From assembly GCA_003235365.1 (NCBI GenBank), contig QJWJ01000438.1, positions 1-64,000 on the forward strand: a DNA stretch of 64,000 bases, written 5' to 3'. This document shows positions 1-64,000 of the stretch, piece after piece. Below the pieces are notes generated by a model, which was given only the letters and a program-made list of their open reading frames with translations, had not been told where the DNA came from and made no database searches. The first letter of the stretch is position 1. The number at the start of each line of letters is the position of its first letter. The DNA is from Deltaproteobacteria bacterium (lineage in GTDB: Bacteria; Myxococcota_A; Polyangia; Polyangiales; Polyangiaceae). The position numbers were made by a program, and so were the translations under genes.

Positions 1-571
1 CCAGAAGAAGGATCGGGGGCGAGGCCGTACTCCTGGTAGTTGATGGTCGGGCGCGGAGGTGTCCGATCGAGGCGCCGTTAGCCTCCTGCATGCGCCGTTA
101 ACTCGGTTCGTGGCAGGAAAACAGGAAATCGGTTCGTCGGACGACTGGTTGGCGCCCATGCAGTGGGCGTATGGGGCTTTCGTAGGTGCCGCGCCCACCC
201 CAGGCAGCACGAGACAAACATGGGTGAGGTTGGTTTCGACCGCGTTCCTCGTTGCGGCGCATCGGCTTCCGGGCCGCGCGACATGAGCTGGATTTTGCGC
301 CCACCCATGCACGACCCCTGGGCGCACGAGCTTGAATCGTACGGCCGCGGTCTGTCCGATCGGTCCGCGGGGACGCCGGCGCGAGGCATCCCCGGGGTGG
401 TTTCCCGACCGGAATTCTGTGTCAGCGAACCCACAGATCCCACCATTGAAGTGTCCCGCCGTGCGGCAAGCAGGCTCTGCGGTGCAGTGGTATCGCAACG
501 CCATCTCGTCAGAAGGCATCCAAGGGTGCCGCGTTTGCCTCAGAGAATGCTAGCCAATTAGTTAGCGCGCC

Positions 572-2938
572 GTGTCGACCCCACCGATTCGCCAGAGGAC
601 CCTGATCACTCGCCTTGTGGGCGAGTCGTTGCTTGGTCGAGCGCGGGAGACTGGGGATCAGGCGCGGCGGGGGTCGCGCTTGCTGTCACTCGCGTTTGCC
701 GTCGTCGCTCAGGGACTGTTCGGTTGCGAAAGCGGACTAGACATTTCGTCAGGCGAGCCGCTTCCCGATGGCGGCGCGGGATCCGAGGACGCGGGTTCCG
801 GGACACTCATCATCGTAGACAGCGACCCGTTGAACCACGCCCGGTCCGTCGAACCGCCGGACGTCGTGATGTTTACCTTCGGCGAGGATATCTCGGCGGG
901 TGCCGGTAGCATCACGCTGCTCGAATCCTTCGACAACATCGTGGTGGAACAACTCGACGTCACTGGCTCGCACGTGGTGTTCGCTGGTCGTGAGTTGCGC
1001 ATCGAATGGCAGACGCAATTGGCGTTGGACACCGAGTACACGGTCGTACTCGAATCGGGAGCCGTGCTCGGAGTGAACGGTGGTTCATTTGATGGTCTGA
1101 CCGTGCCTGGCTCGTTCAGCTTCACGACGATGGCGCCCGACCCGTTGCAGCTCAAGTCTTCGGCGCCGAAAGACGGGGCGACCGGCGTCTCGCTGACCAC
1201 GGCCGTTCGCTTGACCTTTTCGAGTGACGTCATGGCTGGCGCCGTGGGTGACATCCGCGTCGTTCAAAACGACAATCAGATGGTCGTTCAGACGGATGCT
1301 GTCGCTACCAGTGAGCACGTCGTCATCGACGGGGACGAATTGTCGCTGCAGCTCGCGGAGCCGTTGCAGTACGCGACCGACTACGTCGTGATGTTGGACG
1401 ACGAGGCGGTTCGCGGCCTCGACGGCGCGCGTTTCTCCGGTGGGGACGATTCCGTAGTGCTTGCGTTTTCGACCAAAGCGCCGCCTGCGCTCGACCTGGT
1501 TGGCACCAACCCGCTGACGGATGCGATGCAGGTCGACCCTCGGGTGAGCCTGGTGCTCACGTTCTCGGAACCGATTGAGCTTGGCACCGGTGCCGTCGTC
1601 GTTCGCGACGCCGCAGACAACTCGACGTTCGAAACGGTAGACGTCGGCTCCTCCGCGGTGACCGCGAACGACGTGTGGATCACGGTCGATCTCGGCAACG
1701 TGCTCGATGGGGACACGACCTACTACGTCAACGTTTCTCCTGGGGCGGTTCGTAGCGTTCGCGGTGCCGAGTTCGCCGGCGTCAGCGACGATACGACGTT
1801 TCGGTTCACGACTGCGGAGATGCCCCCTCCGGAGCTCACCATCGCGACCAGCGCGCCGCTGGCCGGAGCCAAGGGCGTTGCCGTCGATGCCGACTTGGTG
1901 CTGACCTTCAGCGAGAGTGTGTCGGTCGGAACCGGGACCGTCAATCTGCACCGCGCCAGTGACGGAATGGTGTTCGAGAGCATCTCCGTCGACGATCCGC
2001 GTGTCGAGGTGACGAGTACGACGGCTACTGTCAATCCCACCGCCACCCTCGACGGCAACACGGAGTACTACGTCACCATCACGCCGGGCGCGTTCGTGAG
2101 CGGTCAGGGGGCGTCTTTCGGGGGCATCACGACTGCAGCCGATTTGAGCTTCACGACGGTCAGCACGTTCAGCTTGCTCGAGCGCGAACCGGTCGATGGT
2201 GACGTCGCTGTCCCCGTCGATTCGGCGCTAGTGCTCACGTTCTCGGAGAACGCTGAAGCCCGCAGCGGCGATGTGACGATATTCGACGAAGATGCGGATG
2301 CGCCGTTTGCAACCCTGGCCGTCGACGGCTCGGCGATCGACATCAGCGGCGCCGTGATGACGATCACGCCGCCCATGCCGTTCGCCGAGGGCGTCAAATA
2401 CTCCGTCGTTCTGGAGTCCGGCGCCGTGGGAGAGGTGGGGGGGGTCGCGTTCACTGGATTGTCGCAGCGAGGTGACTGGCAATTCACGAGCTACTCGACC
2501 TGCGACAAAGGCGAGTACGTGCGAGTGGCCGGCGGCTGTTATTTTGCGACCGCAGGGGCCGTGACTTGGCAGACGGCGCGCGACGCGTGTCAGGCACGCG
2601 GTGCTGGCTGGGACTTGGCGAGCATTCGCAGTAACGCTGAGCAACAGGCGTTGAACCAGCTGCTGACCCAGGCGGTTCCCGACCAAGAGCTGTGGTTTGG
2701 CGCTTCGGATTTGGCTGTCGAGGGTCGATGGCGCTGGGTTACCGACGACGTTCACTTCTGGACGGGGGATCCTGGGGGCAGTGCCGTCGGCGGCGCCTAC
2801 ACCAACTGGCGAGGTAGCGAGCCGTCCGGCGCTGGCCAGAACTGCGGGCGTTTGATCCCCGAAAACTCCGACTGGAAGTGGGCGGATGCCGACTGCGGCA
2901 ACGAGTACGGCTTCGTGTGTCAGGGCCCAGTGAACTGA
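572..2938 (+). CDS. Secreted/lipoprotein adhesin: five SbsA-type (Big_5) Ig-like repeats plus C-terminal C-type lectin domain
   Basis: Five repeats of the form 'P.dGa.gV.vd..lvLTFSe.v..gtG.v.l' and a C-terminal segment 'CYFAT..VTWQTARDACQARGAGWDLASIRSNAEQQAL...LWFGASD...WRWV...NWRGSEPSG..QNCGRL...WKWADADC...YGFVCQ' typical of C-type lectin domains; N-terminal Leu/Ala stretch then LFGC lipobox-like. Confidence 0.85.
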   Translation: MSTPPIRQRTLITRLVGESLLGRARETGDQARRGSRLLSLAFAVVAQGLFGCESGLDISSGEPLPDGGAGSEDAGSGTLIIVDSDPLNHARSVEPPDVVMFTFGEDISAGAGSITLLESFDNIVVEQLDVTGSHVVFAGRELRIEWQTQLALDTEYTVVLESGAVLGVNGGSFDGLTVPGSFSFTTMAPDPLQLKSSAPKDGATGVSLTTAVRLTFSSDVMAGAVGDIRVVQNDNQMVVQTDAVATSEHVVIDGDELSLQLAEPLQYATDYVVMLDDEAVRGLDGARFSGGDDSVVLAFSTKAPPALDLVGTNPLTDAMQVDPRVSLVLTFSEPIELGTGAVVVRDAADNSTFETVDVGSSAVTANDVWITVDLGNVLDGDTTYYVNVSPGAVRSVRGAEFAGVSDDTTFRFTTAEMPPPELTIATSAPLAGAKGVAVDADLVLTFSESVSVGTGTVNLHRASDGMVFESISVDDPRVEVTSTTATVNPTATLDGNTEYYVTITPGAFVSGQGASFGGITTAADLSFTTVSTFSLLEREPVDGDVAVPVDSALVLTFSENAEARSGDVTIFDEDADAPFATLAVDGSAIDISGAVMTITPPMPFAEGVKYSVVLESGAVGEVGGVAFTGLSQRGDWQFTSYSTCDKGEYVRVAGGCYFATAGAVTWQTARDACQARGAGWDLASIRSNAEQQALNQLLTQAVPDQELWFGASDLAVEGRWRWVTDDVHFWTGDPGGSAVGGAYTNWRGSEPSGAGQNCGRLIPENSDWKWADADCGNEYGFVCQGPVN

Positions 2939-2975
2939 ACGGGTCCGAAAACTGCCCGATGAGCGCACTTGCCAC

Positions 2976-3893
2976 TTAGCGTGTCAGTCGAGCGATTTCC
3001 TCTTTGATCAGCGCTTCGGCCAGCGTCGGTACCACCTCCCAAACGACCTGTTCGACGACCTCTTTGGAGAGGGCCAGCACGCCGCTGATCTGGTCTTGGG
3101 TCAGACCCAACTGTCCCAGTCGCTCGGGCAGCGCAGCCGCAGCGCCGTTGGTGGGCATCGCCACGGAAGCGGTCGGAGCGGAGGCAGCGGCGGTGGGCAT
3201 GGGGGCCGGCGGTCGTGCCGCCGGGGCCGGCGCGATCCGCGGAGCGGGAGCCGGTGCGCGGGCCGGTGCGGGGGCTGGCGCGGCGCTTTCCACCCGCGGA
3301 GCCGGTGGCGCCACCGGGATCGACTTGGCCTTCGGCGCCGCCACGTCTCCGGGGGGCTCGATCGTCACCGCGTCGAGTTCTTCCGCGTCCTCGAGGATTT
3401 CCGGCTCGATCACTGGAGACTCGGGCTCCAGAACGGGGATGTCCTCTTCGAGGCTCGTCGCGACCTTCGCGACCACCGGTTGGGGAGCCACGGCCTGCAG
3501 CGACGGCGCCACCGCAGCGGCGGCCACCTGGGGCGCGGCGGTCAGCAGCGCTCGCACCTTGTCGATCATCGCCTGGGTGTCGAAGGGCTTGTCGATGTGG
3601 TCGTCCGCGCCCACGGCGGCGGCTCGCCCGGCGTCGAAGGGATTCTGCTTGCTGGAAAGCAGCAATACTCGCGTCGTTGGACGCTCACCCTTGATGCGCT
3701 GGCACAAGTCGTAACCGTCGTCGGAGCCGAGGGAGACGTCGACCAACGCAACCGTCGGCGAGGCCTGGTACAGCCGGTCCATAGCTTCGTTGGAGGAGGA
3801 AGCGAGTACTGTCTCGAAGTCCTCACCGGAAAAGGTGATTTCAATCACCTTCCGCATTGTCGTGCTGTCGTCAACCGCCAGGAGCGTGGTCAA
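2976..3893 (-). CDS. Response regulator: receiver domain, Pro/Ala-rich linker, short helical C-terminal domain
   Basis: N-term 'LLAVDDSTTMRKVIE...VALVDVSLGSDDGYDLCQRIK...VLLLSSKQ...GADDHIDKPF' (intact DD, D, S/T, K); long A/P linker; C-term 'QISGVLALSKEVVEQVVWEVVPTLAEALIKEEIARLTR'. Confidence 0.85.
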   Translation of the reverse strand: MTTLLAVDDSTTMRKVIEITFSGEDFETVLASSSNEAMDRLYQASPTVALVDVSLGSDDGYDLCQRIKGERPTTRVLLLSSKQNPFDAGRAAAVGADDHIDKPFDTQAMIDKVRALLTAAPQVAAAAVAPSLQAVAPQPVVAKVATSLEEDIPVLEPESPVIEPEILEDAEELDAVTIEPPGDVAAPKAKSIPVAPPAPRVESAAPAPAPARAPAPAPRIAPAPAARPPAPMPTAAASAPTASVAMPTNGAAAALPERLGQLGLTQDQISGVLALSKEVVEQVVWEVVPTLAEALIKEEIARLTR

Positions 3894-4098
3894 AGGGGCC
3901 TCCCAAGTTCAGCGCGGAGCTGAGTGTGTGAATGATCTGCCTGCCAACCGAAGTCTGTCAAGGTGAGCCCCATTTTCCAGTACTTGGAGCCCATCGTCCC
4001 AGTTTTCGGCAACTGGAAGTGAATTCCGAGGGCCAGGTTGGCCTCAGGGGGGCGAAAATCCCCGGTTTTACCCACACGACCCGACTTGACCTCCGCCC

Positions 4099-4713
4099 GT
4101 GACCAGAGCTAAGCCGCCCGTCATGTCCATCACCCGCCCCCGTGCACTCCTCGCAAGCCTCGCGTTCGCCGTAGCGGGTCTTGCCGCCCCCAACCTGGTC
4201 GCTGACACCGCGACGAAGATCGCCGTAGTCGACACTCAGCGAGCGGTGATGGAGTCCGAGGAGGGCATGCGAATGCGCGCCACTCTCAAGAAGCTGTTCG
4301 ACGAACGTCAGCAGAAGCTGGATGAGCGGCAGAACGACCTGCAGAAGGAGCGCGAGGAGTTGGAGAAGCAGCGCGGGGTGCTCAGCCAGCAGCAGCTCGC
4401 CCAGCGCGCCGAGAAGTGGCAGATGGAAGTCGCTCAGGTTCAGCAGATGTTCGTGGAGTACAACCAAGAGCTCCAGAAGAAGCAGAACGAGTTGATGCAA
4501 CCCATATTGGCGTCCGCTCTCGATGTCGTTCAGAAGATCGCCACCGACGGCGGCTTCGCCATGGTCATCGACAAGCAGGCGGTGCCCTACGTGCGTGCCG
4601 ACCTGGACCTGACCGATCGAGTCATCGCCGCACACAACGGCGGCGGCAAGCCCGCCGCTGCGGCGCCGACCCCTGCCAAGGCGGGTGCACCCAAGACCGC
4701 CAAGACCCCCTGA
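4099..4713 (+). CDS. OmpH/Skp family periplasmic chaperone
   Basis: 'IAVVDTQRAVMESEEGMRMRATLKKLFDERQQKLDERQNDLQKEREELEKQ' coiled coil and 'LDVVQKIATDGGFAMVIDK'; signal peptide; next to fabZ. Confidence 0.9.
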   Translation: MTRAKPPVMSITRPRALLASLAFAVAGLAAPNLVADTATKIAVVDTQRAVMESEEGMRMRATLKKLFDERQQKLDERQNDLQKEREELEKQRGVLSQQQLAQRAEKWQMEVAQVQQMFVEYNQELQKKQNELMQPILASALDVVQKIATDGGFAMVIDKQAVPYVRADLDLTDRVIAAHNGGGKPAAAAPTPAKAGAPKTAKTP

Positions 4714-4734
4714 GCTGGGCCGGAGGGAGGCGGC

Positions 4735-5187
4735 GTGACGGATCGACGTCGACTCGACATCAGCAAGATTCTGGCGATCTTGCCTCATCGCTATCCGATG
4801 CTGATGATTGATCGCGTCACTCAGGTGGTGGAGGGTGAACGCATCGTCGCGCGAAAGATGGTCAGCGCGGGTGAGCCCTGGTGTTCCGGGCATTTCCCAT
4901 CGAGCCCGCTTTTTCCTGGGATGCTCATTCTCGAGTGCATGGCGCAGGCGGGTGCGTTGTTGGTGTACACCACGGAGCCGTTCGACCCGAATCTCAACGT
5001 CATGTACTACCTCGGACTCGACAAGGTGAAGTTCCGCAACACCGTCGCGCCAGGTGATCAGTTGGACGTAGTGGTTGAAGTGGTCGACCATCGAGCGAGC
5101 GTTTGGCGCTTTCGGGCTGAAGCAACCGTCGACGGTACGCTGTGTGCCCAAGCCGAGCTGATGGCCTCCGTCGTGGACCGAGCCTGA
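4735..5187 (+). CDS. fabZ: 3-hydroxyacyl-[acyl-carrier-protein] dehydratase FabZ
   Basis: 'DISKILAILPHRYPMLMIDRV', 'GHFPSSPLFPGMLILECMAQAGALL', 'DKVKFRNTVAPGDQLDVVVEVV'. Confidence 0.95.
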   Translation: MTDRRRLDISKILAILPHRYPMLMIDRVTQVVEGERIVARKMVSAGEPWCSGHFPSSPLFPGMLILECMAQAGALLVYTTEPFDPNLNVMYYLGLDKVKFRNTVAPGDQLDVVVEVVDHRASVWRFRAEATVDGTLCAQAELMASVVDRA

Positions 5188-5196
5188 TGGCTCCGC

Positions 5197-6570
5197 TCAC
5201 TCCCCGAGCGTGACGACGATCGCAGCGTCCTTTGTCGTCACGTCGCTCTCGCGGGAGAGCCACTGCCGAGCGAGCAGCACGTCGCGCAGCTCGACCGCCG
5301 CCGACTGGTCTTCCACCGCGAACGTCCAACGTACTGACGTGGCCTCGGTACCGTCGCTGTTCGGGGTCGCGAAGACCTCGAAACAGTCACCCCGCCACGC
5401 GCCCGCTCGGTCCCACAGTTCGCTGCGCTCGTCCTCCGTTTGAGAGGGGAATACTTGAAATAGCAGCGCGAGCAACAAGGAGGCGCCCTCCTCCGTGGCG
5501 CTGGTTCGCTCCGCGCCGCTGGCGGGCGGCACGACGTCTGTGGAGCAACGTACGCGCAGAGTCGTGCTCACCGGATCTCGTCTCATCCACGCTGCCAAGT
5601 CGTGGGGTGGATCGTCGGCGAGCTGGTCCGTGCCACGCCGACCCCGTTGCATGAACATGGTCCAGTGTTGTGCTGCACCGGCTCGATACGGCACGCGTAC
5701 CCAAGCGCTGGCTCCTGGCGATTCTGAGCGTGCGATCGCGCGCAGTGAACTGTCGCGACGTTTGCGCAATTGCTCGTCGATGTCTGCTGCGGCCAGGCTC
5801 TTGCGTTGCATGAACGCCAGGCTCAGTCGTTCGTACAAGTCGGCCTCGCCCTCGATGTGTGCGCGAAACGCCTGATGGCGAACGCCCTCGTCGGCCAATC
5901 GAGCTCGCCATTGCTTGGTGTCGAGGCGTTCCTCCTGAATGGCGTGAACGTATTCGTGGGCAAGTCTTGCCATGTTGCGCCATTGGGTTTCGTCGGACTG
6001 CGTGACGACCTGGACGCCCGCCGGGCCGAAGCTTCCAGAACTGCCCTCGAACTCTCGAGCGGTTGCGGCAGTCGCCTGCAATCCAGGCTCGAGCAGACCC
6101 AACAATTGCATGGCTTTGGAGTAGTGAGCGTCCGCGCGGCTCGGTGTCGTGAGCGGGTTGTCGATCGAGCCGCCGTCTGGAGCGTTTGCTGCGACACCCG
6201 AGTCCGCCCGTTGCGTCGCTGCGCCTGCGTCCGCGTGGGGCTCGACGACCGCGACGTGAGGCGGGGCCACGAGTTCGAGCCCGCGCGTGCATTGCACGCT
6301 CGTCAGCACGCTCAGTCGGCACGGTTCATCGGCGATGTCGCACGGCTCGACGCGGAGTGTCTCGCACTCATCACTGCATCCGATGGATGCACACAACGGG
6401 TTGGGCTGTGCCGCAATCGGTGGATCGGTGCAAGCGCCAAGCACAATTGCGCTCGACAGCGCGACGTAGCGTGACCACGCGCCATTTCGGAGCAAGCGAT
6501 GTGCTCGGCGTTGTGTTGCTGTTGCGCCCATTTCGGAACGCGACGTCTCGCTCGCCCGCTTGTGTGTCAT
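5197..6570 (-). CDS. Lipoprotein with HExxH metalloprotease-like motif
   Basis: Likely ATG at 6570 (ORF open to 6672); 'SSAIVLGACTDPP' lipobox; 'NMARLAHEYVHAIQEE...AHIEGEADLYE' (HExxH then EGEAD). Confidence 0.65.
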   Translation of the reverse strand: MTHKRASETSRSEMGATATQRRAHRLLRNGAWSRYVALSSAIVLGACTDPPIAAQPNPLCASIGCSDECETLRVEPCDIADEPCRLSVLTSVQCTRGLELVAPPHVAVVEPHADAGAATQRADSGVAANAPDGGSIDNPLTTPSRADAHYSKAMQLLGLLEPGLQATAATAREFEGSSGSFGPAGVQVVTQSDETQWRNMARLAHEYVHAIQEERLDTKQWRARLADEGVRHQAFRAHIEGEADLYERLSLAFMQRKSLAAADIDEQLRKRRDSSLRAIARSESPGASAWVRVPYRAGAAQHWTMFMQRGRRGTDQLADDPPHDLAAWMRRDPVSTTLRVRCSTDVVPPASGAERTSATEEGASLLLALLFQVFPSQTEDERSELWDRAGAWRGDCFEVFATPNSDGTEATSVRWTFAVEDQSAAVELRDVLLARQWLSRESDVTTKDAAIVVTLGE

Positions 6571-6933
6571 CTGCGAAACATCTTCGAAAAGCGTTTTGCA
6601 GCATCGCAATGCCGATGCGAGTCCTTGCTGATAACTCCCCGAGATGACGGTAGTCAGGCTTGGCATGGACATCGCATTACTCAGGTGCCAGTAACAGCGT
6701 GTGGCCGTTCACCTCAGCCAGCCTGTTACGGACTGTATCGCGCGGCGGTGTGGTGTACATACCTCCCCACCCTCCCAAACTGCATCGCCGACGCACCTTT
6801 TTGCTCTCCCTTCCTCCTCGAACCTCCGTTCCCCGTATCCCAAGACGCAGACACCGACGGTACCTGGATCTCGAACCAGGGTTTCCTCAGGAAATTGGTT
6901 CTGCTCCAGTGTCCCAATCGGTCCCGAAGAACC

Positions 6934-6978
6934 CCCACTGGGGTCCCTCCTTCACGTTGCAAGAGGGGCCCCAGTGGG
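6934..6978. repeat. Inverted repeat: 16-bp arms CCCACTGGGGTCCCTC / GAGGGGCCCCAGTGGG, 13-nt loop
   Basis: Read directly; 15/16 Watson-Crick pairs plus one G-U; between two minus-strand genes. Confidence 0.85.
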
Positions 6979-7104
6979 CAAACAGAAAGGGTTCGACGGA
7001 ACGCGGAGAACGGAACCTCGGCCAGAGCGCAGCGCTCCACGGGCAACTCCGCGCATTGGCAAGCGGAGCGAGGCGCTGAATGAGAGTTCGCAGCGCTCGT
7101 CCAT

Positions 7105-9372
7105 CTAGTCTGGGGTCTTTGCGCATCTGAACCCGATGGCGGCGCCGGACGCCGTCGGTCGATCCGAGCCGCGGTACGAAGGGCGTAGGCGGCTGGCGTA
7201 GGTCGTGTCCCAGCCCCCGCCGCGCAGTACTCGTTCGTGCCCTTTGGGTGGACCGTTGGGATCCTGCTGCATGCTCGCCTGGTAGGGAGCGTCGTAGTCG
7301 TGGACCCATTCCCAGACGTTGCCCGCTAGATCGTCGATGCCGAACGACGACTTTCCACGGGGATGTACGCCCACGGGCGACGTAGCAGGATAAGCGTCGT
7401 CCAGGTCGTACAAGCTGGACAAGCTGACACGGTTGCTCTTCGCCCACGCGACACATTCGCTGCCGCATGCGTTCACGTGTCCAGGCGTCGGTTCCTCGTT
7501 CCCCCATGCGTAGCTCGTGCGTCCACCCCCCCTCGCGGCGTACTCCCACTCGGCTTCCGTGGGCAGCCGCTTGCCGAAGGTCTTGCAGTAGGCGGCTGCT
7601 TGGTGCCAGTTAACGCAGTTGATTGGGTGGTTCGTCTTTTTCGGGTTGCCGAACGTGCACTCCTTCGACTGCGCGCGGCTCATCAGAGGATCGAGACCTT
7701 TGCCTCGCACGACCGGTGCCGGGCGCTGGCACTTGTGGTCTTTTACGCACTGTTCGTATTCGAACGCCGTCACTTCGTGGGTGTCGAGGCAGTAGGCACT
7801 GAGCTTGACGAAGTGTGCCGGTTTCTCGTTCTCGTTTGCCGCGTTTTCGTTCGAACCCATGTTGAACCCACCTGCGTCGATCAGCTGCATGTCTTTGGGA
7901 CAGGTGACGGGTGTAGGCGTCTGAGCGGAAGCGCTCGGCGTGGGCGGAGCTGGGCTGGAGGCGGTTGATGGTGGGGGCAAGGTTGGCAGTGCTTGGGGAA
8001 GGTTCTCGACTCGGGCCTTCAGCTGTGCGGCAGCACTGCTAGCGGTTTCGGAGAGTTCCTTGATGGCCTGTTTTGCGCCATCGGTGTTGCCCTGCGACTT
8101 GACGTAGTACGCACCCGCGCCGCCGGCTCCCAGTAGCACCAGTAACATCAATGCACCATACGAGCGCTTCTTCCTCGGTGGCGACTGTTGACGCATCGAC
8201 GTCGAAACACTGCCGGTGGTCGTGGGGTGCCGCGGTGCTGTCGCCGCGCGTGGAACATCGAGCGTCGGAGCATTCACGACGATCGGGGTCGATGGCAGGG
8301 CGGGGCCGAGTGGGGTAGGTGGACCGGGGTAACTTGGGCCAGTACCCGCCGGAGGTATCGCCAACAGCGTGCCGTCGAATTGTCCGACCTCGTTGATGGG
8401 AGTCTGCCGGAGCGATGGCGCGCTCGCTTGTCGACTGCGCGGCTCTCCGGTGATCCGATGTACCTCCGCGAGCAGCTCGGCAGCGTTGCCGTGTCGACTG
8501 CGCGGGTCTACCGAGAGCGCGCGCTCGAGCATCGCTTCCACTTCGTCCGGCACCCAGATCCCGAGTCGGCGCGGAGTCGGGCGCGCGGCGAGATTGGCGC
8601 TGGCGAAGCCGAGCTGAATCATGTCGTTACCTTCGAGCGCCTCTCGCCCGCGCAACAACTCGACCGCCACCAATGCAATCGCATAGACGTCTGTCCACGG
8701 TCCCGTCGCGCCGAAGCTGCGCGTGAACTGCTCCGGAGCGCCGTATTGCGGTGTGAAAGAGCTGATCCCCACGCCGGTCTTGGCGAGCGCCGCTTGCAAG
8801 TGCTCGTTCTCCACCAGCTTGGCGACGCCGAAGTCGAGTATCTTGATGGTCGTCTGAGGCGAGCGCGCCTCGTCACCGACGACGAACAAGTTGGCTGGCT
8901 TGATGTCGCGGTGCGCGACGCCGTGCTGATGCGCGACCTCGAGTGACGGTAGGACTCGATGGAGCAACCAGAGTGTCTCTTCGACACTCCACGCTTGGCG
9001 TCCCGCTTGTCGCTCCAGTTGCAGTACCATTTCCAGCGAAGCACCTTGCAACCACTCCAGCACCAGGTAGGGCATCCATTGCCCAGCGGGCGTCGTATAG
9101 GTGCCGACGTCACGCGCCTGAACGATGCCCGCCGTCAGGCTCGACAGCTCCGTCAGCAGCGCGCCTTCTTGAATGAAGGCGTATTGCAGTGCCTCGCGTT
9201 GCTCGGCTGGCGCCGTGGACAAGCCGCTGAAGAACTTGATCGCGACGGGCTTGTTCCAGATGGTGTGTTGCGCTCGGTAGACCGCCGCGAAGCCGCCCTC
9301 GCCGACCAGTGCTTCAATGCGGTATTTGTCGGCAACGACCTGGCCGACGATGTTTAACGGATCGCGTTGCAT
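7105..9372 (-). CDS. Ser/Thr protein kinase with C-terminal SUMF1/formylglycine-generating-enzyme-like domain
   Basis: Kinase motifs 'YRIEALVGEGGFAAVYRAQHTIWNKPVAIKFF', 'VAHRDIKPANLFV', 'KILDFGVAKL'; TM segment; 'MQLIDAGGFNMGS...RLPTEAEWEYAARGG...DLAGNVWEWVHDY...RVLRGGGWD...GFRCAK'. Confidence 0.92.
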   Translation of the reverse strand: MQRDPLNIVGQVVADKYRIEALVGEGGFAAVYRAQHTIWNKPVAIKFFSGLSTAPAEQREALQYAFIQEGALLTELSSLTAGIVQARDVGTYTTPAGQWMPYLVLEWLQGASLEMVLQLERQAGRQAWSVEETLWLLHRVLPSLEVAHQHGVAHRDIKPANLFVVGDEARSPQTTIKILDFGVAKLVENEHLQAALAKTGVGISSFTPQYGAPEQFTRSFGATGPWTDVYAIALVAVELLRGREALEGNDMIQLGFASANLAARPTPRRLGIWVPDEVEAMLERALSVDPRSRHGNAAELLAEVHRITGEPRSRQASAPSLRQTPINEVGQFDGTLLAIPPAGTGPSYPGPPTPLGPALPSTPIVVNAPTLDVPRAATAPRHPTTTGSVSTSMRQQSPPRKKRSYGALMLLVLLGAGGAGAYYVKSQGNTDGAKQAIKELSETASSAAAQLKARVENLPQALPTLPPPSTASSPAPPTPSASAQTPTPVTCPKDMQLIDAGGFNMGSNENAANENEKPAHFVKLSAYCLDTHEVTAFEYEQCVKDHKCQRPAPVVRGKGLDPLMSRAQSKECTFGNPKKTNHPINCVNWHQAAAYCKTFGKRLPTEAEWEYAARGGGRTSYAWGNEEPTPGHVNACGSECVAWAKSNRVSLSSLYDLDDAYPATSPVGVHPRGKSSFGIDDLAGNVWEWVHDYDAPYQASMQQDPNGPPKGHERVLRGGGWDTTYASRLRPSYRGSDRPTASGAAIGFRCAKTPD

Positions 9373-9882
9373 CTGTGCTGGGTGAGCTGAGCGAGCAGGT
9401 GGGCGAGTTGAGCAGGGCTAGCAGGACGAATTTCGGCGAAGCGCCTTGGATTCCGTGTGCGTCAAGTCAGCCCCAACGGCTGAGGCCGAGGCGTATTCAG
9501 GGCGGCGAGGCAGAGCGAGCCGAGTCTAAACGCAACGCCTGGCGGCGCGTCGGGAAAAGATGCTTTGGCCTTGACCGAGTTTGCACCACATGCAAGCTTT
9601 GGCGTTTGGTGCCGCAGGGGCGCCACGTCCGCCGAAAGTCTTCACCCTGCTTCGAACTTGGTGCCACGTGAATCCAGACACGTGGTCGTCAGGGCGAATG
9701 GTGTGACCTCCGGGTACCTCGTTGACGAGGTAAGCCAACGGAGCTCGAAATAGGCCCATGAGGAGCGGAGGGTCCAGACTGCCGAAACCCCAATCGGGGT
9801 TCATCGCGTGCCGTTGTCGATTGTTCGATTCACCCTCGTCCGGCGGGGATCGACGGCGAACGTGGTCGGCGTAGCCCTCAGG

Positions 9883-10467
9883 ATGACAGAAATGGACTCG
9901 ATAGTTGATACATTCAAGCGCCAGGCACGAGAGCTTCGGCGCCAGGTACGCTCCGGAGACGATGGTGCCCTTTCCTTGCTGCGGCGCGAGCCCGCGCTCC
10001 GCGGGCTGGATGCCCCGCAGTTGACCGAACAGCTGCGCCTGCGTCATTGCCTGGCAGCGGTCAGCCGTCGCGCGGGTTTGCGCGGCTGGTCACACTTGAC
10101 GGCGTTGCTTTCCGACAAGCGCGCTACCGACTTCAATGCGTTGTTCTATCCAGATCGGCGCGCCGCGCACTGGAACATCTGGTTCGCGACGTACGAGGAA
10201 GCCCACGCGGTTCGTGTCGATCACGGCGGTTACCTATTGCCCTATCGCCACCAGTTCTTCGTGTGCGAGGGCGACTTCATCCGTGAGTTGGGGGTCGACC
10301 CTGACCAACCTGCGTGGGGTCGCATCGGTCGCGATTGGGTCGAACCCGGCGACTATGACGCGCGCCATCACTTGCTCGGTGAGTGGTTGAGGGCTGCGGC
10401 GGGGCGTCATCAGGACTTGGGGGCTGAGCACGCACCGGCCGAAGGAGGTGGCAATCAGGTTTGTTGA
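9883..10467 (+). CDS. Conserved hypothetical protein
   Basis: ATG at 9883 (ORF open from 9808); contains 'LRLRHCLAAVSRRAGLRGWSHLTALL', resembling the short 'A..vAre.Gf.SW..L' motif. Confidence 0.6.
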   Translation: MTEMDSIVDTFKRQARELRRQVRSGDDGALSLLRREPALRGLDAPQLTEQLRLRHCLAAVSRRAGLRGWSHLTALLSDKRATDFNALFYPDRRAAHWNIWFATYEEAHAVRVDHGGYLLPYRHQFFVCEGDFIRELGVDPDQPAWGRIGRDWVEPGDYDARHHLLGEWLRAAAGRHQDLGAEHAPAEGGGNQVC

Positions 10468-10587
10468 CCCGACAAATCAAACTACGCGGCGATTCCCCAT
10501 GGCCTCACGACTGGGGCTTGGGGGAGTTGCCTGCCGTCTCGCGCTCGCTGTCCCTCTGCCCCGCGAGCTCAGCGGCCGGTGCATCCC

Positions 10588-11457
10588 TCAGTAGAACGTC
10601 CGCATCTCTTCGGGAAACGCTTGATAGACCAACTCGCCCGGTTCGAAGAGGGCGTCGAGGATTTCGCAACGAATCGGGTCCTGGTCGTCATCGCACTGCT
10701 CGTATGCCAATCGTAGCGTATCGAGGGTGACATCGAAGGCGGGCACAGGTCGCAGTGCGTCCGATTCGAGGGCGCCAGTGAAGAACTCGTCTCCAGCGAT
10801 GGGGATTTCGGTCGAGTGGCACAACGCACACACCGTGCCGCCGTTGTGCTCGAGATGCGCCGTGATCTGTGCGTCCGTGACGTTCTCGGTGATGGGAAAC
10901 GGGATCTCTGCCTTCACCGACCGACTCACGGAAGTGAGCTGGCTCAGCTCCAGCATGTCTCTGCCGACACCGGCTGGTACTACGGACAGGATCAGTGCCT
11001 CGCCGGAAAAGATGAACACTCGGGGATTGGACGTCCCCTGAGCTGGTTGTGCACTGAACGGACTGGCTGTGGGAAAGACCCGCAAGGGGCGGGCGAGACT
11101 CTGCACGAGACACGCGATGCTCACCGGTTTCGGCAACGCATTGATCAATTCGATGGCTGCTCGCATCGTCTGGGGGTCGTTGGAAACGCCGTCTGGGGCG
11201 GCACAGCGCGACCCAAGGTCGTCTTCTGTCTCGGTCAGCGGCGGTCCGTCACCACCGGGTCGCTCGATGTTGGGCGCCTCGGATTGTGTCGTCGGAGAAC
11301 TTGGCGAGGCCCCTTCTGCGGTGGACTCTGAAGTCTCGGTCTCGTCGTGTTCCGTACCGCCTGCCTCACCCGAACCGGAACACGCGGCGACGGCGAGGAG
11401 TGCAGTGACAGTGGCCGCGGTGGTCCGTGTGCGAACGGCTTTCAAGGTCGACGGCAT
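10588..11457 (-). CDS. Putative c-type-cytochrome-like lipoprotein with single CxxCH motif
   Basis: 'VTALLAVAACSGSGEAGG' lipobox; 'GGTVCALCHSTEIPI' CxxCH. Confidence 0.6.
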   Translation of the reverse strand: MPSTLKAVRTRTTAATVTALLAVAACSGSGEAGGTEHDETETSESTAEGASPSSPTTQSEAPNIERPGGDGPPLTETEDDLGSRCAAPDGVSNDPQTMRAAIELINALPKPVSIACLVQSLARPLRVFPTASPFSAQPAQGTSNPRVFIFSGEALILSVVPAGVGRDMLELSQLTSVSRSVKAEIPFPITENVTDAQITAHLEHNGGTVCALCHSTEIPIAGDEFFTGALESDALRPVPAFDVTLDTLRLAYEQCDDDQDPIRCEILDALFEPGELVYQAFPEEMRTFY

Positions 11458-11645
11458 CGGTGTGTACGAGGAGCTTAGCGCTCAACGCCGCGACTGAGTC
11501 GCGCTTTGTCTGCAGGCGCGGGTGCAAGCGTTCGCAGTTGCGCGCAGTCGTTGCGTGAAATACAACAGCGGCGGTACGTGCAGTCTGACGCAGCCGAGTT
11601 GCCCCTGAGCGCGCTTCACCCACCGGATAACCCCCGCCTCATTCG

Positions 11646-12383
11646 ATGTCCCGGCCGCGCGCAGTCATTTTCGATCTCGATGACACCCTGCTGAGCTTCT
11701 CCGTCGGTCAGGAGGATCTGTGGCTTCGCGTGGTGCAGGAGCATCGTGATTCGTTGACGCCAGTGTCGCCGCACGAACTGGTCGGGGTCATCGAACAGCA
11801 GGTGATCCCGACCTACTGGGGTGACGAGGCGCGGGCCATTTGGGGACGCCACAACATGTTCGAAGCGCGTCGCCAAGTGGTGGCTGCGGCGTTTGACGTT
11901 CTGGGGGTTGCCGTCGAAACCTCAGTGGTCCAGTCGATCGCCGACGCGTACACGCGTGCCAAGGAGGATGCCGTGGCGCCCATCGAGGACGCACTCGACG
12001 TGTTGTCGGTTCTCGACGAGCGTGGCGTGTCGTTGGGTCTGATCACCAACGGCAGTTCGGAGTTTCAGCGGCGCAAGCTCGTCAATCACAACCTCGAGAA
12101 GCGCTTCCACGCGATCCTCATCGAAGGCGAGTGGGGTGTCGGGAAGCCCGATCCGAGCATCTTCCAAGAGGCGCTCAACCGCTTGGATTGTCGCGCCGAA
12201 GAGGTCTGGATGGTGGGGGACAACTTTGCTGCGGACATCGAGGGTGCCGGCGCTGTCGGCATATCGGGGATCTGGGTTCACCACGGACGGCCTTTGCCAA
12301 ACGCTCGTCGCGTTGAGCCACTGGCGTGTATCGACCACGTGCGGCAGTTGGCGCGGCTGCTCGGTGGCAATGAACGTGGGTGA
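11646..12383 (+). CDS. HAD family hydrolase
   Basis: 'AVIFDLDDTLLSF', 'LGLITNGSSEFQRRKL', 'GVGKPDPSIFQEAL', 'VWMVGDNFAADIEGA'. Confidence 0.93.
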   Translation: MSRPRAVIFDLDDTLLSFSVGQEDLWLRVVQEHRDSLTPVSPHELVGVIEQQVIPTYWGDEARAIWGRHNMFEARRQVVAAAFDVLGVAVETSVVQSIADAYTRAKEDAVAPIEDALDVLSVLDERGVSLGLITNGSSEFQRRKLVNHNLEKRFHAILIEGEWGVGKPDPSIFQEALNRLDCRAEEVWMVGDNFAADIEGAGAVGISGIWVHHGRPLPNARRVEPLACIDHVRQLARLLGGNERG

Positions 12384-12697
12384 TAGCGTGGAGTGGGAGC
12401 CCGCTGCGTGTGGTTCGGTTCGGCTTCAGAGCGCGGTATGCCATTGACGCGCTGCGCGAACAGCGCGGTGAAGCATCGCGGGCGGCACGCGGTTTCTCGA
12501 GACCCAGTTGGGCGGTTACTGTCGCACCTGTTCTACCTTACGTATCCGTGTGCGCGCGGCGCATTCTGATGCGGTGCAAGAATCGCTTTGTGGGAGTTTT
12601 CACAAAAGGGACATCGGCGATCGGAGCGTCTCCTATGACACCAACGTCCTTGTCGACACTCACGGCTCGTCATCCAAATAGAGACAACCCTTGAGGA

Positions 12698-13339
12698 ATG
12701 ACGGTGGATGTCGCACGGTTCACATCTGGCACGTATGTTGCGAAGGTTCGGTTCGAGTGCAATGGCTCACCTGCCGGCGCAAGAGTATTCACTTCTGTTG
12801 GCAACATCGTGAAAACTGAGACACGTAGTGGCCACTATTCGTCAAGCACCTGTTACAATCGCTTCGTGCGATTGCCCTTGACCCACGTCGACCTCGACCC
12901 AAGAACCGCATCCCCCATGGCCCAGTCCGTTCGCAAGCTCGTTGACGACGAAGTTCCCGACTGGTTTGACGCCACGCCGGAGATTGTCTCCAACGGTGCG
13001 CCGTCGCTGTCGGTGTTGGCGTGTGTGCTGGCGGCCGAGCGCAACAAGGCATTGGAGACGATTGATGAGCAGCGACGCGCGATCCTGGCCATGCACGAGC
13101 GGTGTGGGATGTACAAGGCCGAGCTCGACGCACTGAAGAGTGTGATGGCAGAGATCGACGACGACAGTGAAGCCCGGGCCGAGCAGCTTGCGGCGCTGCA
13201 TGTGGCGGTTGACAACGCCGAGGAACGCGCTCGCATCAATGCCGAACACGCGCAACGCTTTGAGGCTCAGGTACAGGTCCTACTCGAAGAAGTGGAGCGA
13301 CTGCGTCGCGCGAGCGTTCCCGCCACTCGTGGGTGTTAG
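12698..13339 (+). CDS. Hypothetical coiled-coil protein (start uncertain; ATG 12917 possible)
   Basis: C-terminal half 'LALHVAVDNAEERARINAEHAQRFEAQVQVLLEEVERLRRAS' coiled coil; the N-terminal part before 12917 is less convincing. Confidence 0.5.
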   Translation: MTVDVARFTSGTYVAKVRFECNGSPAGARVFTSVGNIVKTETRSGHYSSSTCYNRFVRLPLTHVDLDPRTASPMAQSVRKLVDDEVPDWFDATPEIVSNGAPSLSVLACVLAAERNKALETIDEQRRAILAMHERCGMYKAELDALKSVMAEIDDDSEARAEQLAALHVAVDNAEERARINAEHAQRFEAQVQVLLEEVERLRRASVPATRGC

Positions 13340-13767
13340 TGGTCCCCACGGTCGCATCGCGACCGACGTGCCTCACTTTGAACGAGGAGCGCTGAAGAGC
13401 TCGATCGATGTCTCGCGGGCAATGCATCGGGCGCCGTTGGCTGCTCGCACTGGGTGACGAGTGCCGCCGGAGTGAGCCGTGTTCCGCCTCCAGTGCTCGT
13501 AGCCCGTATTGGCTGGAGGGCGAGCCCGGTTCGCGTCCGAACCTCGGACGGCTCGATGGGTGACCGGACTTCGTGTGGACGATTGCGGCTTCGGAACTGC
13601 TTGGGGCCGACGTGATTCCGGCTCGTTTCGCGGTTTGGTCTCGGTGCGCCTCGTCGAAGGCCCCGCCATCTGCGCGCGTGTGCAGCCAATGAACGCATTG
13701 ACTGCGCGGCTTGCCGAAGATCTCGATGGCGATGGATTCGAGCAATCCGATTGAGGATACTGAATGA

Positions 13768-16161
13768 ATGAGGGAGGGCTCGGCAAGTAGCGTCAGCGCG
13801 GCTTTCGCGTCAGCGCCCGACTATGGTGGGGTTCTCGATGCATTGGCCGTGGGAGTCGTGGTGCACGCTCCGTCGTTGAGGATCGTGTACACCAACGGCA
13901 CAGCTGCCGCCTTGCTCGGGGTGGAAGTGGCGGATGCGGTGACCCGAGATGTTGCCGACCCACGCTGGGTCGTGATCCATCCTGACGGGACGGCTGTGAG
14001 CCCGGATGAGGTTCCGGCCTCGGTCGCGCTCGCAACACGCCAGCCGGTGCGTGGAATGATCCTCGGTGTCAAGCAACCGGACGGCGTGACGACGTGGCTC
14101 ACCGTGGACGGCGTTCCGTTGCTCGACGAAAGGGGGAACGTCGAGTTCGTTGCCGTGACCATTTCGGACATCACGCGCGATCTGGTCGCCCGCATGCAGC
14201 TGGAGCGCGAAAGTGATCTCTTGGGGAGAACCGTTGCAGAACGGGATGCCGCGTTGGCCCGTGCGGTCGAGGCGTTGGATTCGTCGGAAGCCCGCTACCG
14301 CGCGGTGCTTCGAGCGATGTCCGAGGGGGTTGCCGTTCATTCCGTGGACGGCGGCATCTTGTTCGCCAATCCGGCTGCACAGCGGATACTCGGCTTGACC
14401 GTCGAACAGATGCAAGGGCGGCATCCGGTCGATCCCCAGTGGCGCCTGACGGATGCCCAAGGTGGCCCTCTGCCGCCGGAGTGCATTCCGTCAGAGATCA
14501 CGCGACGCACCGGGGCGCCCCAGCGGAACGTCGTGCTTGGTGTGCAACGGGGAGGGTCGGGGGCGCACGCGTGGCTGTCAGTCAGTACCGATCCGATCGG
14601 ACCGGCTACCGAGGTCAAGAAGGAGGGTCGCTTCTCAGTCGTTGCCACGTTTACGGACATCACCGCGGAGCGAAACGCGCTGGCAGAGGCACGGCACGCC
14701 CGTGATCACCTGCGCGACATCGCCGCTGCGTTGCCGGGCGTGGTCATGGAGTATCTGGTGACGAAGCACGGTGAGTTGCGATTTAGCTACGTGTCCGAGC
14801 CAGCGGAGCTCTACTTTGGCGTTCTCCCCGAGACGATCATTCGCGATAGCGCCGCCGTACTCGGGAGTGTTCACATCGACGACCGCGACGAGTTGCTCGC
14901 TCGTTTGCGAGGTCCGACGGACTCCGGGGTGCAGGCTGACTTCCGGGTAGTCAATCCGGATGGGAACATCCGATACCTCCGGTTGGGTGCGGGGCCACCG
15001 ACGCTGGTGCCCGATGGTGTATTGGTGCGTTCCGTTGCGTTGGATGTGACAGGGCAACGAATTCTGGAGGAACGCGTACGCGAAGCGCAGCGGCGGGAAG
15101 CGATAGGTACGCTCGCTGCGGGCATGGCCCACAACTTCAACAACATGCTTGCGGTCATCGTGCCCAGCTTGGAGATGGCGCGATCCGAGGCACCGGCAGA
15201 CATTGCACAAGAGCTGGACGACGCGTGCTCGGCTGCGCATGCCGCGTCAGAGCTCGTGCGGCAGTTGATGCAGTTGGTGCGGCGCGGCGCGGCCGGAGCC
15301 ATGGTTCAGGTCGACGTTTCAACCTTGCTGATGGAGGTGAGCCAGCTTTGTCGACGCACCTTCGATGCATCGATTGACGTCCGTTGCAGCACGCCGGCGG
15401 AGCCGTGCATCGTGCTGGCGCGTCGCGCCGAACTTCAACAGGTCCTCGTCAACATGTGCATCAACGCGCGCGACGCGCTCGAGTCGCGACCCGCGCCGCG
15501 TCTCGAATTGCGTGCGAGCCGGGAGGGAGAGCAGATCGCAATCGAGGTCTCCGACAACGGCTTGGGCATGTCAACTGAGGTTCAGCGCCACCTGGGTGAG
15601 CCGTTCTTCACGACCAAGGCGCCAGGGCGGGGTACGGGTTTGGGGTTGGCCACAGCCTTCGGCATCGTGAGCGAACTGCGCGGCACTCTCGAATGTCATT
15701 CCACGCTGGGTGTCGGCACGCGTTTCGTGCTCAGGCTGCCCTGCCAGGCAGCGCTCGATGGGGCGCGACCTTCGAAAAAGCCGGAAGCGATACGTTCCGC
15801 TGAGGTAAAGGTATTGCTCATCGACGATGAGGCCCTGGTCCGCAGCACGTTGACCCGAGCACTCGAGCGCGCCTCGGCGCAGGTGTTGTGTGCGGCGGAT
15901 GGTGAGAAGGGGTTGGAGCTTCTGCGTCAGCACTCAGACGTCGGGATGGTGTTGCTCGATCTGGCCATGCCCGGCCTGAACGGGACCGAAGTATTGCGTC
16001 GCTTGCGCGAGTTCAATCGAGATGTCCCCGTGTACCTGATCACCGGCTTCGTTCCCGAGGCGCTCGACACGTCGGGGTTCGACGGTGTGCTCACGAAACC
16101 GCTCGATTTCGATCGCGTTCGGGCGCTCCTTGCGAAGCACGCCCGACAGCCCGATGCATGA
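13768..16161 (+). CDS. Hybrid PAS sensor histidine kinase with C-terminal receiver
   Basis: PAS-type repeats, H-box 'GTLAAGMAHNFNNMLAVI', HATPase 'VLVNMCINARDALE...DNGLGMS...GRGTGLGLATAFGI', receiver 'VLLIDDEALVRS...MVLLDLAMPGLNGTEVL...LTKPLD'. Confidence 0.93.
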   Translation: MREGSASSVSAAFASAPDYGGVLDALAVGVVVHAPSLRIVYTNGTAAALLGVEVADAVTRDVADPRWVVIHPDGTAVSPDEVPASVALATRQPVRGMILGVKQPDGVTTWLTVDGVPLLDERGNVEFVAVTISDITRDLVARMQLERESDLLGRTVAERDAALARAVEALDSSEARYRAVLRAMSEGVAVHSVDGGILFANPAAQRILGLTVEQMQGRHPVDPQWRLTDAQGGPLPPECIPSEITRRTGAPQRNVVLGVQRGGSGAHAWLSVSTDPIGPATEVKKEGRFSVVATFTDITAERNALAEARHARDHLRDIAAALPGVVMEYLVTKHGELRFSYVSEPAELYFGVLPETIIRDSAAVLGSVHIDDRDELLARLRGPTDSGVQADFRVVNPDGNIRYLRLGAGPPTLVPDGVLVRSVALDVTGQRILEERVREAQRREAIGTLAAGMAHNFNNMLAVIVPSLEMARSEAPADIAQELDDACSAAHAASELVRQLMQLVRRGAAGAMVQVDVSTLLMEVSQLCRRTFDASIDVRCSTPAEPCIVLARRAELQQVLVNMCINARDALESRPAPRLELRASREGEQIAIEVSDNGLGMSTEVQRHLGEPFFTTKAPGRGTGLGLATAFGIVSELRGTLECHSTLGVGTRFVLRLPCQAALDGARPSKKPEAIRSAEVKVLLIDDEALVRSTLTRALERASAQVLCAADGEKGLELLRQHSDVGMVLLDLAMPGLNGTEVLRRLREFNRDVPVYLITGFVPEALDTSGFDGVLTKPLDFDRVRALLAKHARQPDA

Positions 16162-16217
16162 AACGAATCCGCTGGGCGCGGTTACGCCCGCTCTTCTTCG
16201 CTCGGATGTCGGTTTCT

Positions 16218-16247
16218 GAGTACTGAATTCGCCGAGTATTGAATTCG
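16218..16247. repeat. Tandem direct repeat GAGTAYTGAATTCG x2 (16-bp period)
   Basis: GAGTACTGAATTCG at 16218-16231 and GAGTATTGAATTCG at 16234-16247, in the convergent gap. Confidence 0.8.
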
Positions 16248-19085
16248 TCAGTCGCCCAGGATCTCTTCAAAGGCGCGATCGACGTCGTCATCGTTCGAGC
16301 GCGGACGCCCCGAGGGCGTTCGCAACTTGCGATCGGACAGTTGCTCGGCGCGCGCCTTGGCATCGCGAAAGTCGTGCTGACGGCGAAGCACTTGCCGCAT
16401 GTAGTAAACGGCTTGGTCGATTTGCCCGAGCTGCTCCGACGCGTGGGCCAGGTCGTAGTAGATCGTGACTTCCTGCTCGCTGGTCCGTTGGGATGCGTTC
16501 AGGGCGCGTGTGTAGGACTTCGTCGCTTTGTCCCACATGCTTTGCTCGGCATAGATGAGGCCCATCGCCGCGTAGCAATTGCACTCGAAGCGCGGGTCTT
16601 GGGCAGCGAGTTCGAGCTCCTCGATCGCGTCGTCGAGAAGGTGCATGTCCTTGTACGCCAAGCCGAGATCGTAGTGACTGGCCGCGTCGTTCTCTGCGAC
16701 CGTGTCTTTGACCGAGTGCTTGAAGCGGTCGAACAGATCGTCCACGTCGACGCCGGGCGTCGGTTGTCCGCCGCTGGCGGGATGCATGGATTCGCGAACG
16801 GCGTTTTCCAATTCGTTCAGCGAGGTGCGCAAGTCCGCGGACAGGCTGTCGCTCGGCCGCAGCAACTTCCCCGCGTGAAGCTTGTTGTTCGAGTCGCGCG
16901 CAGAGGAACTGTCGGCCATCGCCTCTTCGAGCTCCGTCTGGGCGTCGAGCAGCAACGGATGCGACGGATACAGCGCCAGCTGGGCATCGAGCAGGCGTTT
17001 GGCTTCGCTGAACATGCCGCGGGCTGAGAAGAATTCGACCTCTTCGAGGGCGTCCTCCAATGACGGGCGGGCGGACGCGCCGCTACTTTCGGGCCCGGGT
17101 GGGCCACTCGGAGGCGGCGGCAACACCTCCGTGGACATCGCTGGTGGAACGGAGGATTCGGTGGCTTCGGGCGCCGGAACGGACATGGCGTTGCGCGCCG
17201 GAACGGACGATTGCCCGGCGCTGAACCGCTCGAAGGAGCCGTCGTTCAGCTCCGGATACTCGGAAAGCAGCTCGCGAACCATCTCCTCGGCTGGATTGCA
17301 GTCGGGTTCCTCGTCGAGGATGTTCTGAAGGACGGCTAGGGCGTGGTCGGGTCTCTCGAACTCGTTGTAGACCTCGGCCATCAGTAACATCTGTTCGATG
17401 GCACCGTCGCGATCGCCAATGTCCGTGTACAGGTCCCTGAGCATCTCTCGGAGCTCAATCGACTTGGGGTCGAATTCCAGCGCGTTGAGTGTGGTTTCGA
17501 TGCCTTTGTGGAAGAGCGAAAGGCTGCGATAGGTTTGCGCGTCGGCCAGCGCTCGGGCGCTGTTCTCGTACACTTCGTCGAGGTTCTTCAGGATGCTGCG
17601 ACCGCTGCTCGACGGCACTTCGCCCGGCGTGGTGGCCCGCTCCAGGGCGGCGCCCGTGTTGGGGCCGGAGGTAGTCGCGGACATCGCGGCCGGTGGGGGA
17701 GCAGGGGCCGTCGCGCGCTCACGCGGCGGCGGCGCAGGCGCACGCTTGGGCGGGTAGGACGGCATCGCCGGTGGCAATGACCCACCCGGACTGGAGGGTC
17801 GGTGCGCCGGCGGTGGAGCGTGCGGCGATGAGCTACCCAAGCGTGCTCGTCCAATGGCGGCAACACTGGGACGAGCCAAGGGCGGTGGCGACGCGGCGCC
17901 CGAGCTGCTCGGTGGCGGGTGCGGAGGCGCCACCGAGGTCATGCTCGGTCGCGACTGGGGTGCCGGCGGCGGACCGGGGATCGACTGGTGCGACCCTGGT
18001 GCTTCGCTTTGCGGCAGCGGCGGCGGGCGCGAACTGACGAGCTCCAGTCGCGGTGGCGCAACGCTTCGCGCCGGCTTGGGCGGCGGCGTCGAATGCATTT
18101 GCTTTGCGGCAGGCGCCGACGACGACGGCGGCTGCGCGGGAACGTGGCTGCCCCCGGGGACGCCCAGCTTGTGCAAGGCCTGGACCTGCTCGTCCTGGGG
18201 AGCGACGGCTTCGAGCTGCTCCAGCGTCTCCTTGAAAACCGACGCGTTGCCCTGCTCGTGAGCGACGCGGCACAGCTCTTTCTTCACCTCGACGGATCGC
18301 TCGGGGTGACCGATCAGCTCGAACGCTTGTGCGAGCAGGTCGAGGGTCTCGATGTCGTTGGGTGTTGCCTGGAAGCTGATCTGTAGGCGCGACAGCGCCT
18401 GCATTCCCTCTGCCTCAGTGCCCTTGGCCAGGTATAGCTTTGCGGCCAATTTCGCCCGTTTCGGATCGGGCTTGATGTGCAGCATCCGCTCGACGACCCG
18501 CAACGCGTCGTCGGGCTGCTCGGCGGCGAGCAAGAGGCTGGTCGCTGAGGAAAACGAGCGCAGCGCATCGTCGACCTTACCGACTCGGTAGAAGCCCTCG
18601 GCGAGCCTCAGGTGCGGCAGCGGGACGTTGGGCCCGACCTCGGTCATGCGTAGAAACAGGCGCAGGGCATCGTCGTCGCGTTGCGATTCTCGCAGCCGAT
18701 TGGCTTCGTCGTCGAGAATGCGTAGCGCGTCGTTGACGAGACCGAGCGTCAAGTACAGCTCGGTGAGGCGGTCGACGACGTGAGCGTATTGATCGATCAG
18801 CGAGGGCTCGTGCTGGTGGATCAGCTCCCGCACCTGCTTGTACACCGCGATTGCCTTGAGGCTCGCGCCCTGACCGGCATAGTGCTCACCCGCCCTGTCG
18901 TACGTGTGGATGGCTCCAGCGAAGTTGTGCGCGCGGGCCTGAACATCTCCTACCCGCAACAAGACGCGCGTGTCCGCGGGGTTGATCGCGAGCAGTTTTG
19001 CGTACTCTTCCAGGGCCCGGTCGTACTGTTGTTGTTCGACCAAGAGTTGGGCGTTCTGCAGAGTGTTGTTGGGATCCAAGGCCAA
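16248..19085 (-). CDS. Large tetratricopeptide-repeat protein with Pro-rich central linker
   Basis: Repeated TPR signatures ('QYDRALEEYAKLLAINPADTRVLLRVGDV', 'HYDLGLAYKDMHLLDDAIEELELAAQDPR', 'ATKSYTRALNASQ'). Confidence 0.85.
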   Translation of the reverse strand: MALDPNNTLQNAQLLVEQQQYDRALEEYAKLLAINPADTRVLLRVGDVQARAHNFAGAIHTYDRAGEHYAGQGASLKAIAVYKQVRELIHQHEPSLIDQYAHVVDRLTELYLTLGLVNDALRILDDEANRLRESQRDDDALRLFLRMTEVGPNVPLPHLRLAEGFYRVGKVDDALRSFSSATSLLLAAEQPDDALRVVERMLHIKPDPKRAKLAAKLYLAKGTEAEGMQALSRLQISFQATPNDIETLDLLAQAFELIGHPERSVEVKKELCRVAHEQGNASVFKETLEQLEAVAPQDEQVQALHKLGVPGGSHVPAQPPSSSAPAAKQMHSTPPPKPARSVAPPRLELVSSRPPPLPQSEAPGSHQSIPGPPPAPQSRPSMTSVAPPHPPPSSSGAASPPPLARPSVAAIGRARLGSSSPHAPPPAHRPSSPGGSLPPAMPSYPPKRAPAPPPRERATAPAPPPAAMSATTSGPNTGAALERATTPGEVPSSSGRSILKNLDEVYENSARALADAQTYRSLSLFHKGIETTLNALEFDPKSIELREMLRDLYTDIGDRDGAIEQMLLMAEVYNEFERPDHALAVLQNILDEEPDCNPAEEMVRELLSEYPELNDGSFERFSAGQSSVPARNAMSVPAPEATESSVPPAMSTEVLPPPPSGPPGPESSGASARPSLEDALEEVEFFSARGMFSEAKRLLDAQLALYPSHPLLLDAQTELEEAMADSSSARDSNNKLHAGKLLRPSDSLSADLRTSLNELENAVRESMHPASGGQPTPGVDVDDLFDRFKHSVKDTVAENDAASHYDLGLAYKDMHLLDDAIEELELAAQDPRFECNCYAAMGLIYAEQSMWDKATKSYTRALNASQRTSEQEVTIYYDLAHASEQLGQIDQAVYYMRQVLRRQHDFRDAKARAEQLSDRKLRTPSGRPRSNDDDVDRAFEEILGD

Positions 19086-19219
19086 AGCGCCTCACGTCGA
19101 AGGGCGCCCACGGGCGCACCGGGTATTTAGGGGGCTTGGAGGCCTTCGGTCAAGCTAACGGCGGCCTCGAACCGCCAAAGTCATTGCCAAATGGGGCAGC
19201 GTTGCCCAAGGTGGTCGAG

Positions 19220-20656
19220 ATGACACGTTATCGAGCTCCCTTCGCGCCTGGCGGTCCCTTCGAGGTCGACGAGGAAACCTGTCGCAAGCTGCTCGAAGTC
19301 GCCTTGGCGCGCGGCGGCGACTACGCCGACCTGTTCTTCGAGTACCGCGCGGCGGGCAGTTTCAGCTTCGAGGAGGGGATCACTCGCAGTGCCGCCAGGT
19401 CCGTTTCGATGGGGCTCGGGGTGCGTGTCTTGCGCGGCGACGCGACCGGCTACGCGCATGTCGAAGATCTCAGCTTCGAAGCGATGAAGCGGGCCGCAGA
19501 TACGGCCGCGCGCATCGCCGATTCGGGCAAGACGGTCGACCCGGTTCCGGTTGCGGCCATCGCCACGCCGCAGCGCTACGAACTGCCCTCGCTGCCGCTC
19601 GACGCGCCGGGAACGGACAAGCGGCAGCTCCTCGAGCGTGCGAGCGCGGCGGTGCTCGCGTTCGATTCCAAGGTGATCAAGGCCGAGGCCAGCTACGCCG
19701 AGGAAGTGCGTGAGATTCTCATCGCGACCAGCACGGGCCGATTCGTTCGTGACGTGCAGCCGTTGATGCGGTTTGGCGTTCGGGCAATCGCGGAGGACAA
19801 GGGTCGGCGCGAAGCCGGTCGCAGCGGAGGTGGGGGGCGTACCTCGTTGGCTTACTTCAGCGACAAGACTCCGGAATGGCACGCGGAAGTGGCCGCCAAA
19901 CAGGCGCTGACCTTGCTCGACGCGCGTGAGGCGCCCGCCGGTCAAATGGAGGTCGTGCTCGCGCCCGGCGATAGTGGGATCCTCCTGCACGAAGCGGTGG
20001 GTCACGGGCTGGAGGCGGACTTCAACCGCAAGGGGACCAGCAACTACAGCGGTCAGATTGGACAAGTCGTCGCCAGCAAACTGTGCACTGTAGTTGATGA
20101 CCCTACACTTGCCCACAGTCGAGGGTCCATCAACGTCGATGACGAGGGCAACGACCCCCGCAGCGACGTCCTGATCGAGGAAGGTGTGCTGCGCGGTTAC
20201 ATGCACGACCGAATCAGCGCGGGACACTACGAAACAAACGACAACGGCCACGGGCGTCGCGAGGACTTTGCTTCGGTTCCGTTACCGCGCATGACCAACA
20301 CCATACTGACCGCCGGCCCACACGATCCCGAAGAGATCCTCAAGAGCGTAAAGCGTGGAATTTTCGCAAAAAACTTCGGTGGCGGCCAGGTCGACATCTC
20401 CAATGGCGACTTCGTGTTTTCGCTCACGGAGAGCTACCTGATCGAAGACGGAAAACTTACTGCGCCGTTAAAAGGCGTGAACTTGATAGGAAATGGTCCA
20501 GAAACACTCCGAGAAGTAAGCATGTTAGGCCACGATGTCGAGCTCAGCGACGGCATCTGGACTTGCGGCAAGGACGGACAGAGTGTCCCAGTTGGCGTGG
20601 GTTGTCCTACCATCAAAATAGCCCGGATTACCGTAGGTGGCACCGATCTCAGTTGA
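19220..20656 (+). CDS. tldD: Metalloprotease TldD
   Basis: In-frame ATG at 19220 (ORF open from 18998); 'DYADLFFEYRAAGSFSFEEGITRS', 'LHEAVGHGLEADFNRKGTSNYSGQIG', 'GGGQVDISNGDFVFSLTESYLIEDGKLT'. Confidence 0.93.
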   Translation: MTRYRAPFAPGGPFEVDEETCRKLLEVALARGGDYADLFFEYRAAGSFSFEEGITRSAARSVSMGLGVRVLRGDATGYAHVEDLSFEAMKRAADTAARIADSGKTVDPVPVAAIATPQRYELPSLPLDAPGTDKRQLLERASAAVLAFDSKVIKAEASYAEEVREILIATSTGRFVRDVQPLMRFGVRAIAEDKGRREAGRSGGGGRTSLAYFSDKTPEWHAEVAAKQALTLLDAREAPAGQMEVVLAPGDSGILLHEAVGHGLEADFNRKGTSNYSGQIGQVVASKLCTVVDDPTLAHSRGSINVDDEGNDPRSDVLIEEGVLRGYMHDRISAGHYETNDNGHGRREDFASVPLPRMTNTILTAGPHDPEEILKSVKRGIFAKNFGGGQVDISNGDFVFSLTESYLIEDGKLTAPLKGVNLIGNGPETLREVSMLGHDVELSDGIWTCGKDGQSVPVGVGCPTIKIARITVGGTDLS

Positions 20657-21404
20657 CAAACCCCGAGTTCGTTCCTTTGTGGCCGTCGTGGGCCACGGTC
20701 CCCTGCTCGAGCGCGAAGATGGCGCAGCCATCACTCTGCGTCAGTTAGGCGCTCAGGTGAGGACCCTGGACCTGTGGGACGACCCTATAAACTTGTTCAG
20801 TGAAGACGACGTCGAGGTCGAGGCGCGCCCGAGGGCGCTGCTCTTCGAGGCCCTCGACAGGCCTGACCTGGCGATGGCTGCGTTGCGCGCCGTGCGCAAG
20901 GAGCAGGTCTTCGACAACGTCGGTGCGATCATCTCCGTGACGGTGGGGCAGATAGCCCGCATCGACCCATCGAGCGGCTTTGACGACTTCGTGCTTCATC
21001 CGTACGTTCCCGAAGAGGTCTACGCGCGGATTCGTGCCGTCGAGTGGCGGCGCAGTGAATTCGCTACGGATGAACGCCACAAGGTTGGCCCCATCGTGCT
21101 CGACAAGGCTGCACACGAAGTCACCGTCGGCGGTCGGCCAGTGTTGCTCACCGCGAAAGAATTCGCGCTGTTGGCATACTTGTGCGAACGCCGCGGAAAG
21201 GTACTCTCACGCGATCACTTGCTGGCTCGCGTGTGGGGCAACCGCTACGACGGTGGTCCCCGGACGGTCGACATTCACGTGCGCCGCCTCCGAGCGAAGC
21301 TCGGCGATGCCCTTCCCCTGGAAACTCTGCGCGGCTCGGGCTACAAGCTCCGCATGCCCGACCCAGATCCGGGTGAGGACGACGTCGAAGACTTCGATGA
21401 ATGA
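20637..21404 (+). CDS. OmpR/PhoB-type winged-helix regulator with degenerate receiver domain
   Basis: C-term 'VGGRPVLLTAKEFALLAYLCERRGKVLSRDHLLARVWGNRYDGGPRTVDIHVRRLRAKLGDALPLETLRGSGYKL'; receiver lacks the usual phospho-Asp and conserved Lys; overlaps the tldD stop by 20 bp. Confidence 0.85.
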   Translation: MAPISVDKPRVRSFVAVVGHGPLLEREDGAAITLRQLGAQVRTLDLWDDPINLFSEDDVEVEARPRALLFEALDRPDLAMAALRAVRKEQVFDNVGAIISVTVGQIARIDPSSGFDDFVLHPYVPEEVYARIRAVEWRRSEFATDERHKVGPIVLDKAAHEVTVGGRPVLLTAKEFALLAYLCERRGKVLSRDHLLARVWGNRYDGGPRTVDIHVRRLRAKLGDALPLETLRGSGYKLRMPDPDPGEDDVEDFDE

Positions 21405-22408
21405 TTGTAATCTCCACGGGTTGCCCCGCCAGCATCGGTCCTGAAGTTGCCTTGCGCGCCGCGCTCGAGGTGCGCGGGGTTCGTGTTCTGGTTGGCGACG
21501 AAGGAACGCTGGTCGAGGCTGCCACGCTCGTGGGCGTGCCTCTCAAGAAGCTCCGCCGACTGACCGAGCAGCAGCCGCGCGGCGGCGGGATCTACATTCG
21601 TCACGTCGGGCCCAAGCTAGGCGCGACGGATCGCGACCCCCTGCGGCAGACGCCCGCGGCCGGCGAGGCCCAGTTGTTGTACGTCGAGGAAGCGTATGCG
21701 CTGGCCAAACGCGGCGCAGGTGCGCTGGTGACCAGTGCCGTGAGCAAAGCGGCGATCGCCAATTGTGGGCTGCGCCGAGCCCGGGGGTTTCTGGGCCATA
21801 CCGAGTGGCTGCAGAAGCTCGATGGCGCCGACGAGGTGACCATGTGCTTTCATTCCCCGCAATTGTCGACCAGTCTCGTCACGACGCATCTGCCGTTGCG
21901 GAAAGTGCCAGCGGCGATCACTCCAGCGAAGGTGCGCACGGCAACCGTTCACTTGGCACGCCTGCTGAGGCGTGCAGGGGTTACCAAGCCAACGATTGCC
22001 GTCTCCTCGCTCAATCCTCATGCGGGAGAGAGCGCGCTGTTGGGAGACGAAGAAGCCAAGGCCATCGTGCCTGGACTCACCGAAGCCAAGAAGCGGTTGT
22101 ACGGCAAGGCCAAGGTTGTCGGCCCCATCGGCGCGGAAACTGCTTACCGCAAGGCGTTTGCCAAGGTCTACGATGGCGTGGTGGCCATGTACCACGATCA
22201 GGCGACAGTTCCGATGAAGCTCGTTGCCTTCGGCGACGCCGTGAACGTGACGATGGGGCTGAGCGTCGTGCGCACGAGTGTCGATCACGGCACTGCGTAC
22301 GACATCGCGTGGCAGGGCAAGGCCGACCACCGTGGCATGCTTGCGGCGGTGGATCTGGCGGCTCGGCTGACCGCTGCGCGACACAAGCGTGGCTCGAGCG
22401 TTGGTTGA
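21401..22408 (+). CDS. pdxA: 4-hydroxythreonine-4-phosphate dehydrogenase
   Basis: 'STGCPASIGPEVALRAAL', 'GFLGHTEWLQKLDGADEVTMCF', 'SSLNPHAGE', 'GPIGAETAYRKAF', 'MYHDQATVPMKLVAFGDAVNVTMGLSVVRTSVDHGTAYDIA'. Confidence 0.9.
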   Translation: MIVISTGCPASIGPEVALRAALEVRGVRVLVGDEGTLVEAATLVGVPLKKLRRLTEQQPRGGGIYIRHVGPKLGATDRDPLRQTPAAGEAQLLYVEEAYALAKRGAGALVTSAVSKAAIANCGLRRARGFLGHTEWLQKLDGADEVTMCFHSPQLSTSLVTTHLPLRKVPAAITPAKVRTATVHLARLLRRAGVTKPTIAVSSLNPHAGESALLGDEEAKAIVPGLTEAKKRLYGKAKVVGPIGAETAYRKAFAKVYDGVVAMYHDQATVPMKLVAFGDAVNVTMGLSVVRTSVDHGTAYDIAWQGKADHRGMLAAVDLAARLTAARHKRGSSVG

Positions 22409-22427
22409 GTCGGGGTGAAGACGGCAA

Positions 22428-22943
22428 ATGTTACCAGTCGAACGTGAACTGAAGCAGCCTGCCAAGGCGCTGATGCTCGCCAGCTTCGGAATCGCCGCGG
22501 TGGCCTCGGGGTACGGCGTGTTTTCACTGAATAGCTCGTTGTTGTTCGGCGTGGAGCTGCCGAAGGGGGCGGTGCCGGTGTTCGTCGTCGTGATGTTGGG
22601 CGTCGGCGCGCTGTTCCTCCGCTGGTCGTTGGGAGAAGAACGCTGTCGCAGTTGTAAGTTACCGCTGGAGCAGCGTTGGTTGGCGTTTGCCGCCAGCGAT
22701 GCCACGGCGGCCATGCGCAGCGCCGAGCGGGGTGATGCGTCACAGTTGCCAACTCCTGCGCGACACCGCACCGACGAGGGATCACTGATTGCGGTGTGCT
22801 ACTGCGCGCGATGCCGTCAGGTGGCGACCCTCGAAGGTTTCGGGCCGGGCCGGGTGACGGTGGTTTCTAGGCACTCGATTCTCGGCCCGAGTGTCGAACG
22901 CTGGATCGAGCAGGTCGAGCTCGAGCCGTCGCGGTCCGCCTGA
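22428..22943 (+). CDS. Hypothetical membrane protein
   Basis: Two hydrophobic N-terminal stretches and paired Cys motifs 'CRSCKL', 'CYCARC'. Confidence 0.6.
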   Translation: MLPVERELKQPAKALMLASFGIAAVASGYGVFSLNSSLLFGVELPKGAVPVFVVVMLGVGALFLRWSLGEERCRSCKLPLEQRWLAFAASDATAAMRSAERGDASQLPTPARHRTDEGSLIAVCYCARCRQVATLEGFGPGRVTVVSRHSILGPSVERWIEQVELEPSRSA

Positions 22944-23041
22944 GGCTCCGCAGCGCCGCGCGCATCAATCGCGATGCCGCCTCCGACTGGCCTGATTGCC
23001 AGGGGCGTCCTGGCGAATTCGTTCCAAAGTGGTGAGCACTG

Positions 23042-23081
23042 GTGAGCTCGATTGTCGGGTGGTTTTTCGAACCCCCGTTGG
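23042..23081 (+). repeat. Dispersed 40-bp repeat, copy 1
   Basis: GTGAGCTCGATTGTCGGGTGGTTTTTCGAACCCCCGTTGG; 35/40 identical to the reverse complement of 31099-31138. Confidence 0.75.
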
Positions 23082-23108
23082 CGAATCGCGAACTCTGCGA
23101 ACTCTCAT

Positions 23109-25064
23109 TTAGCGCGGCCGAGGGGGGGACAGCTTGTCGGGGCACATCAAACCCGGCGGGCAGTCCGCGCGGCGTGAACGCGTCGGATCGGGGTCGGGCG
23201 CGGTTGGCAACACGCTGCCACTGGGTGAGGCGCTCGAGACCGTCGTGTCCGTGGGAGTCGTGGTACCCGGAGCAATCGATGCCGAGGGCGTCGGCACGCT
23301 CCGATCGCGCTCTTCGCGGGCCGTCCTGGTGGCGGCGCGCGACACGTTCGGGCGGGTCGGTTCATGCGCTTGGTGAGCGGGAGTCGTGGACTGAGCTGGC
23401 GGCAAAGGCGAATCAGTTGTGGCGGCGCCTGTGTCGGTTGGATCGAGTTCTTCCAATGCGACCGACGGCTGCTCGGCAGTCGGTTCGTTCGGTTTCTCCG
23501 CCGGTGAAGCCGGTGAAGCCGGGGACGCCGAAGGAGGCGGCCGCTCACCGACGGCGGGCGCGGCGTTGCGCGGCGATTCGCTCTCGGTGTCGCCCCGCTG
23601 CGAGTCGCGTCCGAAAAAGAACGCACCGAGCGAGACGCCGATCAGCAAAGCCACCGCCGCAGCAGCGATTGAGCGGCGCTGACTGCGCGGGTCGGTGGTC
23701 GATGGCAGCAAGCTCGAATCCGTCGATGGCGCCGTGGCGCTCGGTCCCGGCGGGCCGTCGTGTTCACTTCTTGGCGGATCCGTGAGGCTTGTGGCTTCTA
23801 CCGGTGCAGCGGCAGCAGGGTGGAGCGGAGCCGCGACGGTTTGGGCGATTTCGTCAGCATCGTTGGTCGGGCGCTTGAACCGCTTGAGGCGAACGCTCGG
23901 AGCCAAGTCGGCCAACACGTCGCGTGCTGAAGCGTAGCGCCGTTTTGGGTCGCGTTCCAAGCAACGCGCGACGATGTCGTCGAGGTCGATCGGCAATGAC
24001 GAGTCGATGCTACGCAGGCGAGGCGCGTCGTGCTGCAGCCGTTTGAGGGCCGCCAACGCGGGCGTCGAGGCGACAAACGGCAGGCGACGCGTGAGCATTT
24101 CGAACAGGACGACGCCAAAGGCGTACACGTCCGTCGTGACGCGCAGCGCCTCTCCTTGCACTTGCTCGGGCGCCATGTACGCCAAGCTGCCGACCAACGC
24201 GCGATCACCGCTGACGCGGCTCGAGTTCGGATTGAGGGCGCTCGCCAGACCGAAGTCCATCAACACGGCGCTGAGCTTCCCTCCGCGATCTACGCGGAGC
24301 ATCACGTTGTCGCTCTTGAGGTCTCGGTGTAGCACGCCCGAATCGTGAACGGCGTTGAGCCCTTCGAGGATCCCCGTTGCGAGGCGGCGGCATTCTCGAA
24401 CCGTCAGTGGCGGGTCTTGCCGAATCCGATCACCGAGGCTCTGCCCGTCGATGTATTCCATCGTCAGGAAGACCAAGGGTGGGCCATCTTCGGTTTCGTG
24501 GGTTCCGATGTCGAAGATGCGGCACACGTTCTTGTGACTCACCCTGCGTGCGATCTGTACTTCGGCCTTGAGTTGGGAGATCGCTTCGTCATCGTCGGAG
24601 AATTGTGAGGCTACTGTCTTGAGAGCGATGCGTTCTCCGAGCGCCTCGTCCATGACGTCATAGACCTCGCCCATACCCCCCCGTGCCACGAAGCGTTGAA
24701 CTCGGTAGCGGTGTGCAAGCTGGAGCCCACGCGGGATCACCGATCCGCGCCAGGCTGTGCCCACTTTTCGGTCGCGCGTCGAGTCGCCCCATTCGATGAC
24801 GCTTTGGACCAATTGGCGGCAGGGTTCGCAATGATCGAGGTGTCGCTCTACGTTTTGACGACGTTCATCACTGAGCCGCAGTGTGATGAACAGCACTGCC
24901 TGTTCTTCGGTGAGGTGCCCGGTCGATCTGCCCTCTCGTTCACCGCTGTCTTCGGCTTCGGTCTCCGGGCTATCGTCCCGTGCAGGTCGGTCGACGGCGC
25001 CCGCTTCAGCAGCGTCGCTTCGGGGCTCGTCACCGGCGGAGCGCAGCGTCTTGGACCGATTCAC
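23109..25064 (-). CDS. Ser/Thr protein kinase with N-terminal zinc-finger-like segment and C-terminal TM/Pro-rich tail
   Basis: 'HLDHCEPCRQLVQ' Cys/His cluster; 'YRVQRFVARGGMGEVYDVMDEALGERIALK', 'GVLHRDLKSDNVML', 'VLMDFGLASAL', 'GSLAYMAPEQVQGE'. Confidence 0.92.
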   Translation of the reverse strand: MNRSKTLRSAGDEPRSDAAEAGAVDRPARDDSPETEAEDSGEREGRSTGHLTEEQAVLFITLRLSDERRQNVERHLDHCEPCRQLVQSVIEWGDSTRDRKVGTAWRGSVIPRGLQLAHRYRVQRFVARGGMGEVYDVMDEALGERIALKTVASQFSDDDEAISQLKAEVQIARRVSHKNVCRIFDIGTHETEDGPPLVFLTMEYIDGQSLGDRIRQDPPLTVRECRRLATGILEGLNAVHDSGVLHRDLKSDNVMLRVDRGGKLSAVLMDFGLASALNPNSSRVSGDRALVGSLAYMAPEQVQGEALRVTTDVYAFGVVLFEMLTRRLPFVASTPALAALKRLQHDAPRLRSIDSSLPIDLDDIVARCLERDPKRRYASARDVLADLAPSVRLKRFKRPTNDADEIAQTVAAPLHPAAAAPVEATSLTDPPRSEHDGPPGPSATAPSTDSSLLPSTTDPRSQRRSIAAAAVALLIGVSLGAFFFGRDSQRGDTESESPRNAAPAVGERPPPSASPASPASPAEKPNEPTAEQPSVALEELDPTDTGAATTDSPLPPAQSTTPAHQAHEPTRPNVSRAATRTAREERDRSVPTPSASIAPGTTTPTDTTVSSASPSGSVLPTAPDPDPTRSRRADCPPGLMCPDKLSPPRPR

Positions 25065-25162
25065 CGGCGTCAGTGTAGACGAATTTCATGCAGCGTGTTG
25101 AAGTCCACCGCGGCCCGCCCCGTGGATTTGCGCGCCGTGGGCGAGCATGCGCCGGCCGCCGG

Positions 25163-26314
25163 TCAGGAGCGCGCGTGAGACCGCTGAGTCGTCGATGTTG
25201 CGATCGAGTGCAGCAAGGCTGTCGCACAGGGGCGTACAACTTCGTCGAGCGCATGACGAACGATGTCGGAGGCTTGCCGGCAGGTGAGGCGACCGTGTGC
25301 AGCCCACGCGCGCTCGTCCACGCCGTAGTCGACGATCCGCGCCTGTCTTGCACGCTCGACCGCCAGACGGAATGCCTCACCGATCGCCGGCGCGAGCTCT
25401 GGCGATTTCTTCACGGCCCAGGCAACGAAGCGCCAGGCCAGTTCGGCGTGGCGCGCCTCGTCGCGTTCGATTCGCTTGCAGACACGTTTGACCAACGGCT
25501 CCGTGGCTTGCGCCGCCTGTCGTTCCGCGAGCAGCGCTCCAAGTGTTTCTCCCACACAACCTTCTTCGACGGTCAACGCGCACAGTTGCGCGAGTGTCGG
25601 AACCTCCAGGGCATCCGTGAGGTCGAGAGGCCCGGGCCCGGTCGAATGGGTGCCGTAGTGCGCCGCCAATTTCAGACAGTCTCTGGTATGGCGCACTTCG
25701 TCGAGAGCCGCCCGTTGTGCTGCCGCGACGAGGTCTGGTGGTGCCCCGTGAGTCAGCATGCCCAGCGTGAACCGCGCAAACGCAGCCACTGAAGCGTGCT
25801 CCTCGACTGCATCTTTCAGCCAAGCTCGACCCAGTAGATCGCGGGTGTGTTCATCCACTCGCCCCGACGGGAGGGTGGCTTCGCCGTCGAGCCGCCACTC
25901 ACTGTCTGGGGTGACCGGCGCTACCCGCAACGACGTGCCGACCAACAGAGGACGCCGAATCGTGAATGGGTTCGGAATTGCTTCGCCGCCCGCCCCCGAT
26001 GCAGTCGCGCCGCCCGCCCCCGGAGCGGCCGCACCGCCGCTGCCGCCCGCACCAGCGCTGGGCTGCGTCGGTGTGGATGGTTGATTGACGGTAACTTGGG
26101 TGGATGGTTCAGCGCCCGTTGGCACGGGCGGCGACACGGTTGCTGGGCCGTACCCGGGCGAAATCTGGCTCGGAGCGGGCGTCCCGGTTGAGGATGTGGG
26201 TTCACCCCGAGCCGTTCCGACGTCTGGTTCGTCGTCCCCGGAGCACCCGACGACCGCTCCCGGAGCGAGGCTCAAGGCCAACAACAGGCGTGTGCGCAGG
26301 ATTGAGGCAGCCAT
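25163..26314 (-). CDS. Secreted ferritin-like (di-iron-type) lipoprotein
   Basis: 'VVGCSGDDE' lipobox; 'WLKDAVEEHASVAAFARFTLGML...AALDEVRHTRDCLKLA...TVEEGCVGETLGAL...RIERDEARHAELAWRFVAW'. Confidence 0.8.
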   Translation of the reverse strand: MAASILRTRLLLALSLAPGAVVGCSGDDEPDVGTARGEPTSSTGTPAPSQISPGYGPATVSPPVPTGAEPSTQVTVNQPSTPTQPSAGAGGSGGAAAPGAGGATASGAGGEAIPNPFTIRRPLLVGTSLRVAPVTPDSEWRLDGEATLPSGRVDEHTRDLLGRAWLKDAVEEHASVAAFARFTLGMLTHGAPPDLVAAAQRAALDEVRHTRDCLKLAAHYGTHSTGPGPLDLTDALEVPTLAQLCALTVEEGCVGETLGALLAERQAAQATEPLVKRVCKRIERDEARHAELAWRFVAWAVKKSPELAPAIGEAFRLAVERARQARIVDYGVDERAWAAHGRLTCRQASDIVRHALDEVVRPCATALLHSIATSTTQRSHARS

Positions 26315-26388
26315 ATTTCGATGGGTACCCGGTCCGCGCCTGTCCGAGCAGATGGCATCGGACTAATCGGTCACCGCGCTCCTCCGCG

Positions 26389-27153
26389 TCACGGTCGCAG
26401 TCCGGCGAGAAAACTCCCCACTGCCTTCGGCCCATCGCGATCGAGGACCCGCAGGCTTTCCGTGCCGACCACGGCGATGTCCGCCTTCCCGCTCAAGTAC
26501 TCGACATCCTGTCGGCTCTTGACGCCGAAGCCGACAGCCAGTGGCAGCGCCGTCGCCGCGCGTGCACGCCGCAGATAGTCGCCGATTTCGTTGGAGAACG
26601 CAGTCTCGGCCCCGGTGACACCTTTGCGCGCCACGCAATACACGAACCCACTGCCGGCAGCAGCGATCTCCCGCATGCGCTCATCCGTGGATCGGGGCGA
26701 GAAGATGAAGATCGGGTCCATCCCCGCGCGCTGCATGGCTTCGGTGTATTGCATGGCTTCTTCCGGCGGCAGATCGGGGACGATCGCGCCTTTCATACCT
26801 GCTGCCGCTGAGCGATCCACGAAGCGCTGCACGCCACCCTTGAACAGGATGTTGTAGTAACTCATGAACAGAAACGGGATCGGGAAGCGCTTGGCGACGT
26901 CGGCAGCGAATTCGAAACAATTTTCGACGTTCACGCCGTGCTTCAAGGCTTCTTGGTTTGCGTGTAAAATCACCGGCCCGTCGGCGATCGGCTCAGAGAA
27001 CGGGATCTGTAGCTCCATCAAGTCGACGCCGGCCGCCACCATCTCTTCGACGAGCTGCAGGCTCGTGCTCATGTCCGGGTAGCCGATGACGATGTGGGTC
27101 ATCAGTAGCATTCCGCGCTCTGCCTGGCGCTGCTTCAGGTACTTTTCAAGCAC
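26389..27153 (-). CDS. trpA: Tryptophan synthase alpha chain
   Basis: GTG start at 27153 ('VLEKYLKQRQ'); 'THIVIGYPDMSTSLQLVEEMVAAGVDLMELQIPFSEPIADGPVI', 'GAIVPDLPPEEA', 'FVYCVARKGVTGA', 'VGFGVKSRQDVEYL'; overlaps the trpB stop. Confidence 0.93.
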   Translation of the reverse strand: MLEKYLKQRQAERGMLLMTHIVIGYPDMSTSLQLVEEMVAAGVDLMELQIPFSEPIADGPVILHANQEALKHGVNVENCFEFAADVAKRFPIPFLFMSYYNILFKGGVQRFVDRSAAAGMKGAIVPDLPPEEAMQYTEAMQRAGMDPIFIFSPRSTDERMREIAAAGSGFVYCVARKGVTGAETAFSNEIGDYLRRARAATALPLAVGFGVKSRQDVEYLSGKADIAVVGTESLRVLDRDGPKAVGSFLAGLRP

Positions 27154-28390
27154 GGTAAGCCTCCGCCTTGTTCTTGATGAATTCGACCCACTGCGGGTCG
27201 TGCAGGGCATCAGCGATGGTGAAGATGTCTTTGTCACCGCGCCCTGATTGGTTGATGAGTACGATGTCGGAAGAGCCTAGCTGCGACGCTTCAGCGAACG
27301 CCTGGGCGAACGCGTGTGAGGATTCAAGCGCCGGGATCAGCCCCTCTTTGCGCACGGTCAGCTTGAGCGCGTCGACCACCGCACGGTCCGTTGCGGCCTC
27401 GAAGCGCACGCGCCCCGTTTGGAACAAGTGTGCCAAGATCGGCGAAACGCCTACGTAGTCGAGGCCTGCCGCGACGCTGTGCGTTTCGTTCATCTGGCCT
27501 TCATCCGTTTGTAGGAAGTACGTCTTGTAACCCTGCGCCACACCGATCGATCCGTGGGAGCTCGCCAATCGCGCGGCGTGTTCGTGCGTCTCGACACCCT
27601 TGCCGCCTGCCTCCACTCCGACCAGCTCCACCTCAGCGTCGTCCAGGAAGCCGCTGAACAGTCCCATGGCATTCGAACCGCCGCCCACACACGCGTAGAC
27701 CCTCGTGGGGAGTTTGCCCGTCAGCTCGAGAATCTGCCGGCGCGCTTCCTCACCGATGATTGACTGAAAGTACGTGACCATCTCCGGAAAGGGATGCGGA
27801 CCGCAAGCTGTACCGAGGACGTAGTGCGTGTCGTCCATGTTCGTCACCCAGTCGCGGAATGCCTCGTTGATCGCATCCTTGAGAGTGCGCGAACCTTCCT
27901 TGACCGGGACGACCGTTGCGCCCAAGCGTTCCATCCAGAACACGTTCGGGCGCTGCCGAGCGACGTCGACCTCGCCCATGTAGATGGTGCAGTCGAACCC
28001 GAACTTGGCCGCCATGGTCGCCGTGGCGACGCCGTGCTGCCCGGCACCGGTTTCGGCAATCACGCGTCGCTTGCCCATGCGTTTGACGAGCAAACCCTGG
28101 CCCATGACATTGTTCGCCTTGTGCGCGCCGGTGTGATTCAAGTCCTCGCGCTTGATGTAGATCTGGGCGCCGCCGAACTGACGCGTCAGATTTTCGGCGA
28201 AGGTGATCGGTGTGGGGCGGCAGGAGTAGCTGCCCATCAAGTTCACGTAGCTCTGCCAGAACTCGGGATCGTTGCGTGCGTCTTCGAAGGCTGCTTCGAG
28301 GCTACGGAACGTCTCGTGGAGGATTTCGGGGATGAACGCACCACCGAATTGTTCGAAGTAGCCGTTGCTGGCTCGGATGGATCGATTCAT
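27146..28390 (-). CDS. trpB: Tryptophan synthase beta chain
   Basis: ATG at 28390; 'YFEQFGGAFIPEIL', 'KREDLNHTGAHKANNVMGQGLL', 'ETGAGQHGVATATMAAKFG', 'CVGGGSNAMGLF', 'LINQSGRGDKDIFT'. Confidence 0.96.
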   Translation of the reverse strand: MNRSIRASNGYFEQFGGAFIPEILHETFRSLEAAFEDARNDPEFWQSYVNLMGSYSCRPTPITFAENLTRQFGGAQIYIKREDLNHTGAHKANNVMGQGLLVKRMGKRRVIAETGAGQHGVATATMAAKFGFDCTIYMGEVDVARQRPNVFWMERLGATVVPVKEGSRTLKDAINEAFRDWVTNMDDTHYVLGTACGPHPFPEMVTYFQSIIGEEARRQILELTGKLPTRVYACVGGGSNAMGLFSGFLDDAEVELVGVEAGGKGVETHEHAARLASSHGSIGVAQGYKTYFLQTDEGQMNETHSVAAGLDYVGVSPILAHLFQTGRVRFEAATDRAVVDALKLTVRKEGLIPALESSHAFAQAFAEASQLGSSDIVLINQSGRGDKDIFTIADALHDPQWVEFIKNKAEAYRA

Positions 28391-28513
28391 GGATGTGTGT
28401 TCTCCAGGCGGATAGAGCGTGTGAGAGTCGAGCCGCACCGGGCGGCGTCGGTCATGCCTCGGCGTGCCTCGTCGTTGGTCGAGCAAGCGATCGGATTGGT
28501 GCTTGGGCGCTCC

Positions 28514-29242
28514 TCATGCGGCGGGGTCCAATCGTTGAGAGAAGGTCACTCGGTCCGTGCGACAGTGCAGTTCCGCGTACAGGGAGTCAGGCGCGTTGGG
28601 GAAGTGCAAAGTGCGGCGCACGAGCAGGGCAGGCTGGCTGCTGCCGAGTTCCAGCGCACGCCGAAACGCCGGGGGGGGACAAGCGACGTGGAATGTCTGC
28701 TGACCGCCAGCGGGCTCCAAGAAGTAGCGCGTACGAATCACGTCCGCTAGCGACGCGCCGGCGAGAGCGACTCGATGAAGATCCGGAAAGACGTCGACGT
28801 CCAGGAACAAGTGCTCGATCAGCACCGGCTCTGCGCCCAACTTGCCCAGCCGCACGAAGCTGTAGGCGTCACGACCTGCGAACGGGTTGCCTTCAGCCGA
28901 CGCGGGAATGGCCTTGCGTGCAACCCGCTGTAGCAATGACGTTTCCAACGACAGACCGCTGCTCTTGAAGCTGGACAGTGTGCCCGCAAACGAGAACAGG
29001 TCCACGCTGGGTGGGGGCGTTTGCACGAACGTACCGGAGCCGCGCCGACGCTCGATCAGCCGCCGCCGGACCAAGATGTCTGTCGCTTGTCTCACCGTGG
29101 GCCGCCCGATCTGGAAGGCGCGTGCGAGCTCAGGCTCCGACGGTAGTCTGTCGCCTGCCGCCAGTTCGCCGTTTGCGATGCGCGCCGCCAACAGCTCCGC
29201 CAGCTGGTGGTAGAGCGGGACGGGCGACGCCGGATTGAGCAC
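28514..29242 (-). CDS. GntR-family transcriptional regulator (HutC/UTRA-type)
   Basis: GTG at 29242 ('VLNPASPVPLYHQ'); 'LAARIANGELAAGDRLPSEPELARAFQIGRPTVRQATDILVRRRLIERRRGSGTFV' wHTH plus UTRA-like C-term. Confidence 0.9.
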   Translation of the reverse strand: MLNPASPVPLYHQLAELLAARIANGELAAGDRLPSEPELARAFQIGRPTVRQATDILVRRRLIERRRGSGTFVQTPPPSVDLFSFAGTLSSFKSSGLSLETSLLQRVARKAIPASAEGNPFAGRDAYSFVRLGKLGAEPVLIEHLFLDVDVFPDLHRVALAGASLADVIRTRYFLEPAGGQQTFHVACPPPAFRRALELGSSQPALLVRRTLHFPNAPDSLYAELHCRTDRVTFSQRLDPAA

Positions 29243-29259
29243 AGAGGGTACGTAGCGCC

Positions 29260-29288
29260 GTCTTGTCAAGTTGTCAAGACAAGTTGAT
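29260..29288. promoter_or_regulatory. Operator-like site: TTGTCAAG TTGTCAAG ACAAG containing palindrome TTGTC-AA-GACAA
   Basis: Palindrome at 29271-29282, preceded by a direct TTGTCAAG repeat at 29263-29270; 29 bp upstream of the GntR start. Confidence 0.6.
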
Positions 29289-29340
29289 CCCGACATCAGC
29301 CCTTGACTCCCGCAGGCCCAGCCGCCACACGTCTGCTTTC

Positions 29341-31011
29341 GTGAACCAACAGTCGGTATCTCGTGCCTGGTCGAGGTGGGTCGTTCGCGCGCACGAGTGG
29401 AAGGCCAAGTACCGGCTCTCGCCCGTTTGGGCGTTGCGGGTCGCGTTCGGCACGGCGGCCCTGTTTTCGCTGTTCATCTTCGTTCGGCATGCGGTGGAGG
29501 CGAGCCGGGTCGTTGACGGGGTACGCTACTTCTGGCTCGACGACGACCAGATGATCTCCATGCGTTACGCGCGCAACCTCGCCGAGGGCGCCGGCCTGGT
29601 TTGGAACGAGGGCGAGTACGTCGAGGGGTATTCGAACTTCTTGTGGACGTTGGTGATGAGCCTCGTTCATCTGCTAGGAGCCCCCGACGCGACCGCGTCG
29701 CTCTACGTTCAGGGCATCGCCTGGCTGCTGACCCTGTTCACGTTGCGTTGCACGGTCGACATCCTGCAGACGCTTGGAGCGCGCAGCTACGTCGTCATCG
29801 GGTCGGTCCTGCTCACGATCGTGTGCTGCACGGACGTGATGTACTGGGCCACCTCGGGCTTCTCGACACCGTTGTCCACGGCGCTGCACGTGTTCGTCGT
29901 CGCGCGTGTTCTCCGGACAGCGAAATCAGGAGGAGCTGACCTCGGGCGGGTCGGAATGGTGGCGTTGGCGCTACTGCCGTTGGTGCGTGGTGATACCGTC
30001 GTGCTTTGGGGAGCTGACGCCTTGCTCTACTTCGCCTTGGCTCGCGGTCGGATGCGCGCAGTGGGAGTTGCAGCGTTGACCCTCTTGCCCATGGTCGCAC
30101 ACCTGGCATTTCGCCTCGGGTACTACGGCGATTGGTTTCCCAACACGTACTACTTGAAAGTCACTGGTCGCAGTGATCGAGCGGCGCTTGGGATCCGCTA
30201 CATCACGCAGTTCAGCCAACGGTACCCGACCTTGCTGGCGATGGCGGCCGGCGTGGCGCTCGTTCTACTGCGGCGTCGCGACTGGCTGGGCATTGCGCTA
30301 CCGTTGGCGATCGTTCCGATCTACGCCTATGCGGTGACCGCGGGGGGCGACAACTTTCGTCCATTTCGCTTCTTCTCCCCGTCGATGCCCATCGTGATCG
30401 CGTTCGCTGGGGTTGGCGCAGCCAGGTTGATTAGTGGCGGTAGCACTGCCAAGTTGGCCTGGTGTGCCGTGCTGTTCGTTGCAGTCGTACCCGTGCGCGA
30501 ACCGCTCGGGAACATCGCGAAAGTGGGGCAGAATGGCAAACCGCCCAAGCACCTGATCTCGGCTATCTGGCTGCGAAAGAACGCCGATCCCGCCGCGTCC
30601 GTGGCTGTCGTGCCCGCGGGAATCGTTCCCTACTTCTCGCGCCTGCGGGCGTTGGATGTCTTAGGGAAGAGCGATCGACACATTGCGCGGCTGCCACAGA
30701 ACAAGGGGGCGGGCATTGGTCACGGCAAGATCGACCCGGAGTACACACTCGGACAGGCACCGGACTATGTCGTGTCGTGTCGAGCGAAGAAGTTCGCTTC
30801 GGACGCGCCGAAGAACGCGAAGAAGGACAAGAAGAAGCTCAAGCGCGACTACGTGTTGAATCTGCTCTCATCAAAACCGTTCCAGAAGTCGTACGTCCGC
30901 AATTCCGTCAAGATGAAGTACCTCGAGAAGAAGAACGCGATCTTCGTCCATGCGGAATCTCCCGAATGGCAGCGTCGTAAGAGTTGGAAGTCTGTGCGCT
31001 TAGATCGTTGA
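29341..31011 (+). CDS. Multi-TM glycosyltransferase-like membrane protein (GT-C / AftB-like; start uncertain, ORF open from 29263)
   Basis: 'WLDDDQMISMRYARNLAEGAGLVWNEGEYVEGYSNFLWTLVMSLVHLLGA' motif of polyprenyl-phosphate-sugar-dependent GT-C-like proteins; many TM segments. Confidence 0.75.
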   Translation: MNQQSVSRAWSRWVVRAHEWKAKYRLSPVWALRVAFGTAALFSLFIFVRHAVEASRVVDGVRYFWLDDDQMISMRYARNLAEGAGLVWNEGEYVEGYSNFLWTLVMSLVHLLGAPDATASLYVQGIAWLLTLFTLRCTVDILQTLGARSYVVIGSVLLTIVCCTDVMYWATSGFSTPLSTALHVFVVARVLRTAKSGGADLGRVGMVALALLPLVRGDTVVLWGADALLYFALARGRMRAVGVAALTLLPMVAHLAFRLGYYGDWFPNTYYLKVTGRSDRAALGIRYITQFSQRYPTLLAMAAGVALVLLRRRDWLGIALPLAIVPIYAYAVTAGGDNFRPFRFFSPSMPIVIAFAGVGAARLISGGSTAKLAWCAVLFVAVVPVREPLGNIAKVGQNGKPPKHLISAIWLRKNADPAASVAVVPAGIVPYFSRLRALDVLGKSDRHIARLPQNKGAGIGHGKIDPEYTLGQAPDYVVSCRAKKFASDAPKNAKKDKKKLKRDYVLNLLSSKPFQKSYVRNSVKMKYLEKKNAIFVHAESPEWQRRKSWKSVRLDR

Positions 31012-31098
31012 GCGTTCGAACGGCGAACTCCCATTTGATGCTACAGCGAATGGAGTCGAGAAAACGACTGCAACCGGGCGCTTGTATCGGACCCTCAC

Positions 31099-31138
31099 CC
31101 AACGCGGGTTCGAAAAGCCGCCCGAGAATCGCGCTCAC
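31099..31138 (-). repeat. Dispersed 40-bp repeat, copy 2
   Basis: Reverse complement GTGAGCGCGATTCTCGGGCGGCTTTTCGAACCCGCGTTGG, 35/40 to 23042-23081. Confidence 0.75.
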
Positions 31139-32174
31139 TCATTTAGAGCGGCAATTAGGTTGATTGGTGCGACAGATCCGGCGGGCTGCTAGACACCGAG
31201 TTGCGCGCAAGGAGAGCCGGCCGCCCCGAAACGCGCCCTCACCGAATCCCAGGGCGATTTCTGGGAAATTTCGTGTGGTGGCGAGCTGCTCGGTGCTCTC
31301 TAGTAGCGTCTTCCTTGCGACCATTCTCTAAGGTAACCCGCGACGACGTTCTCTGTGGGCGTGGCTCTCACTCGTTCCGACATGATCATCGGGTGTCTCC
31401 GTCGCGTCCAGTGGAAACATCATTTAGGAGTGGGTCCTCTTCCACTTCCACTTCGCTTGTCGGACGTTGGCTGAGTTTCAGTAGCGGGAACCGTTAATGG
31501 GATTAACTTAATGGGGCTAATGTTCATTGCTGGACGGCCCCGTTGGAGGCGCACTGTCCTCGTTCGTGGCAGTCGCACAGCGAAAGAACGAGCTGGCACG
31601 TGAGATTGTACGGGATTGCATCCCGTGAGTGGCCGGAGTCGGATGCCCGTCAGATGGCCGCCTTGTCCGTCGGGCGAACAGTTGCTGCAGGTGCGAGCGA
31701 GATGGCGCGAATTCGAAGTGACATCGACGCCACCCTTTCCGTCATTGGATGCGTTTCGAACGTTGGATTCTTCTGCGACGAGTACCGGGTAACACTAGCC
31801 ATCCATGAGCGCTTGGCCAGACAGCTGGCAGGAGCAGCGTTAAAACGAGTGCTACCGTCTTCTATTTCTCTTCGCTGAATCATACCTTTCCAGGACACAT
31901 ACGGGGTAGGTCCACGTTGCGGCCGTTACCCCGGTGGGTGGGTAGAGTGTCAGGGTCGTGCACCGGTCTGAACGTGAGTAGCGTTTGGCGTGGTTGCAAA
32001 ATGTTAACAACCGGTTGCGGTAGGCTGTAGTCCTGCCGCCGGAGGCGTGTGATGGAAGAGTCCAAGGTTTCAAGCGCGCGCATGTCGCGCTGTGCTTTTG
32101 TATCTGCATTGGGAAAACGGTTGAAGTGGGGGCGGCGCCTCGTTCGAGGGGTGCCGTGCCGGCGCAGTACGCTC

Positions 32175-33644
32175 ATGAATGGGCGAATTTACGGGTATCT
32201 GGCCCTTTGTTTTGCGATGGCGCTCGCCGTCTTTGCATTTTCTGCATGTAGTGAACGTCCATTACCGGACGGTGAGCAAGGGAAGCCGGGGCAGCTGCAT
32301 CTCGCGCTGACGGCCGAGTCTTCGACCGGCAACGTCTATCGCTTGCGACGGGCCATTTTTACGGTGACCTCTGCTTCCAATGGTCAGACGATTGAAGTGT
32401 CGACTGAAGAGGATCCAAACCGCTCCTCGATCGACCTGGAGTTGCCCGCGGGGGACTACTCTGTCCTGCTCAATGGCGGGTACTACCTCGAACACCTGTC
32501 CGGTCCGGGAGCTCCGCCCAGTATCGGCGATGCCGGTTCATCGCCGTCGTATCTGGTCGGCAAGGGTCGACTATTTCGCGCGGCGGTAAATGTCACCAGA
32601 GACACGGCTCCGACCGTTCCGGATCCTGACGCGGGTGCGCCACTGGGGGTGCCATCGAAGTTGCTGTCCGAGAACCCACAGTTTGCGACCGTGAGGTCGG
32701 ACGAGTCGACGTCCGTCGTGTTCGTGTTTCGGGTGCTAGGAGAGTCCACTGGTGGCGATGCGGGTAGCCTTTCGATCGGGATTGAAGTCCTGGATGACGG
32801 CTGCGTCGACGACGGGAACGAACCCAACGATACCCCCCTCGAGGCTACCCCGCTGCTGCCGGACGAACCTCTCACGGCCACGGCGTGTCCAGACGATGAC
32901 GACTTCTATTCCTTCGCGAGCCCCGTCGCGGCAGGAGAGTTGTTTGCTGTCACGGTCGCCTTCTCGAATGACGTTGGTGACATCGATGCTGTGCTAATCG
33001 ACCAGTACGGTGACGCGGTTTCTGGCGGATTCTCGGTGACGGATGATGAGAATCTTCAAGCAATATCCGATGGCGGTAACTACACGCTTCTGGTTTATAC
33101 GTACAACACTGCCAACCAGTACACGATCACGGTCTTTGCGGGACCGTCGCCTGCGGCGAGCGACTGCTGTACTCCGACCATGTTACCTTCTTGTACAGAG
33201 CCGACGGTGGCCTCCTGTGTATGTGACTTGGACCCGTTCTGTTGCGGCGCGGTGTTCGATGCGTCCTGCGTGAGTCTGGCGATTGGCCAGTGCGGCATGC
33301 AGTGCGGTACGAATCAAGGGAGCTGCTGCGAAACCAGCGATGAGGGCGGTTGTGGCGATGCCGTGATCGAGCAGTGCGTTTGCGCGACGGACCCCCAGTG
33401 CTGCTACGGGGGCTATGACGAGCTGTGCATTGCCGAAGCCGCTGGTGAATGTGGGTTGAGTTGCTCGACTCAACCGCCGGAAAGCGACTGTTGCCAACCT
33501 TCCGAATTGCCTGGTTGCAGTGACCCCTCGGTCAGTGAATGCGTCTGCGAGTTCGACCCATACTGCTGTGGGACGTCCTTCGACGAAACCTGTACGAACG
33601 TTGCCGTCGCGTACTGCGGCGCGAGCTGTGAGAAAGGAAAGTGA
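32175..33644 (+). CDS. Secreted lipoprotein with pre-peptidase C-terminal (PPC)-like domain and three Cys-rich repeats
   Basis: ATG 32175, 'AVFAFSACSERP' lipobox; 'EPNDTPLEATPL...DDDFYSFASPVAAGELFAVTVAF...GGNYTLLVYTYN...YTITV'; three '.CC....PGC.dp.V..CVC..DP.CCg..fDe.C...a...CG..C' repeats. Confidence 0.85.
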   Translation: MNGRIYGYLALCFAMALAVFAFSACSERPLPDGEQGKPGQLHLALTAESSTGNVYRLRRAIFTVTSASNGQTIEVSTEEDPNRSSIDLELPAGDYSVLLNGGYYLEHLSGPGAPPSIGDAGSSPSYLVGKGRLFRAAVNVTRDTAPTVPDPDAGAPLGVPSKLLSENPQFATVRSDESTSVVFVFRVLGESTGGDAGSLSIGIEVLDDGCVDDGNEPNDTPLEATPLLPDEPLTATACPDDDDFYSFASPVAAGELFAVTVAFSNDVGDIDAVLIDQYGDAVSGGFSVTDDENLQAISDGGNYTLLVYTYNTANQYTITVFAGPSPAASDCCTPTMLPSCTEPTVASCVCDLDPFCCGAVFDASCVSLAIGQCGMQCGTNQGSCCETSDEGGCGDAVIEQCVCATDPQCCYGGYDELCIAEAAGECGLSCSTQPPESDCCQPSELPGCSDPSVSECVCEFDPYCCGTSFDETCTNVAVAYCGASCEKGK

Positions 33645-34906
33645 AGATGGACACGACGATACGCGGGGTTCGATTCCAACTGCTGGGCGTCGTTGTTGCG
33701 ACGGCACTGACATCGTGCGGAGTGTCCGAACCGGAGGCTGTCGATGATACCACGCAGCTCGTGATCGGAGGTTACCATGCTGACAATGCGGTCCTGGACC
33801 ATACCGGTCTGATCGTGGCTTACACGCCGGATGGTCAGGTGTATGAGCCATTGTGTTCGGGGACCCTGGTGGGGCCAGAGACGCTGTTGACGGCGAAACA
33901 CTGTCTAGAGGTCTTCGCCATCGCGGATGCGTACGGCTGGCGTGCTGGGTTTGCGACAGGGGGCGATGGGTTGCAGCCGAAGGAGTTGGCCGAGATCGTC
34001 TCATTCGTGTCCATTCCGCCCGAGAGTGGCGGGTTCAACGAACTCGGTGCCGACGTGGCGGTCATGCATTTGGATAGGGCGCCGCAAGGTAACATCGAGT
34101 TTGCCCAACCTCGGCACTCTTCCGGTTTGAAAGTCGGTAGGGTCATGACGACACTGGGCTATGGTGTCTTCGGGGCACAGGGGGCGATCGACGCCCAGCG
34201 CCGCATCGGTCGAGAGACGGTCGACGCTCTGGAGGGGCGCACCCTTCAAGCCATCTTCGGTGACTTCGAAAGCTTTGTGGAATGGGTTTACACTGGAGAG
34301 TTGACCGACGAGAACATCTTGCTCGTCGTCGGGAATGAACCGGCCGTTGCAGAATTGAGTGACTTGTACGAGTCGTTGATGGTGCTCGAGGGCTTCGAAG
34401 CGATTACGGGCCACGGTCTCCGGGACACGCAGTCCTGCTATGGCGATTCGGGCAGTCCGCTGCTGGCGTTGACTCGCGACGGCGTCTGGGAGACCTATGG
34501 CGTCGTTTCAGGGGGATTCGGATCGCTGCGTTCGGTTTGTGACTTTGGTTCCGCTTTTTCGACGTTCGGTGACGACGCGTTTGACGTGATCACCACGGAG
34601 TTGACGTGGGTGGACCCGTGCGGCGATGTGTCCCGCGATGGAATCTGTGACGGAGATACGCTGAGATACTGTGAGACGGAGCCGCTTTTCGACGTTCGGG
34701 CGCTTCGCGAGGTCGATTGCGCGGCACAGGGCCAGCAGTGCGTCAGCGACGGGTTGGGGGCTGTCTGCGGTTCGCCAGCAGCCGTGCGAGCGTCCCGGCC
34801 ATCGACAGCACGGCGCGCCACTGCGGCGATCAAGGCCGAGCTCGAACGCGTGGTGCGGGAAGGCTACTTGCGTGACCTGGGGATAGAGCTCGACTGGGGG
34901 CTGTGA
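33641..34906 (+). CDS. Trypsin-like serine protease (S1)
   Basis: GTG start overlapping the upstream stop; 'IGGYHADNA...CSGTLVGPETLLTAKHCLE', 'ELGADVAVMHLD', 'QSCYGDSGSPLLALTRDGVWETYGVVSGG'. Confidence 0.92.
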   Translation: MKMDTTIRGVRFQLLGVVVATALTSCGVSEPEAVDDTTQLVIGGYHADNAVLDHTGLIVAYTPDGQVYEPLCSGTLVGPETLLTAKHCLEVFAIADAYGWRAGFATGGDGLQPKELAEIVSFVSIPPESGGFNELGADVAVMHLDRAPQGNIEFAQPRHSSGLKVGRVMTTLGYGVFGAQGAIDAQRRIGRETVDALEGRTLQAIFGDFESFVEWVYTGELTDENILLVVGNEPAVAELSDLYESLMVLEGFEAITGHGLRDTQSCYGDSGSPLLALTRDGVWETYGVVSGGFGSLRSVCDFGSAFSTFGDDAFDVITTELTWVDPCGDVSRDGICDGDTLRYCETEPLFDVRALREVDCAAQGQQCVSDGLGAVCGSPAAVRASRPSTARRATAAIKAELERVVREGYLRDLGIELDWGL

Positions 34907-34908
34907 TT

Positions 34909-34945
34909 GGCGGGTCCCGGGGCGCACGCTCGCCCCGGGATCGCC
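34909..34945. terminator. Strong GC-rich hairpin just after the protease stop
   Basis: TCCCGGGGCG-CACGCT-CGCCCCGGGA, extended by GGCG/CGCC across a small bulge; no U-tract. Confidence 0.6.
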
Positions 34946-35051
34946 TCGACTCGCCGCGGTTTGGTCCCCTCGCCCCGCGACTGGCGAAATGGATTCACGA
35001 AAAACGTTCGTGCCCCCTGTGCGAGCGCCCTGTGACGGCTATGATCAATGA

Positions 35052-38000
35052 ATGCCCGAGGGTTCGACCCACACAATCATCCACGCGGTGCAAGAACGGT
35101 TGAAGGGCGTTGCCGGGCGTGACGTGGGCGTTGACGAGTTGGCCCAAGAGGCCGTCGAGCTGGCCAGGCTCTTGCTGCAGCTGTGCGAAACTCAGACCGA
35201 TGACCGCGATCGGGAGCAGTTTGCCGTGCTGTCGCGCATGATGGACGATCCGCGAGGCCAGATCTTCACTACCTACTTGACGGATCGGGCCTACCGCTCG
35301 AAGTCGAAGCGACGGGCCGTGGAGCAAGCGCGCTACCTGCTCGAAAAGGTCGGTGCACCGCGATATGTTGGTCCCCTGGAGCGAATGGGGCTGAGCGCAT
35401 TGCGCAACGTCGGTACCTGGTTGCCGACGCTGAGCGGTACCGCGATGCTCAACCGCATTCAAGACGAGACCAGCGCGTTCATTCTTCCGGCGGGGAAATC
35501 CTTCGACGAGTACTTGCAACGGCGAAGGGCACAAGGCGTGCTCGTCAACGTGAACCACCTCGGTGAAGAGGTGCTGGGGGAACGTGAGGCGGAACGCCGA
35601 GTCGATGACTACGTGAAGCTGCTGCAGCACCCGGACGTCGAGACCATCAGTGTCAAAGTCTCGTCGATATTCAGCCAGAGCAGCCCATTGGCCTTCGACC
35701 GCGTCGTGGATGCCGTGAGTGAGCGGCTGAGGCCGATTTACCGCGCTGCGTTGGACAACGAGTGTCGCGGCGGTGGCGGCAAGCTCGTGATGCTCGACAT
35801 GGAAGCGTATCGCGACTTGCAGGTAACACTTGTGGCGCTGCAGCGGGTGTTGAACGAGAGCGATTTTCTGGGCGCTCGCGCTGGCGTGGCGCTCCAGGCG
35901 TACCTGCCGGAGTCCACGACTCTCTACGGGAAACTGGTCGAATGGGCGTCGGCGCGACGCGCTCGGGGTGGCGCGCAGTTTCGCGTACGGGTCGTCAAGG
36001 GGGCGAATCTCGCGATGGAGACCATCGAGTCGGCGATTCGAGGGTGGCCCTCTCCCATCTATTCGACGAAGCTCGAGGTCGATGCCAGCTACAAGCGCGT
36101 GCTCTTGCTCGCAACGGAACGCAACAGCACCGCGTCGGTCGACGTCGGAGTTGCCAGTCACAATCTGTTCGATGTTTGTTTCGGTCTGCTGCGCCGTTCC
36201 TCCAACCAGGTTGAACCCCACGTGTCCTTCGAACTGCTCGAGGGCATGGCCAACCCGTTGCTGCGGTCGTTGCGCCTACTCGGTGCCGACGTCTTGGTGT
36301 ACGCGCCGTTCGTCGGCGAGCACGAGTTCCCGAGTGCCATTGCCTACCTGGTTCGACGCCTGGATGAGAACACATCCGCACAAAACTACCTGCGGCACAG
36401 CTTTGAGATGCGCGTGGATAGCGAGGCGTTCATCGATCAGCAGAAGCAGTTCTGTGACGCGTGCGGGGCGATTTCTGTGGTGGGCAGTGAGCGACGTCGC
36501 ACGCAGGACCGCAGTCGCGCACAGGCCGGCCCGAGTGCTGAGTCCCAGTTCGTCAACGAACCGGACACGGACTTCACCCTGGCCGCCAATCGACAGGCGC
36601 TGGGCGAGTGGATGCAACGTACGCGCGATGGTTGGTTCGAGGTACACTCGCACGTTGCTGGTAGGCAGGTACGCCGAGACAACGCGCAAGTGGGGGTTGA
36701 CCCGTCGCGTCCCGGTCATCAGCCATATCGGGTTGAGCTGGCGGGACCTGGCGACATCGAAGCTGCGCTGCGGTGTGCGGCGGATGCGCACTGCGTCGAT
36801 CCGCTGGTGCTCAGTGCCGCAGCGGAACAGCGGCGCCAATGGCTGCGGGCAGCCGCTCAGCGTCTACGCGACGCTCGATGCGAGTTGATCGCCTTGATGG
36901 TCCTCGATGCCGGAAAACGTGCAGAGGAAGCGGACGTCGAGGTTTCCGAGGCGATCGATTTTGCCGAGTACTACGCGCGTTGCCACGCGCAGCTCGAGCG
37001 CTTACCCGGGGCGGTATTGAACGCTCGGGGGCCGGTCGTCGTTGCGCCGCCGTGGAACTTCCCTTTGGCGATCCCACTCGGTGGGGTGTTTGCAGCGTTG
37101 GTAGCAGGCAACCCCGTCATCCTCAAGCCCGCGCTGGAGACCCCGCTCGTTGCACGCCGCGCCTGCGAATTGCTGTGGGAGGCGGGAGTGCCGGAGAACC
37201 AGCTCCAATTCGTCGTTTGTCAGGACGATGTTGCGACGCCGCTGATCACCGACGAGCGAACCCGTGTCGTCGTGCTGACGGGCGCGACGAGCACAGCGCG
37301 GATGTTTCTGGATCTTCGCCCCGAGCTTCGCTTGTTGGCAGAGACCGGCGGCAAGAACGCGCTGTTCATCTCCGCCATGTCCGACCACGAGCAAGCCATT
37401 GTCGACGCGATTGCCTCTGCGTTCGGTCATGCGGGCCAGAAGTGCAGCGCCGCAAGTCAGTTGATAGTCGATCGCGAGCTATACGACGATGCAGAGTTCT
37501 TGGCGACTCTCGCTGACGCGGCGAGCAGCCTCGTGGTCGGTTCGGCGTGGGACTTGGACACCGTGGTTACACCTCTGATCGCCCCTCCGTCGGCCCTGCA
37601 ACGAAAAGCGTTGACGACGCTCGAGCCCGGCGAGAGCTGGCTCGTGCAACCACGATTCGATTCGAATAACCCGCACTTGGTCAGTCCCGGGATCAAACTC
37701 GGCGTACGGCCCGGAAGTGCCACGCACACCACCGAGTTCTTCTGTCCGTTGCTCGCCGTATTGCCGGCGAAAGACGTCGCCGACGCCGCGCGCATCGCCA
37801 ACTCGACGCGCTACGGGCTGACGGCGGGTATCCACAGTCTGGACGAGCGCGAGCAGGATTTGTTCATCGACGCGATTGAAGCAGGGAACGTCTACGTCAA
37901 CCGCAAGATCACCGGAGCGATCGTTCAGCGCCAACCCTTCGGCGGCTGGAAAGAATCCAACTTCGGGCCGGGAGCAAAAGCTGGGGGACCGAACTACGTC

Positions 38001-38627
38001 GCGCAGTTTCACCGTATCGAGAGCAGCGAGGAGCCGGGGTCGACCGCTGCGTCGGTGTCGCTGCCCTCTCGGATTGCGAGCTGGGTCGAACGGGCGAGCG
38101 TCGAATGGCCACACATGCGCGTCCCGCTGACGACGATCGCTCGCAACTACGTGCGTGATCACACGTGTTGGTTCGTCAGCGGACACGATGCCACGGCGCT
38201 CGTCGGGGAAGACAATCTGTTGCGCTACCGGCCGTTGCGTGGTGTCGCGCTCGTGATCGATGAGAACACGCCCGAACGCGATGTCGCGATGGTCGCCCTC
38301 GCCGCTGCGGTGGTGGAATGCCCGCTGACGGTGCTCGTGTTGGCTCAGCGGCGGCAAGCGTTCCTTCAGATGTTGAATCCTGTGGCTGTCTCTGACGACG
38401 AGGCTCTGCTCGAGGCGCTCGACGGGATCGACGTCGAGCGGATTCGCTGCCTGAAAGCGCCGTCTGAGGCGCTGCTGCGGATGAGCCACCGCAGCGCGTG
38501 GCACGTCAATACCGAACCCCCGAGTCCGCTGGGTCGGGTCGAGTTACCGAACTACTTGCGCGAGCAAGCGGTGAGTGTCGTGTACCATCGCTACGGGCAC
38601 TTGGGGCTGCGCGGGCTGCATCAATGA
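35052..38627 (+). CDS. putA: Bifunctional proline dehydrogenase / L-glutamate gamma-semialdehyde dehydrogenase (PutA-type)
   Basis: PRODH region 'VNVNHLGEEVLGEREAERRVDDYVKLLQ...SVKVSSIF', 'RVRVVKGANLAME'; ALDH region 'GPVVVAPPWNFPLAIPLGGVFAALVAGNPVILKP', 'LLAETGGKNALFIS', 'FGHAGQKCSAASQL', 'TRYGLTAGIHSLDEREQ', 'FGGWKESNFGPGAKAGGPNYV'. No N-terminal RHH domain. Confidence 0.9.
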   Translation: MPEGSTHTIIHAVQERLKGVAGRDVGVDELAQEAVELARLLLQLCETQTDDRDREQFAVLSRMMDDPRGQIFTTYLTDRAYRSKSKRRAVEQARYLLEKVGAPRYVGPLERMGLSALRNVGTWLPTLSGTAMLNRIQDETSAFILPAGKSFDEYLQRRRAQGVLVNVNHLGEEVLGEREAERRVDDYVKLLQHPDVETISVKVSSIFSQSSPLAFDRVVDAVSERLRPIYRAALDNECRGGGGKLVMLDMEAYRDLQVTLVALQRVLNESDFLGARAGVALQAYLPESTTLYGKLVEWASARRARGGAQFRVRVVKGANLAMETIESAIRGWPSPIYSTKLEVDASYKRVLLLATERNSTASVDVGVASHNLFDVCFGLLRRSSNQVEPHVSFELLEGMANPLLRSLRLLGADVLVYAPFVGEHEFPSAIAYLVRRLDENTSAQNYLRHSFEMRVDSEAFIDQQKQFCDACGAISVVGSERRRTQDRSRAQAGPSAESQFVNEPDTDFTLAANRQALGEWMQRTRDGWFEVHSHVAGRQVRRDNAQVGVDPSRPGHQPYRVELAGPGDIEAALRCAADAHCVDPLVLSAAAEQRRQWLRAAAQRLRDARCELIALMVLDAGKRAEEADVEVSEAIDFAEYYARCHAQLERLPGAVLNARGPVVVAPPWNFPLAIPLGGVFAALVAGNPVILKPALETPLVARRACELLWEAGVPENQLQFVVCQDDVATPLITDERTRVVVLTGATSTARMFLDLRPELRLLAETGGKNALFISAMSDHEQAIVDAIASAFGHAGQKCSAASQLIVDRELYDDAEFLATLADAASSLVVGSAWDLDTVVTPLIAPPSALQRKALTTLEPGESWLVQPRFDSNNPHLVSPGIKLGVRPGSATHTTEFFCPLLAVLPAKDVADAARIANSTRYGLTAGIHSLDEREQDLFIDAIEAGNVYVNRKITGAIVQRQPFGGWKESNFGPGAKAGGPNYVAQFHRIESSEEPGSTAASVSLPSRIASWVERASVEWPHMRVPLTTIARNYVRDHTCWFVSGHDATALVGEDNLLRYRPLRGVALVIDENTPERDVAMVALAAAVVECPLTVLVLAQRRQAFLQMLNPVAVSDDEALLEALDGIDVERIRCLKAPSEALLRMSHRSAWHVNTEPPSPLGRVELPNYLREQAVSVVYHRYGHLGLRGLHQ

Positions 38628-38872
38628 ACCGGAGTCGTATCGGCCCAGAACAATCTCGCGGCCGACGGCTATTCGAGGGCGCGCGACCTTTTGTACTCGT
38701 TTTCTTCGATCGGGTGACCCGCTGGCGCCTGGCCACGCGTCTGTGATGCATTTCCCGCTGCCCTGAAGCGCGCCCCAAGAAGCCCCCACTGGGTTCCAAG
38801 CGCCCGTGTTGCATTTGTTCGCGGAACTAGCTGCATTTGGGGACGGGCTGGGCGATTGTACGTTCGAAGAAC

Positions 38873-40327
38873 ATGACCGAAGAGTGTTTTCCCGATGAAT
38901 TCGTGTGGGGTGTTGCGACTGCGGCCTACCAAATCGAGGGTGCGGTAACCGCAGACGGTCGTGGCCCGTCGGTTTGGGACATGCTCTGCCGCAAAGAGGG
39001 CGCAATTTGGGCGGGTCACGATGCGGACGTGACGACCGACCACTACCACCATTGGCGGCAGGACGTGGCGCTGTTTCGCGAACTCGGAGTTGGCGGCTAC
39101 CGGTTCAGCATCGCTTGGCCGCGTGTGCAGCCCGACGGCGTCGGTGCCGTCAACGACAAGGGGTTGGGGTTCTACGATCGCCTCGTGGACACGCTACTCG
39201 AAGCGGGGATAACCCCCTATGCGACACTCTTCCATTGGGACATGCCGTTGGCCGTCTACCATCGCGGCGGCTGGTTGAACCGGGACGTGTGCGGCTGGTT
39301 TGGTGACTACGCCGAGGTCGTCGTCAAGGCGTTGGGTGACCGCGTGCACCACTGGCTGACGCTCAACGAGCCGCAGGTGTTCGTTGGTTGTGGGCACTAC
39401 GATGGGCGCCACGCCCCAGGGGTGCGGTACTCGATGAGCGAGATGCTTCGCTGTGGGCATCACGCTTTGCTCGCGCACGGGCACGCGGTTCAGCGCATCC
39501 GTGCGCATGCCGCCAGCGCTCGGGTTGGCTACGCGCCGATGGCGTTCCCGAAAGTCCCGAGAACCGAGGCTGACGAGGACGTTGCGGCGGCGTATCGGAT
39601 TTTCGGGAGCATGCGGCAAGCCACCCACTGGAACCTGCCTTGGTGGACGGACCCAGTCGTCTTCGGTGAGTATCCCGAAGACGGCTTGCGTGTTTTCGGC
39701 AAGGACGTGCCCGCGTTCCCTTCGTCTGATCTGGCGCAAATCAACCAACCCATCGACTTCTTGGGGCTCAATCTCTACGACGGCCAGGTAGTCGTCAGCG
39801 GTGCAGATGGGGAAGCAGAAGTCGTGCCGCATCCGCCTGGGGCCCCCATCACGGGGTTCAACTGGCCGATGACCCCCGAGGCCATGTATTGGGGACCGAA
39901 GTTCGCCTATCAGCGCTACGGTAAACCCATCGCCATTACAGAAAATGGCGTTTCGCTGCGTGATTGGCCGTCGATGGACGGGCGTGTTCATGACCCGCAG
40001 CGTGTCGACTTTCTCAACCGCTACTTACGCAACTTGCACCGCGCCGTGGCAGAGGGCGTTCCGGTCGAAGCCTACTTTCACTGGTCGGCGCTCGACAACT
40101 TCGAATGGGCGGATGGCTTCCGCGAGCGTTTTGGGTTGATTCACGTCGACTATCAGACCGCCAAACGCACACCCAAGGACTCGTACTACTGGTATCGGCG
40201 GGTCATCGAAACGAACGGTGCAGCGCTCTTGGGCGTCGAGGCGGCAAGTGCCTACACGCAGCGCTTCGAAGTGGAGCGCAAACGAGTCGCCTCGATCCTC
40301 GAGGCGTTCCCCAACGCGGATCGGTGA
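38873..40327 (+). CDS. GH1 beta-glucosidase
   Basis: ATG 38873; 'FVWGVATAAYQIEGA', 'GVGGYRFSIAWPRVQPDG', 'LTLNEPQVF', 'KPIAITENGVS', 'YFHWSALDNFEWADGFRERFGLIHVDYQTAKRTPKDSYYWY'. Confidence 0.95.
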   Translation: MTEECFPDEFVWGVATAAYQIEGAVTADGRGPSVWDMLCRKEGAIWAGHDADVTTDHYHHWRQDVALFRELGVGGYRFSIAWPRVQPDGVGAVNDKGLGFYDRLVDTLLEAGITPYATLFHWDMPLAVYHRGGWLNRDVCGWFGDYAEVVVKALGDRVHHWLTLNEPQVFVGCGHYDGRHAPGVRYSMSEMLRCGHHALLAHGHAVQRIRAHAASARVGYAPMAFPKVPRTEADEDVAAAYRIFGSMRQATHWNLPWWTDPVVFGEYPEDGLRVFGKDVPAFPSSDLAQINQPIDFLGLNLYDGQVVVSGADGEAEVVPHPPGAPITGFNWPMTPEAMYWGPKFAYQRYGKPIAITENGVSLRDWPSMDGRVHDPQRVDFLNRYLRNLHRAVAEGVPVEAYFHWSALDNFEWADGFRERFGLIHVDYQTAKRTPKDSYYWYRRVIETNGAALLGVEAASAYTQRFEVERKRVASILEAFPNADR

Positions 40328-40330
40328 CCA

Positions 40331-40403
40331 GGCTACACGCCGACTGCAGGACCGCGCCGACTCTGGTCGACGCCGTAGTGCAGGGGGCCTGCAGCGTGTA
40401 GCC
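40331..40403. repeat. Inverted repeat GGCTACACGC(CGAC)TGCAGG ... CCTGCAGCGTGTAGCC after the GH1 stop
   Basis: 16 paired bp with a 4-nt bulge and 37-nt loop, read directly. Confidence 0.75.
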
Positions 40404-40619
40404 GTCGTATCGCACGTCCACGAGATCAACGCCATTGAGAATGGCTTGGGGACGAGTGTGGCGATCATGCGTCCCGCGAGTGTCGAACATGCCGCGCGCT
40501 CGCCGTGCCGGTCACGGCGATGACGGCATTCGTTTCACGATTGCGGCTCGTTGGTGAAGAAGTTTACCCGGCTGCCAACAGAACGTTGCAGGGCTAGAGT
40601 GTGATGTTCACCCAAGCAC

Positions 40620-41807
40620 ATGACTGTTTGGGGAAGTATCTCGGTTGCGTTGGCTGGCGTGGCGGTGCTGGGTGTCCTGCTCAGCGCTGTGTGCCATTGG
40701 CGCCTGTGGTGGGTATTGCGTGGACGCCGGCTCGGTGCCAAGTCGACCGATCGGGTGACGGTGCTCAAGCCACTTTGCGGAGCGGATGCAGGGCTGGACC
40801 GAAACCTGGAGGCGTTTGCGCATCAAACCTATCGCAACTTGGAGATCGTGTTTGGCGTTGCCTCGTCGAGTGACGAAGCGCTGCCCATCGCGTTGCGCTT
40901 CTGTCGCGACCATCAGGGCGTTACTGGTGCGGTCAGTGTTGGCGAAGCGGCGTCGGTGTTGAACCCGAAGGTGGCATTGCTTCAGCGCATGGCGTCCAAA
41001 GCAGAAGGGCGGTGGCTCGTCGTTTCCGACTCGAACGTGCGGGTGGAGCGCGACTACGTCGAACACGCGATGAGCCACGTCGCGCCGGATGTCGGGTTGG
41101 TGACCCATGTCGTTGCAGGCAAGGGTGGGCGCTCTCTCGCGGCTCGCTGCGAGAACTTGCAGCTCAATTGCTTCGTCGCGCCGGCGTTGTGTGGGGCCGG
41201 TTTCCTGGCGGGGCGCACCTGCGTGATCGGAAAATCGATGTTTCTGCGTCGAGAAGCGCTCGATGCCATCGGCGGATTCGCCTCTGCCGGTGGCTACCTC
41301 GCTGAGGATTACGCGATTGGTCAAGCGGTGGAGAAGGCGGGCTATCGGGTGATGCTCGCCAGTCGCCCGGTGGTCGGGTGGCACGAGGGGTGGTCGTTTT
41401 CGCGTTTCGTGAATCGACACCTGCGTTGGGCGATCATGCGACGACAGGTGTCGAAGGCGGGATATCTGCTCGAACCGCTGTTCACCCCAGGGCCGATCTT
41501 GACATTTGCCTTGCTAGCGGCCCTGGTCGCGCCCGAGCCGCACTTGAACATCGGTGCCGTGTGCAGTGCACTCGCACTGAAGTACGGCCTCGATGCCCTG
41601 ACCTACGCCAAACTGACGGGCGAGCGGCTACCGTTGTCGGTGTTTGCGATCAACCCGTTCCGCGAGTGGTTGACGCTCGCGGTTTGGGCCCTAGGCTGGT
41701 TCACTCAAACGATTCACTGGCGGGGCAAGCCATATCGCGTCGTAGCGGACAGTGCGCTCGAACCGGTGAACTCGTCGCTCGAGGCTGAGGTTGGTGATGA
41801 AGTCTGA
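40620..41807 (+). CDS. Ceramide-glucosyltransferase-like GT (GT21 type)
   Basis: 'RVTVLKPLCGADAGLDRNLEAFAHQTYRNLEIVFGVASSSDEAL', 'VLNPKVALLQRM', 'LVVSDSNVRVERDYV', 'GKSMFLRREALDAIGGF', 'LAEDYAIG', 'RHLRWAIMRR' ((Q/R)xxRW-like); TM regions. Confidence 0.8.
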   Translation: MTVWGSISVALAGVAVLGVLLSAVCHWRLWWVLRGRRLGAKSTDRVTVLKPLCGADAGLDRNLEAFAHQTYRNLEIVFGVASSSDEALPIALRFCRDHQGVTGAVSVGEAASVLNPKVALLQRMASKAEGRWLVVSDSNVRVERDYVEHAMSHVAPDVGLVTHVVAGKGGRSLAARCENLQLNCFVAPALCGAGFLAGRTCVIGKSMFLRREALDAIGGFASAGGYLAEDYAIGQAVEKAGYRVMLASRPVVGWHEGWSFSRFVNRHLRWAIMRRQVSKAGYLLEPLFTPGPILTFALLAALVAPEPHLNIGAVCSALALKYGLDALTYAKLTGERLPLSVFAINPFREWLTLAVWALGWFTQTIHWRGKPYRVVADSALEPVNSSLEAEVGDEV

Positions 41808-43113
41808 TGTGGTCGTCGCGAGCGTAACGATGGGCTACGGCCACCTGAGGGCGGCCTGGCCAATCGCTGACGCATTGGGAGTAGCGGTGACTACGGTGGA
41901 CGAGCCACCCATGGCCGACTCGCGCGAAGTGTCGTTGTGGCGCATGTTGCGGCGCTTGCACGAGGTGCTGTCCAAGCCGTTGCCGGTGTTGTCGGCTTTC
42001 GACGGCGCGACACGCGGGATGATGGACGCGTTGACGATGATCCCACCGTTGCACGAGCCGCGGGACCACCGTCGGGCGAGCTGGTCGGTGCGCTTGCTGG
42101 AGATGTTGATCGAGCGCGGGCTGGGTCAGGGGCTGGTCGAGCAGCTGCAGCGCACCGGCGCGGCATTGGTGACTACCTTCTACGCTCCCGCCATCGTGGC
42201 AGATCGAGCGGGTATCGAGCGTGTGTACTGTGTCGTCACCGACGCCGATTGCAATCGTGTTTGGGCGCCCAAAGACGCTGCGCGCACCCGAATCCAGTAT
42301 TTTGCGCCGAGTCGACGGGTCGTGCGTCGCCTGTTGTCGTTCGGAGTGCCGGACCGCAACATCACGCTCACTGGATTCCCGCTACCCGAGCTACTGACTG
42401 AAAGCTCGGACACGACCCGCCCCGAGCAACGACTTGCGCGCACCATCGAGCGTCTCGACCCGCGCGGCGTCTTTCGAGAGCTTCATGGTACCGAGCTGGA
42501 GCTGATCAGCCGCGGGACGCCTCCTGCGCGCGATCCCGGTCCGATCCATTTGATGTTCGCAATAGGTGGAGCTGGTGCACAAGCGGAGATGGCGGACCGC
42601 TTTCTGCCAGCGCTGCGCCCGCGCATCCTCGATGGCAGCCTACGCCTGCAGCTCGTTTCAGGAACGCGGCGCGAGGTGACCAATTCCTTCTTGGACTCGG
42701 TGCGCTTCAGCGGTCTGGACACGGAGCTCGATCGGTCGATCGACATCATCTGTGCCGAAGACTTCTTGTCGTACTACCGCGCGTTGAACGTTGCCTTGCT
42801 GCAGACTGACGTGTTGTGGACGAAGCCGAGCGAAATGGGCTTTTATTCCGCGCTCGGTTTGCCGTGCATCATCGCCCCGCCCGTCGGGGCGCATGAACGC
42901 TACAATCGACGCTGGTTGCGTGAGCAAGGCGCGGGGTTGAAACAGCGGCGCCTGGATCACGCGCTGGGTTGGTTCAACGAGTGGCTCGAGGACGGAACGC
43001 TCGCCGGTGCCGCATGGTCGGCGTATGCGCGGCTGCCGAAACACGGCACGCGCAAAATCGTGGAGGCTGTGGCGGGTCAACCGCAACGCGCCGCCGTCTC
43101 CGCGGGGGAGTGA
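41797..43113 (+). CDS. GT-B-fold glycosyltransferase-like protein (MurG/MGD-synthase-like)
   Basis: 'ASVTMGYGHLRAAWPIADAL' N-term and 'DVLWTKPSEMGFYSALGLPCIIAPPVGAHERYNRRWLREQGAGL' C-term; overlaps the preceding GT gene. Confidence 0.6.
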   Translation: MKSDVVVASVTMGYGHLRAAWPIADALGVAVTTVDEPPMADSREVSLWRMLRRLHEVLSKPLPVLSAFDGATRGMMDALTMIPPLHEPRDHRRASWSVRLLEMLIERGLGQGLVEQLQRTGAALVTTFYAPAIVADRAGIERVYCVVTDADCNRVWAPKDAARTRIQYFAPSRRVVRRLLSFGVPDRNITLTGFPLPELLTESSDTTRPEQRLARTIERLDPRGVFRELHGTELELISRGTPPARDPGPIHLMFAIGGAGAQAEMADRFLPALRPRILDGSLRLQLVSGTRREVTNSFLDSVRFSGLDTELDRSIDIICAEDFLSYYRALNVALLQTDVLWTKPSEMGFYSALGLPCIIAPPVGAHERYNRRWLREQGAGLKQRRLDHALGWFNEWLEDGTLAGAAWSAYARLPKHGTRKIVEAVAGQPQRAAVSAGE

Positions 43114-43334
43114 CGTCCTGGCGAGCGCATCGCTGGTGCGCACACGTGGGTACAGGTGCTCCGCCGTTCGGCGCGTCGTGAATTGGCCCCGCGCCCACGC
43201 CGCGTGGAAAGAAACTGCGGGCCCCTGCTGGGGGTGTGTTAGCGTCCCGAGCCCGTTCGGTTGTACCGGCCTTGCCGGCGCGGGAGCGGGAGGCGTCAGC
43301 TACAACTCGTCGAATCCTGGAGGAGGACTCTCTC

Positions 43335-44243
43335 ATGCGTCACGTGGTAACCATCATGCTCGGAGCTCTGTACTCGCTTGCCTGCGGAGGCGGTCAGCCC
43401 GCGGCGACACCTGACGACGAGATGACCCCACCGGCCGCCGAACGAGAGCCGCCCTCCTCGCAGCCGGAGGCGAGTGACGACGGCGTCGGGCAACCCACAT
43501 CTGCCGCCGCGCCCGCGCCGGCCGAAGGGAGCACTGGTGAGGGTGGGTTCGTCCTCAACGATTCGACGAGCGCCAAGGATGCTCACGGTGCGACCGAATC
43601 GAAGATCAAGCCGTCGAAGACCGAAGCTGCGCTGAAGTTCATCGTGGTCGACAAAGAGAAAGGCCCGATCGAAGGTATCGTGATCGCGTTGGCAGGGCCC
43701 GACGGCAAGAAGTTCTACACCAAAGAGACGGACTCGACCGGCTACAGCGAGGTGCTCGTACCCGTCGGCAAGAAGTACGGCATCGTCTACTTGAGCTTGG
43801 GGCGTCAGGAGATCACTACCTCGGTGGACGTCACTGACGAGCCCAACCAGAACATCCGCTTGACGCTTCGCTACAAGCGCTGGGAGGGCAAGAAGAAGGG
43901 CGAGCACGAGCGCTTCGTTCTGAGTGGGGTCACCTTCGATACCGGCAAGGCAACCATTCGGCCGGATTCGTTGCCGCGACTGGATGGTGTCGTCGAGTTC
44001 ATGACGCACAAACCCAGCGTGCGTATCGAGATCTCGGGACACACGGACAACGTCGGTAATCCCAAATCGAACAAGGCGCTCTCGGAGAAGCGTGCCCAGG
44101 CGTGCCGCGACTACTTGATCTCGAAAGGCATTGAGGCCAGCAGGATCGAGGCGGTCGGGTATGGCGACGAGCGTCCGATTGCGAGCAACGACACGCCCGA
44201 GGGACGACAGCAAAACCGGCGTATCGAGGCCACCGAGCTTTGA
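43335..44243 (+). CDS. OmpA-family C-terminal peptidoglycan-binding lipoprotein
   Basis: ATG 43335 with AGGAGG just upstream; 'SLACGGG' lipobox; 'VLSGVTFDTGKATIRPDSLPRLDGVVEFM...RIEISGHTDNVGNPKSNKALSEKRAQACRDYLISKGI...GYGDERPIASNDTPEGRQQNRRIE'. Confidence 0.93.
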   Translation: MRHVVTIMLGALYSLACGGGQPAATPDDEMTPPAAEREPPSSQPEASDDGVGQPTSAAAPAPAEGSTGEGGFVLNDSTSAKDAHGATESKIKPSKTEAALKFIVVDKEKGPIEGIVIALAGPDGKKFYTKETDSTGYSEVLVPVGKKYGIVYLSLGRQEITTSVDVTDEPNQNIRLTLRYKRWEGKKKGEHERFVLSGVTFDTGKATIRPDSLPRLDGVVEFMTHKPSVRIEISGHTDNVGNPKSNKALSEKRAQACRDYLISKGIEASRIEAVGYGDERPIASNDTPEGRQQNRRIEATEL

Positions 44244-44333
44244 GCTTCTGGTCGCGGGCGCTGCTCCACATAGGCAACGGCGCTCCGCTCCCCCGCTCGC
44301 CAGCTGTGTTCGTCGCAGGAGTCTGCCTGACCG

Positions 44334-44894
44334 TCAGTTCACCGCGAAGACGACATTGAACGCGGGGCGCCGTACCTCACGCCCGTCAGCCATTCTGTAC
44401 GACCGTTGCGGCGCGCTCAACGCGTCGATGATCGCCGCGACTTCGCGAAACTCGGTGCCGTTGTCCGTGTGCAGCACGGCGCGGTCGAGTTTCTCGTCGG
44501 TCACTGACCAGTGGCGGGATTCGTTCGTGCTCCACTCTTTGATGACGCGTTCGGCAAGAGCGGGGTAGCTGATTTCGTCGGCGCCGTGGCGCGTTGCTCG
44601 GCGCGGAACGTCGCTGCTCTGCAGCACGGTGCTGCCCTGCTTCCAGACCAGGCGAAATACGTCGCTTCTCGCCGTCTCGACGTGCAGGACTCGATCGGGT
44701 CGCTCCGTGGTAGCGCCGTCACTCGGTCCAGGTACTCGCGCGTCGGCTTCCAAGCGCGACATCTGCGACCACACAGCCGTGATGAGAAGGAAAGACACGA
44801 GGCACAAAAGGAAGTCGATGAAGGGGATTAGCGGGATCTGGTGATCGAAGCTTCGTTTGCCGCCGTGTCCAGCGCCTACGTCCATCGTTGCCAT
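44334..44894 (-). CDS. ExbD/TolR-like biopolymer transport protein (orphan)
   Basis: ATG 44894; single N-terminal TM with Asp: 'IPLIPFIDFLLCLVSFLLITAVW'; periplasmic domain 'VIKEWST...DRAVLHTDNGTEFREVAAIIDAL'. Confidence 0.7.
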   Translation of the reverse strand: MATMDVGAGHGGKRSFDHQIPLIPFIDFLLCLVSFLLITAVWSQMSRLEADARVPGPSDGATTERPDRVLHVETARSDVFRLVWKQGSTVLQSSDVPRRATRHGADEISYPALAERVIKEWSTNESRHWSVTDEKLDRAVLHTDNGTEFREVAAIIDALSAPQRSYRMADGREVRRPAFNVVFAVN

Positions 44895-45368
44895 GGTTGG
44901 TTCTCCTCGTCTGTGGGTCGCGCTGCACTGGCTTCGCGAGCGGACTTGCCCCCGAATCGGTGTAGTGGGTGGGGTGAAGGCCTCGCGCCGCCCGTGCGAA
45001 TTCGTCGACACCGCTGGTTGCAAGGGCCTTGGGTCGGTTGCTTCTGTGCCGCCGGCTGTTCCACGACCCCCTCCGAGTCGCTCATGGGTGTATCGAGGGC
45101 TTGCTCCCTGGCACCGATGTAGGGACGTTGCAGCATCACCTCGTGACCCAGGTGTGCTAGACGCTGCCGGCCGCGCGGGAATGTCGCCCGCATCCCGATT
45201 CTTCCCATCCGTCGTGCCGCGCCGAGGCTGGCTAGCCCGTTCCGTGTTCCGCGCCGGCATGAGTTGGGCTTTTACAACCACAACGTGGGGCAAACACCGC
45301 GGGCAGGTTTTTGGCGAGCATTATCTTTCGCCAGTGACAAGGCGCGGGCGAGTCGGCACCATGGGGCG

Positions 45369-47123
45369 ATGGTGGTCGACCCGCAATGGTTTGCGTTGGC
45401 GTTTCTGACCACGTCAATCAATGCCGTCGTGCTCGGCTTCGTGGCTTGGCGCGAGCACGATGCCGCGCTGGGCCGTTGGGCGTTAGCCTGGGGGGCGTGG
45501 GCCGCCTCGGTCGCACCGCTGGCTCTGTTGCCCTCCGACGATTCCGCGCCGTTGACGGCTGTACTGTTCGGCACGTCGTGGGTCGTTTCAACGCTGGCCT
45601 TTCTCAGTGGTAGCTATGCGTTCGCTGGGCGACACATGCCTCGGGCATGGTATGCGGTCGCGGCGATTGCCGTTTCGGCCGGGGTTGTTCTCGGCGTTGG
45701 CCCCTACGGTCCCAAAGGCATGTTTCCCTTGGTACTGTTTCAATGCGTCGGCTTGGCTGCCACCGGCGGGATGGTCATGCGAATGGATCCCAAGAGCTTC
45801 GGCGCGCGGGTGTGCGGGGGGGCGCTGATCATCTTGGCGATTCACCTACTGGACGCTCCAATTCTCGCCAAGGAACCGGCTTGGCTGATGTGGGGGTTCG
45901 TCGCGTCGCTGGGGCTCGAGATGTTGGCGGCGTTGGGCATGCTCGCGTTGTATTACGAGCACGCGCGGTCGGCCCTACTCGAAACCCAGCGGGCGCTTTC
46001 GGAGACACGCCGAATCGAGGCACTGGGGCGGGTCGCGGGTGGAGTCGCCCACGATTTCAACAACATGCTCACGGTGATCGGTGGGCATGTCGAGTTCATG
46101 CGCATGCACGGTGCGCTGCCCGCCAATGTCGAGAAGTCGGTTTCCACGATCGAGCAAGCGGTTTCCCAGTCGGCGAGGCTGACTGCGCAGTTACTGGCAT
46201 TTGGCAGGAAGTCGGTGTTGCAACCAGCGGCCATCGACGTGCAGCGCGTCGTCCGTGACGCCTTGGAGTTGTTGGACAAGGTGATGCCGGCGAGCATCGA
46301 CGTCCGTTTCGAGTGCATCGTCCGTGGCGGTGAACCCGGAGGCAGAGATTCCGAAGGCTACGGCGCGACGATGGACCGCGCGTTGCTCGAACAGATCGTG
46401 CTCAATCTGGTCACGAACGCTCGCGACGCGATAGATGGTGCGGGCGTCATCGATGTCCGACTGAGCCGCTTGGAAGGGGAGGAGCCACGACTGCTACTGA
46501 GCGTGAGCGACACGGGGCGGGGGATGGATGAATCGGTCCTCAAGCGAGTTTTCGAGCCGTTCTTCACCACCAAAGACGAAGGCCGAGGTACCGGGTTGGG
46601 GTTGGCTTCGGTGCAAGGTGCGGTCAGCCAACTCGGTGGGGCCATCCGCGTTCAGTCACGTCCGGGTCAGGGCAGTACCTTCGAGGTGTCTCTCCCGTGT
46701 CGGGCGGCGGCAGCATCGGCCGTGCCGGTTTCCAGTCCACCCGCGGTTGGCGTGCTCGACGTTTTGGTCGTCGATGACGACTCGCGTGTTCGGCAGGTCG
46801 TCGCAACGATGTTGCAGAGGGCGGGACACCGAGTCGAGCAGGCGGCGGATGGGGTCGAGGCCCTAGAAGCCGTCGCGAAGAAGCGTTATCACCTCGTGTT
46901 GAGTGACGTCGACATGCCGCGCATGGGAGGCGTGGAGTTGTCGGAGGTGCTCTCGACTGCTCACCCAGACACGCTCGTCGTGCTGACTTCTGGCAACGAG
47001 CGGGCAACGGCTGCCTGTGAGCGTGTTCGCTTTGTCGCCAAACCGTTTCGGGGACCGGCGCTGGTAGCTCAGCTCGCTGGGTTCGTGGCGGAGCGACGGG
47101 GTTCGTTGCAGCGGGAGGCGTGA
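45369..47123 (+). CDS. Hybrid sensor histidine kinase with membrane-embedded sensor and C-terminal receiver
   Basis: Several TM segments; 'ALGRVAGGVAHDFNNMLTVIGGHVEFM', 'VLNLVTNARDAIDGAG', 'GRGTGLGLASVQGAV', receiver 'VLVVDDDSRVRQVV...LVLSDVDMPRMGGVELSEVL...FVAKPF'. Confidence 0.9.
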   Translation: MVVDPQWFALAFLTTSINAVVLGFVAWREHDAALGRWALAWGAWAASVAPLALLPSDDSAPLTAVLFGTSWVVSTLAFLSGSYAFAGRHMPRAWYAVAAIAVSAGVVLGVGPYGPKGMFPLVLFQCVGLAATGGMVMRMDPKSFGARVCGGALIILAIHLLDAPILAKEPAWLMWGFVASLGLEMLAALGMLALYYEHARSALLETQRALSETRRIEALGRVAGGVAHDFNNMLTVIGGHVEFMRMHGALPANVEKSVSTIEQAVSQSARLTAQLLAFGRKSVLQPAAIDVQRVVRDALELLDKVMPASIDVRFECIVRGGEPGGRDSEGYGATMDRALLEQIVLNLVTNARDAIDGAGVIDVRLSRLEGEEPRLLLSVSDTGRGMDESVLKRVFEPFFTTKDEGRGTGLGLASVQGAVSQLGGAIRVQSRPGQGSTFEVSLPCRAAAASAVPVSSPPAVGVLDVLVVDDDSRVRQVVATMLQRAGHRVEQAADGVEALEAVAKKRYHLVLSDVDMPRMGGVELSEVLSTAHPDTLVVLTSGNERATAACERVRFVAKPFRGPALVAQLAGFVAERRGSLQREA

Positions 47124-47776
47124 ATCGGGCTGCACGTTCCCAGGGGGTTGAGGTCTTGGGTGTGCCAACGGGGGCAAGCGTCCGCAGCGGTGACTGGGGC
47201 CTTGCTCGATCGCGCAGGCGTCGCCAAACTGAGGGGACCGTGCAACGTCGTTCGATCGTTTCATTCCCCATCGCGTGGGTCGTCGCAGCCGTGCCCGCGT
47301 TTGGAGCTGGCGGCACCTACCAGCGTTTGGATTTGCGCGACATGCAGGGTGACGCGACGTCACTGGCCGCCCAGGCCGACGGAAATGCGCTGGTCGTGGT
47401 CGTGATGAAAGGCCATTGGTGCGCCGTCTGTCGAGCGCAGGTGCAGCGCTTTGCCCCGCACCGGGCGAAGCTTACGGAGTTACATGCGAAAGTGATCGGT
47501 CTCAACGCCGATTCGTTTCGCGCCAATCGCGAAGTCGTGCGGCAACAGGCGATGGACTTCCCACTGATTTCCGACCCCGAGCACGAGCTGCTCGACCAGC
47601 TGGGCTTGTGGTTGCCACAGGCGCAACATCCCATGCCTGCGATTGTGGTATTCGATGCGTGTGGCGAGGAACGAGCGCGTATCGTGGGTCGTGCACCGGC
47701 AGATCGTCCCGAGCTTCGTGTGCTCGAGCTGTTGAGCGAGATCCGCACCGACAAGTGCGACAAGCCCCGCGCCTGA
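47120..47776 (+). CDS. Peroxiredoxin/redoxin-like protein (true start may be GTG ~47240)
   Basis: 'NALVVVVMKGHWCAVCRAQVQRFAPHRAKLTELHAKVIGLNADSFRANREVVRQQAMDFPLISDPEHELLDQLGL'. Confidence 0.75.
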   Translation: MNRAARSQGVEVLGVPTGASVRSGDWGLARSRRRRQTEGTVQRRSIVSFPIAWVVAAVPAFGAGGTYQRLDLRDMQGDATSLAAQADGNALVVVVMKGHWCAVCRAQVQRFAPHRAKLTELHAKVIGLNADSFRANREVVRQQAMDFPLISDPEHELLDQLGLWLPQAQHPMPAIVVFDACGEERARIVGRAPADRPELRVLELLSEIRTDKCDKPRA

Positions 47777-47972
47777 AGTCACTTTGGACTCGATGACGGG
47801 CTCGGTGTTGGCCAGTTGCGCGCGCTTTGCGCACCCAAGAGTGCGCGGCAGGGCGCGACGAGGTGCGACGGTCTCCGTGATGCGCGACTGATGACGGACG
47901 GGGCCGCACCCTTCAACCCAAACAAGCATCGCTTGCCGTGATGTTCCGAGGACTTCCGACTATGCTCGACGC

Positions 47973-49487
47973 GTGTCGGAATCCTCTCCCACGTCCAGCA
48001 CTGCGAACCATGGACGTGGCAGTGCACTCTTGGCGTTGCTGCGTCGGCCCGAGCTGTGGGTTGGCGCGCTGGTGTTCGTCGCGGGCGCGTACTTTCACGG
48101 CAGCGGTTCGTGGAATCAGAATGCACGCCTCGACGCGATCTTCGCTTTCGCCGAACCCGGTCCAAACCAGTGGACCTTCCGCATCGACGATTTCTTGCCC
48201 CGACCGGACAAGAACTTCAACACTGGGGACTGGGCGCGCTTCGGCGAGCACTACTACGCCAACAAGGCGCCCGGCACGTTGTTGCTCGGTGCGCTGGCGT
48301 ACCTGCCGTTGCAGCGACTGGAAGCGGCATTGGGCGTCGATCTGGATTCGCCACCGATTGCGTCGCTCAATGCCTACTGGATCAACCTGTGGGTGAGCGT
48401 GCTGCCAATCAGCGTCGCCGTCGCGATGTGGTTTCGTCGGTTGTCCACGCAGCTGCCGACCGGTCGCGCCTCGGGCATTGCGCTGATTGCGTTCTTTGGG
48501 ACTGCGTTGTTTCCTTACAGCACGCAGCTGTGGGGGCATACGACGGCGGCAGCGTTCATCATGATGGCCGTATCAGTGTTGCCTGGGATGACAGCGCGTG
48601 AGGACGCGCACGCCTGGACGAAGGTGGGAGTGTTCGCTGGTGCCGCGGTGTGTTGCGATTTTCTGGCCGTGCCGTTCGTGATGGGTGTCGCCATCGTTGC
48701 GGCGCTCCGAGGCAGACGCGAATTCGCCGGGATCTGCATTGGCGGTGCTGGTCCGGCAATCGTGCTGTTGGGCTACCAGTGGTACAGTTTTGGAAACCCA
48801 TTTGCGCTACCGACGTCTGGAATGAATCGTTCCTTCGTCGATGAGGAGCGTGTGCTCGGCATGTTTGGAGGTCTCGAGCCAGAGGCACTGTGGCAGTCCA
48901 CCTTTGGCACGTACCGCGGGTTGTTCTTTCAGATGCCGGTCCTGTTGCCGGCGCTCGTTGGGTTGGCAGTTTTGGGTAAGCGCCAACGGGCGGCGCCGGC
49001 GCTTTGGCTGGCAGTCGGAGTGTTCACTGCCAACCTGCTATGGTTGGCCACCTTCAACGGCTGGCACGGCGGGGCCACGGTGTGTGCCCGCTACCTCATC
49101 GTCGCACTGCCGTTGTTGGTCACCGGCTTGGCTGAGCTCCCACCGGGCCCATTGAGTCGTTGGCTCGTGTCGATCACGGCAGCAGCGTCGATTCTCAACA
49201 TGCTCGCCGTTGCTGCTGTTTCTCCTCTGGCCCCGGACCAGTTGGCGAACCCCTTGTTCAACGAGACTTTGCCACGGTTCTTGTCCGGTGAGCTTCACCC
49301 CTACGTGTTGCCGGTTCGTCTCACGCGCCTACATCCCGACTTTGAGCAGTGGTCGGGGGTTACCGTGTGGAACGGCGGAGACGTGTTCGGCCTGAGCGGC
49401 GCCTGGCGGCTGGCACCGCTGGTGCTGTTTGCGTCAGGATGCGTCGTGTTGCTGCGCCGCATCGCGCGGTCCCAGCAACACGATTGA
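47973..49487 (+). CDS. Multi-TM GT-C-like membrane protein
   Basis: 'NTGDWARFGEHYYANKAPGTLLLGALAYLPLQRL' motif and many TM helices. Confidence 0.65.
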   Translation: MSESSPTSSTANHGRGSALLALLRRPELWVGALVFVAGAYFHGSGSWNQNARLDAIFAFAEPGPNQWTFRIDDFLPRPDKNFNTGDWARFGEHYYANKAPGTLLLGALAYLPLQRLEAALGVDLDSPPIASLNAYWINLWVSVLPISVAVAMWFRRLSTQLPTGRASGIALIAFFGTALFPYSTQLWGHTTAAAFIMMAVSVLPGMTAREDAHAWTKVGVFAGAAVCCDFLAVPFVMGVAIVAALRGRREFAGICIGGAGPAIVLLGYQWYSFGNPFALPTSGMNRSFVDEERVLGMFGGLEPEALWQSTFGTYRGLFFQMPVLLPALVGLAVLGKRQRAAPALWLAVGVFTANLLWLATFNGWHGGATVCARYLIVALPLLVTGLAELPPGPLSRWLVSITAAASILNMLAVAAVSPLAPDQLANPLFNETLPRFLSGELHPYVLPVRLTRLHPDFEQWSGVTVWNGGDVFGLSGAWRLAPLVLFASGCVVLLRRIARSQQHD

Positions 49488-49489
49488 AC

Positions 49490-49849
49490 TCAGACGCCGT
49501 TGCGTTCGAACAGGTCAGCGAGCTTGGTCACGCTGTCGGTCGACAGGCGCGTCGAGGAGCCGCGGGACCACTTCTTGTCGGGACCTTGGTACCAAGTGGT
49601 CAACACGAGCGTCCCGTCGGCCATGAGCCATCCGGTACGCTGCTCTCGGACGCCGTCGCGCTGCTCTTCGTCGCTGAGGATTGAACATTGACCCCAGCGC
49701 AGCGCTCTCTCCATCTGCGTTCGGGCTCGGTCGTCTGGAGAGGACTCGACTTCCTCGATCCGGATAGCTGGGCGTTCCCCCGAGATCGCCGTGCCGATGC
49801 CAAGACGGTCTTCGGGAAATTGATTTAGGTCAGCTGTTGCACGCGTCAT
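49490..49849 (-). CDS. Small hypothetical protein
   Basis: ATG 49849 (also in-frame 49855); 'MTRATADLNQFPEDRLGIGTAIS...'; ATGA-overlap with the upstream ORF. Confidence 0.5.
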   Translation of the reverse strand: MTRATADLNQFPEDRLGIGTAISGERPAIRIEEVESSPDDRARTQMERALRWGQCSILSDEEQRDGVREQRTGWLMADGTLVLTTWYQGPDKKWSRGSSTRLSTDSVTKLADLFERNGV

Positions 49850-50145
49850 GGACATCTCGGACGGACGCGTTTGACCCAGCCTAAGATGTCCGGATCGCCC
49901 GAAAGCGATTCGTATCGTTCCGGCACCAACGAAATTCGAGAAAATTCGCCGTGACTGGGAAACACCAGATGGAATTGGAGCAGTCGCTGCGTCACGTACC
50001 CCACTGAAACAGCTGGATAGCCCGCAGTCGTAGTCAATTTGAAGGAGACCCGTGCGCTTTGTGAATGGAGCCGCCGAGCGGTTTTTCTGACGGCCGCGGG
50101 AAAAAAGTCAACTCGACGTGTGCGCGTTCTCGCACCCCTGAGCAC
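49846..50145 (-). CDS. Small hypothetical protein (GTG start proposed)
   Basis: Part of the 206-aa ORF 49846-50466; the C-terminal half 'SFKLTTTAGYPAVSVGYVTQRLLQFHLVFPSHGEFSRISLVPERYESLSGDPDILGWVKRVRPRCP' looks protein-like; its stop overlaps the next start. Confidence 0.4.
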   Translation of the reverse strand: MLRGARTRTRRVDFFPAAVRKTARRLHSQSARVSFKLTTTAGYPAVSVGYVTQRLLQFHLVFPSHGEFSRISLVPERYESLSGDPDILGWVKRVRPRCP

Positions 50146-50290
50146 CGCGCAGGTGACTGACGTACGGAACGACCTTGCAGCATCTCCCTGGGGCCAGTGA
50201 GGCGACTCGCGGGGCCACCAAGCCGAGCGTCGCCATCGAGCTGCCAAAGGCGCGTCCGGTCTTTCAGACGCCGCCGATGTGGGGCGGCGT

Positions 50291-51868
50291 TCAACAGGGG
50301 CAATCCCAAAACAGCAGAGACCAAAGCTCGCGGGAGTCGTAGCTGCTCGCCGCCTTGCGTCGCCACAGCCCCACGGTTTGCATGAAGTCGTCAGGACCAG
50401 TGAGCAGCTCGAGCTGACCGTCGCCGTCGACGTCGAGCGCCAGGACCGGTGACAACACTCGTTCACCTAGAACCACATGTCGCAGTATCTTCGGTTCCGC
50501 GCGGACGTCGACCTCGAACAACACCGTCAACGCTGCGCTGAACTCCGCACAGCCATCCCCCGCGCTCGTCGATGCGATCGCGGTCTGCACACCATCGACG
50601 GCCTCGAAGTCGACGACCGTGATGCCGCGTTCGGCGTACCACTTGGTCGTCGTCCCCAGCGGGTTCTCCTGTTCGAAATCGTGCTGAATCCGTCGGGTCT
50701 CTGGCAGCTCGTCGAGCCGGGCTTGTAGCAGCTTGCTCACGACGCCAAGACTTCGCCGGGCCCCGAGCACGCGGCCTGCAGGTGGTTTGCGCGACGCCCA
50801 CACTGCCTGCGGGCAGCCGTCGAGCTTCGCGGCCAGAGTCGCCACGCTCGGCCCCGTCATGGCCCACAGGTCAGCGGCGATTTCGGCGTCGGTGCTGGCG
50901 GGGTTGCCCTCGGTTCCTTCCCAGCGCTGCACCATGCCGAAGTGTGGCACGACGTCCACCCGCGCCACGACGCTTTCGATGCGCGCTTCGCACGCTGAAC
51001 CGTCGCTGGCGAGCGTCGTTACGGCCTGTCCAATCAGCGCTCGCTGTTCGGCCTTCAGTTGTTTCGTGTCGACGGGGTGTTCGACGATGTAGCGGTCGGC
51101 CAGATCGCGGTGCAGCGAACCCACGGGCTTGATGGCTTTGGCTTCGACGGCTTGCCCGAGGAACAGCACCTGAGAATGGACGTGCCAATTGTCCACGGAT
51201 GCGGCGACCTCGCGTGCGAGCAGCTGCGATTGCAGCATTTCCTCTCGAGCGATCTTCGGACCGTTGACGGAGGAAGCGACGATCAGTTCCTTGGTGCCGC
51301 GGTCGGCGAAGCTGCGCGATGCAAACTCCTGCACGAAACGTACGCGCGCGGTGGCTCCGACGACGTGTAGCTCGACGTCTGTTGCCGCGACGTGCAGGCC
51401 TGGCTTGAACATCAGTTTACGGTCGGCGAGCCATCCCTTGCGGTCGAAGTGTGTGACCTTGTCGCCCGCGCGTTTGGTGCCCGCGAAGCGCTCGGCGTAA
51501 TGCGTGGCGTAGCGGTCGAAATCGTTCGTGTTCTGAGCGGCAACCCACGACTCGACGAGAGCTCGCACCGCGCCGTCGGTCAAGGCGGGCGGTGGCGGGC
51601 GGTCGGGGTCGTCCGTTGCCGCCGCTTGGGTCGAGTCGCTGCTCGGTGTCGCGATCGCGCCGGATGGCGCTGGCCGCGTTGGCTCGGCTGCGCTCTGTGA
51701 CGGACTCGGCGTTTCGAGCTCGTTGTCGCGGGACCCTTTCGACTTGCTGCATGCGCACACCGTGAGGGTGAGTGCAAGGCAGACTGCCACCGGTGATCGA
51801 GAGAGACCCCCAATCGTTCTCCTCGACTTGTGCGGTTTGCGATTCGTCTGTCGGCTTGCGGTGCGCAT
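50291..51868 (-). CDS. Lipoprotein with SnoaL/NTF2-like N-terminal region
   Basis: 'LALTLTVCACSKSKG' lipobox; 'VRALVESWVAAQNTNDFDRYATHYAERFAGTKRAG...ATARVRFVQEFASRSFADRGTKELIV'; C-terminal 'LALDVDGDGQLELL' FG-GAP-like. Confidence 0.65.
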   Translation of the reverse strand: MRTASRQTNRKPHKSRRTIGGLSRSPVAVCLALTLTVCACSKSKGSRDNELETPSPSQSAAEPTRPAPSGAIATPSSDSTQAAATDDPDRPPPPALTDGAVRALVESWVAAQNTNDFDRYATHYAERFAGTKRAGDKVTHFDRKGWLADRKLMFKPGLHVAATDVELHVVGATARVRFVQEFASRSFADRGTKELIVASSVNGPKIAREEMLQSQLLAREVAASVDNWHVHSQVLFLGQAVEAKAIKPVGSLHRDLADRYIVEHPVDTKQLKAEQRALIGQAVTTLASDGSACEARIESVVARVDVVPHFGMVQRWEGTEGNPASTDAEIAADLWAMTGPSVATLAAKLDGCPQAVWASRKPPAGRVLGARRSLGVVSKLLQARLDELPETRRIQHDFEQENPLGTTTKWYAERGITVVDFEAVDGVQTAIASTSAGDGCAEFSAALTVLFEVDVRAEPKILRHVVLGERVLSPVLALDVDGDGQLELLTGPDDFMQTVGLWRRKAASSYDSRELWSLLFWDCPC

Positions 51869-51889
51869 GCGCCATCCCTCCTCGAGTTG

Positions 51890-52837
51890 TCAGCCCGGCT
51901 TGTGCGAACGCGATGGTCTGTCTTCGGGCGCCAACGCGTCCGCAGTGCTCGGCGCGATGGAAGCCGACCCGGGCTTGGGCCGCGTCGCATCGCTCTTGAT
52001 GTGCAAGTCGCGCTGGGGGAACGGGATTTCGATACCGCGTTTGCGAAAGCTCTGATCGATGGCAAAGCGCAGGTCGCTGACGATTTGCGGTTCGAGCTCG
52101 GCGCTGTTGATCCAGACTGCCAGCTCGAAGTCCAACGAGCTTTCGCCGAAGTCGCGGAAGAACACCACCGGCGCAGGGGTGCGAATGATCTTCGGGTGTT
52201 TGCTCGCGACGTACAAGAGTGCCCGCTCCACTTCGCGCGTGTCGCTGCCATAGGCAACACCCACGGCAATGCGTGTGCGATACATACGATCGGGCCTGCT
52301 CAGGTTCACCACGCGTGTCGTCAGAAGGTCGTGGTTGGGCACGATGATGGCGACGCCGTCGCGCGTGAGCACACGGGTGGAACGCATGGCGATCTCGTCG
52401 ACGCGCCCGACCGTGTCGCCGATGATGACGAAGTCGCCCTTCTGAACGGGGCGTTCAATCAGCAGGGTGATGCCGCTGACGAAGTTCTGCGCGAGCCCTT
52501 GCAGGCCGAAACCGATACCGACGCTGAGCATCGCGCCGATTGCCGCGAGTGCCGTCAGATCGATACCGATGTTCTGCAGGCCGATGAGTACGCCCAACAC
52601 GACCGCCACGAGCTGAACCATGCGTTCGAGCGCGTAGGCGATACCCTCGGTTTGCTCCTTGTCCTTGAAGTAGCGGTGAATCCCTCGGCGCGCGAACCGC
52701 CCGATGGCCACCGCAATCAATACCGTGAGCACGAAGATCAGCACGGACAGCGGCGTGACGTTGGTCGAGCCGATGCGAAACAACTGCTCGTCGACGTAGG
52801 GGAGCGCTTTGCCGAGGGTTTGCAGTGTGCTGTGCAA
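51890..52837 (-). CDS. MscS-family mechanosensitive channel
   Basis: 'LGVLIGLQNIGIDLTALAAIGAMLSVGIGFGLQGLAQNFVSGITLLIERPVQKGDFVIIGDTVGRVDEIAMRSTRVLTRDGVAIIVPNHDLL'. Confidence 0.95.
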   Translation of the reverse strand: MHSTLQTLGKALPYVDEQLFRIGSTNVTPLSVLIFVLTVLIAVAIGRFARRGIHRYFKDKEQTEGIAYALERMVQLVAVVLGVLIGLQNIGIDLTALAAIGAMLSVGIGFGLQGLAQNFVSGITLLIERPVQKGDFVIIGDTVGRVDEIAMRSTRVLTRDGVAIIVPNHDLLTTRVVNLSRPDRMYRTRIAVGVAYGSDTREVERALLYVASKHPKIIRTPAPVVFFRDFGESSLDFELAVWINSAELEPQIVSDLRFAIDQSFRKRGIEIPFPQRDLHIKSDATRPKPGSASIAPSTADALAPEDRPSRSHKPG

Positions 52838-52846
52838 GGTGCCGTC

Positions 52847-53740
52847 TCACTTGCTGGTGGAAGTCGAAGCTGGATTCCTCGTTGAACTCGTGGCTGAGGT
52901 GGTCGTTGCGGGCTGTGCAGTCGTTGCACTACCCGTGCTGGTGGCGGTAGCTGTTGCGTTGGGCGCCGTGCCCGACGCCGTGGGTTCGGGAGCGGCGTAA
53001 TCTTCGGCAGTGTCGTCGGGTTCGCTGCACTCGTTGTCCAAGCGGAAACCCGTGGTGGACCAGCGTTCCCCCTTGGACAGGCAAGCTTTGACCACGAATC
53101 GCTCACTGCTGAGCTCGAAGCGCACGTCGAACAACGTCGCTTGTTTGTCTTTCTGCTCGACCTGACCGTCGCACTCGAAATCGTCGATCGTCTGCTTGTC
53201 GCGGAACCCGCCCATGAGCAGACGCTTTTCGGTGAGCATGCAGGCGACCTCTTGTTCCAGATCCTTCGCGGTCGCTCGAGTGCCCAGCGCTTGCTCGAGC
53301 TGGCTGAGGCGCTCTTCGCGCTGTGCGCTCTGGACCACAGCGATGCCGATCACCCCGATGCCTTCGGTGACACCAAACAACCCGAGCAGGAGCCCGGCTG
53401 TAGCCTGAACCGGCAAGACGAGATTGTACTTGCTCGCCATCTTGCGAGCGCGCAGTCCCAAGGCGACGCCAATCACGCTCGGCACGAAGGCGCAGCAAGC
53501 GATCAGTCCGCCCACGCTCCACCACAGCGAGTGGCGCGCTGTCTTGGCCAGGGACGCTTTGGCATCGGCCAATCGCTGTTGCTGTTGCGCGTGGTCGTGG
53601 TGGGCCGCGGCGGCCTGGTGGTAGGCGGCGTGTTGTTGTCGTTGTTGCTCGAGTTGCGCACCGTAGGCCGTAACGATTCCGCAGTAGGAACAACGCGGGT
53701 CGGCTGGCCCCAATCGAGCGCCGCAGGACGGGCACTTCAT
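52847..53740 (-). CDS. Zinc-ribbon plus DUF4190-like membrane protein
   Basis: N-term 'MKCPSCGARLGPADPRCSYCG' zinc ribbon; two TM segments; Thr/Ala/Ser-rich tail. Confidence 0.75.
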   Translation of the reverse strand: MKCPSCGARLGPADPRCSYCGIVTAYGAQLEQQRQQHAAYHQAAAAHHDHAQQQQRLADAKASLAKTARHSLWWSVGGLIACCAFVPSVIGVALGLRARKMASKYNLVLPVQATAGLLLGLFGVTEGIGVIGIAVVQSAQREERLSQLEQALGTRATAKDLEQEVACMLTEKRLLMGGFRDKQTIDDFECDGQVEQKDKQATLFDVRFELSSERFVVKACLSKGERWSTTGFRLDNECSEPDDTAEDYAAPEPTASGTAPNATATATSTGSATTAQPATTTSATSSTRNPASTSTSK

Positions 53741-53855
53741 GACTGTTGGAGTAGACCAAGCCCGCCTCGGGGTAAAGCGAATCGCGCACGAGCTACGGAG
53801 TCGTTAGCCGTGAATTCGTTGACAAACTCGGTGTCGCACCAAAGCCGGAACACCA

Positions 53856-54560
53856 TCATGGCGACGGGGCCGTCGCGAGCGTGCGTTCGGCCTTCATCAG
53901 CGCCTGATGCAAGGCCGCCGCGTTCGGCGCACCGCGCAGGTCCCGCGAGACGTTGGGTTGTGCGAGCATGTGGACCAGCTTCTCTAGCCAGGGCAGGTGC
54001 AGCTCGTCGTAGCGCAGGCCCAAAACGAAGAACAGGTAGGTCGGCTCGTTGTCGAGGGCGTCGAAGTCGACGCCGTGCTGCGAGCGTCCGAGAAGCATGA
54101 ACGGACGGGTGACTTGCTCGGGGTGGCGTCTCAATGTGTGCAGAAACGCGACACCGTTCCCCGAAGCGCTCGGCATCACGTTTTCACGTTGGATCAACGC
54201 TCCGACGAACCACGTCGCGTCGCGCACCAATCCCAGTCGTTCGGCGTGTGCCGCGAGTTCGTCGATCACCGACGTTTTGGTGGTTGCTTTCAGCCCGGCC
54301 AGGATGTGGGTCTGGTCGAAGCATGTTGCCAAGTCGAGCAGCCGTCTGGGTGTGTCGCCTTCGGGTCGTTCGAATTGTCGAGGCGTCAGGCCCAGTGCTT
54401 GGTCGTCCAGCCACGTGTCGATCATGGCTTTGCGGAATCGCCACTGGTTGCCCACCTTGACGCCCGGCAGGGCACCGTCCTGGACGAGCTTGAGCACCGT
54501 GCGCTCGTTGACGTTCAGGTAGCTTGCGAGCTGCTTGACGGTCATCAGACGGTCTTCCAC
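53856..54560 (-). CDS. Excisionase-type HTH domain fused to PTS EIIA (PtsN-like) domain
   Basis: 'MTVKQLASYLNVNERTVLKLVQDGALPGVKVGNQWRFRKAMIDTWLDDQ' then 'DELAAHAERLGLV...ALIQRENVMPSASGNGVAFLHTL...VDFDALDNEPTYLFFVLGLRYDELHLPWLEKLVHMLAQP'. Confidence 0.88.
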   Translation of the reverse strand: MEDRLMTVKQLASYLNVNERTVLKLVQDGALPGVKVGNQWRFRKAMIDTWLDDQALGLTPRQFERPEGDTPRRLLDLATCFDQTHILAGLKATTKTSVIDELAAHAERLGLVRDATWFVGALIQRENVMPSASGNGVAFLHTLRRHPEQVTRPFMLLGRSQHGVDFDALDNEPTYLFFVLGLRYDELHLPWLEKLVHMLAQPNVSRDLRGAPNAAALHQALMKAERTLATAPSP

Positions 54561-54687
54561 GGCGGTTGGACTCCTTAGGCTCGGCGCTGGACATCGCCTC
54601 TTTGGCGTCGCGACGGGTTACGGAGGACTCCTCGGACTGTCAACTGCTCCCGGAGGATGGTGCTATATTTCATGGAATTACGTAGAT

Positions 54688-54704
54688 TGACGTTAAATGA
54701 CGTT
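54688..54704. promoter_or_regulatory. Direct repeat TGACGTTaaaTGACGTT (10-bp period) at the 5' end of the SulP gene
   Basis: TGACGTT at 54688-54694 and 54698-54704. Confidence 0.45.
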
Positions 54705-56499
54705 CCTGGACAGCCCCCGACCCGCTCAGCGCCCCATGGCACGAACCCGCTATTGGGCAGAAACGAAGTCATCTCAAGCAGTTGTGCTTCCAGGCGCGAC
54801 GCTCGTCGCGGCGCTGCGAAGTGGATACGGTTTGGCCGATCTGCGTCGCGACGCGATGGCGGGCGCCGTCGTGGGTGTCGTCGCCCTGCCGCTCGCAATG
54901 GCGCTGGCCATCGGTGTCGGGGTGCCGCCCCAGGCCGGGCTGGCAACGGCGATTGTGGCGGGTTTCTTGGTCGCTGCGCTCGGCGGCTCGCGTACTCAGG
55001 TGACTGGGCCGACTGCGGCGTTCATCGCGATCCTTGCTCCCATCTACACGCAATCGGGCATGGCTGGACTGCTCATCTCCGGGCTGATGGCGGGTGTGCT
55101 GCTGATTGCCATGGGCTTGCTGCGATTGGGGCAACTGATTCGCTTCGTACCGCATCCAGTGACCACCGGCTTTACCGCAGGGATTGCGACGGTCATTGCG
55201 GTACTGCAGCTCAAAGACTTCTTCGGTTTGGAGCTGGCGGACAGCCCGACGCACACGCTCGAACGTTTGGCGGTGATGAGCGAAGCGCGACACACCGCCA
55301 GCGTCGCCGAGACGACGATCGGGGTGGTTACTCTATTGCTACTGATACTGTGGCCCAGAGTGACGCGGCGCGTGCCAGCGCCGCTGATTGCGCTGCCCGT
55401 CGCTGCGATCCTGGCCTGGTCGTTGTCGCGTTGGTTCCCGACGTTTTCAGTCGCGACCATCAATAGTCGCTTTCACACGCGCGTGGGTGAGGTTGTGTTC
55501 GACGGGATACCGCGCTTGCCACCCTTGCCGTCATGGCCTTGGGATTCTCCCGGACCACTCGGCGCGTCGCTGAGCTTTTCGCTCGACGAGCTGCGCTCGC
55601 TATTCGTGGGCGCGCTGGCGATCGCGTTGCTCGGCGCGATCGAGTCCCTATTGTCGTCCATGGTCGCCGATGGCATGGCCGGTACCAAACACGACCCCGA
55701 TGCGGAACTGGTTGCTCTTGGGATCGGTAACCTGGTTGCCCCGTTTTTTGGAGGCATTGCCGCAACCGGCGCCATCGCCCGCACGGCCACGAACGTCCGC
55801 AACGGCGCGCGGTCACCCGTTGCGGCGATGATTCACGCCGTCACTGTTCTCGGCGCGGTCTTGGCGTTTGCGCCTTTGTTGGGGTTGTTGCCCATGGCGT
55901 CGCTGGCGGCGCTGTTGTTGCTCGTCGCGTGGAACATGTCGGAGCTGCGCCATTTTGGGCACATCCTTCGCGTGGCGCCGAGGAGCGACGTTGGGGTGCT
56001 GCTGGTTTGCTACGGGTTGACCGTGGTGTTCGACATGGTCGTTGGGGTTGGGGTTGGCATGGTGCTCGCGGCCTTCTTGTTCATGCGGCGCATGGCGCAA
56101 GTGACCGAAGCACGGGTCACCGCTGACGGCCACGAATTGGCGCGAGGTCCTTTGCCTCCCGGCGTCGCCGTGTACCAGGTATCTGGTGCGTTGTTCTTCG
56201 GCGCTGCGCAGAAAGCCGTCTCTGCGCTCGAAGTCGTGTCGAGTGACACCCGCGCCGTGGTGCTCGCGCTCGACGCCGTGCCTGTCATGGACGCCACGGG
56301 GCTCGTCGCGCTCGAAAGCGCCGTCGCGATGCTCAATGGACGCCGCTGCTTGGCCGTCTTGTGCGGTCTCCAGCCACAGCCACACGCGCTGCTGGACAAG
56401 GCAGGGTTGCTGGTCCGACCCCTCGTTGCTCACTGCGAGGACCTCGAGTCTGCGTTGGCGATTGCGGCAGAACACGTACCAAATAAAACCCGGTCCTGA
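54697..56499 (+). CDS. SulP-family anion transporter with STAS domain
   Basis: 'DLRRDAMAGAVVGVVALPLAMALAIGVGVPPQAGLATAIVAGFLVAALGGSRTQVTGPTAAFIAI', 'GIGNLVAPFFGGIAATGAIARTATNVRNGARSPVAAMIHA'; STAS 'VVLALDAVPVMDATGLVALESAV'. Confidence 0.95.
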   Translation: MTFLDSPRPAQRPMARTRYWAETKSSQAVVLPGATLVAALRSGYGLADLRRDAMAGAVVGVVALPLAMALAIGVGVPPQAGLATAIVAGFLVAALGGSRTQVTGPTAAFIAILAPIYTQSGMAGLLISGLMAGVLLIAMGLLRLGQLIRFVPHPVTTGFTAGIATVIAVLQLKDFFGLELADSPTHTLERLAVMSEARHTASVAETTIGVVTLLLLILWPRVTRRVPAPLIALPVAAILAWSLSRWFPTFSVATINSRFHTRVGEVVFDGIPRLPPLPSWPWDSPGPLGASLSFSLDELRSLFVGALAIALLGAIESLLSSMVADGMAGTKHDPDAELVALGIGNLVAPFFGGIAATGAIARTATNVRNGARSPVAAMIHAVTVLGAVLAFAPLLGLLPMASLAALLLLVAWNMSELRHFGHILRVAPRSDVGVLLVCYGLTVVFDMVVGVGVGMVLAAFLFMRRMAQVTEARVTADGHELARGPLPPGVAVYQVSGALFFGAAQKAVSALEVVSSDTRAVVLALDAVPVMDATGLVALESAVAMLNGRRCLAVLCGLQPQPHALLDKAGLLVRPLVAHCEDLESALAIAAEHVPNKTRS

Positions 56500-56675
56500 T
56501 CTGCCGCGGCAAATCAAGCTGAATACCGCACGCACGTAGACCGCCTCGGATGGTTTGTCGCCTTGCGAGCCGGGGCATTGCTGGGTTTCTGAGGGTGGCG
56601 TGAGCGCTTCTGTCGACAATCCTTCGCTGTGTGGAGATACTCGCCACCATGGGAGAACGAGGGAGCAAGGGAGAA

Positions 56676-57623
56676 ATGCGTCGCGCGACGCGTGATCTCC
56701 CGTTACGGCCGGTGTGGTGGGTGTTCGTCGCGCTATTGCTGGTTGCCTGTGGTTCACGACCCGCGCAGGTGCCGACGGCGGCAACGGCATCGAGCCCCGC
56801 TGGCCCCGCGGCGCAAACGGGTGGCCCAGCGACGGCCTCGACCGAAGCCGAGCGGGGGGCAGCGGTTCACGCAACGCCTCAGGTGCGTGAATCATCGCTC
56901 CTCGAGAGCTATCAACACGCTCTGGACGTCGCTCGTTATCCGGTGCGCGCGCGGGTCAGCGATACGTTGATCGCGTTGGTGCCTGATCAACCGGGGCTGC
57001 GCTGGGACGCGCAAGGGCGCGTGCTGATGTACACGTGGACTGTTTCGAAGTACTACGCCGACGAGAAGGTGTACGCCAAGGGCAAGCCCTTCCAGCTTTA
57101 CGGCGAGACGTGGTTCACGACGGCTGCGCAAGTTCACGACGTGTGCAGTCAGGTTGGACCCGACGCGTCCGTGTTGAACGTGCGCATCGCTCAGTACCTC
57201 GGGTTGCCGCCGCCCAGCGCAGTGGCGCACTACGACGCGTTCTTGGCCGTGTGGGTGGATCCCGGGGCGCTCAAGCGGCCCTGCGCCGACCCGCATGTGG
57301 ACACGACGACCTGCGACGTGGCCGCGCCCATGGTGCCCGATGGGGCGGATCAGGTGAACTGGAGCTGTGGTGCTTCGGCGGCGGATGCGCATGCGCAGTG
57401 GTTGTGCAACACCTGGGTCGACCGCTACTCGAACTCCAAGCCATCGAAGCAGTATCCGTGGACTGCTCTGGGTTATACCTACGACTGGGGCTCGACGGAT
57501 GGCGTCGGGGCGTCCGAGTTTGTTGCCTCAGCGAAGACCAACGTCGTGTTCGAGAGTCTGACTCCGACCGCGACGTTCTGTGCTGCCGACGTTGACAATC
57601 CGCCGACGAGTGCCGCTGAGTGA
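56676..57623 (+). CDS. Hypothetical lipoprotein
   Basis: ATG 56676 with AGGGAGAA upstream; 'FVALLLVACGSRP' lipobox. Confidence 0.65.
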   Translation: MRRATRDLPLRPVWWVFVALLLVACGSRPAQVPTAATASSPAGPAAQTGGPATASTEAERGAAVHATPQVRESSLLESYQHALDVARYPVRARVSDTLIALVPDQPGLRWDAQGRVLMYTWTVSKYYADEKVYAKGKPFQLYGETWFTTAAQVHDVCSQVGPDASVLNVRIAQYLGLPPPSAVAHYDAFLAVWVDPGALKRPCADPHVDTTTCDVAAPMVPDGADQVNWSCGASAADAHAQWLCNTWVDRYSNSKPSKQYPWTALGYTYDWGSTDGVGASEFVASAKTNVVFESLTPTATFCAADVDNPPTSAAE

Positions 57624-57963
57624 AGGACGCGCGGCGTCGGGCTCGACGTGCTGCGACGGCGAAGCGCGGTACGTGACGCGACAGCGGTACTCGACCAAAG
57701 CAAGACAGTTCGATCAGTGCCGTTGAAATCTTGCCGTATGCGTCTGTGTGCGGCCCCGCCCTGTTCGCACTTCAGAAGGTCACCGGTTCGGAGGAGTCGC
57801 GGTTTTGTCGCCAGAGGGGTCATGCGGTGATCGTCGGCGAGCGGGCCCGGCATACTACTGACACCGATTTTTCATGCGAAAGCCCGCTCACTCCCGTTTC
57901 GTTGCGGGAGCCGACCGCCGCCCGTGGCGTCGAGCGCGCCGGGCATCACCGAGGTTTCTGGCA

Positions 57964-59778
57964 ATGAACATTACAAGGGCATCGATCTGCAGCACTTGGC
58001 TCCTGGTGTTGGGTGTGGCGTGCGGGGACACTCAGAACGACGGGTCGAACGATGGTGTCACCACCGGCGATCCGAGCGCGACGGGTCCCACCGCTCCGGG
58101 CGGCACCGACGGTGTGACCAGTGGTGATCCAACCGGCGGCGCGTCGCCGACGCTGCCCGGCCCTCCAGGCGTCGGTTCCGGCGCCGGCCCCGACAACGGC
58201 CCAGGAATTGGCGTCGGGCCCACGGCCTCGGCGCCCGGTGCCGGGGTTGGCCCGACCGCCGCTGGACCTGCGACGCAGACCCCCACGGATACGCCCATCA
58301 CCAATCCGCCCCCCGGTGCGGGAGGCGCACCGAACGTCCCGACGCCGGTAGCCGCCGGAGGTGACACCTCGGGTGAAGCGGGCGGTCCCTCCGTGCCAGC
58401 CCCCGAGCCCGAGCCGGTGATCCGCCCGTCGTTGGTCACGTCGGGCCAGAACGCCTACTGGGTCGAGGGCGAGCTGACCGAAGCGTCGGGGAGCGCGCAG
58501 GTCAGCGTCGATACCGGCACGACGTACCAGGAGTGGCTCGGCATGGGCGGTACGTTCAACGAGGCAGGCTGGGATGCGCTGAGCGTCATCGACCCCGCGG
58601 AACGCGACCGCGCCGTGCGCCTGTTGTTCGACGCCGCAGAGGGGGCCAACTTCGCTTGGGGGCGTTTCCCCATCGGTGCTAGCGACTACGCAATGGATCG
58701 CTATTCCCTCGACGACCACGATGGCGACTACGAGATGGCATCCTTCTCGATCGATCGCGACAAGATGATGCTGATCCCGTTCATCGAAGCGGCGCTCGAC
58801 GTCAACCCCGATCTGCGCTTGTGGGCCAGCCCTTGGAGCCCGCCGGCATGGATGAAGGTCAGCGGTAACATGAACGGCTTGGTGAACGACAGCGACAGCG
58901 GCGCTCGAATCAAGAACGAAGCGCCGGTATTGACCGCCTACGCACTGTACTTTGCGCGATTCATCGAGGAGTACGCCAAGATCGGCATCGAGGTCGAGTC
59001 GATTCAGCCGCAGAACGAACCAGGGTACGCAACGCGTTACCCGTCGTGCTTGTGGACCCCGGAGCTGCTTCGCGACTTCGTGCGTGATTACCTCGGACCA
59101 ACCCTCGAAGAGCACAGCCTCGACACGGAGATCTGGCTCGGCACGATGTCTGCGCCCGAAGACACACAACACGTGCAGACGCTGATGAGCGATGCCAATG
59201 CGGCCAAGTACATCAAGGGCATTGGGCTGCAGTGGAACACGATGGGCTCGGTGGGAACCTACGCGTCTCAGTACCAGGTGCCGGTGATGCAGACCGAGCA
59301 CAAGTGTGGCAACTACCCGTGGGAAAGCGCCTCGTTCAATGCCGACCGCCCGCCGAACGATCATGCATACGCGGTGGAAAGCTGGGGCTACATCCGCGAT
59401 TGGATCAAGGCTGGCGTCGCGTCGTACAGCGCTTGGAACATGGTGCTCGACACAAAGGGGCAGAACCTCGACGTAGAACGACCCTGGCCGCAGAACGCGC
59501 TGCTCACCGTCGACCGCGGGACGAAGGCCCTGACCGAGACACCTGCGTACTACGTGTTCCGGCACGTGTCGTACTTCGTCGACCCGGGCGCGATGCGCGT
59601 TGCCACGACGGGCAACGCCGATGCGCTCGCCTTCGAAAACCCCGACGGCAGTCAAGTGGCGATCCTGCACAACTCCGGTGGCTCCGATCAGCAGACGACG
59701 CTGGGCATCGGCGGCAAGACCGTTCAGTTTTCGATTCCGGCGCGCGGCTGGGCAACCGCGTTTTGGAAAGCCGAGTGA
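57964..59778 (+). CDS. GH30 (glucosylceramidase-family) lipoprotein with Gly/Pro/Thr-rich linker
   Basis: ATG 57964 with 'LLVLGVACGDT' lipobox; 'WASPWSPPAWMKVSGNMNG', 'IQPQNEPGYATRYPSCLW', 'MQTEHKCGNYPWE', 'SYSAWNMVLD', 'YYVFRHVSYFVDPGAMRV'. Confidence 0.88.
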   Translation: MNITRASICSTWLLVLGVACGDTQNDGSNDGVTTGDPSATGPTAPGGTDGVTSGDPTGGASPTLPGPPGVGSGAGPDNGPGIGVGPTASAPGAGVGPTAAGPATQTPTDTPITNPPPGAGGAPNVPTPVAAGGDTSGEAGGPSVPAPEPEPVIRPSLVTSGQNAYWVEGELTEASGSAQVSVDTGTTYQEWLGMGGTFNEAGWDALSVIDPAERDRAVRLLFDAAEGANFAWGRFPIGASDYAMDRYSLDDHDGDYEMASFSIDRDKMMLIPFIEAALDVNPDLRLWASPWSPPAWMKVSGNMNGLVNDSDSGARIKNEAPVLTAYALYFARFIEEYAKIGIEVESIQPQNEPGYATRYPSCLWTPELLRDFVRDYLGPTLEEHSLDTEIWLGTMSAPEDTQHVQTLMSDANAAKYIKGIGLQWNTMGSVGTYASQYQVPVMQTEHKCGNYPWESASFNADRPPNDHAYAVESWGYIRDWIKAGVASYSAWNMVLDTKGQNLDVERPWPQNALLTVDRGTKALTETPAYYVFRHVSYFVDPGAMRVATTGNADALAFENPDGSQVAILHNSGGSDQQTTLGIGGKTVQFSIPARGWATAFWKAE

Positions 59779-59849
59779 GCGAGAATCACGGTCGGGCACC
59801 CCGGCTTTGGACTTCGGAACAGAACTGCTCCGTCGAAAGAACGCCGTGA

Positions 59850-59870
59850 GAGCCCGCTGAGCGCGGGCTC
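59850..59870. terminator. Hairpin GAGCCCGC-TGAGC-GCGGGCTC after the GH30 gene
   Basis: 8-bp perfect arms, 5-nt loop; no clear T-tract. Confidence 0.5.
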
Positions 59871-59920
59871 AAACGACGGATAGTCTTCAATCGCCCTGGG
59901 GGATGCGTTAGACGCTGCAC

Positions 59921-60682
59921 ATGGACTCATCCGCATTTCGTCTTGATGGAAAAACCGCCCTCGTGACCGGGGCTGCGACGGGGATCGGGGCTGCGATCGC
60001 CAAAGCGTTGGCTTCAGCGGGCGCAAGCGTCGTGTGCCATGGCAATCGCCGAGCAGCCGACGAAACCGTTGCCGCAATCCTCCAGGCGGGCCACGCGGCG
60101 CACGCCGCGCAAGGTGATCTGTCCGACCGAAGCACCGCGCAGCGGCTCGTCAAGGAAACCGTGGATGCTTTCGGGCACATCGACATTCTGATCAACAACG
60201 CCGGTGCCATTCGGCGCGCACCCGCCGTCGAATATTCTCAGAAGGACTGGGATTTTATCCTCGAGGTGAACCTGTCTAGCGTGTTTGCTCTGTGCCAGGC
60301 CGCCGGTGCGCACATGCTCGAACAGGGTTCGGGCAAGATCGTCAACATCGCGTCGTTGCTTTCGTTCCAGGGCGGCATCACGGTGCCCGCATACGCCGCA
60401 TCGAAAGGCGGCGTCGCGCAATTGACCAAAGCACTCGCAAACGAATGGTCGGGCCGCGGAGTGAACGTCAACGCCATCGCCCCTGGCTACATTCGAACCG
60501 AGAACACGCGGGCTCTTCAGGAGGACGCGACGCGCAACCGGCAGATCCTCGAGCGTATCCCCGCCAACCGCTGGGGAGAAGCCGACGACATCGCCGGCGC
60601 CGCTGTGTTCTTGTGTACGCCCGCCAGCGCGTACATTCACGGTCACGTGCTGGCCGTCGACGGCGGTTGGCTCGGCAGGTGA
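59921..60682 (+). CDS. kduD: SDR family oxidoreductase, 2-dehydro-3-deoxy-D-gluconate 5-dehydrogenase (KduD)-like
   Basis: 'FRLDGKTALVTGAATGIGAAIAKALASAGA', 'ILINNAGAIRRAPAVEYSQKDWDFILEVNLSSVFALCQAA', 'IASLLSFQGGITVPAYAASKGGVAQLTKALANEWS..GVNVNAIAPGYI.TENT', 'VDGGWLGR'. Confidence 0.75.
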   Translation: MDSSAFRLDGKTALVTGAATGIGAAIAKALASAGASVVCHGNRRAADETVAAILQAGHAAHAAQGDLSDRSTAQRLVKETVDAFGHIDILINNAGAIRRAPAVEYSQKDWDFILEVNLSSVFALCQAAGAHMLEQGSGKIVNIASLLSFQGGITVPAYAASKGGVAQLTKALANEWSGRGVNVNAIAPGYIRTENTRALQEDATRNRQILERIPANRWGEADDIAGAAVFLCTPASAYIHGHVLAVDGGWLGR

Positions 60683-60958
60683 TCCCAAGCCCGCGCTGCG
60701 TGCGAGCGTGTGGCAGTCCTGCAATTGGATACCGCGCGCTCGTCGGTCGCCCTCACCGATGGGTGACCCAGGCCAGCCATCGTCCTCCCTCAGAACTCGG
60801 CGCCCTCCCGTTACGGGTGAAATACAGGCGTGGGATTGTGTAGATCGAACCGTGCTGCTGGCGCGCTGCATCACATTGCGTGAGCTGTTTACACTGCGGG
60901 CGCCTCGATGTGGCGATCTCTTCTCGCCCGCACCAGTGGATCAAGTAACCTTTGCGTC

Positions 60959-61825
60959 ATGGCAGAGGGGAAATGGGGGCAGGGGTTTGCGACGACCACG
61001 CGCTTTGGGCGTGCCTTTTCGAAGGTCCGGTCGTCCCTCGAAACGGAGAGGTTGGGCGACTTCGTCGAGCCCGACTTCGAGCTGGCGCACGGTGCGTGCT
61101 TGGCACTCGACGCCGTGCCGAGGATCTTCGCAAACCGCAAGGAGTTCGACATCTTCAAGGGCAACGTCGGGCCCTTTCGCCACTACTACATCGATACGCT
61201 CGAAGCGCGCGCCTCGTGTGCCGCGCATGCCCACGCGCGGCGCGACGCAGTTACCGATCCTGAATCGCTCCTCGAGCGCGCGCTTCACCGCGCCTACCCG
61301 CTGCGCGAGCTATTGTGCGCCAACACGCGTGTCGTCGCGTTGCACGGGTTGATCGACAGCGACGTCCCACTCCGTTTCCAAGAGCGCCACGGCTATCAAG
61401 ACGTCGCCGCAGAGTTGCTGGCGCTCGTCGACTTGTGGAGTGGATTGCTCTTGCGCCTCGGCGGCAAGACACTGGTGACGCGGCTGCACCTGATCGAGGC
61501 CGAGTGCTACGCGGATCAGTTGATCTTGGCGCTCATGGCCAGTGGCAGAGACTTCTCCGAGGCGCAGGTAGCACAAGTCGAGCGCGAGCGCTGCGCCGCC
61601 TGCGTATCGTTCACCGAAGCCTACGAGGGCATCCGCGCCGCATTGAGCTACATCTTTCACGACAAGGACAACGGCGTTGCCATCGCTCCGGCGGTATCCT
61701 GGCGCGACCAGCGTTGGGTTCGCATCTGCGAACTCGAACGCGTCATGGACGCCACGCCCCGCTCCGAGTGGAACCCCCAGTGGGAGCAAGAACTCGACAT
61801 GCTCCATCAAACCCGTTCGAAGTGA
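60959..61825 (+). CDS. Hypothetical protein
   Basis: ATG 60959; long ORF with balanced composition; family not recognised. Confidence 0.6.
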   Translation: MAEGKWGQGFATTTRFGRAFSKVRSSLETERLGDFVEPDFELAHGACLALDAVPRIFANRKEFDIFKGNVGPFRHYYIDTLEARASCAAHAHARRDAVTDPESLLERALHRAYPLRELLCANTRVVALHGLIDSDVPLRFQERHGYQDVAAELLALVDLWSGLLLRLGGKTLVTRLHLIEAECYADQLILALMASGRDFSEAQVAQVERERCAACVSFTEAYEGIRAALSYIFHDKDNGVAIAPAVSWRDQRWVRICELERVMDATPRSEWNPQWEQELDMLHQTRSK

Positions 61826-61957
61826 AGGCGGCGGATGGTCGTCGGCTGTAGAGACCGGGCCTTGCGGACGCGTGTCAGGAAGCCTTCCGGTGTCGGGTGA
61901 GTTGAGGCGACCGATGACGGCATGCTCCCACAAACTCGCCGACACGCTGTCAACAGC

Positions 61958-62590
61958 TCAGCGCGTGCTCGTGGCGGGCAGTTCGGAGCTACTTGGTGCG
62001 TTCTTGGCGCGCTGGGCGTTCTTGATGCGGCCAGCGAGCAAGCCGAAGGGTACGAGTGGTAGCAACAGCATGAACTGAATCAGGCCCCACACCAGACCCA
62101 CGATTCCCGCGATGCCCAACAGCGCTGCGCCCCGTACACCCAGTGCCGGCACCGCTTCGTCCAGGCGTAGCTGGGTGCGCGTCTCGCCGACGGTCTGAGT
62201 CAGGATTGATTCGTAGTCCGAGCCGTAGAGAGAGCCAGATGCCAGACCCCGCGCGAAGGCACGTGCGGTGAGGCGCGGCGCGATGAACAAGCCGCCGGCG
62301 AGGCCGCCCAGATTGATTTGCCAGGCGAACCACGCGCGCTTGCAGCCCGCGCCGATTTCCCACGCCGAAATCTCGAGCTCGCCCGCGAAGTCGGTGGTGT
62401 AGCCGGTGAGCACGTGGTGCAAGTCGTGGAAGCGCACTGCGTCGCGCCTCGGGTCGCTGTTCGGGATGGGGAAGGGCAGGCTGCCCAGCTTGAAGTCGAC
62501 CCACGCCGCGGAGTAGCCGCCGTCGGGGCCAAAGCCGTTGTCGAGGAAGTACTGGTCACGGGCTTCTTTGAGGGTTCGTTCGTCGCTCAT
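61958..62590 (-). CDS. Coq4-like membrane protein (HDxxH motif)
   Basis: ATG 62590 (ORF open to 62665); 'FHDLHHVLTGYTTDFAGELEISAWEIGAGC' matches the Coq4 HDxxH...E pattern; C-terminal TM segment. Confidence 0.65.
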   Translation of the reverse strand: MSDERTLKEARDQYFLDNGFGPDGGYSAAWVDFKLGSLPFPIPNSDPRRDAVRFHDLHHVLTGYTTDFAGELEISAWEIGAGCKRAWFAWQINLGGLAGGLFIAPRLTARAFARGLASGSLYGSDYESILTQTVGETRTQLRLDEAVPALGVRGAALLGIAGIVGLVWGLIQFMLLLPLVPFGLLAGRIKNAQRAKNAPSSSELPATSTR

Positions 62591-62665
62591 GGGACTTGTC
62601 TCCAGGTTCGGGCCGGCACCGTTCGCCGCCCGGGGGTCAGTCAGAAATTCGCTGACCACATTCAT

Positions 62666-62690
62666 TGACTGTAGTCAGTGACCTGGGTCA
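62666..62690. promoter_or_regulatory. Two tandem operator-like palindromes TGACTGTAGTCA and TGACCTGGGTCA
   Basis: TGACT-GT-AGTCA at 62666-62677 and TGACC-TG-GGTCA at 62679-62690, between divergent TetR and Coq4-like genes. Confidence 0.65.
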
Positions 62691-62991
62691 GTAATTGACG
62701 CACGAGCGACCCTGTGTCAATCGATGACATCGACGCGCGGCACCGCTGCGTCGCTGTGCCGCACGGAACGCCCTGCCAGCGCTACCAGCTGATTCCGCGG
62801 CAGATCGATAAAAAACCAATGAATATCCATCACTTCGGACTGCGCTGCGCGCCCTCGGGCCGCTTTCCGTTCGCGCCTCGCTGGACTGCCTCCCGCCCGG
62901 AGCGGCGCGGTTAGTGGCCAGCCACCGCAAATAACGACCGCCCAAGCGGGCGCCGCGAGTCCGCGCTGCTGCAGCGAGCGCGAGCGAAACC

Positions 62992-63588
62992 ATCACGCGC
63001 GCGCAGCAAAAGATCGAGACGCTCCACAACGTCACTCAGGCGGCGCGCGACCTGTTCACCGAGCTCGGTTTCGACGCCACGACCACTGACGCCATCGCCG
63101 AACGCGCTGGCGTCGCCAAAGGCACGCTCTTCTTTCACGCCAAAGACAAGCTCGATCTGCTGATGCTCGTCATGCACGACGATCTCAAAGCCACTTCCGA
63201 GCGCTGCCTCGAGCACGTACCCCAAGACGCACCCTTGCTCGAGCAAGTCACGTTCATCTTCAACGAACTGATCGGAATGTACCTCGCAAGCCCCTTGCGC
63301 TCCAAGGCGTTCCTCACCCGCCTCTTCATCGCCACCGGCCCCCACAGCCAACGCCTCCACGCCCTCACGTTCGGCTTCCTCATCCAACTCGCCTCACTCG
63401 TCTCCGCCGCCGAAGCCCGCGGCGAAGTGCGGCAAGGCACCCCCGCCCAGCTCGCCGCCTCCAACATGTTCGCCACCTACGCCATGGTGTTGCTGGGCTG
63501 GGCCACCGGGCAACTCGGCGAAGAAGGCGTCAAGCCCATGGTCGCGCAGGCGGTGGGGCTGCAGGTCAGGGGGTTGATGGCGAGGTAG
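62992..63588 (+). CDS. TetR-family regulator (start codon unresolved; tool ORF starts too late at 63163)
   Basis: In frame upstream of 63163: 'ITRAQQKIETLHNVTQAARDLFTELGFDATTTDAIAERAGVAKGTLFFHAKDKLDLLMLVMHDDL', a complete TetR HTH, but no ATG/GTG/TTG between the in-frame TAA at 62932 and 63163. Confidence 0.75.
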   Translation: MTRAQQKIETLHNVTQAARDLFTELGFDATTTDAIAERAGVAKGTLFFHAKDKLDLLMLVMHDDLKATSERCLEHVPQDAPLLEQVTFIFNELIGMYLASPLRSKAFLTRLFIATGPHSQRLHALTFGFLIQLASLVSAAEARGEVRQGTPAQLAASNMFATYAMVLLGWATGQLGEEGVKPMVAQAVGLQVRGLMAR

Positions 63589-63663
63589 GGGTGCGGATCC
63601 CGTCAGGCGGCGGCCCTGCGGCGTCTCGCTCCCTCCAAGGGCGTTTCACGATATCCCCAAACA

Positions 63664-63704
63664 CAGCACCGCGCCGCCCATCGACGAGGGACGACGCGGT
63701 GCTG
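63664..63704. terminator. Inverted repeat CAGCACCGCG...CGCGGTGCTG between convergent genes
   Basis: 10-bp perfect arms, 21-nt loop. Confidence 0.5.
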
Positions 63705-63771
63705 CCTTGCTGCGCTCCTGGCTGTGGTTCTGCCGGGCCGCTTGGTGACCCGAACCGGTGTGGGGCGATGG

Positions 63772-64000
63772 TTACTTCAGATCGATGCAGGCCAGACGAG
63801 AACCGTCGGAGCCGTCGTGGATGACGATCGATTGCGCTTCGGGACGAGCGAGGTGTTGCGCGACTGCTGTCTTTTCACCTGCTCCCGATGCATCGGTGGT
63901 CAGCGTCAACCAGATTTCGTTTTCGGCGACGACTTCGCTCACCGAGGGATCGAGCTTGTAGTGGCCGCCGCCGCTCGCTACCGCACAGGGGAGGTTGTGG
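63772..64000 (-). CDS. Partial CDS (5' part outside window), Cu/Zn-SOD- or CHRD-like C-terminus
   Basis: Minus-strand reading to a TAA: 'HNLPCAVASGGGHYKLDPSVSEVVAENEIWLTLTTDASGAGEKTAVAQHLARPEAQSIVIHDGSDGSRLACIDLK*'; 'SIVIHDG.DGSRLAC.DL' resembles the SOD C-terminus. Absent from the ORF track because it runs off the window. Confidence 0.55.
   Translation of the reverse strand, partial: HNLPCAVASGGGHYKLDPSVSEVVAENEIWLTLTTDASGAGEKTAVAQHLARPEAQSIVIHDGSDGSRLACIDLK

Follow-up and report, generated by a model that had tools for sequence, protein, structure and literature searches.

A recurring GT21 and DUF6938 gene pair as a candidate two-step glycolipid pathway in Myxococcota and Acidobacteriota

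Bacteria use glycosyltransferases of more than one family to place sugars on neutral lipids. The rhizobial Pgt enzymes belong to family GT21; they make glycosyl diacylglycerols and prefer diacylglycerol over ceramide (PMC8231724, PMC3972451). A predicted Pho box lies upstream of pgt in Agrobacterium tumefaciens (PMC3972451). In Caulobacter, two glycosyltransferases, Sgt1 and Sgt2, act in sequence on one lipid, ceramide, under phosphate starvation (PMC6445935). Sgt1 and Sgt2, as well as the ceramide glycosyltransferase of B. fragilis, are described as GT4 enzymes (PMC6445935, PMC9692976). The gene pair analyzed here, from a member of the Myxococcota, resembles each of these systems in part. Compared by description, Pgt of A. 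tumefaciens and Mesorhizobium loti is like the GT21 protein of the pair in being a bacterial GT21 with a neutral-lipid acceptor, presumed in our case, and in its link to phosphate, which some relatives' GT21 loci share. Pgt, however, adds successive sugars to diacylglycerol alone, whereas here a separate GT-B enzyme is paired with the GT21. Sgt1 and Sgt2, likewise compared by description, offer the precedent for two sequential enzymes but differ in being GT4 enzymes acting on ceramide. A first-pass annotation of this DNA assumed that glucosylceramide is what bacterial GT21 enzymes make, a premise that the work on Pgt shows to be too narrow.

The window, that is, the whole stretch of 64,000 nucleotides that was analyzed, comes from a genome of 10.4 Mb in 546 contigs that is 96.5% complete. 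It contains the two open reading frames previously noted, and they do overlap (Table 1). Gene 1 ends with the TGA at 41805-41807, and the sequence GAGG is found a few bases 5' of the ATG of gene 2. The overlap suggests translational coupling. A scan for promoter and terminator consensus sequences gave no match. The flanking glycoside hydrolase family 1 and OmpA-domain genes were considered as pathway members and rejected, the former because it is not among the conserved neighbors of the pair, the latter because it is not kept beside the pair in other paired loci. The hydrolase gene is probably a separate unit. Elsewhere, the window encodes a PutA-type fusion of proline dehydrogenase and aldehyde dehydrogenase (1191 aa, 35052-38627) and a glycoside hydrolase of family 30 (57874-59778), with a sulfate permease gene nearby (54697-56499).

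Table 1. The gene pair and its immediate neighbors in the window
Feature	Coordinates	Strand	Remarks
Gene 1: GT21-type (GT-A fold) membrane glycosyltransferase	40620..41807	+	395 aa, ATG start
Gene 2: GT-B glycosyltransferase, DUF6938 family, UgtP/MGD1/MurG-like	41797..43113	+	438 aa from ATG 41797
Overlap of gene 1 and gene 2	41797..41807	+	11 nt, read directly from the sequence
Glycoside hydrolase family 1 gene, upstream of gene 1	38837..40327	+	292 bp gap to gene 1; PF00232, 477 bits
OmpA-domain protein gene, downstream of gene 2	43236..44243	+	PF00691, 86 bits

Gene 1 encodes a GT21 protein, scoring 148.8 bits against Pfam Glyco_transf_21 (PF13506; cut-off 21.7). The GT21-like motifs claimed for it are in place, with KPL at residue 50, NPK at 115, SDSNVRV at 136, LAED at 227 and RHLRW at 266. 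The catalytic acidic residues and the (Q/R)xxRW motif of the family are conserved as D85, D137 of SDS, D230 of ED, and R266xxRW270. By hydropathy, both the N-terminus and the C-terminal third contain hydrophobic segments. A structure model built from four sequences reached a middling pLDDT of 73.6 (the other four models reached 46-51), so its matches, which are GT-A synthases, are used for fold class only. A family profile built from six of the linked GT21 proteins finds the animal ceramide glucosyltransferase 26qf over nearly its full length with 222 bits, HpnI-type proteins about as well (210-241 bits), and alphaproteobacterial GT21 proteins slightly less well (177-194 bits). The eukaryotic ceramide glucosyltransferase shares with gene 1 the family, the acidic residues and the RxxRW motif, but only 22% identity; identity to plasmid-borne alphaproteobacterial GT21 proteins is 23-29%. 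In a tree, the GT21 proteins of Myxococcota and Acidobacteriota stand apart from HpnI proteins linked to hpnJ/hpnK and also from a group of animal and alphaproteobacterial proteins; the window protein itself is a long branch among open forks, without a firm position. The distances from the clade to HpnI, to animal ceramide glucosyltransferase and to alphaproteobacterial GT21 are about equal; sequence thus settles the family but not the acceptor.

Gene 2 is a member of DUF6938 (PF22053, 48.7 bits, cut-off 27), and so are all 18 alignment members of the GT-B set. Our literature search found no paper mentioning DUF6938. The AlphaFold model of gene 2 (mean pLDDT 87.7) has a GT-B fold and bears out the earlier description of the protein as MurG/MGD-like: in a Foldseek search, the best solved match is MGD1 (4x1t, E 6e-8), MurG is matched too, and UDP-GlcNAc 2-epimerases are likewise similar in fold. 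The motifs MGYGH12-16, D149xD151, GGAGA257-261, KPSE343-346 and E367xxN370 are invariant in the 18-member alignment. Gene 2 thus has the GT-B fold with the GxGH and ExxN active-site motifs of the MGDG synthase/UgtP type (GT28), the N-terminal GxGH and the C-terminal TKP and ExxN being shared with UgtP, MGD1 and MurG. It differs from these enzymes in belonging to DUF6938 and in scoring below the cut-offs of MGDG_synth (17 bits, cut-off 25) and of diglucosyl diacylglycerol synthase (PRK13609, 25.8 bits, cut-off 500). A profile of that alignment finds, as the nearest match by sequence, the processive diacylglycerol beta-glucosyltransferase (UgtP) of S. aureus, 9wde, with an E-value of 1.9e-11. 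Both proteins of the pair, then, retain the catalytic residues of their own family and match lipid glycosyltransferases.

DUF6938 GT-B genes are rare. They were found in 2 of 59 genomes searched, one being the window's own, and phylum-wide in 9 of 379 genomes, with three of these matches being weak; a scan of named genomes turned them up in Myxococcota, in Acidobacteriota and in small genomes of candidate phyla. Neighbor clustering of 25 GT-B loci identified GT21 as the sole neighbor that recurs across lineages (6 loci); other neighbors repeat within close groups only. The six paired loci belong to Myxococcota and Acidobacteriota and show three arrangements: tandem in the window, L043 (G193) and L069, divergent in L056 and L068, and convergent with overlapping ends in L045/L133 (G390). 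A strong GT21 of this clade is present in 9 of the 25 GT-B genomes, six of these nine proteins being members of the GT21 profile itself, and it adjoins the GT-B gene in 6 of the 9. The linkage of the two genes is therefore conserved, a point on which the first-pass annotation had made its reading depend. Homologues in other phyla and adjacency in 6 of 25 loci confirm that the pairing is far above chance, and neither chance nor simple descent readily accounts for its appearance in three arrangements. Because the pairing recurs across lineages, a two-step glycolipid pathway can soundly be inferred. DUF6938 GT-B genes also occur in very small genomes of 0.7-1.2 Mb (L062, L063, L064, L066, L067), mostly of named candidate-phyla bacteria (Parcubacteria, Uhrbacteria, Jorgensenbacteria). 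These genomes contain neither serine palmitoyltransferase (SPT) nor a convincing GT21 of this clade, and a small cupredoxin-like lipoprotein turns up nearby in three of the small-genome loci.

Phosphate-regulon genes lie beside the locus in five relatives (L068, L133, L116, L124, L135); none was found near the pair in the window, and most GT21 relatives have none nearby. In G390 (L133), whose locus is paired, a gene for a PhoB-type regulator precedes GT21 in the same orientation, 86 bp away. In L068, genes for PhoU, a PhoB-type regulator and a histidine kinase come after the pair, and in G010, G004 and G002 pst, phoU or phoB genes are found within ~6 kb of GT21. By a rough hand estimate that assumes one pho locus per genome, these 5 cases compare with ~0.1 expected among ~41 loci, although one family accounts for three of them and the independent number is thus nearer three. 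Genes for phosphatases and lipid enzymes are also found. A PAP2 phosphatase gene abuts GT21 in L068 and, in L069, lies between the two genes (GT21-PAP2-GT-B), its end overlapping the start of GT-B. A metallophosphoesterase gene adjoins GT21 in L114 and L124 and the pair in L132, and is found close to GT21 in L116; a Ppx/GppA phosphatase gene is nearby in L056. In three Anaeromyxobacter-type loci (L051, L052, L055), a lone GT-B gene is followed by a gene for a PlsC-type acyltransferase, checked by Pfam in L051. Such enzymes act in the handling of glycerolipids and phosphate. The pair in the window has no neighbor of these kinds, which plainly limits the argument. A phosphate porin suspected from the sequence of L068 had no Pfam match and is not claimed.

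Taken together with the enzyme families, these neighborhoods point to a coupled two-step synthase of a neutral-lipid glycolipid, with diacylglycerol likelier than ceramide as the acceptor and a role when phosphate is scarce, a reading whose chances we consider about even. The GT21 and GT-B proteins would be made as a translationally coupled pair and work at the cytoplasmic membrane. Held there by its hydrophobic segments, the former would begin the synthesis by transferring one sugar from a UDP-sugar donor onto the hydroxyl group of a neutral lipid, for which diacylglycerol is a likelier candidate than ceramide. The latter, a putative peripheral enzyme of the UgtP/MGD1 kind, would then extend this product by a second sugar, so that a diglycosyl lipid with beta linkage results. 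The GT21 clade probably serves to supply phosphorus-free glycolipids in place of phospholipids under scarce phosphate; in the window organism, such phosphate control is presumed from the relatives. The order of the steps, the sugars, their anomers and the acceptor are likewise predictions. The pair may represent a pathway of Myxococcota and Acidobacteriota that has not been described, in which GT21 and the DUF6938 GT-B, sometimes with a PAP2 lipid phosphatase, build a phosphorus-free diglycosyl lipid and DUF6938 is a new family of lipid glycosyltransferases; we hold this broader proposal tentatively, as somewhat less than an even prospect. If true, it would give DUF6938 a function and provide candidate genes for the glycolipids of myxobacteria and Acidobacteriota.

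The first-pass annotation had proposed a glycosphingolipid pathway, of which the two-step glycosylation of a lipid stands as likely, given the lipid-type families, the overlap and the conserved linkage. The sphingolipid assignment is not supported. A ceramide pathway is possible for the pair, and a set of genes that could feed it, which had been called for as a check, does exist in the genome. Bacterial ceramide synthesis is typically encoded by genes for SPT, a GNAT-type ceramide synthase and an epimerase/reductase-type ceramide reductase, and this layout is seen on contig C267. An SPT-like gene there, with NF047600 as its best model (445 bits, below the strict equivalog cut-off of 640), adjoins a GNAT-type (acyltransferase-like) gene and an NAD-dependent epimerase/reductase gene. 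With such an operon, ceramide is probably available to the cell. The pair could then turn dihydroceramide into a mono- and then a di-glycosylated ceramide. The nearly full-length profile match to animal ceramide glucosyltransferase, motifs nearer to the ceramide type than to the HpnI type, clear SPT genes in the paired genomes G407 and G418 as well as in the window's own (G000), and the two sequential ceramide glycosyltransferases known from Caulobacter (PMC6445935) all favor this.

The distribution of the genes argues against it. Among 58 relatives, 9 have both GT21 and SPT, 20 GT21 only, 14 SPT only and 15 neither (29 genomes with a strong GT21 of the clade, 23 with an SPT orthologue, one a fragment). 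These counts show no association (Fisher p 0.28, odds ratio 0.48, phylogeny ignored), although the result depends on the SPT score line, G020 with 367 bits being scored as without SPT. The GT21 clade thus does not track SPT, as a clade of ceramide glucosyltransferases would be expected to. The paired genomes G390 and G419 have no SPT orthologue, and G193 has a weaker family match only. In 39 GT21 or GT-B neighborhoods, no SPT, GNAT or reductase gene was found beside either gene; as described above, relatives' neighborhoods point to phosphate metabolism instead. In the papers found, moreover, the ceramide glycosyltransferases known from bacteria are described as GT4 enzymes. We therefore regard the synthesis of glycosylated ceramides by this pair as doubtful. 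A bacterial GT21 in an SPT-positive genome should not automatically be called a glucosylceramide synthase, and glucosylceramide-type annotation has already been given to alphaproteobacterial genes that adjoin metallophosphoesterase genes.

Three such genes (L108, L109, L110) are plasmid-borne, annotated as ceramide glucosyltransferase and followed by other glycosyltransferase genes. The gene directly before each is annotated as UDP-2,3-diacylglucosamine diphosphatase and is, in L108, a metallophosphoesterase by Pfam, so that these alphaproteobacterial GT21 genes also come after a metallophosphoesterase-type gene. Their ceramide glucosyltransferase label may be wrong. The GNAT gene was rejected as a marker of ceramide synthase; it is found in 57 of 59 relatives, with or without SPT, and being near-universal it is not diagnostic. 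In the cluster on C267 (L041, 6714-10851), the SPT-like gene carries a long N-terminal extension of ~190 residues, and the same contig stretch holds a gene for a type III secretion-type ATPase.

The two enzymes might also have separate jobs, with GT21 making a monoglycosyl lipid and GT-B glycosylating something else, for instance a glycan precursor that is polyprenyl-linked or destined for the envelope. In 16 of 25 genomes, among them the SPT-less small genomes of candidate phyla, the GT-B gene is present but a strong GT21 of this clade is not; the GT-B protein thus does not have to use what GT21 makes. Its fold also resembles MurG and the UDP-GlcNAc 2-epimerases. Adjacency in 6 of 9 genomes and three orientations, together with the 11-nt overlap, nevertheless speaks for a shared pathway, and the closest sequence match of the GT-B protein is an enzyme that glycosylates diacylglycerol. 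Separate roles are accordingly unlikely, and we prefer the coupled synthesis of a diglycosyl lipid.

That gene 1 encodes HpnI, the enzyme that attaches N-acetylglucosamine to bacteriohopanepolyol in bacteriohopanetetrol glucosamine biosynthesis, is scarcely credible and was rejected: HpnI belongs to the same superfamily and is the best NCBIfam model for gene 1, but the score of 221 bits is below the equivalog cut-off of 310, the HpnI-type motifs DSD and GQT/GST are absent, the clustering with HpnI against which the early reading had been hedged is not seen in the tree, and neither HpnH (best 54 bits, cut-off 225) nor squalene-hopene cyclase (best 69 bits, cut-off 431) was found above cut-off in the 96.5% complete genome. 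A weak partial match to squalene-hopene cyclase lies in a 798-aa frame on contig C306 (19226-19657), which maybe encodes another triterpene cyclase.
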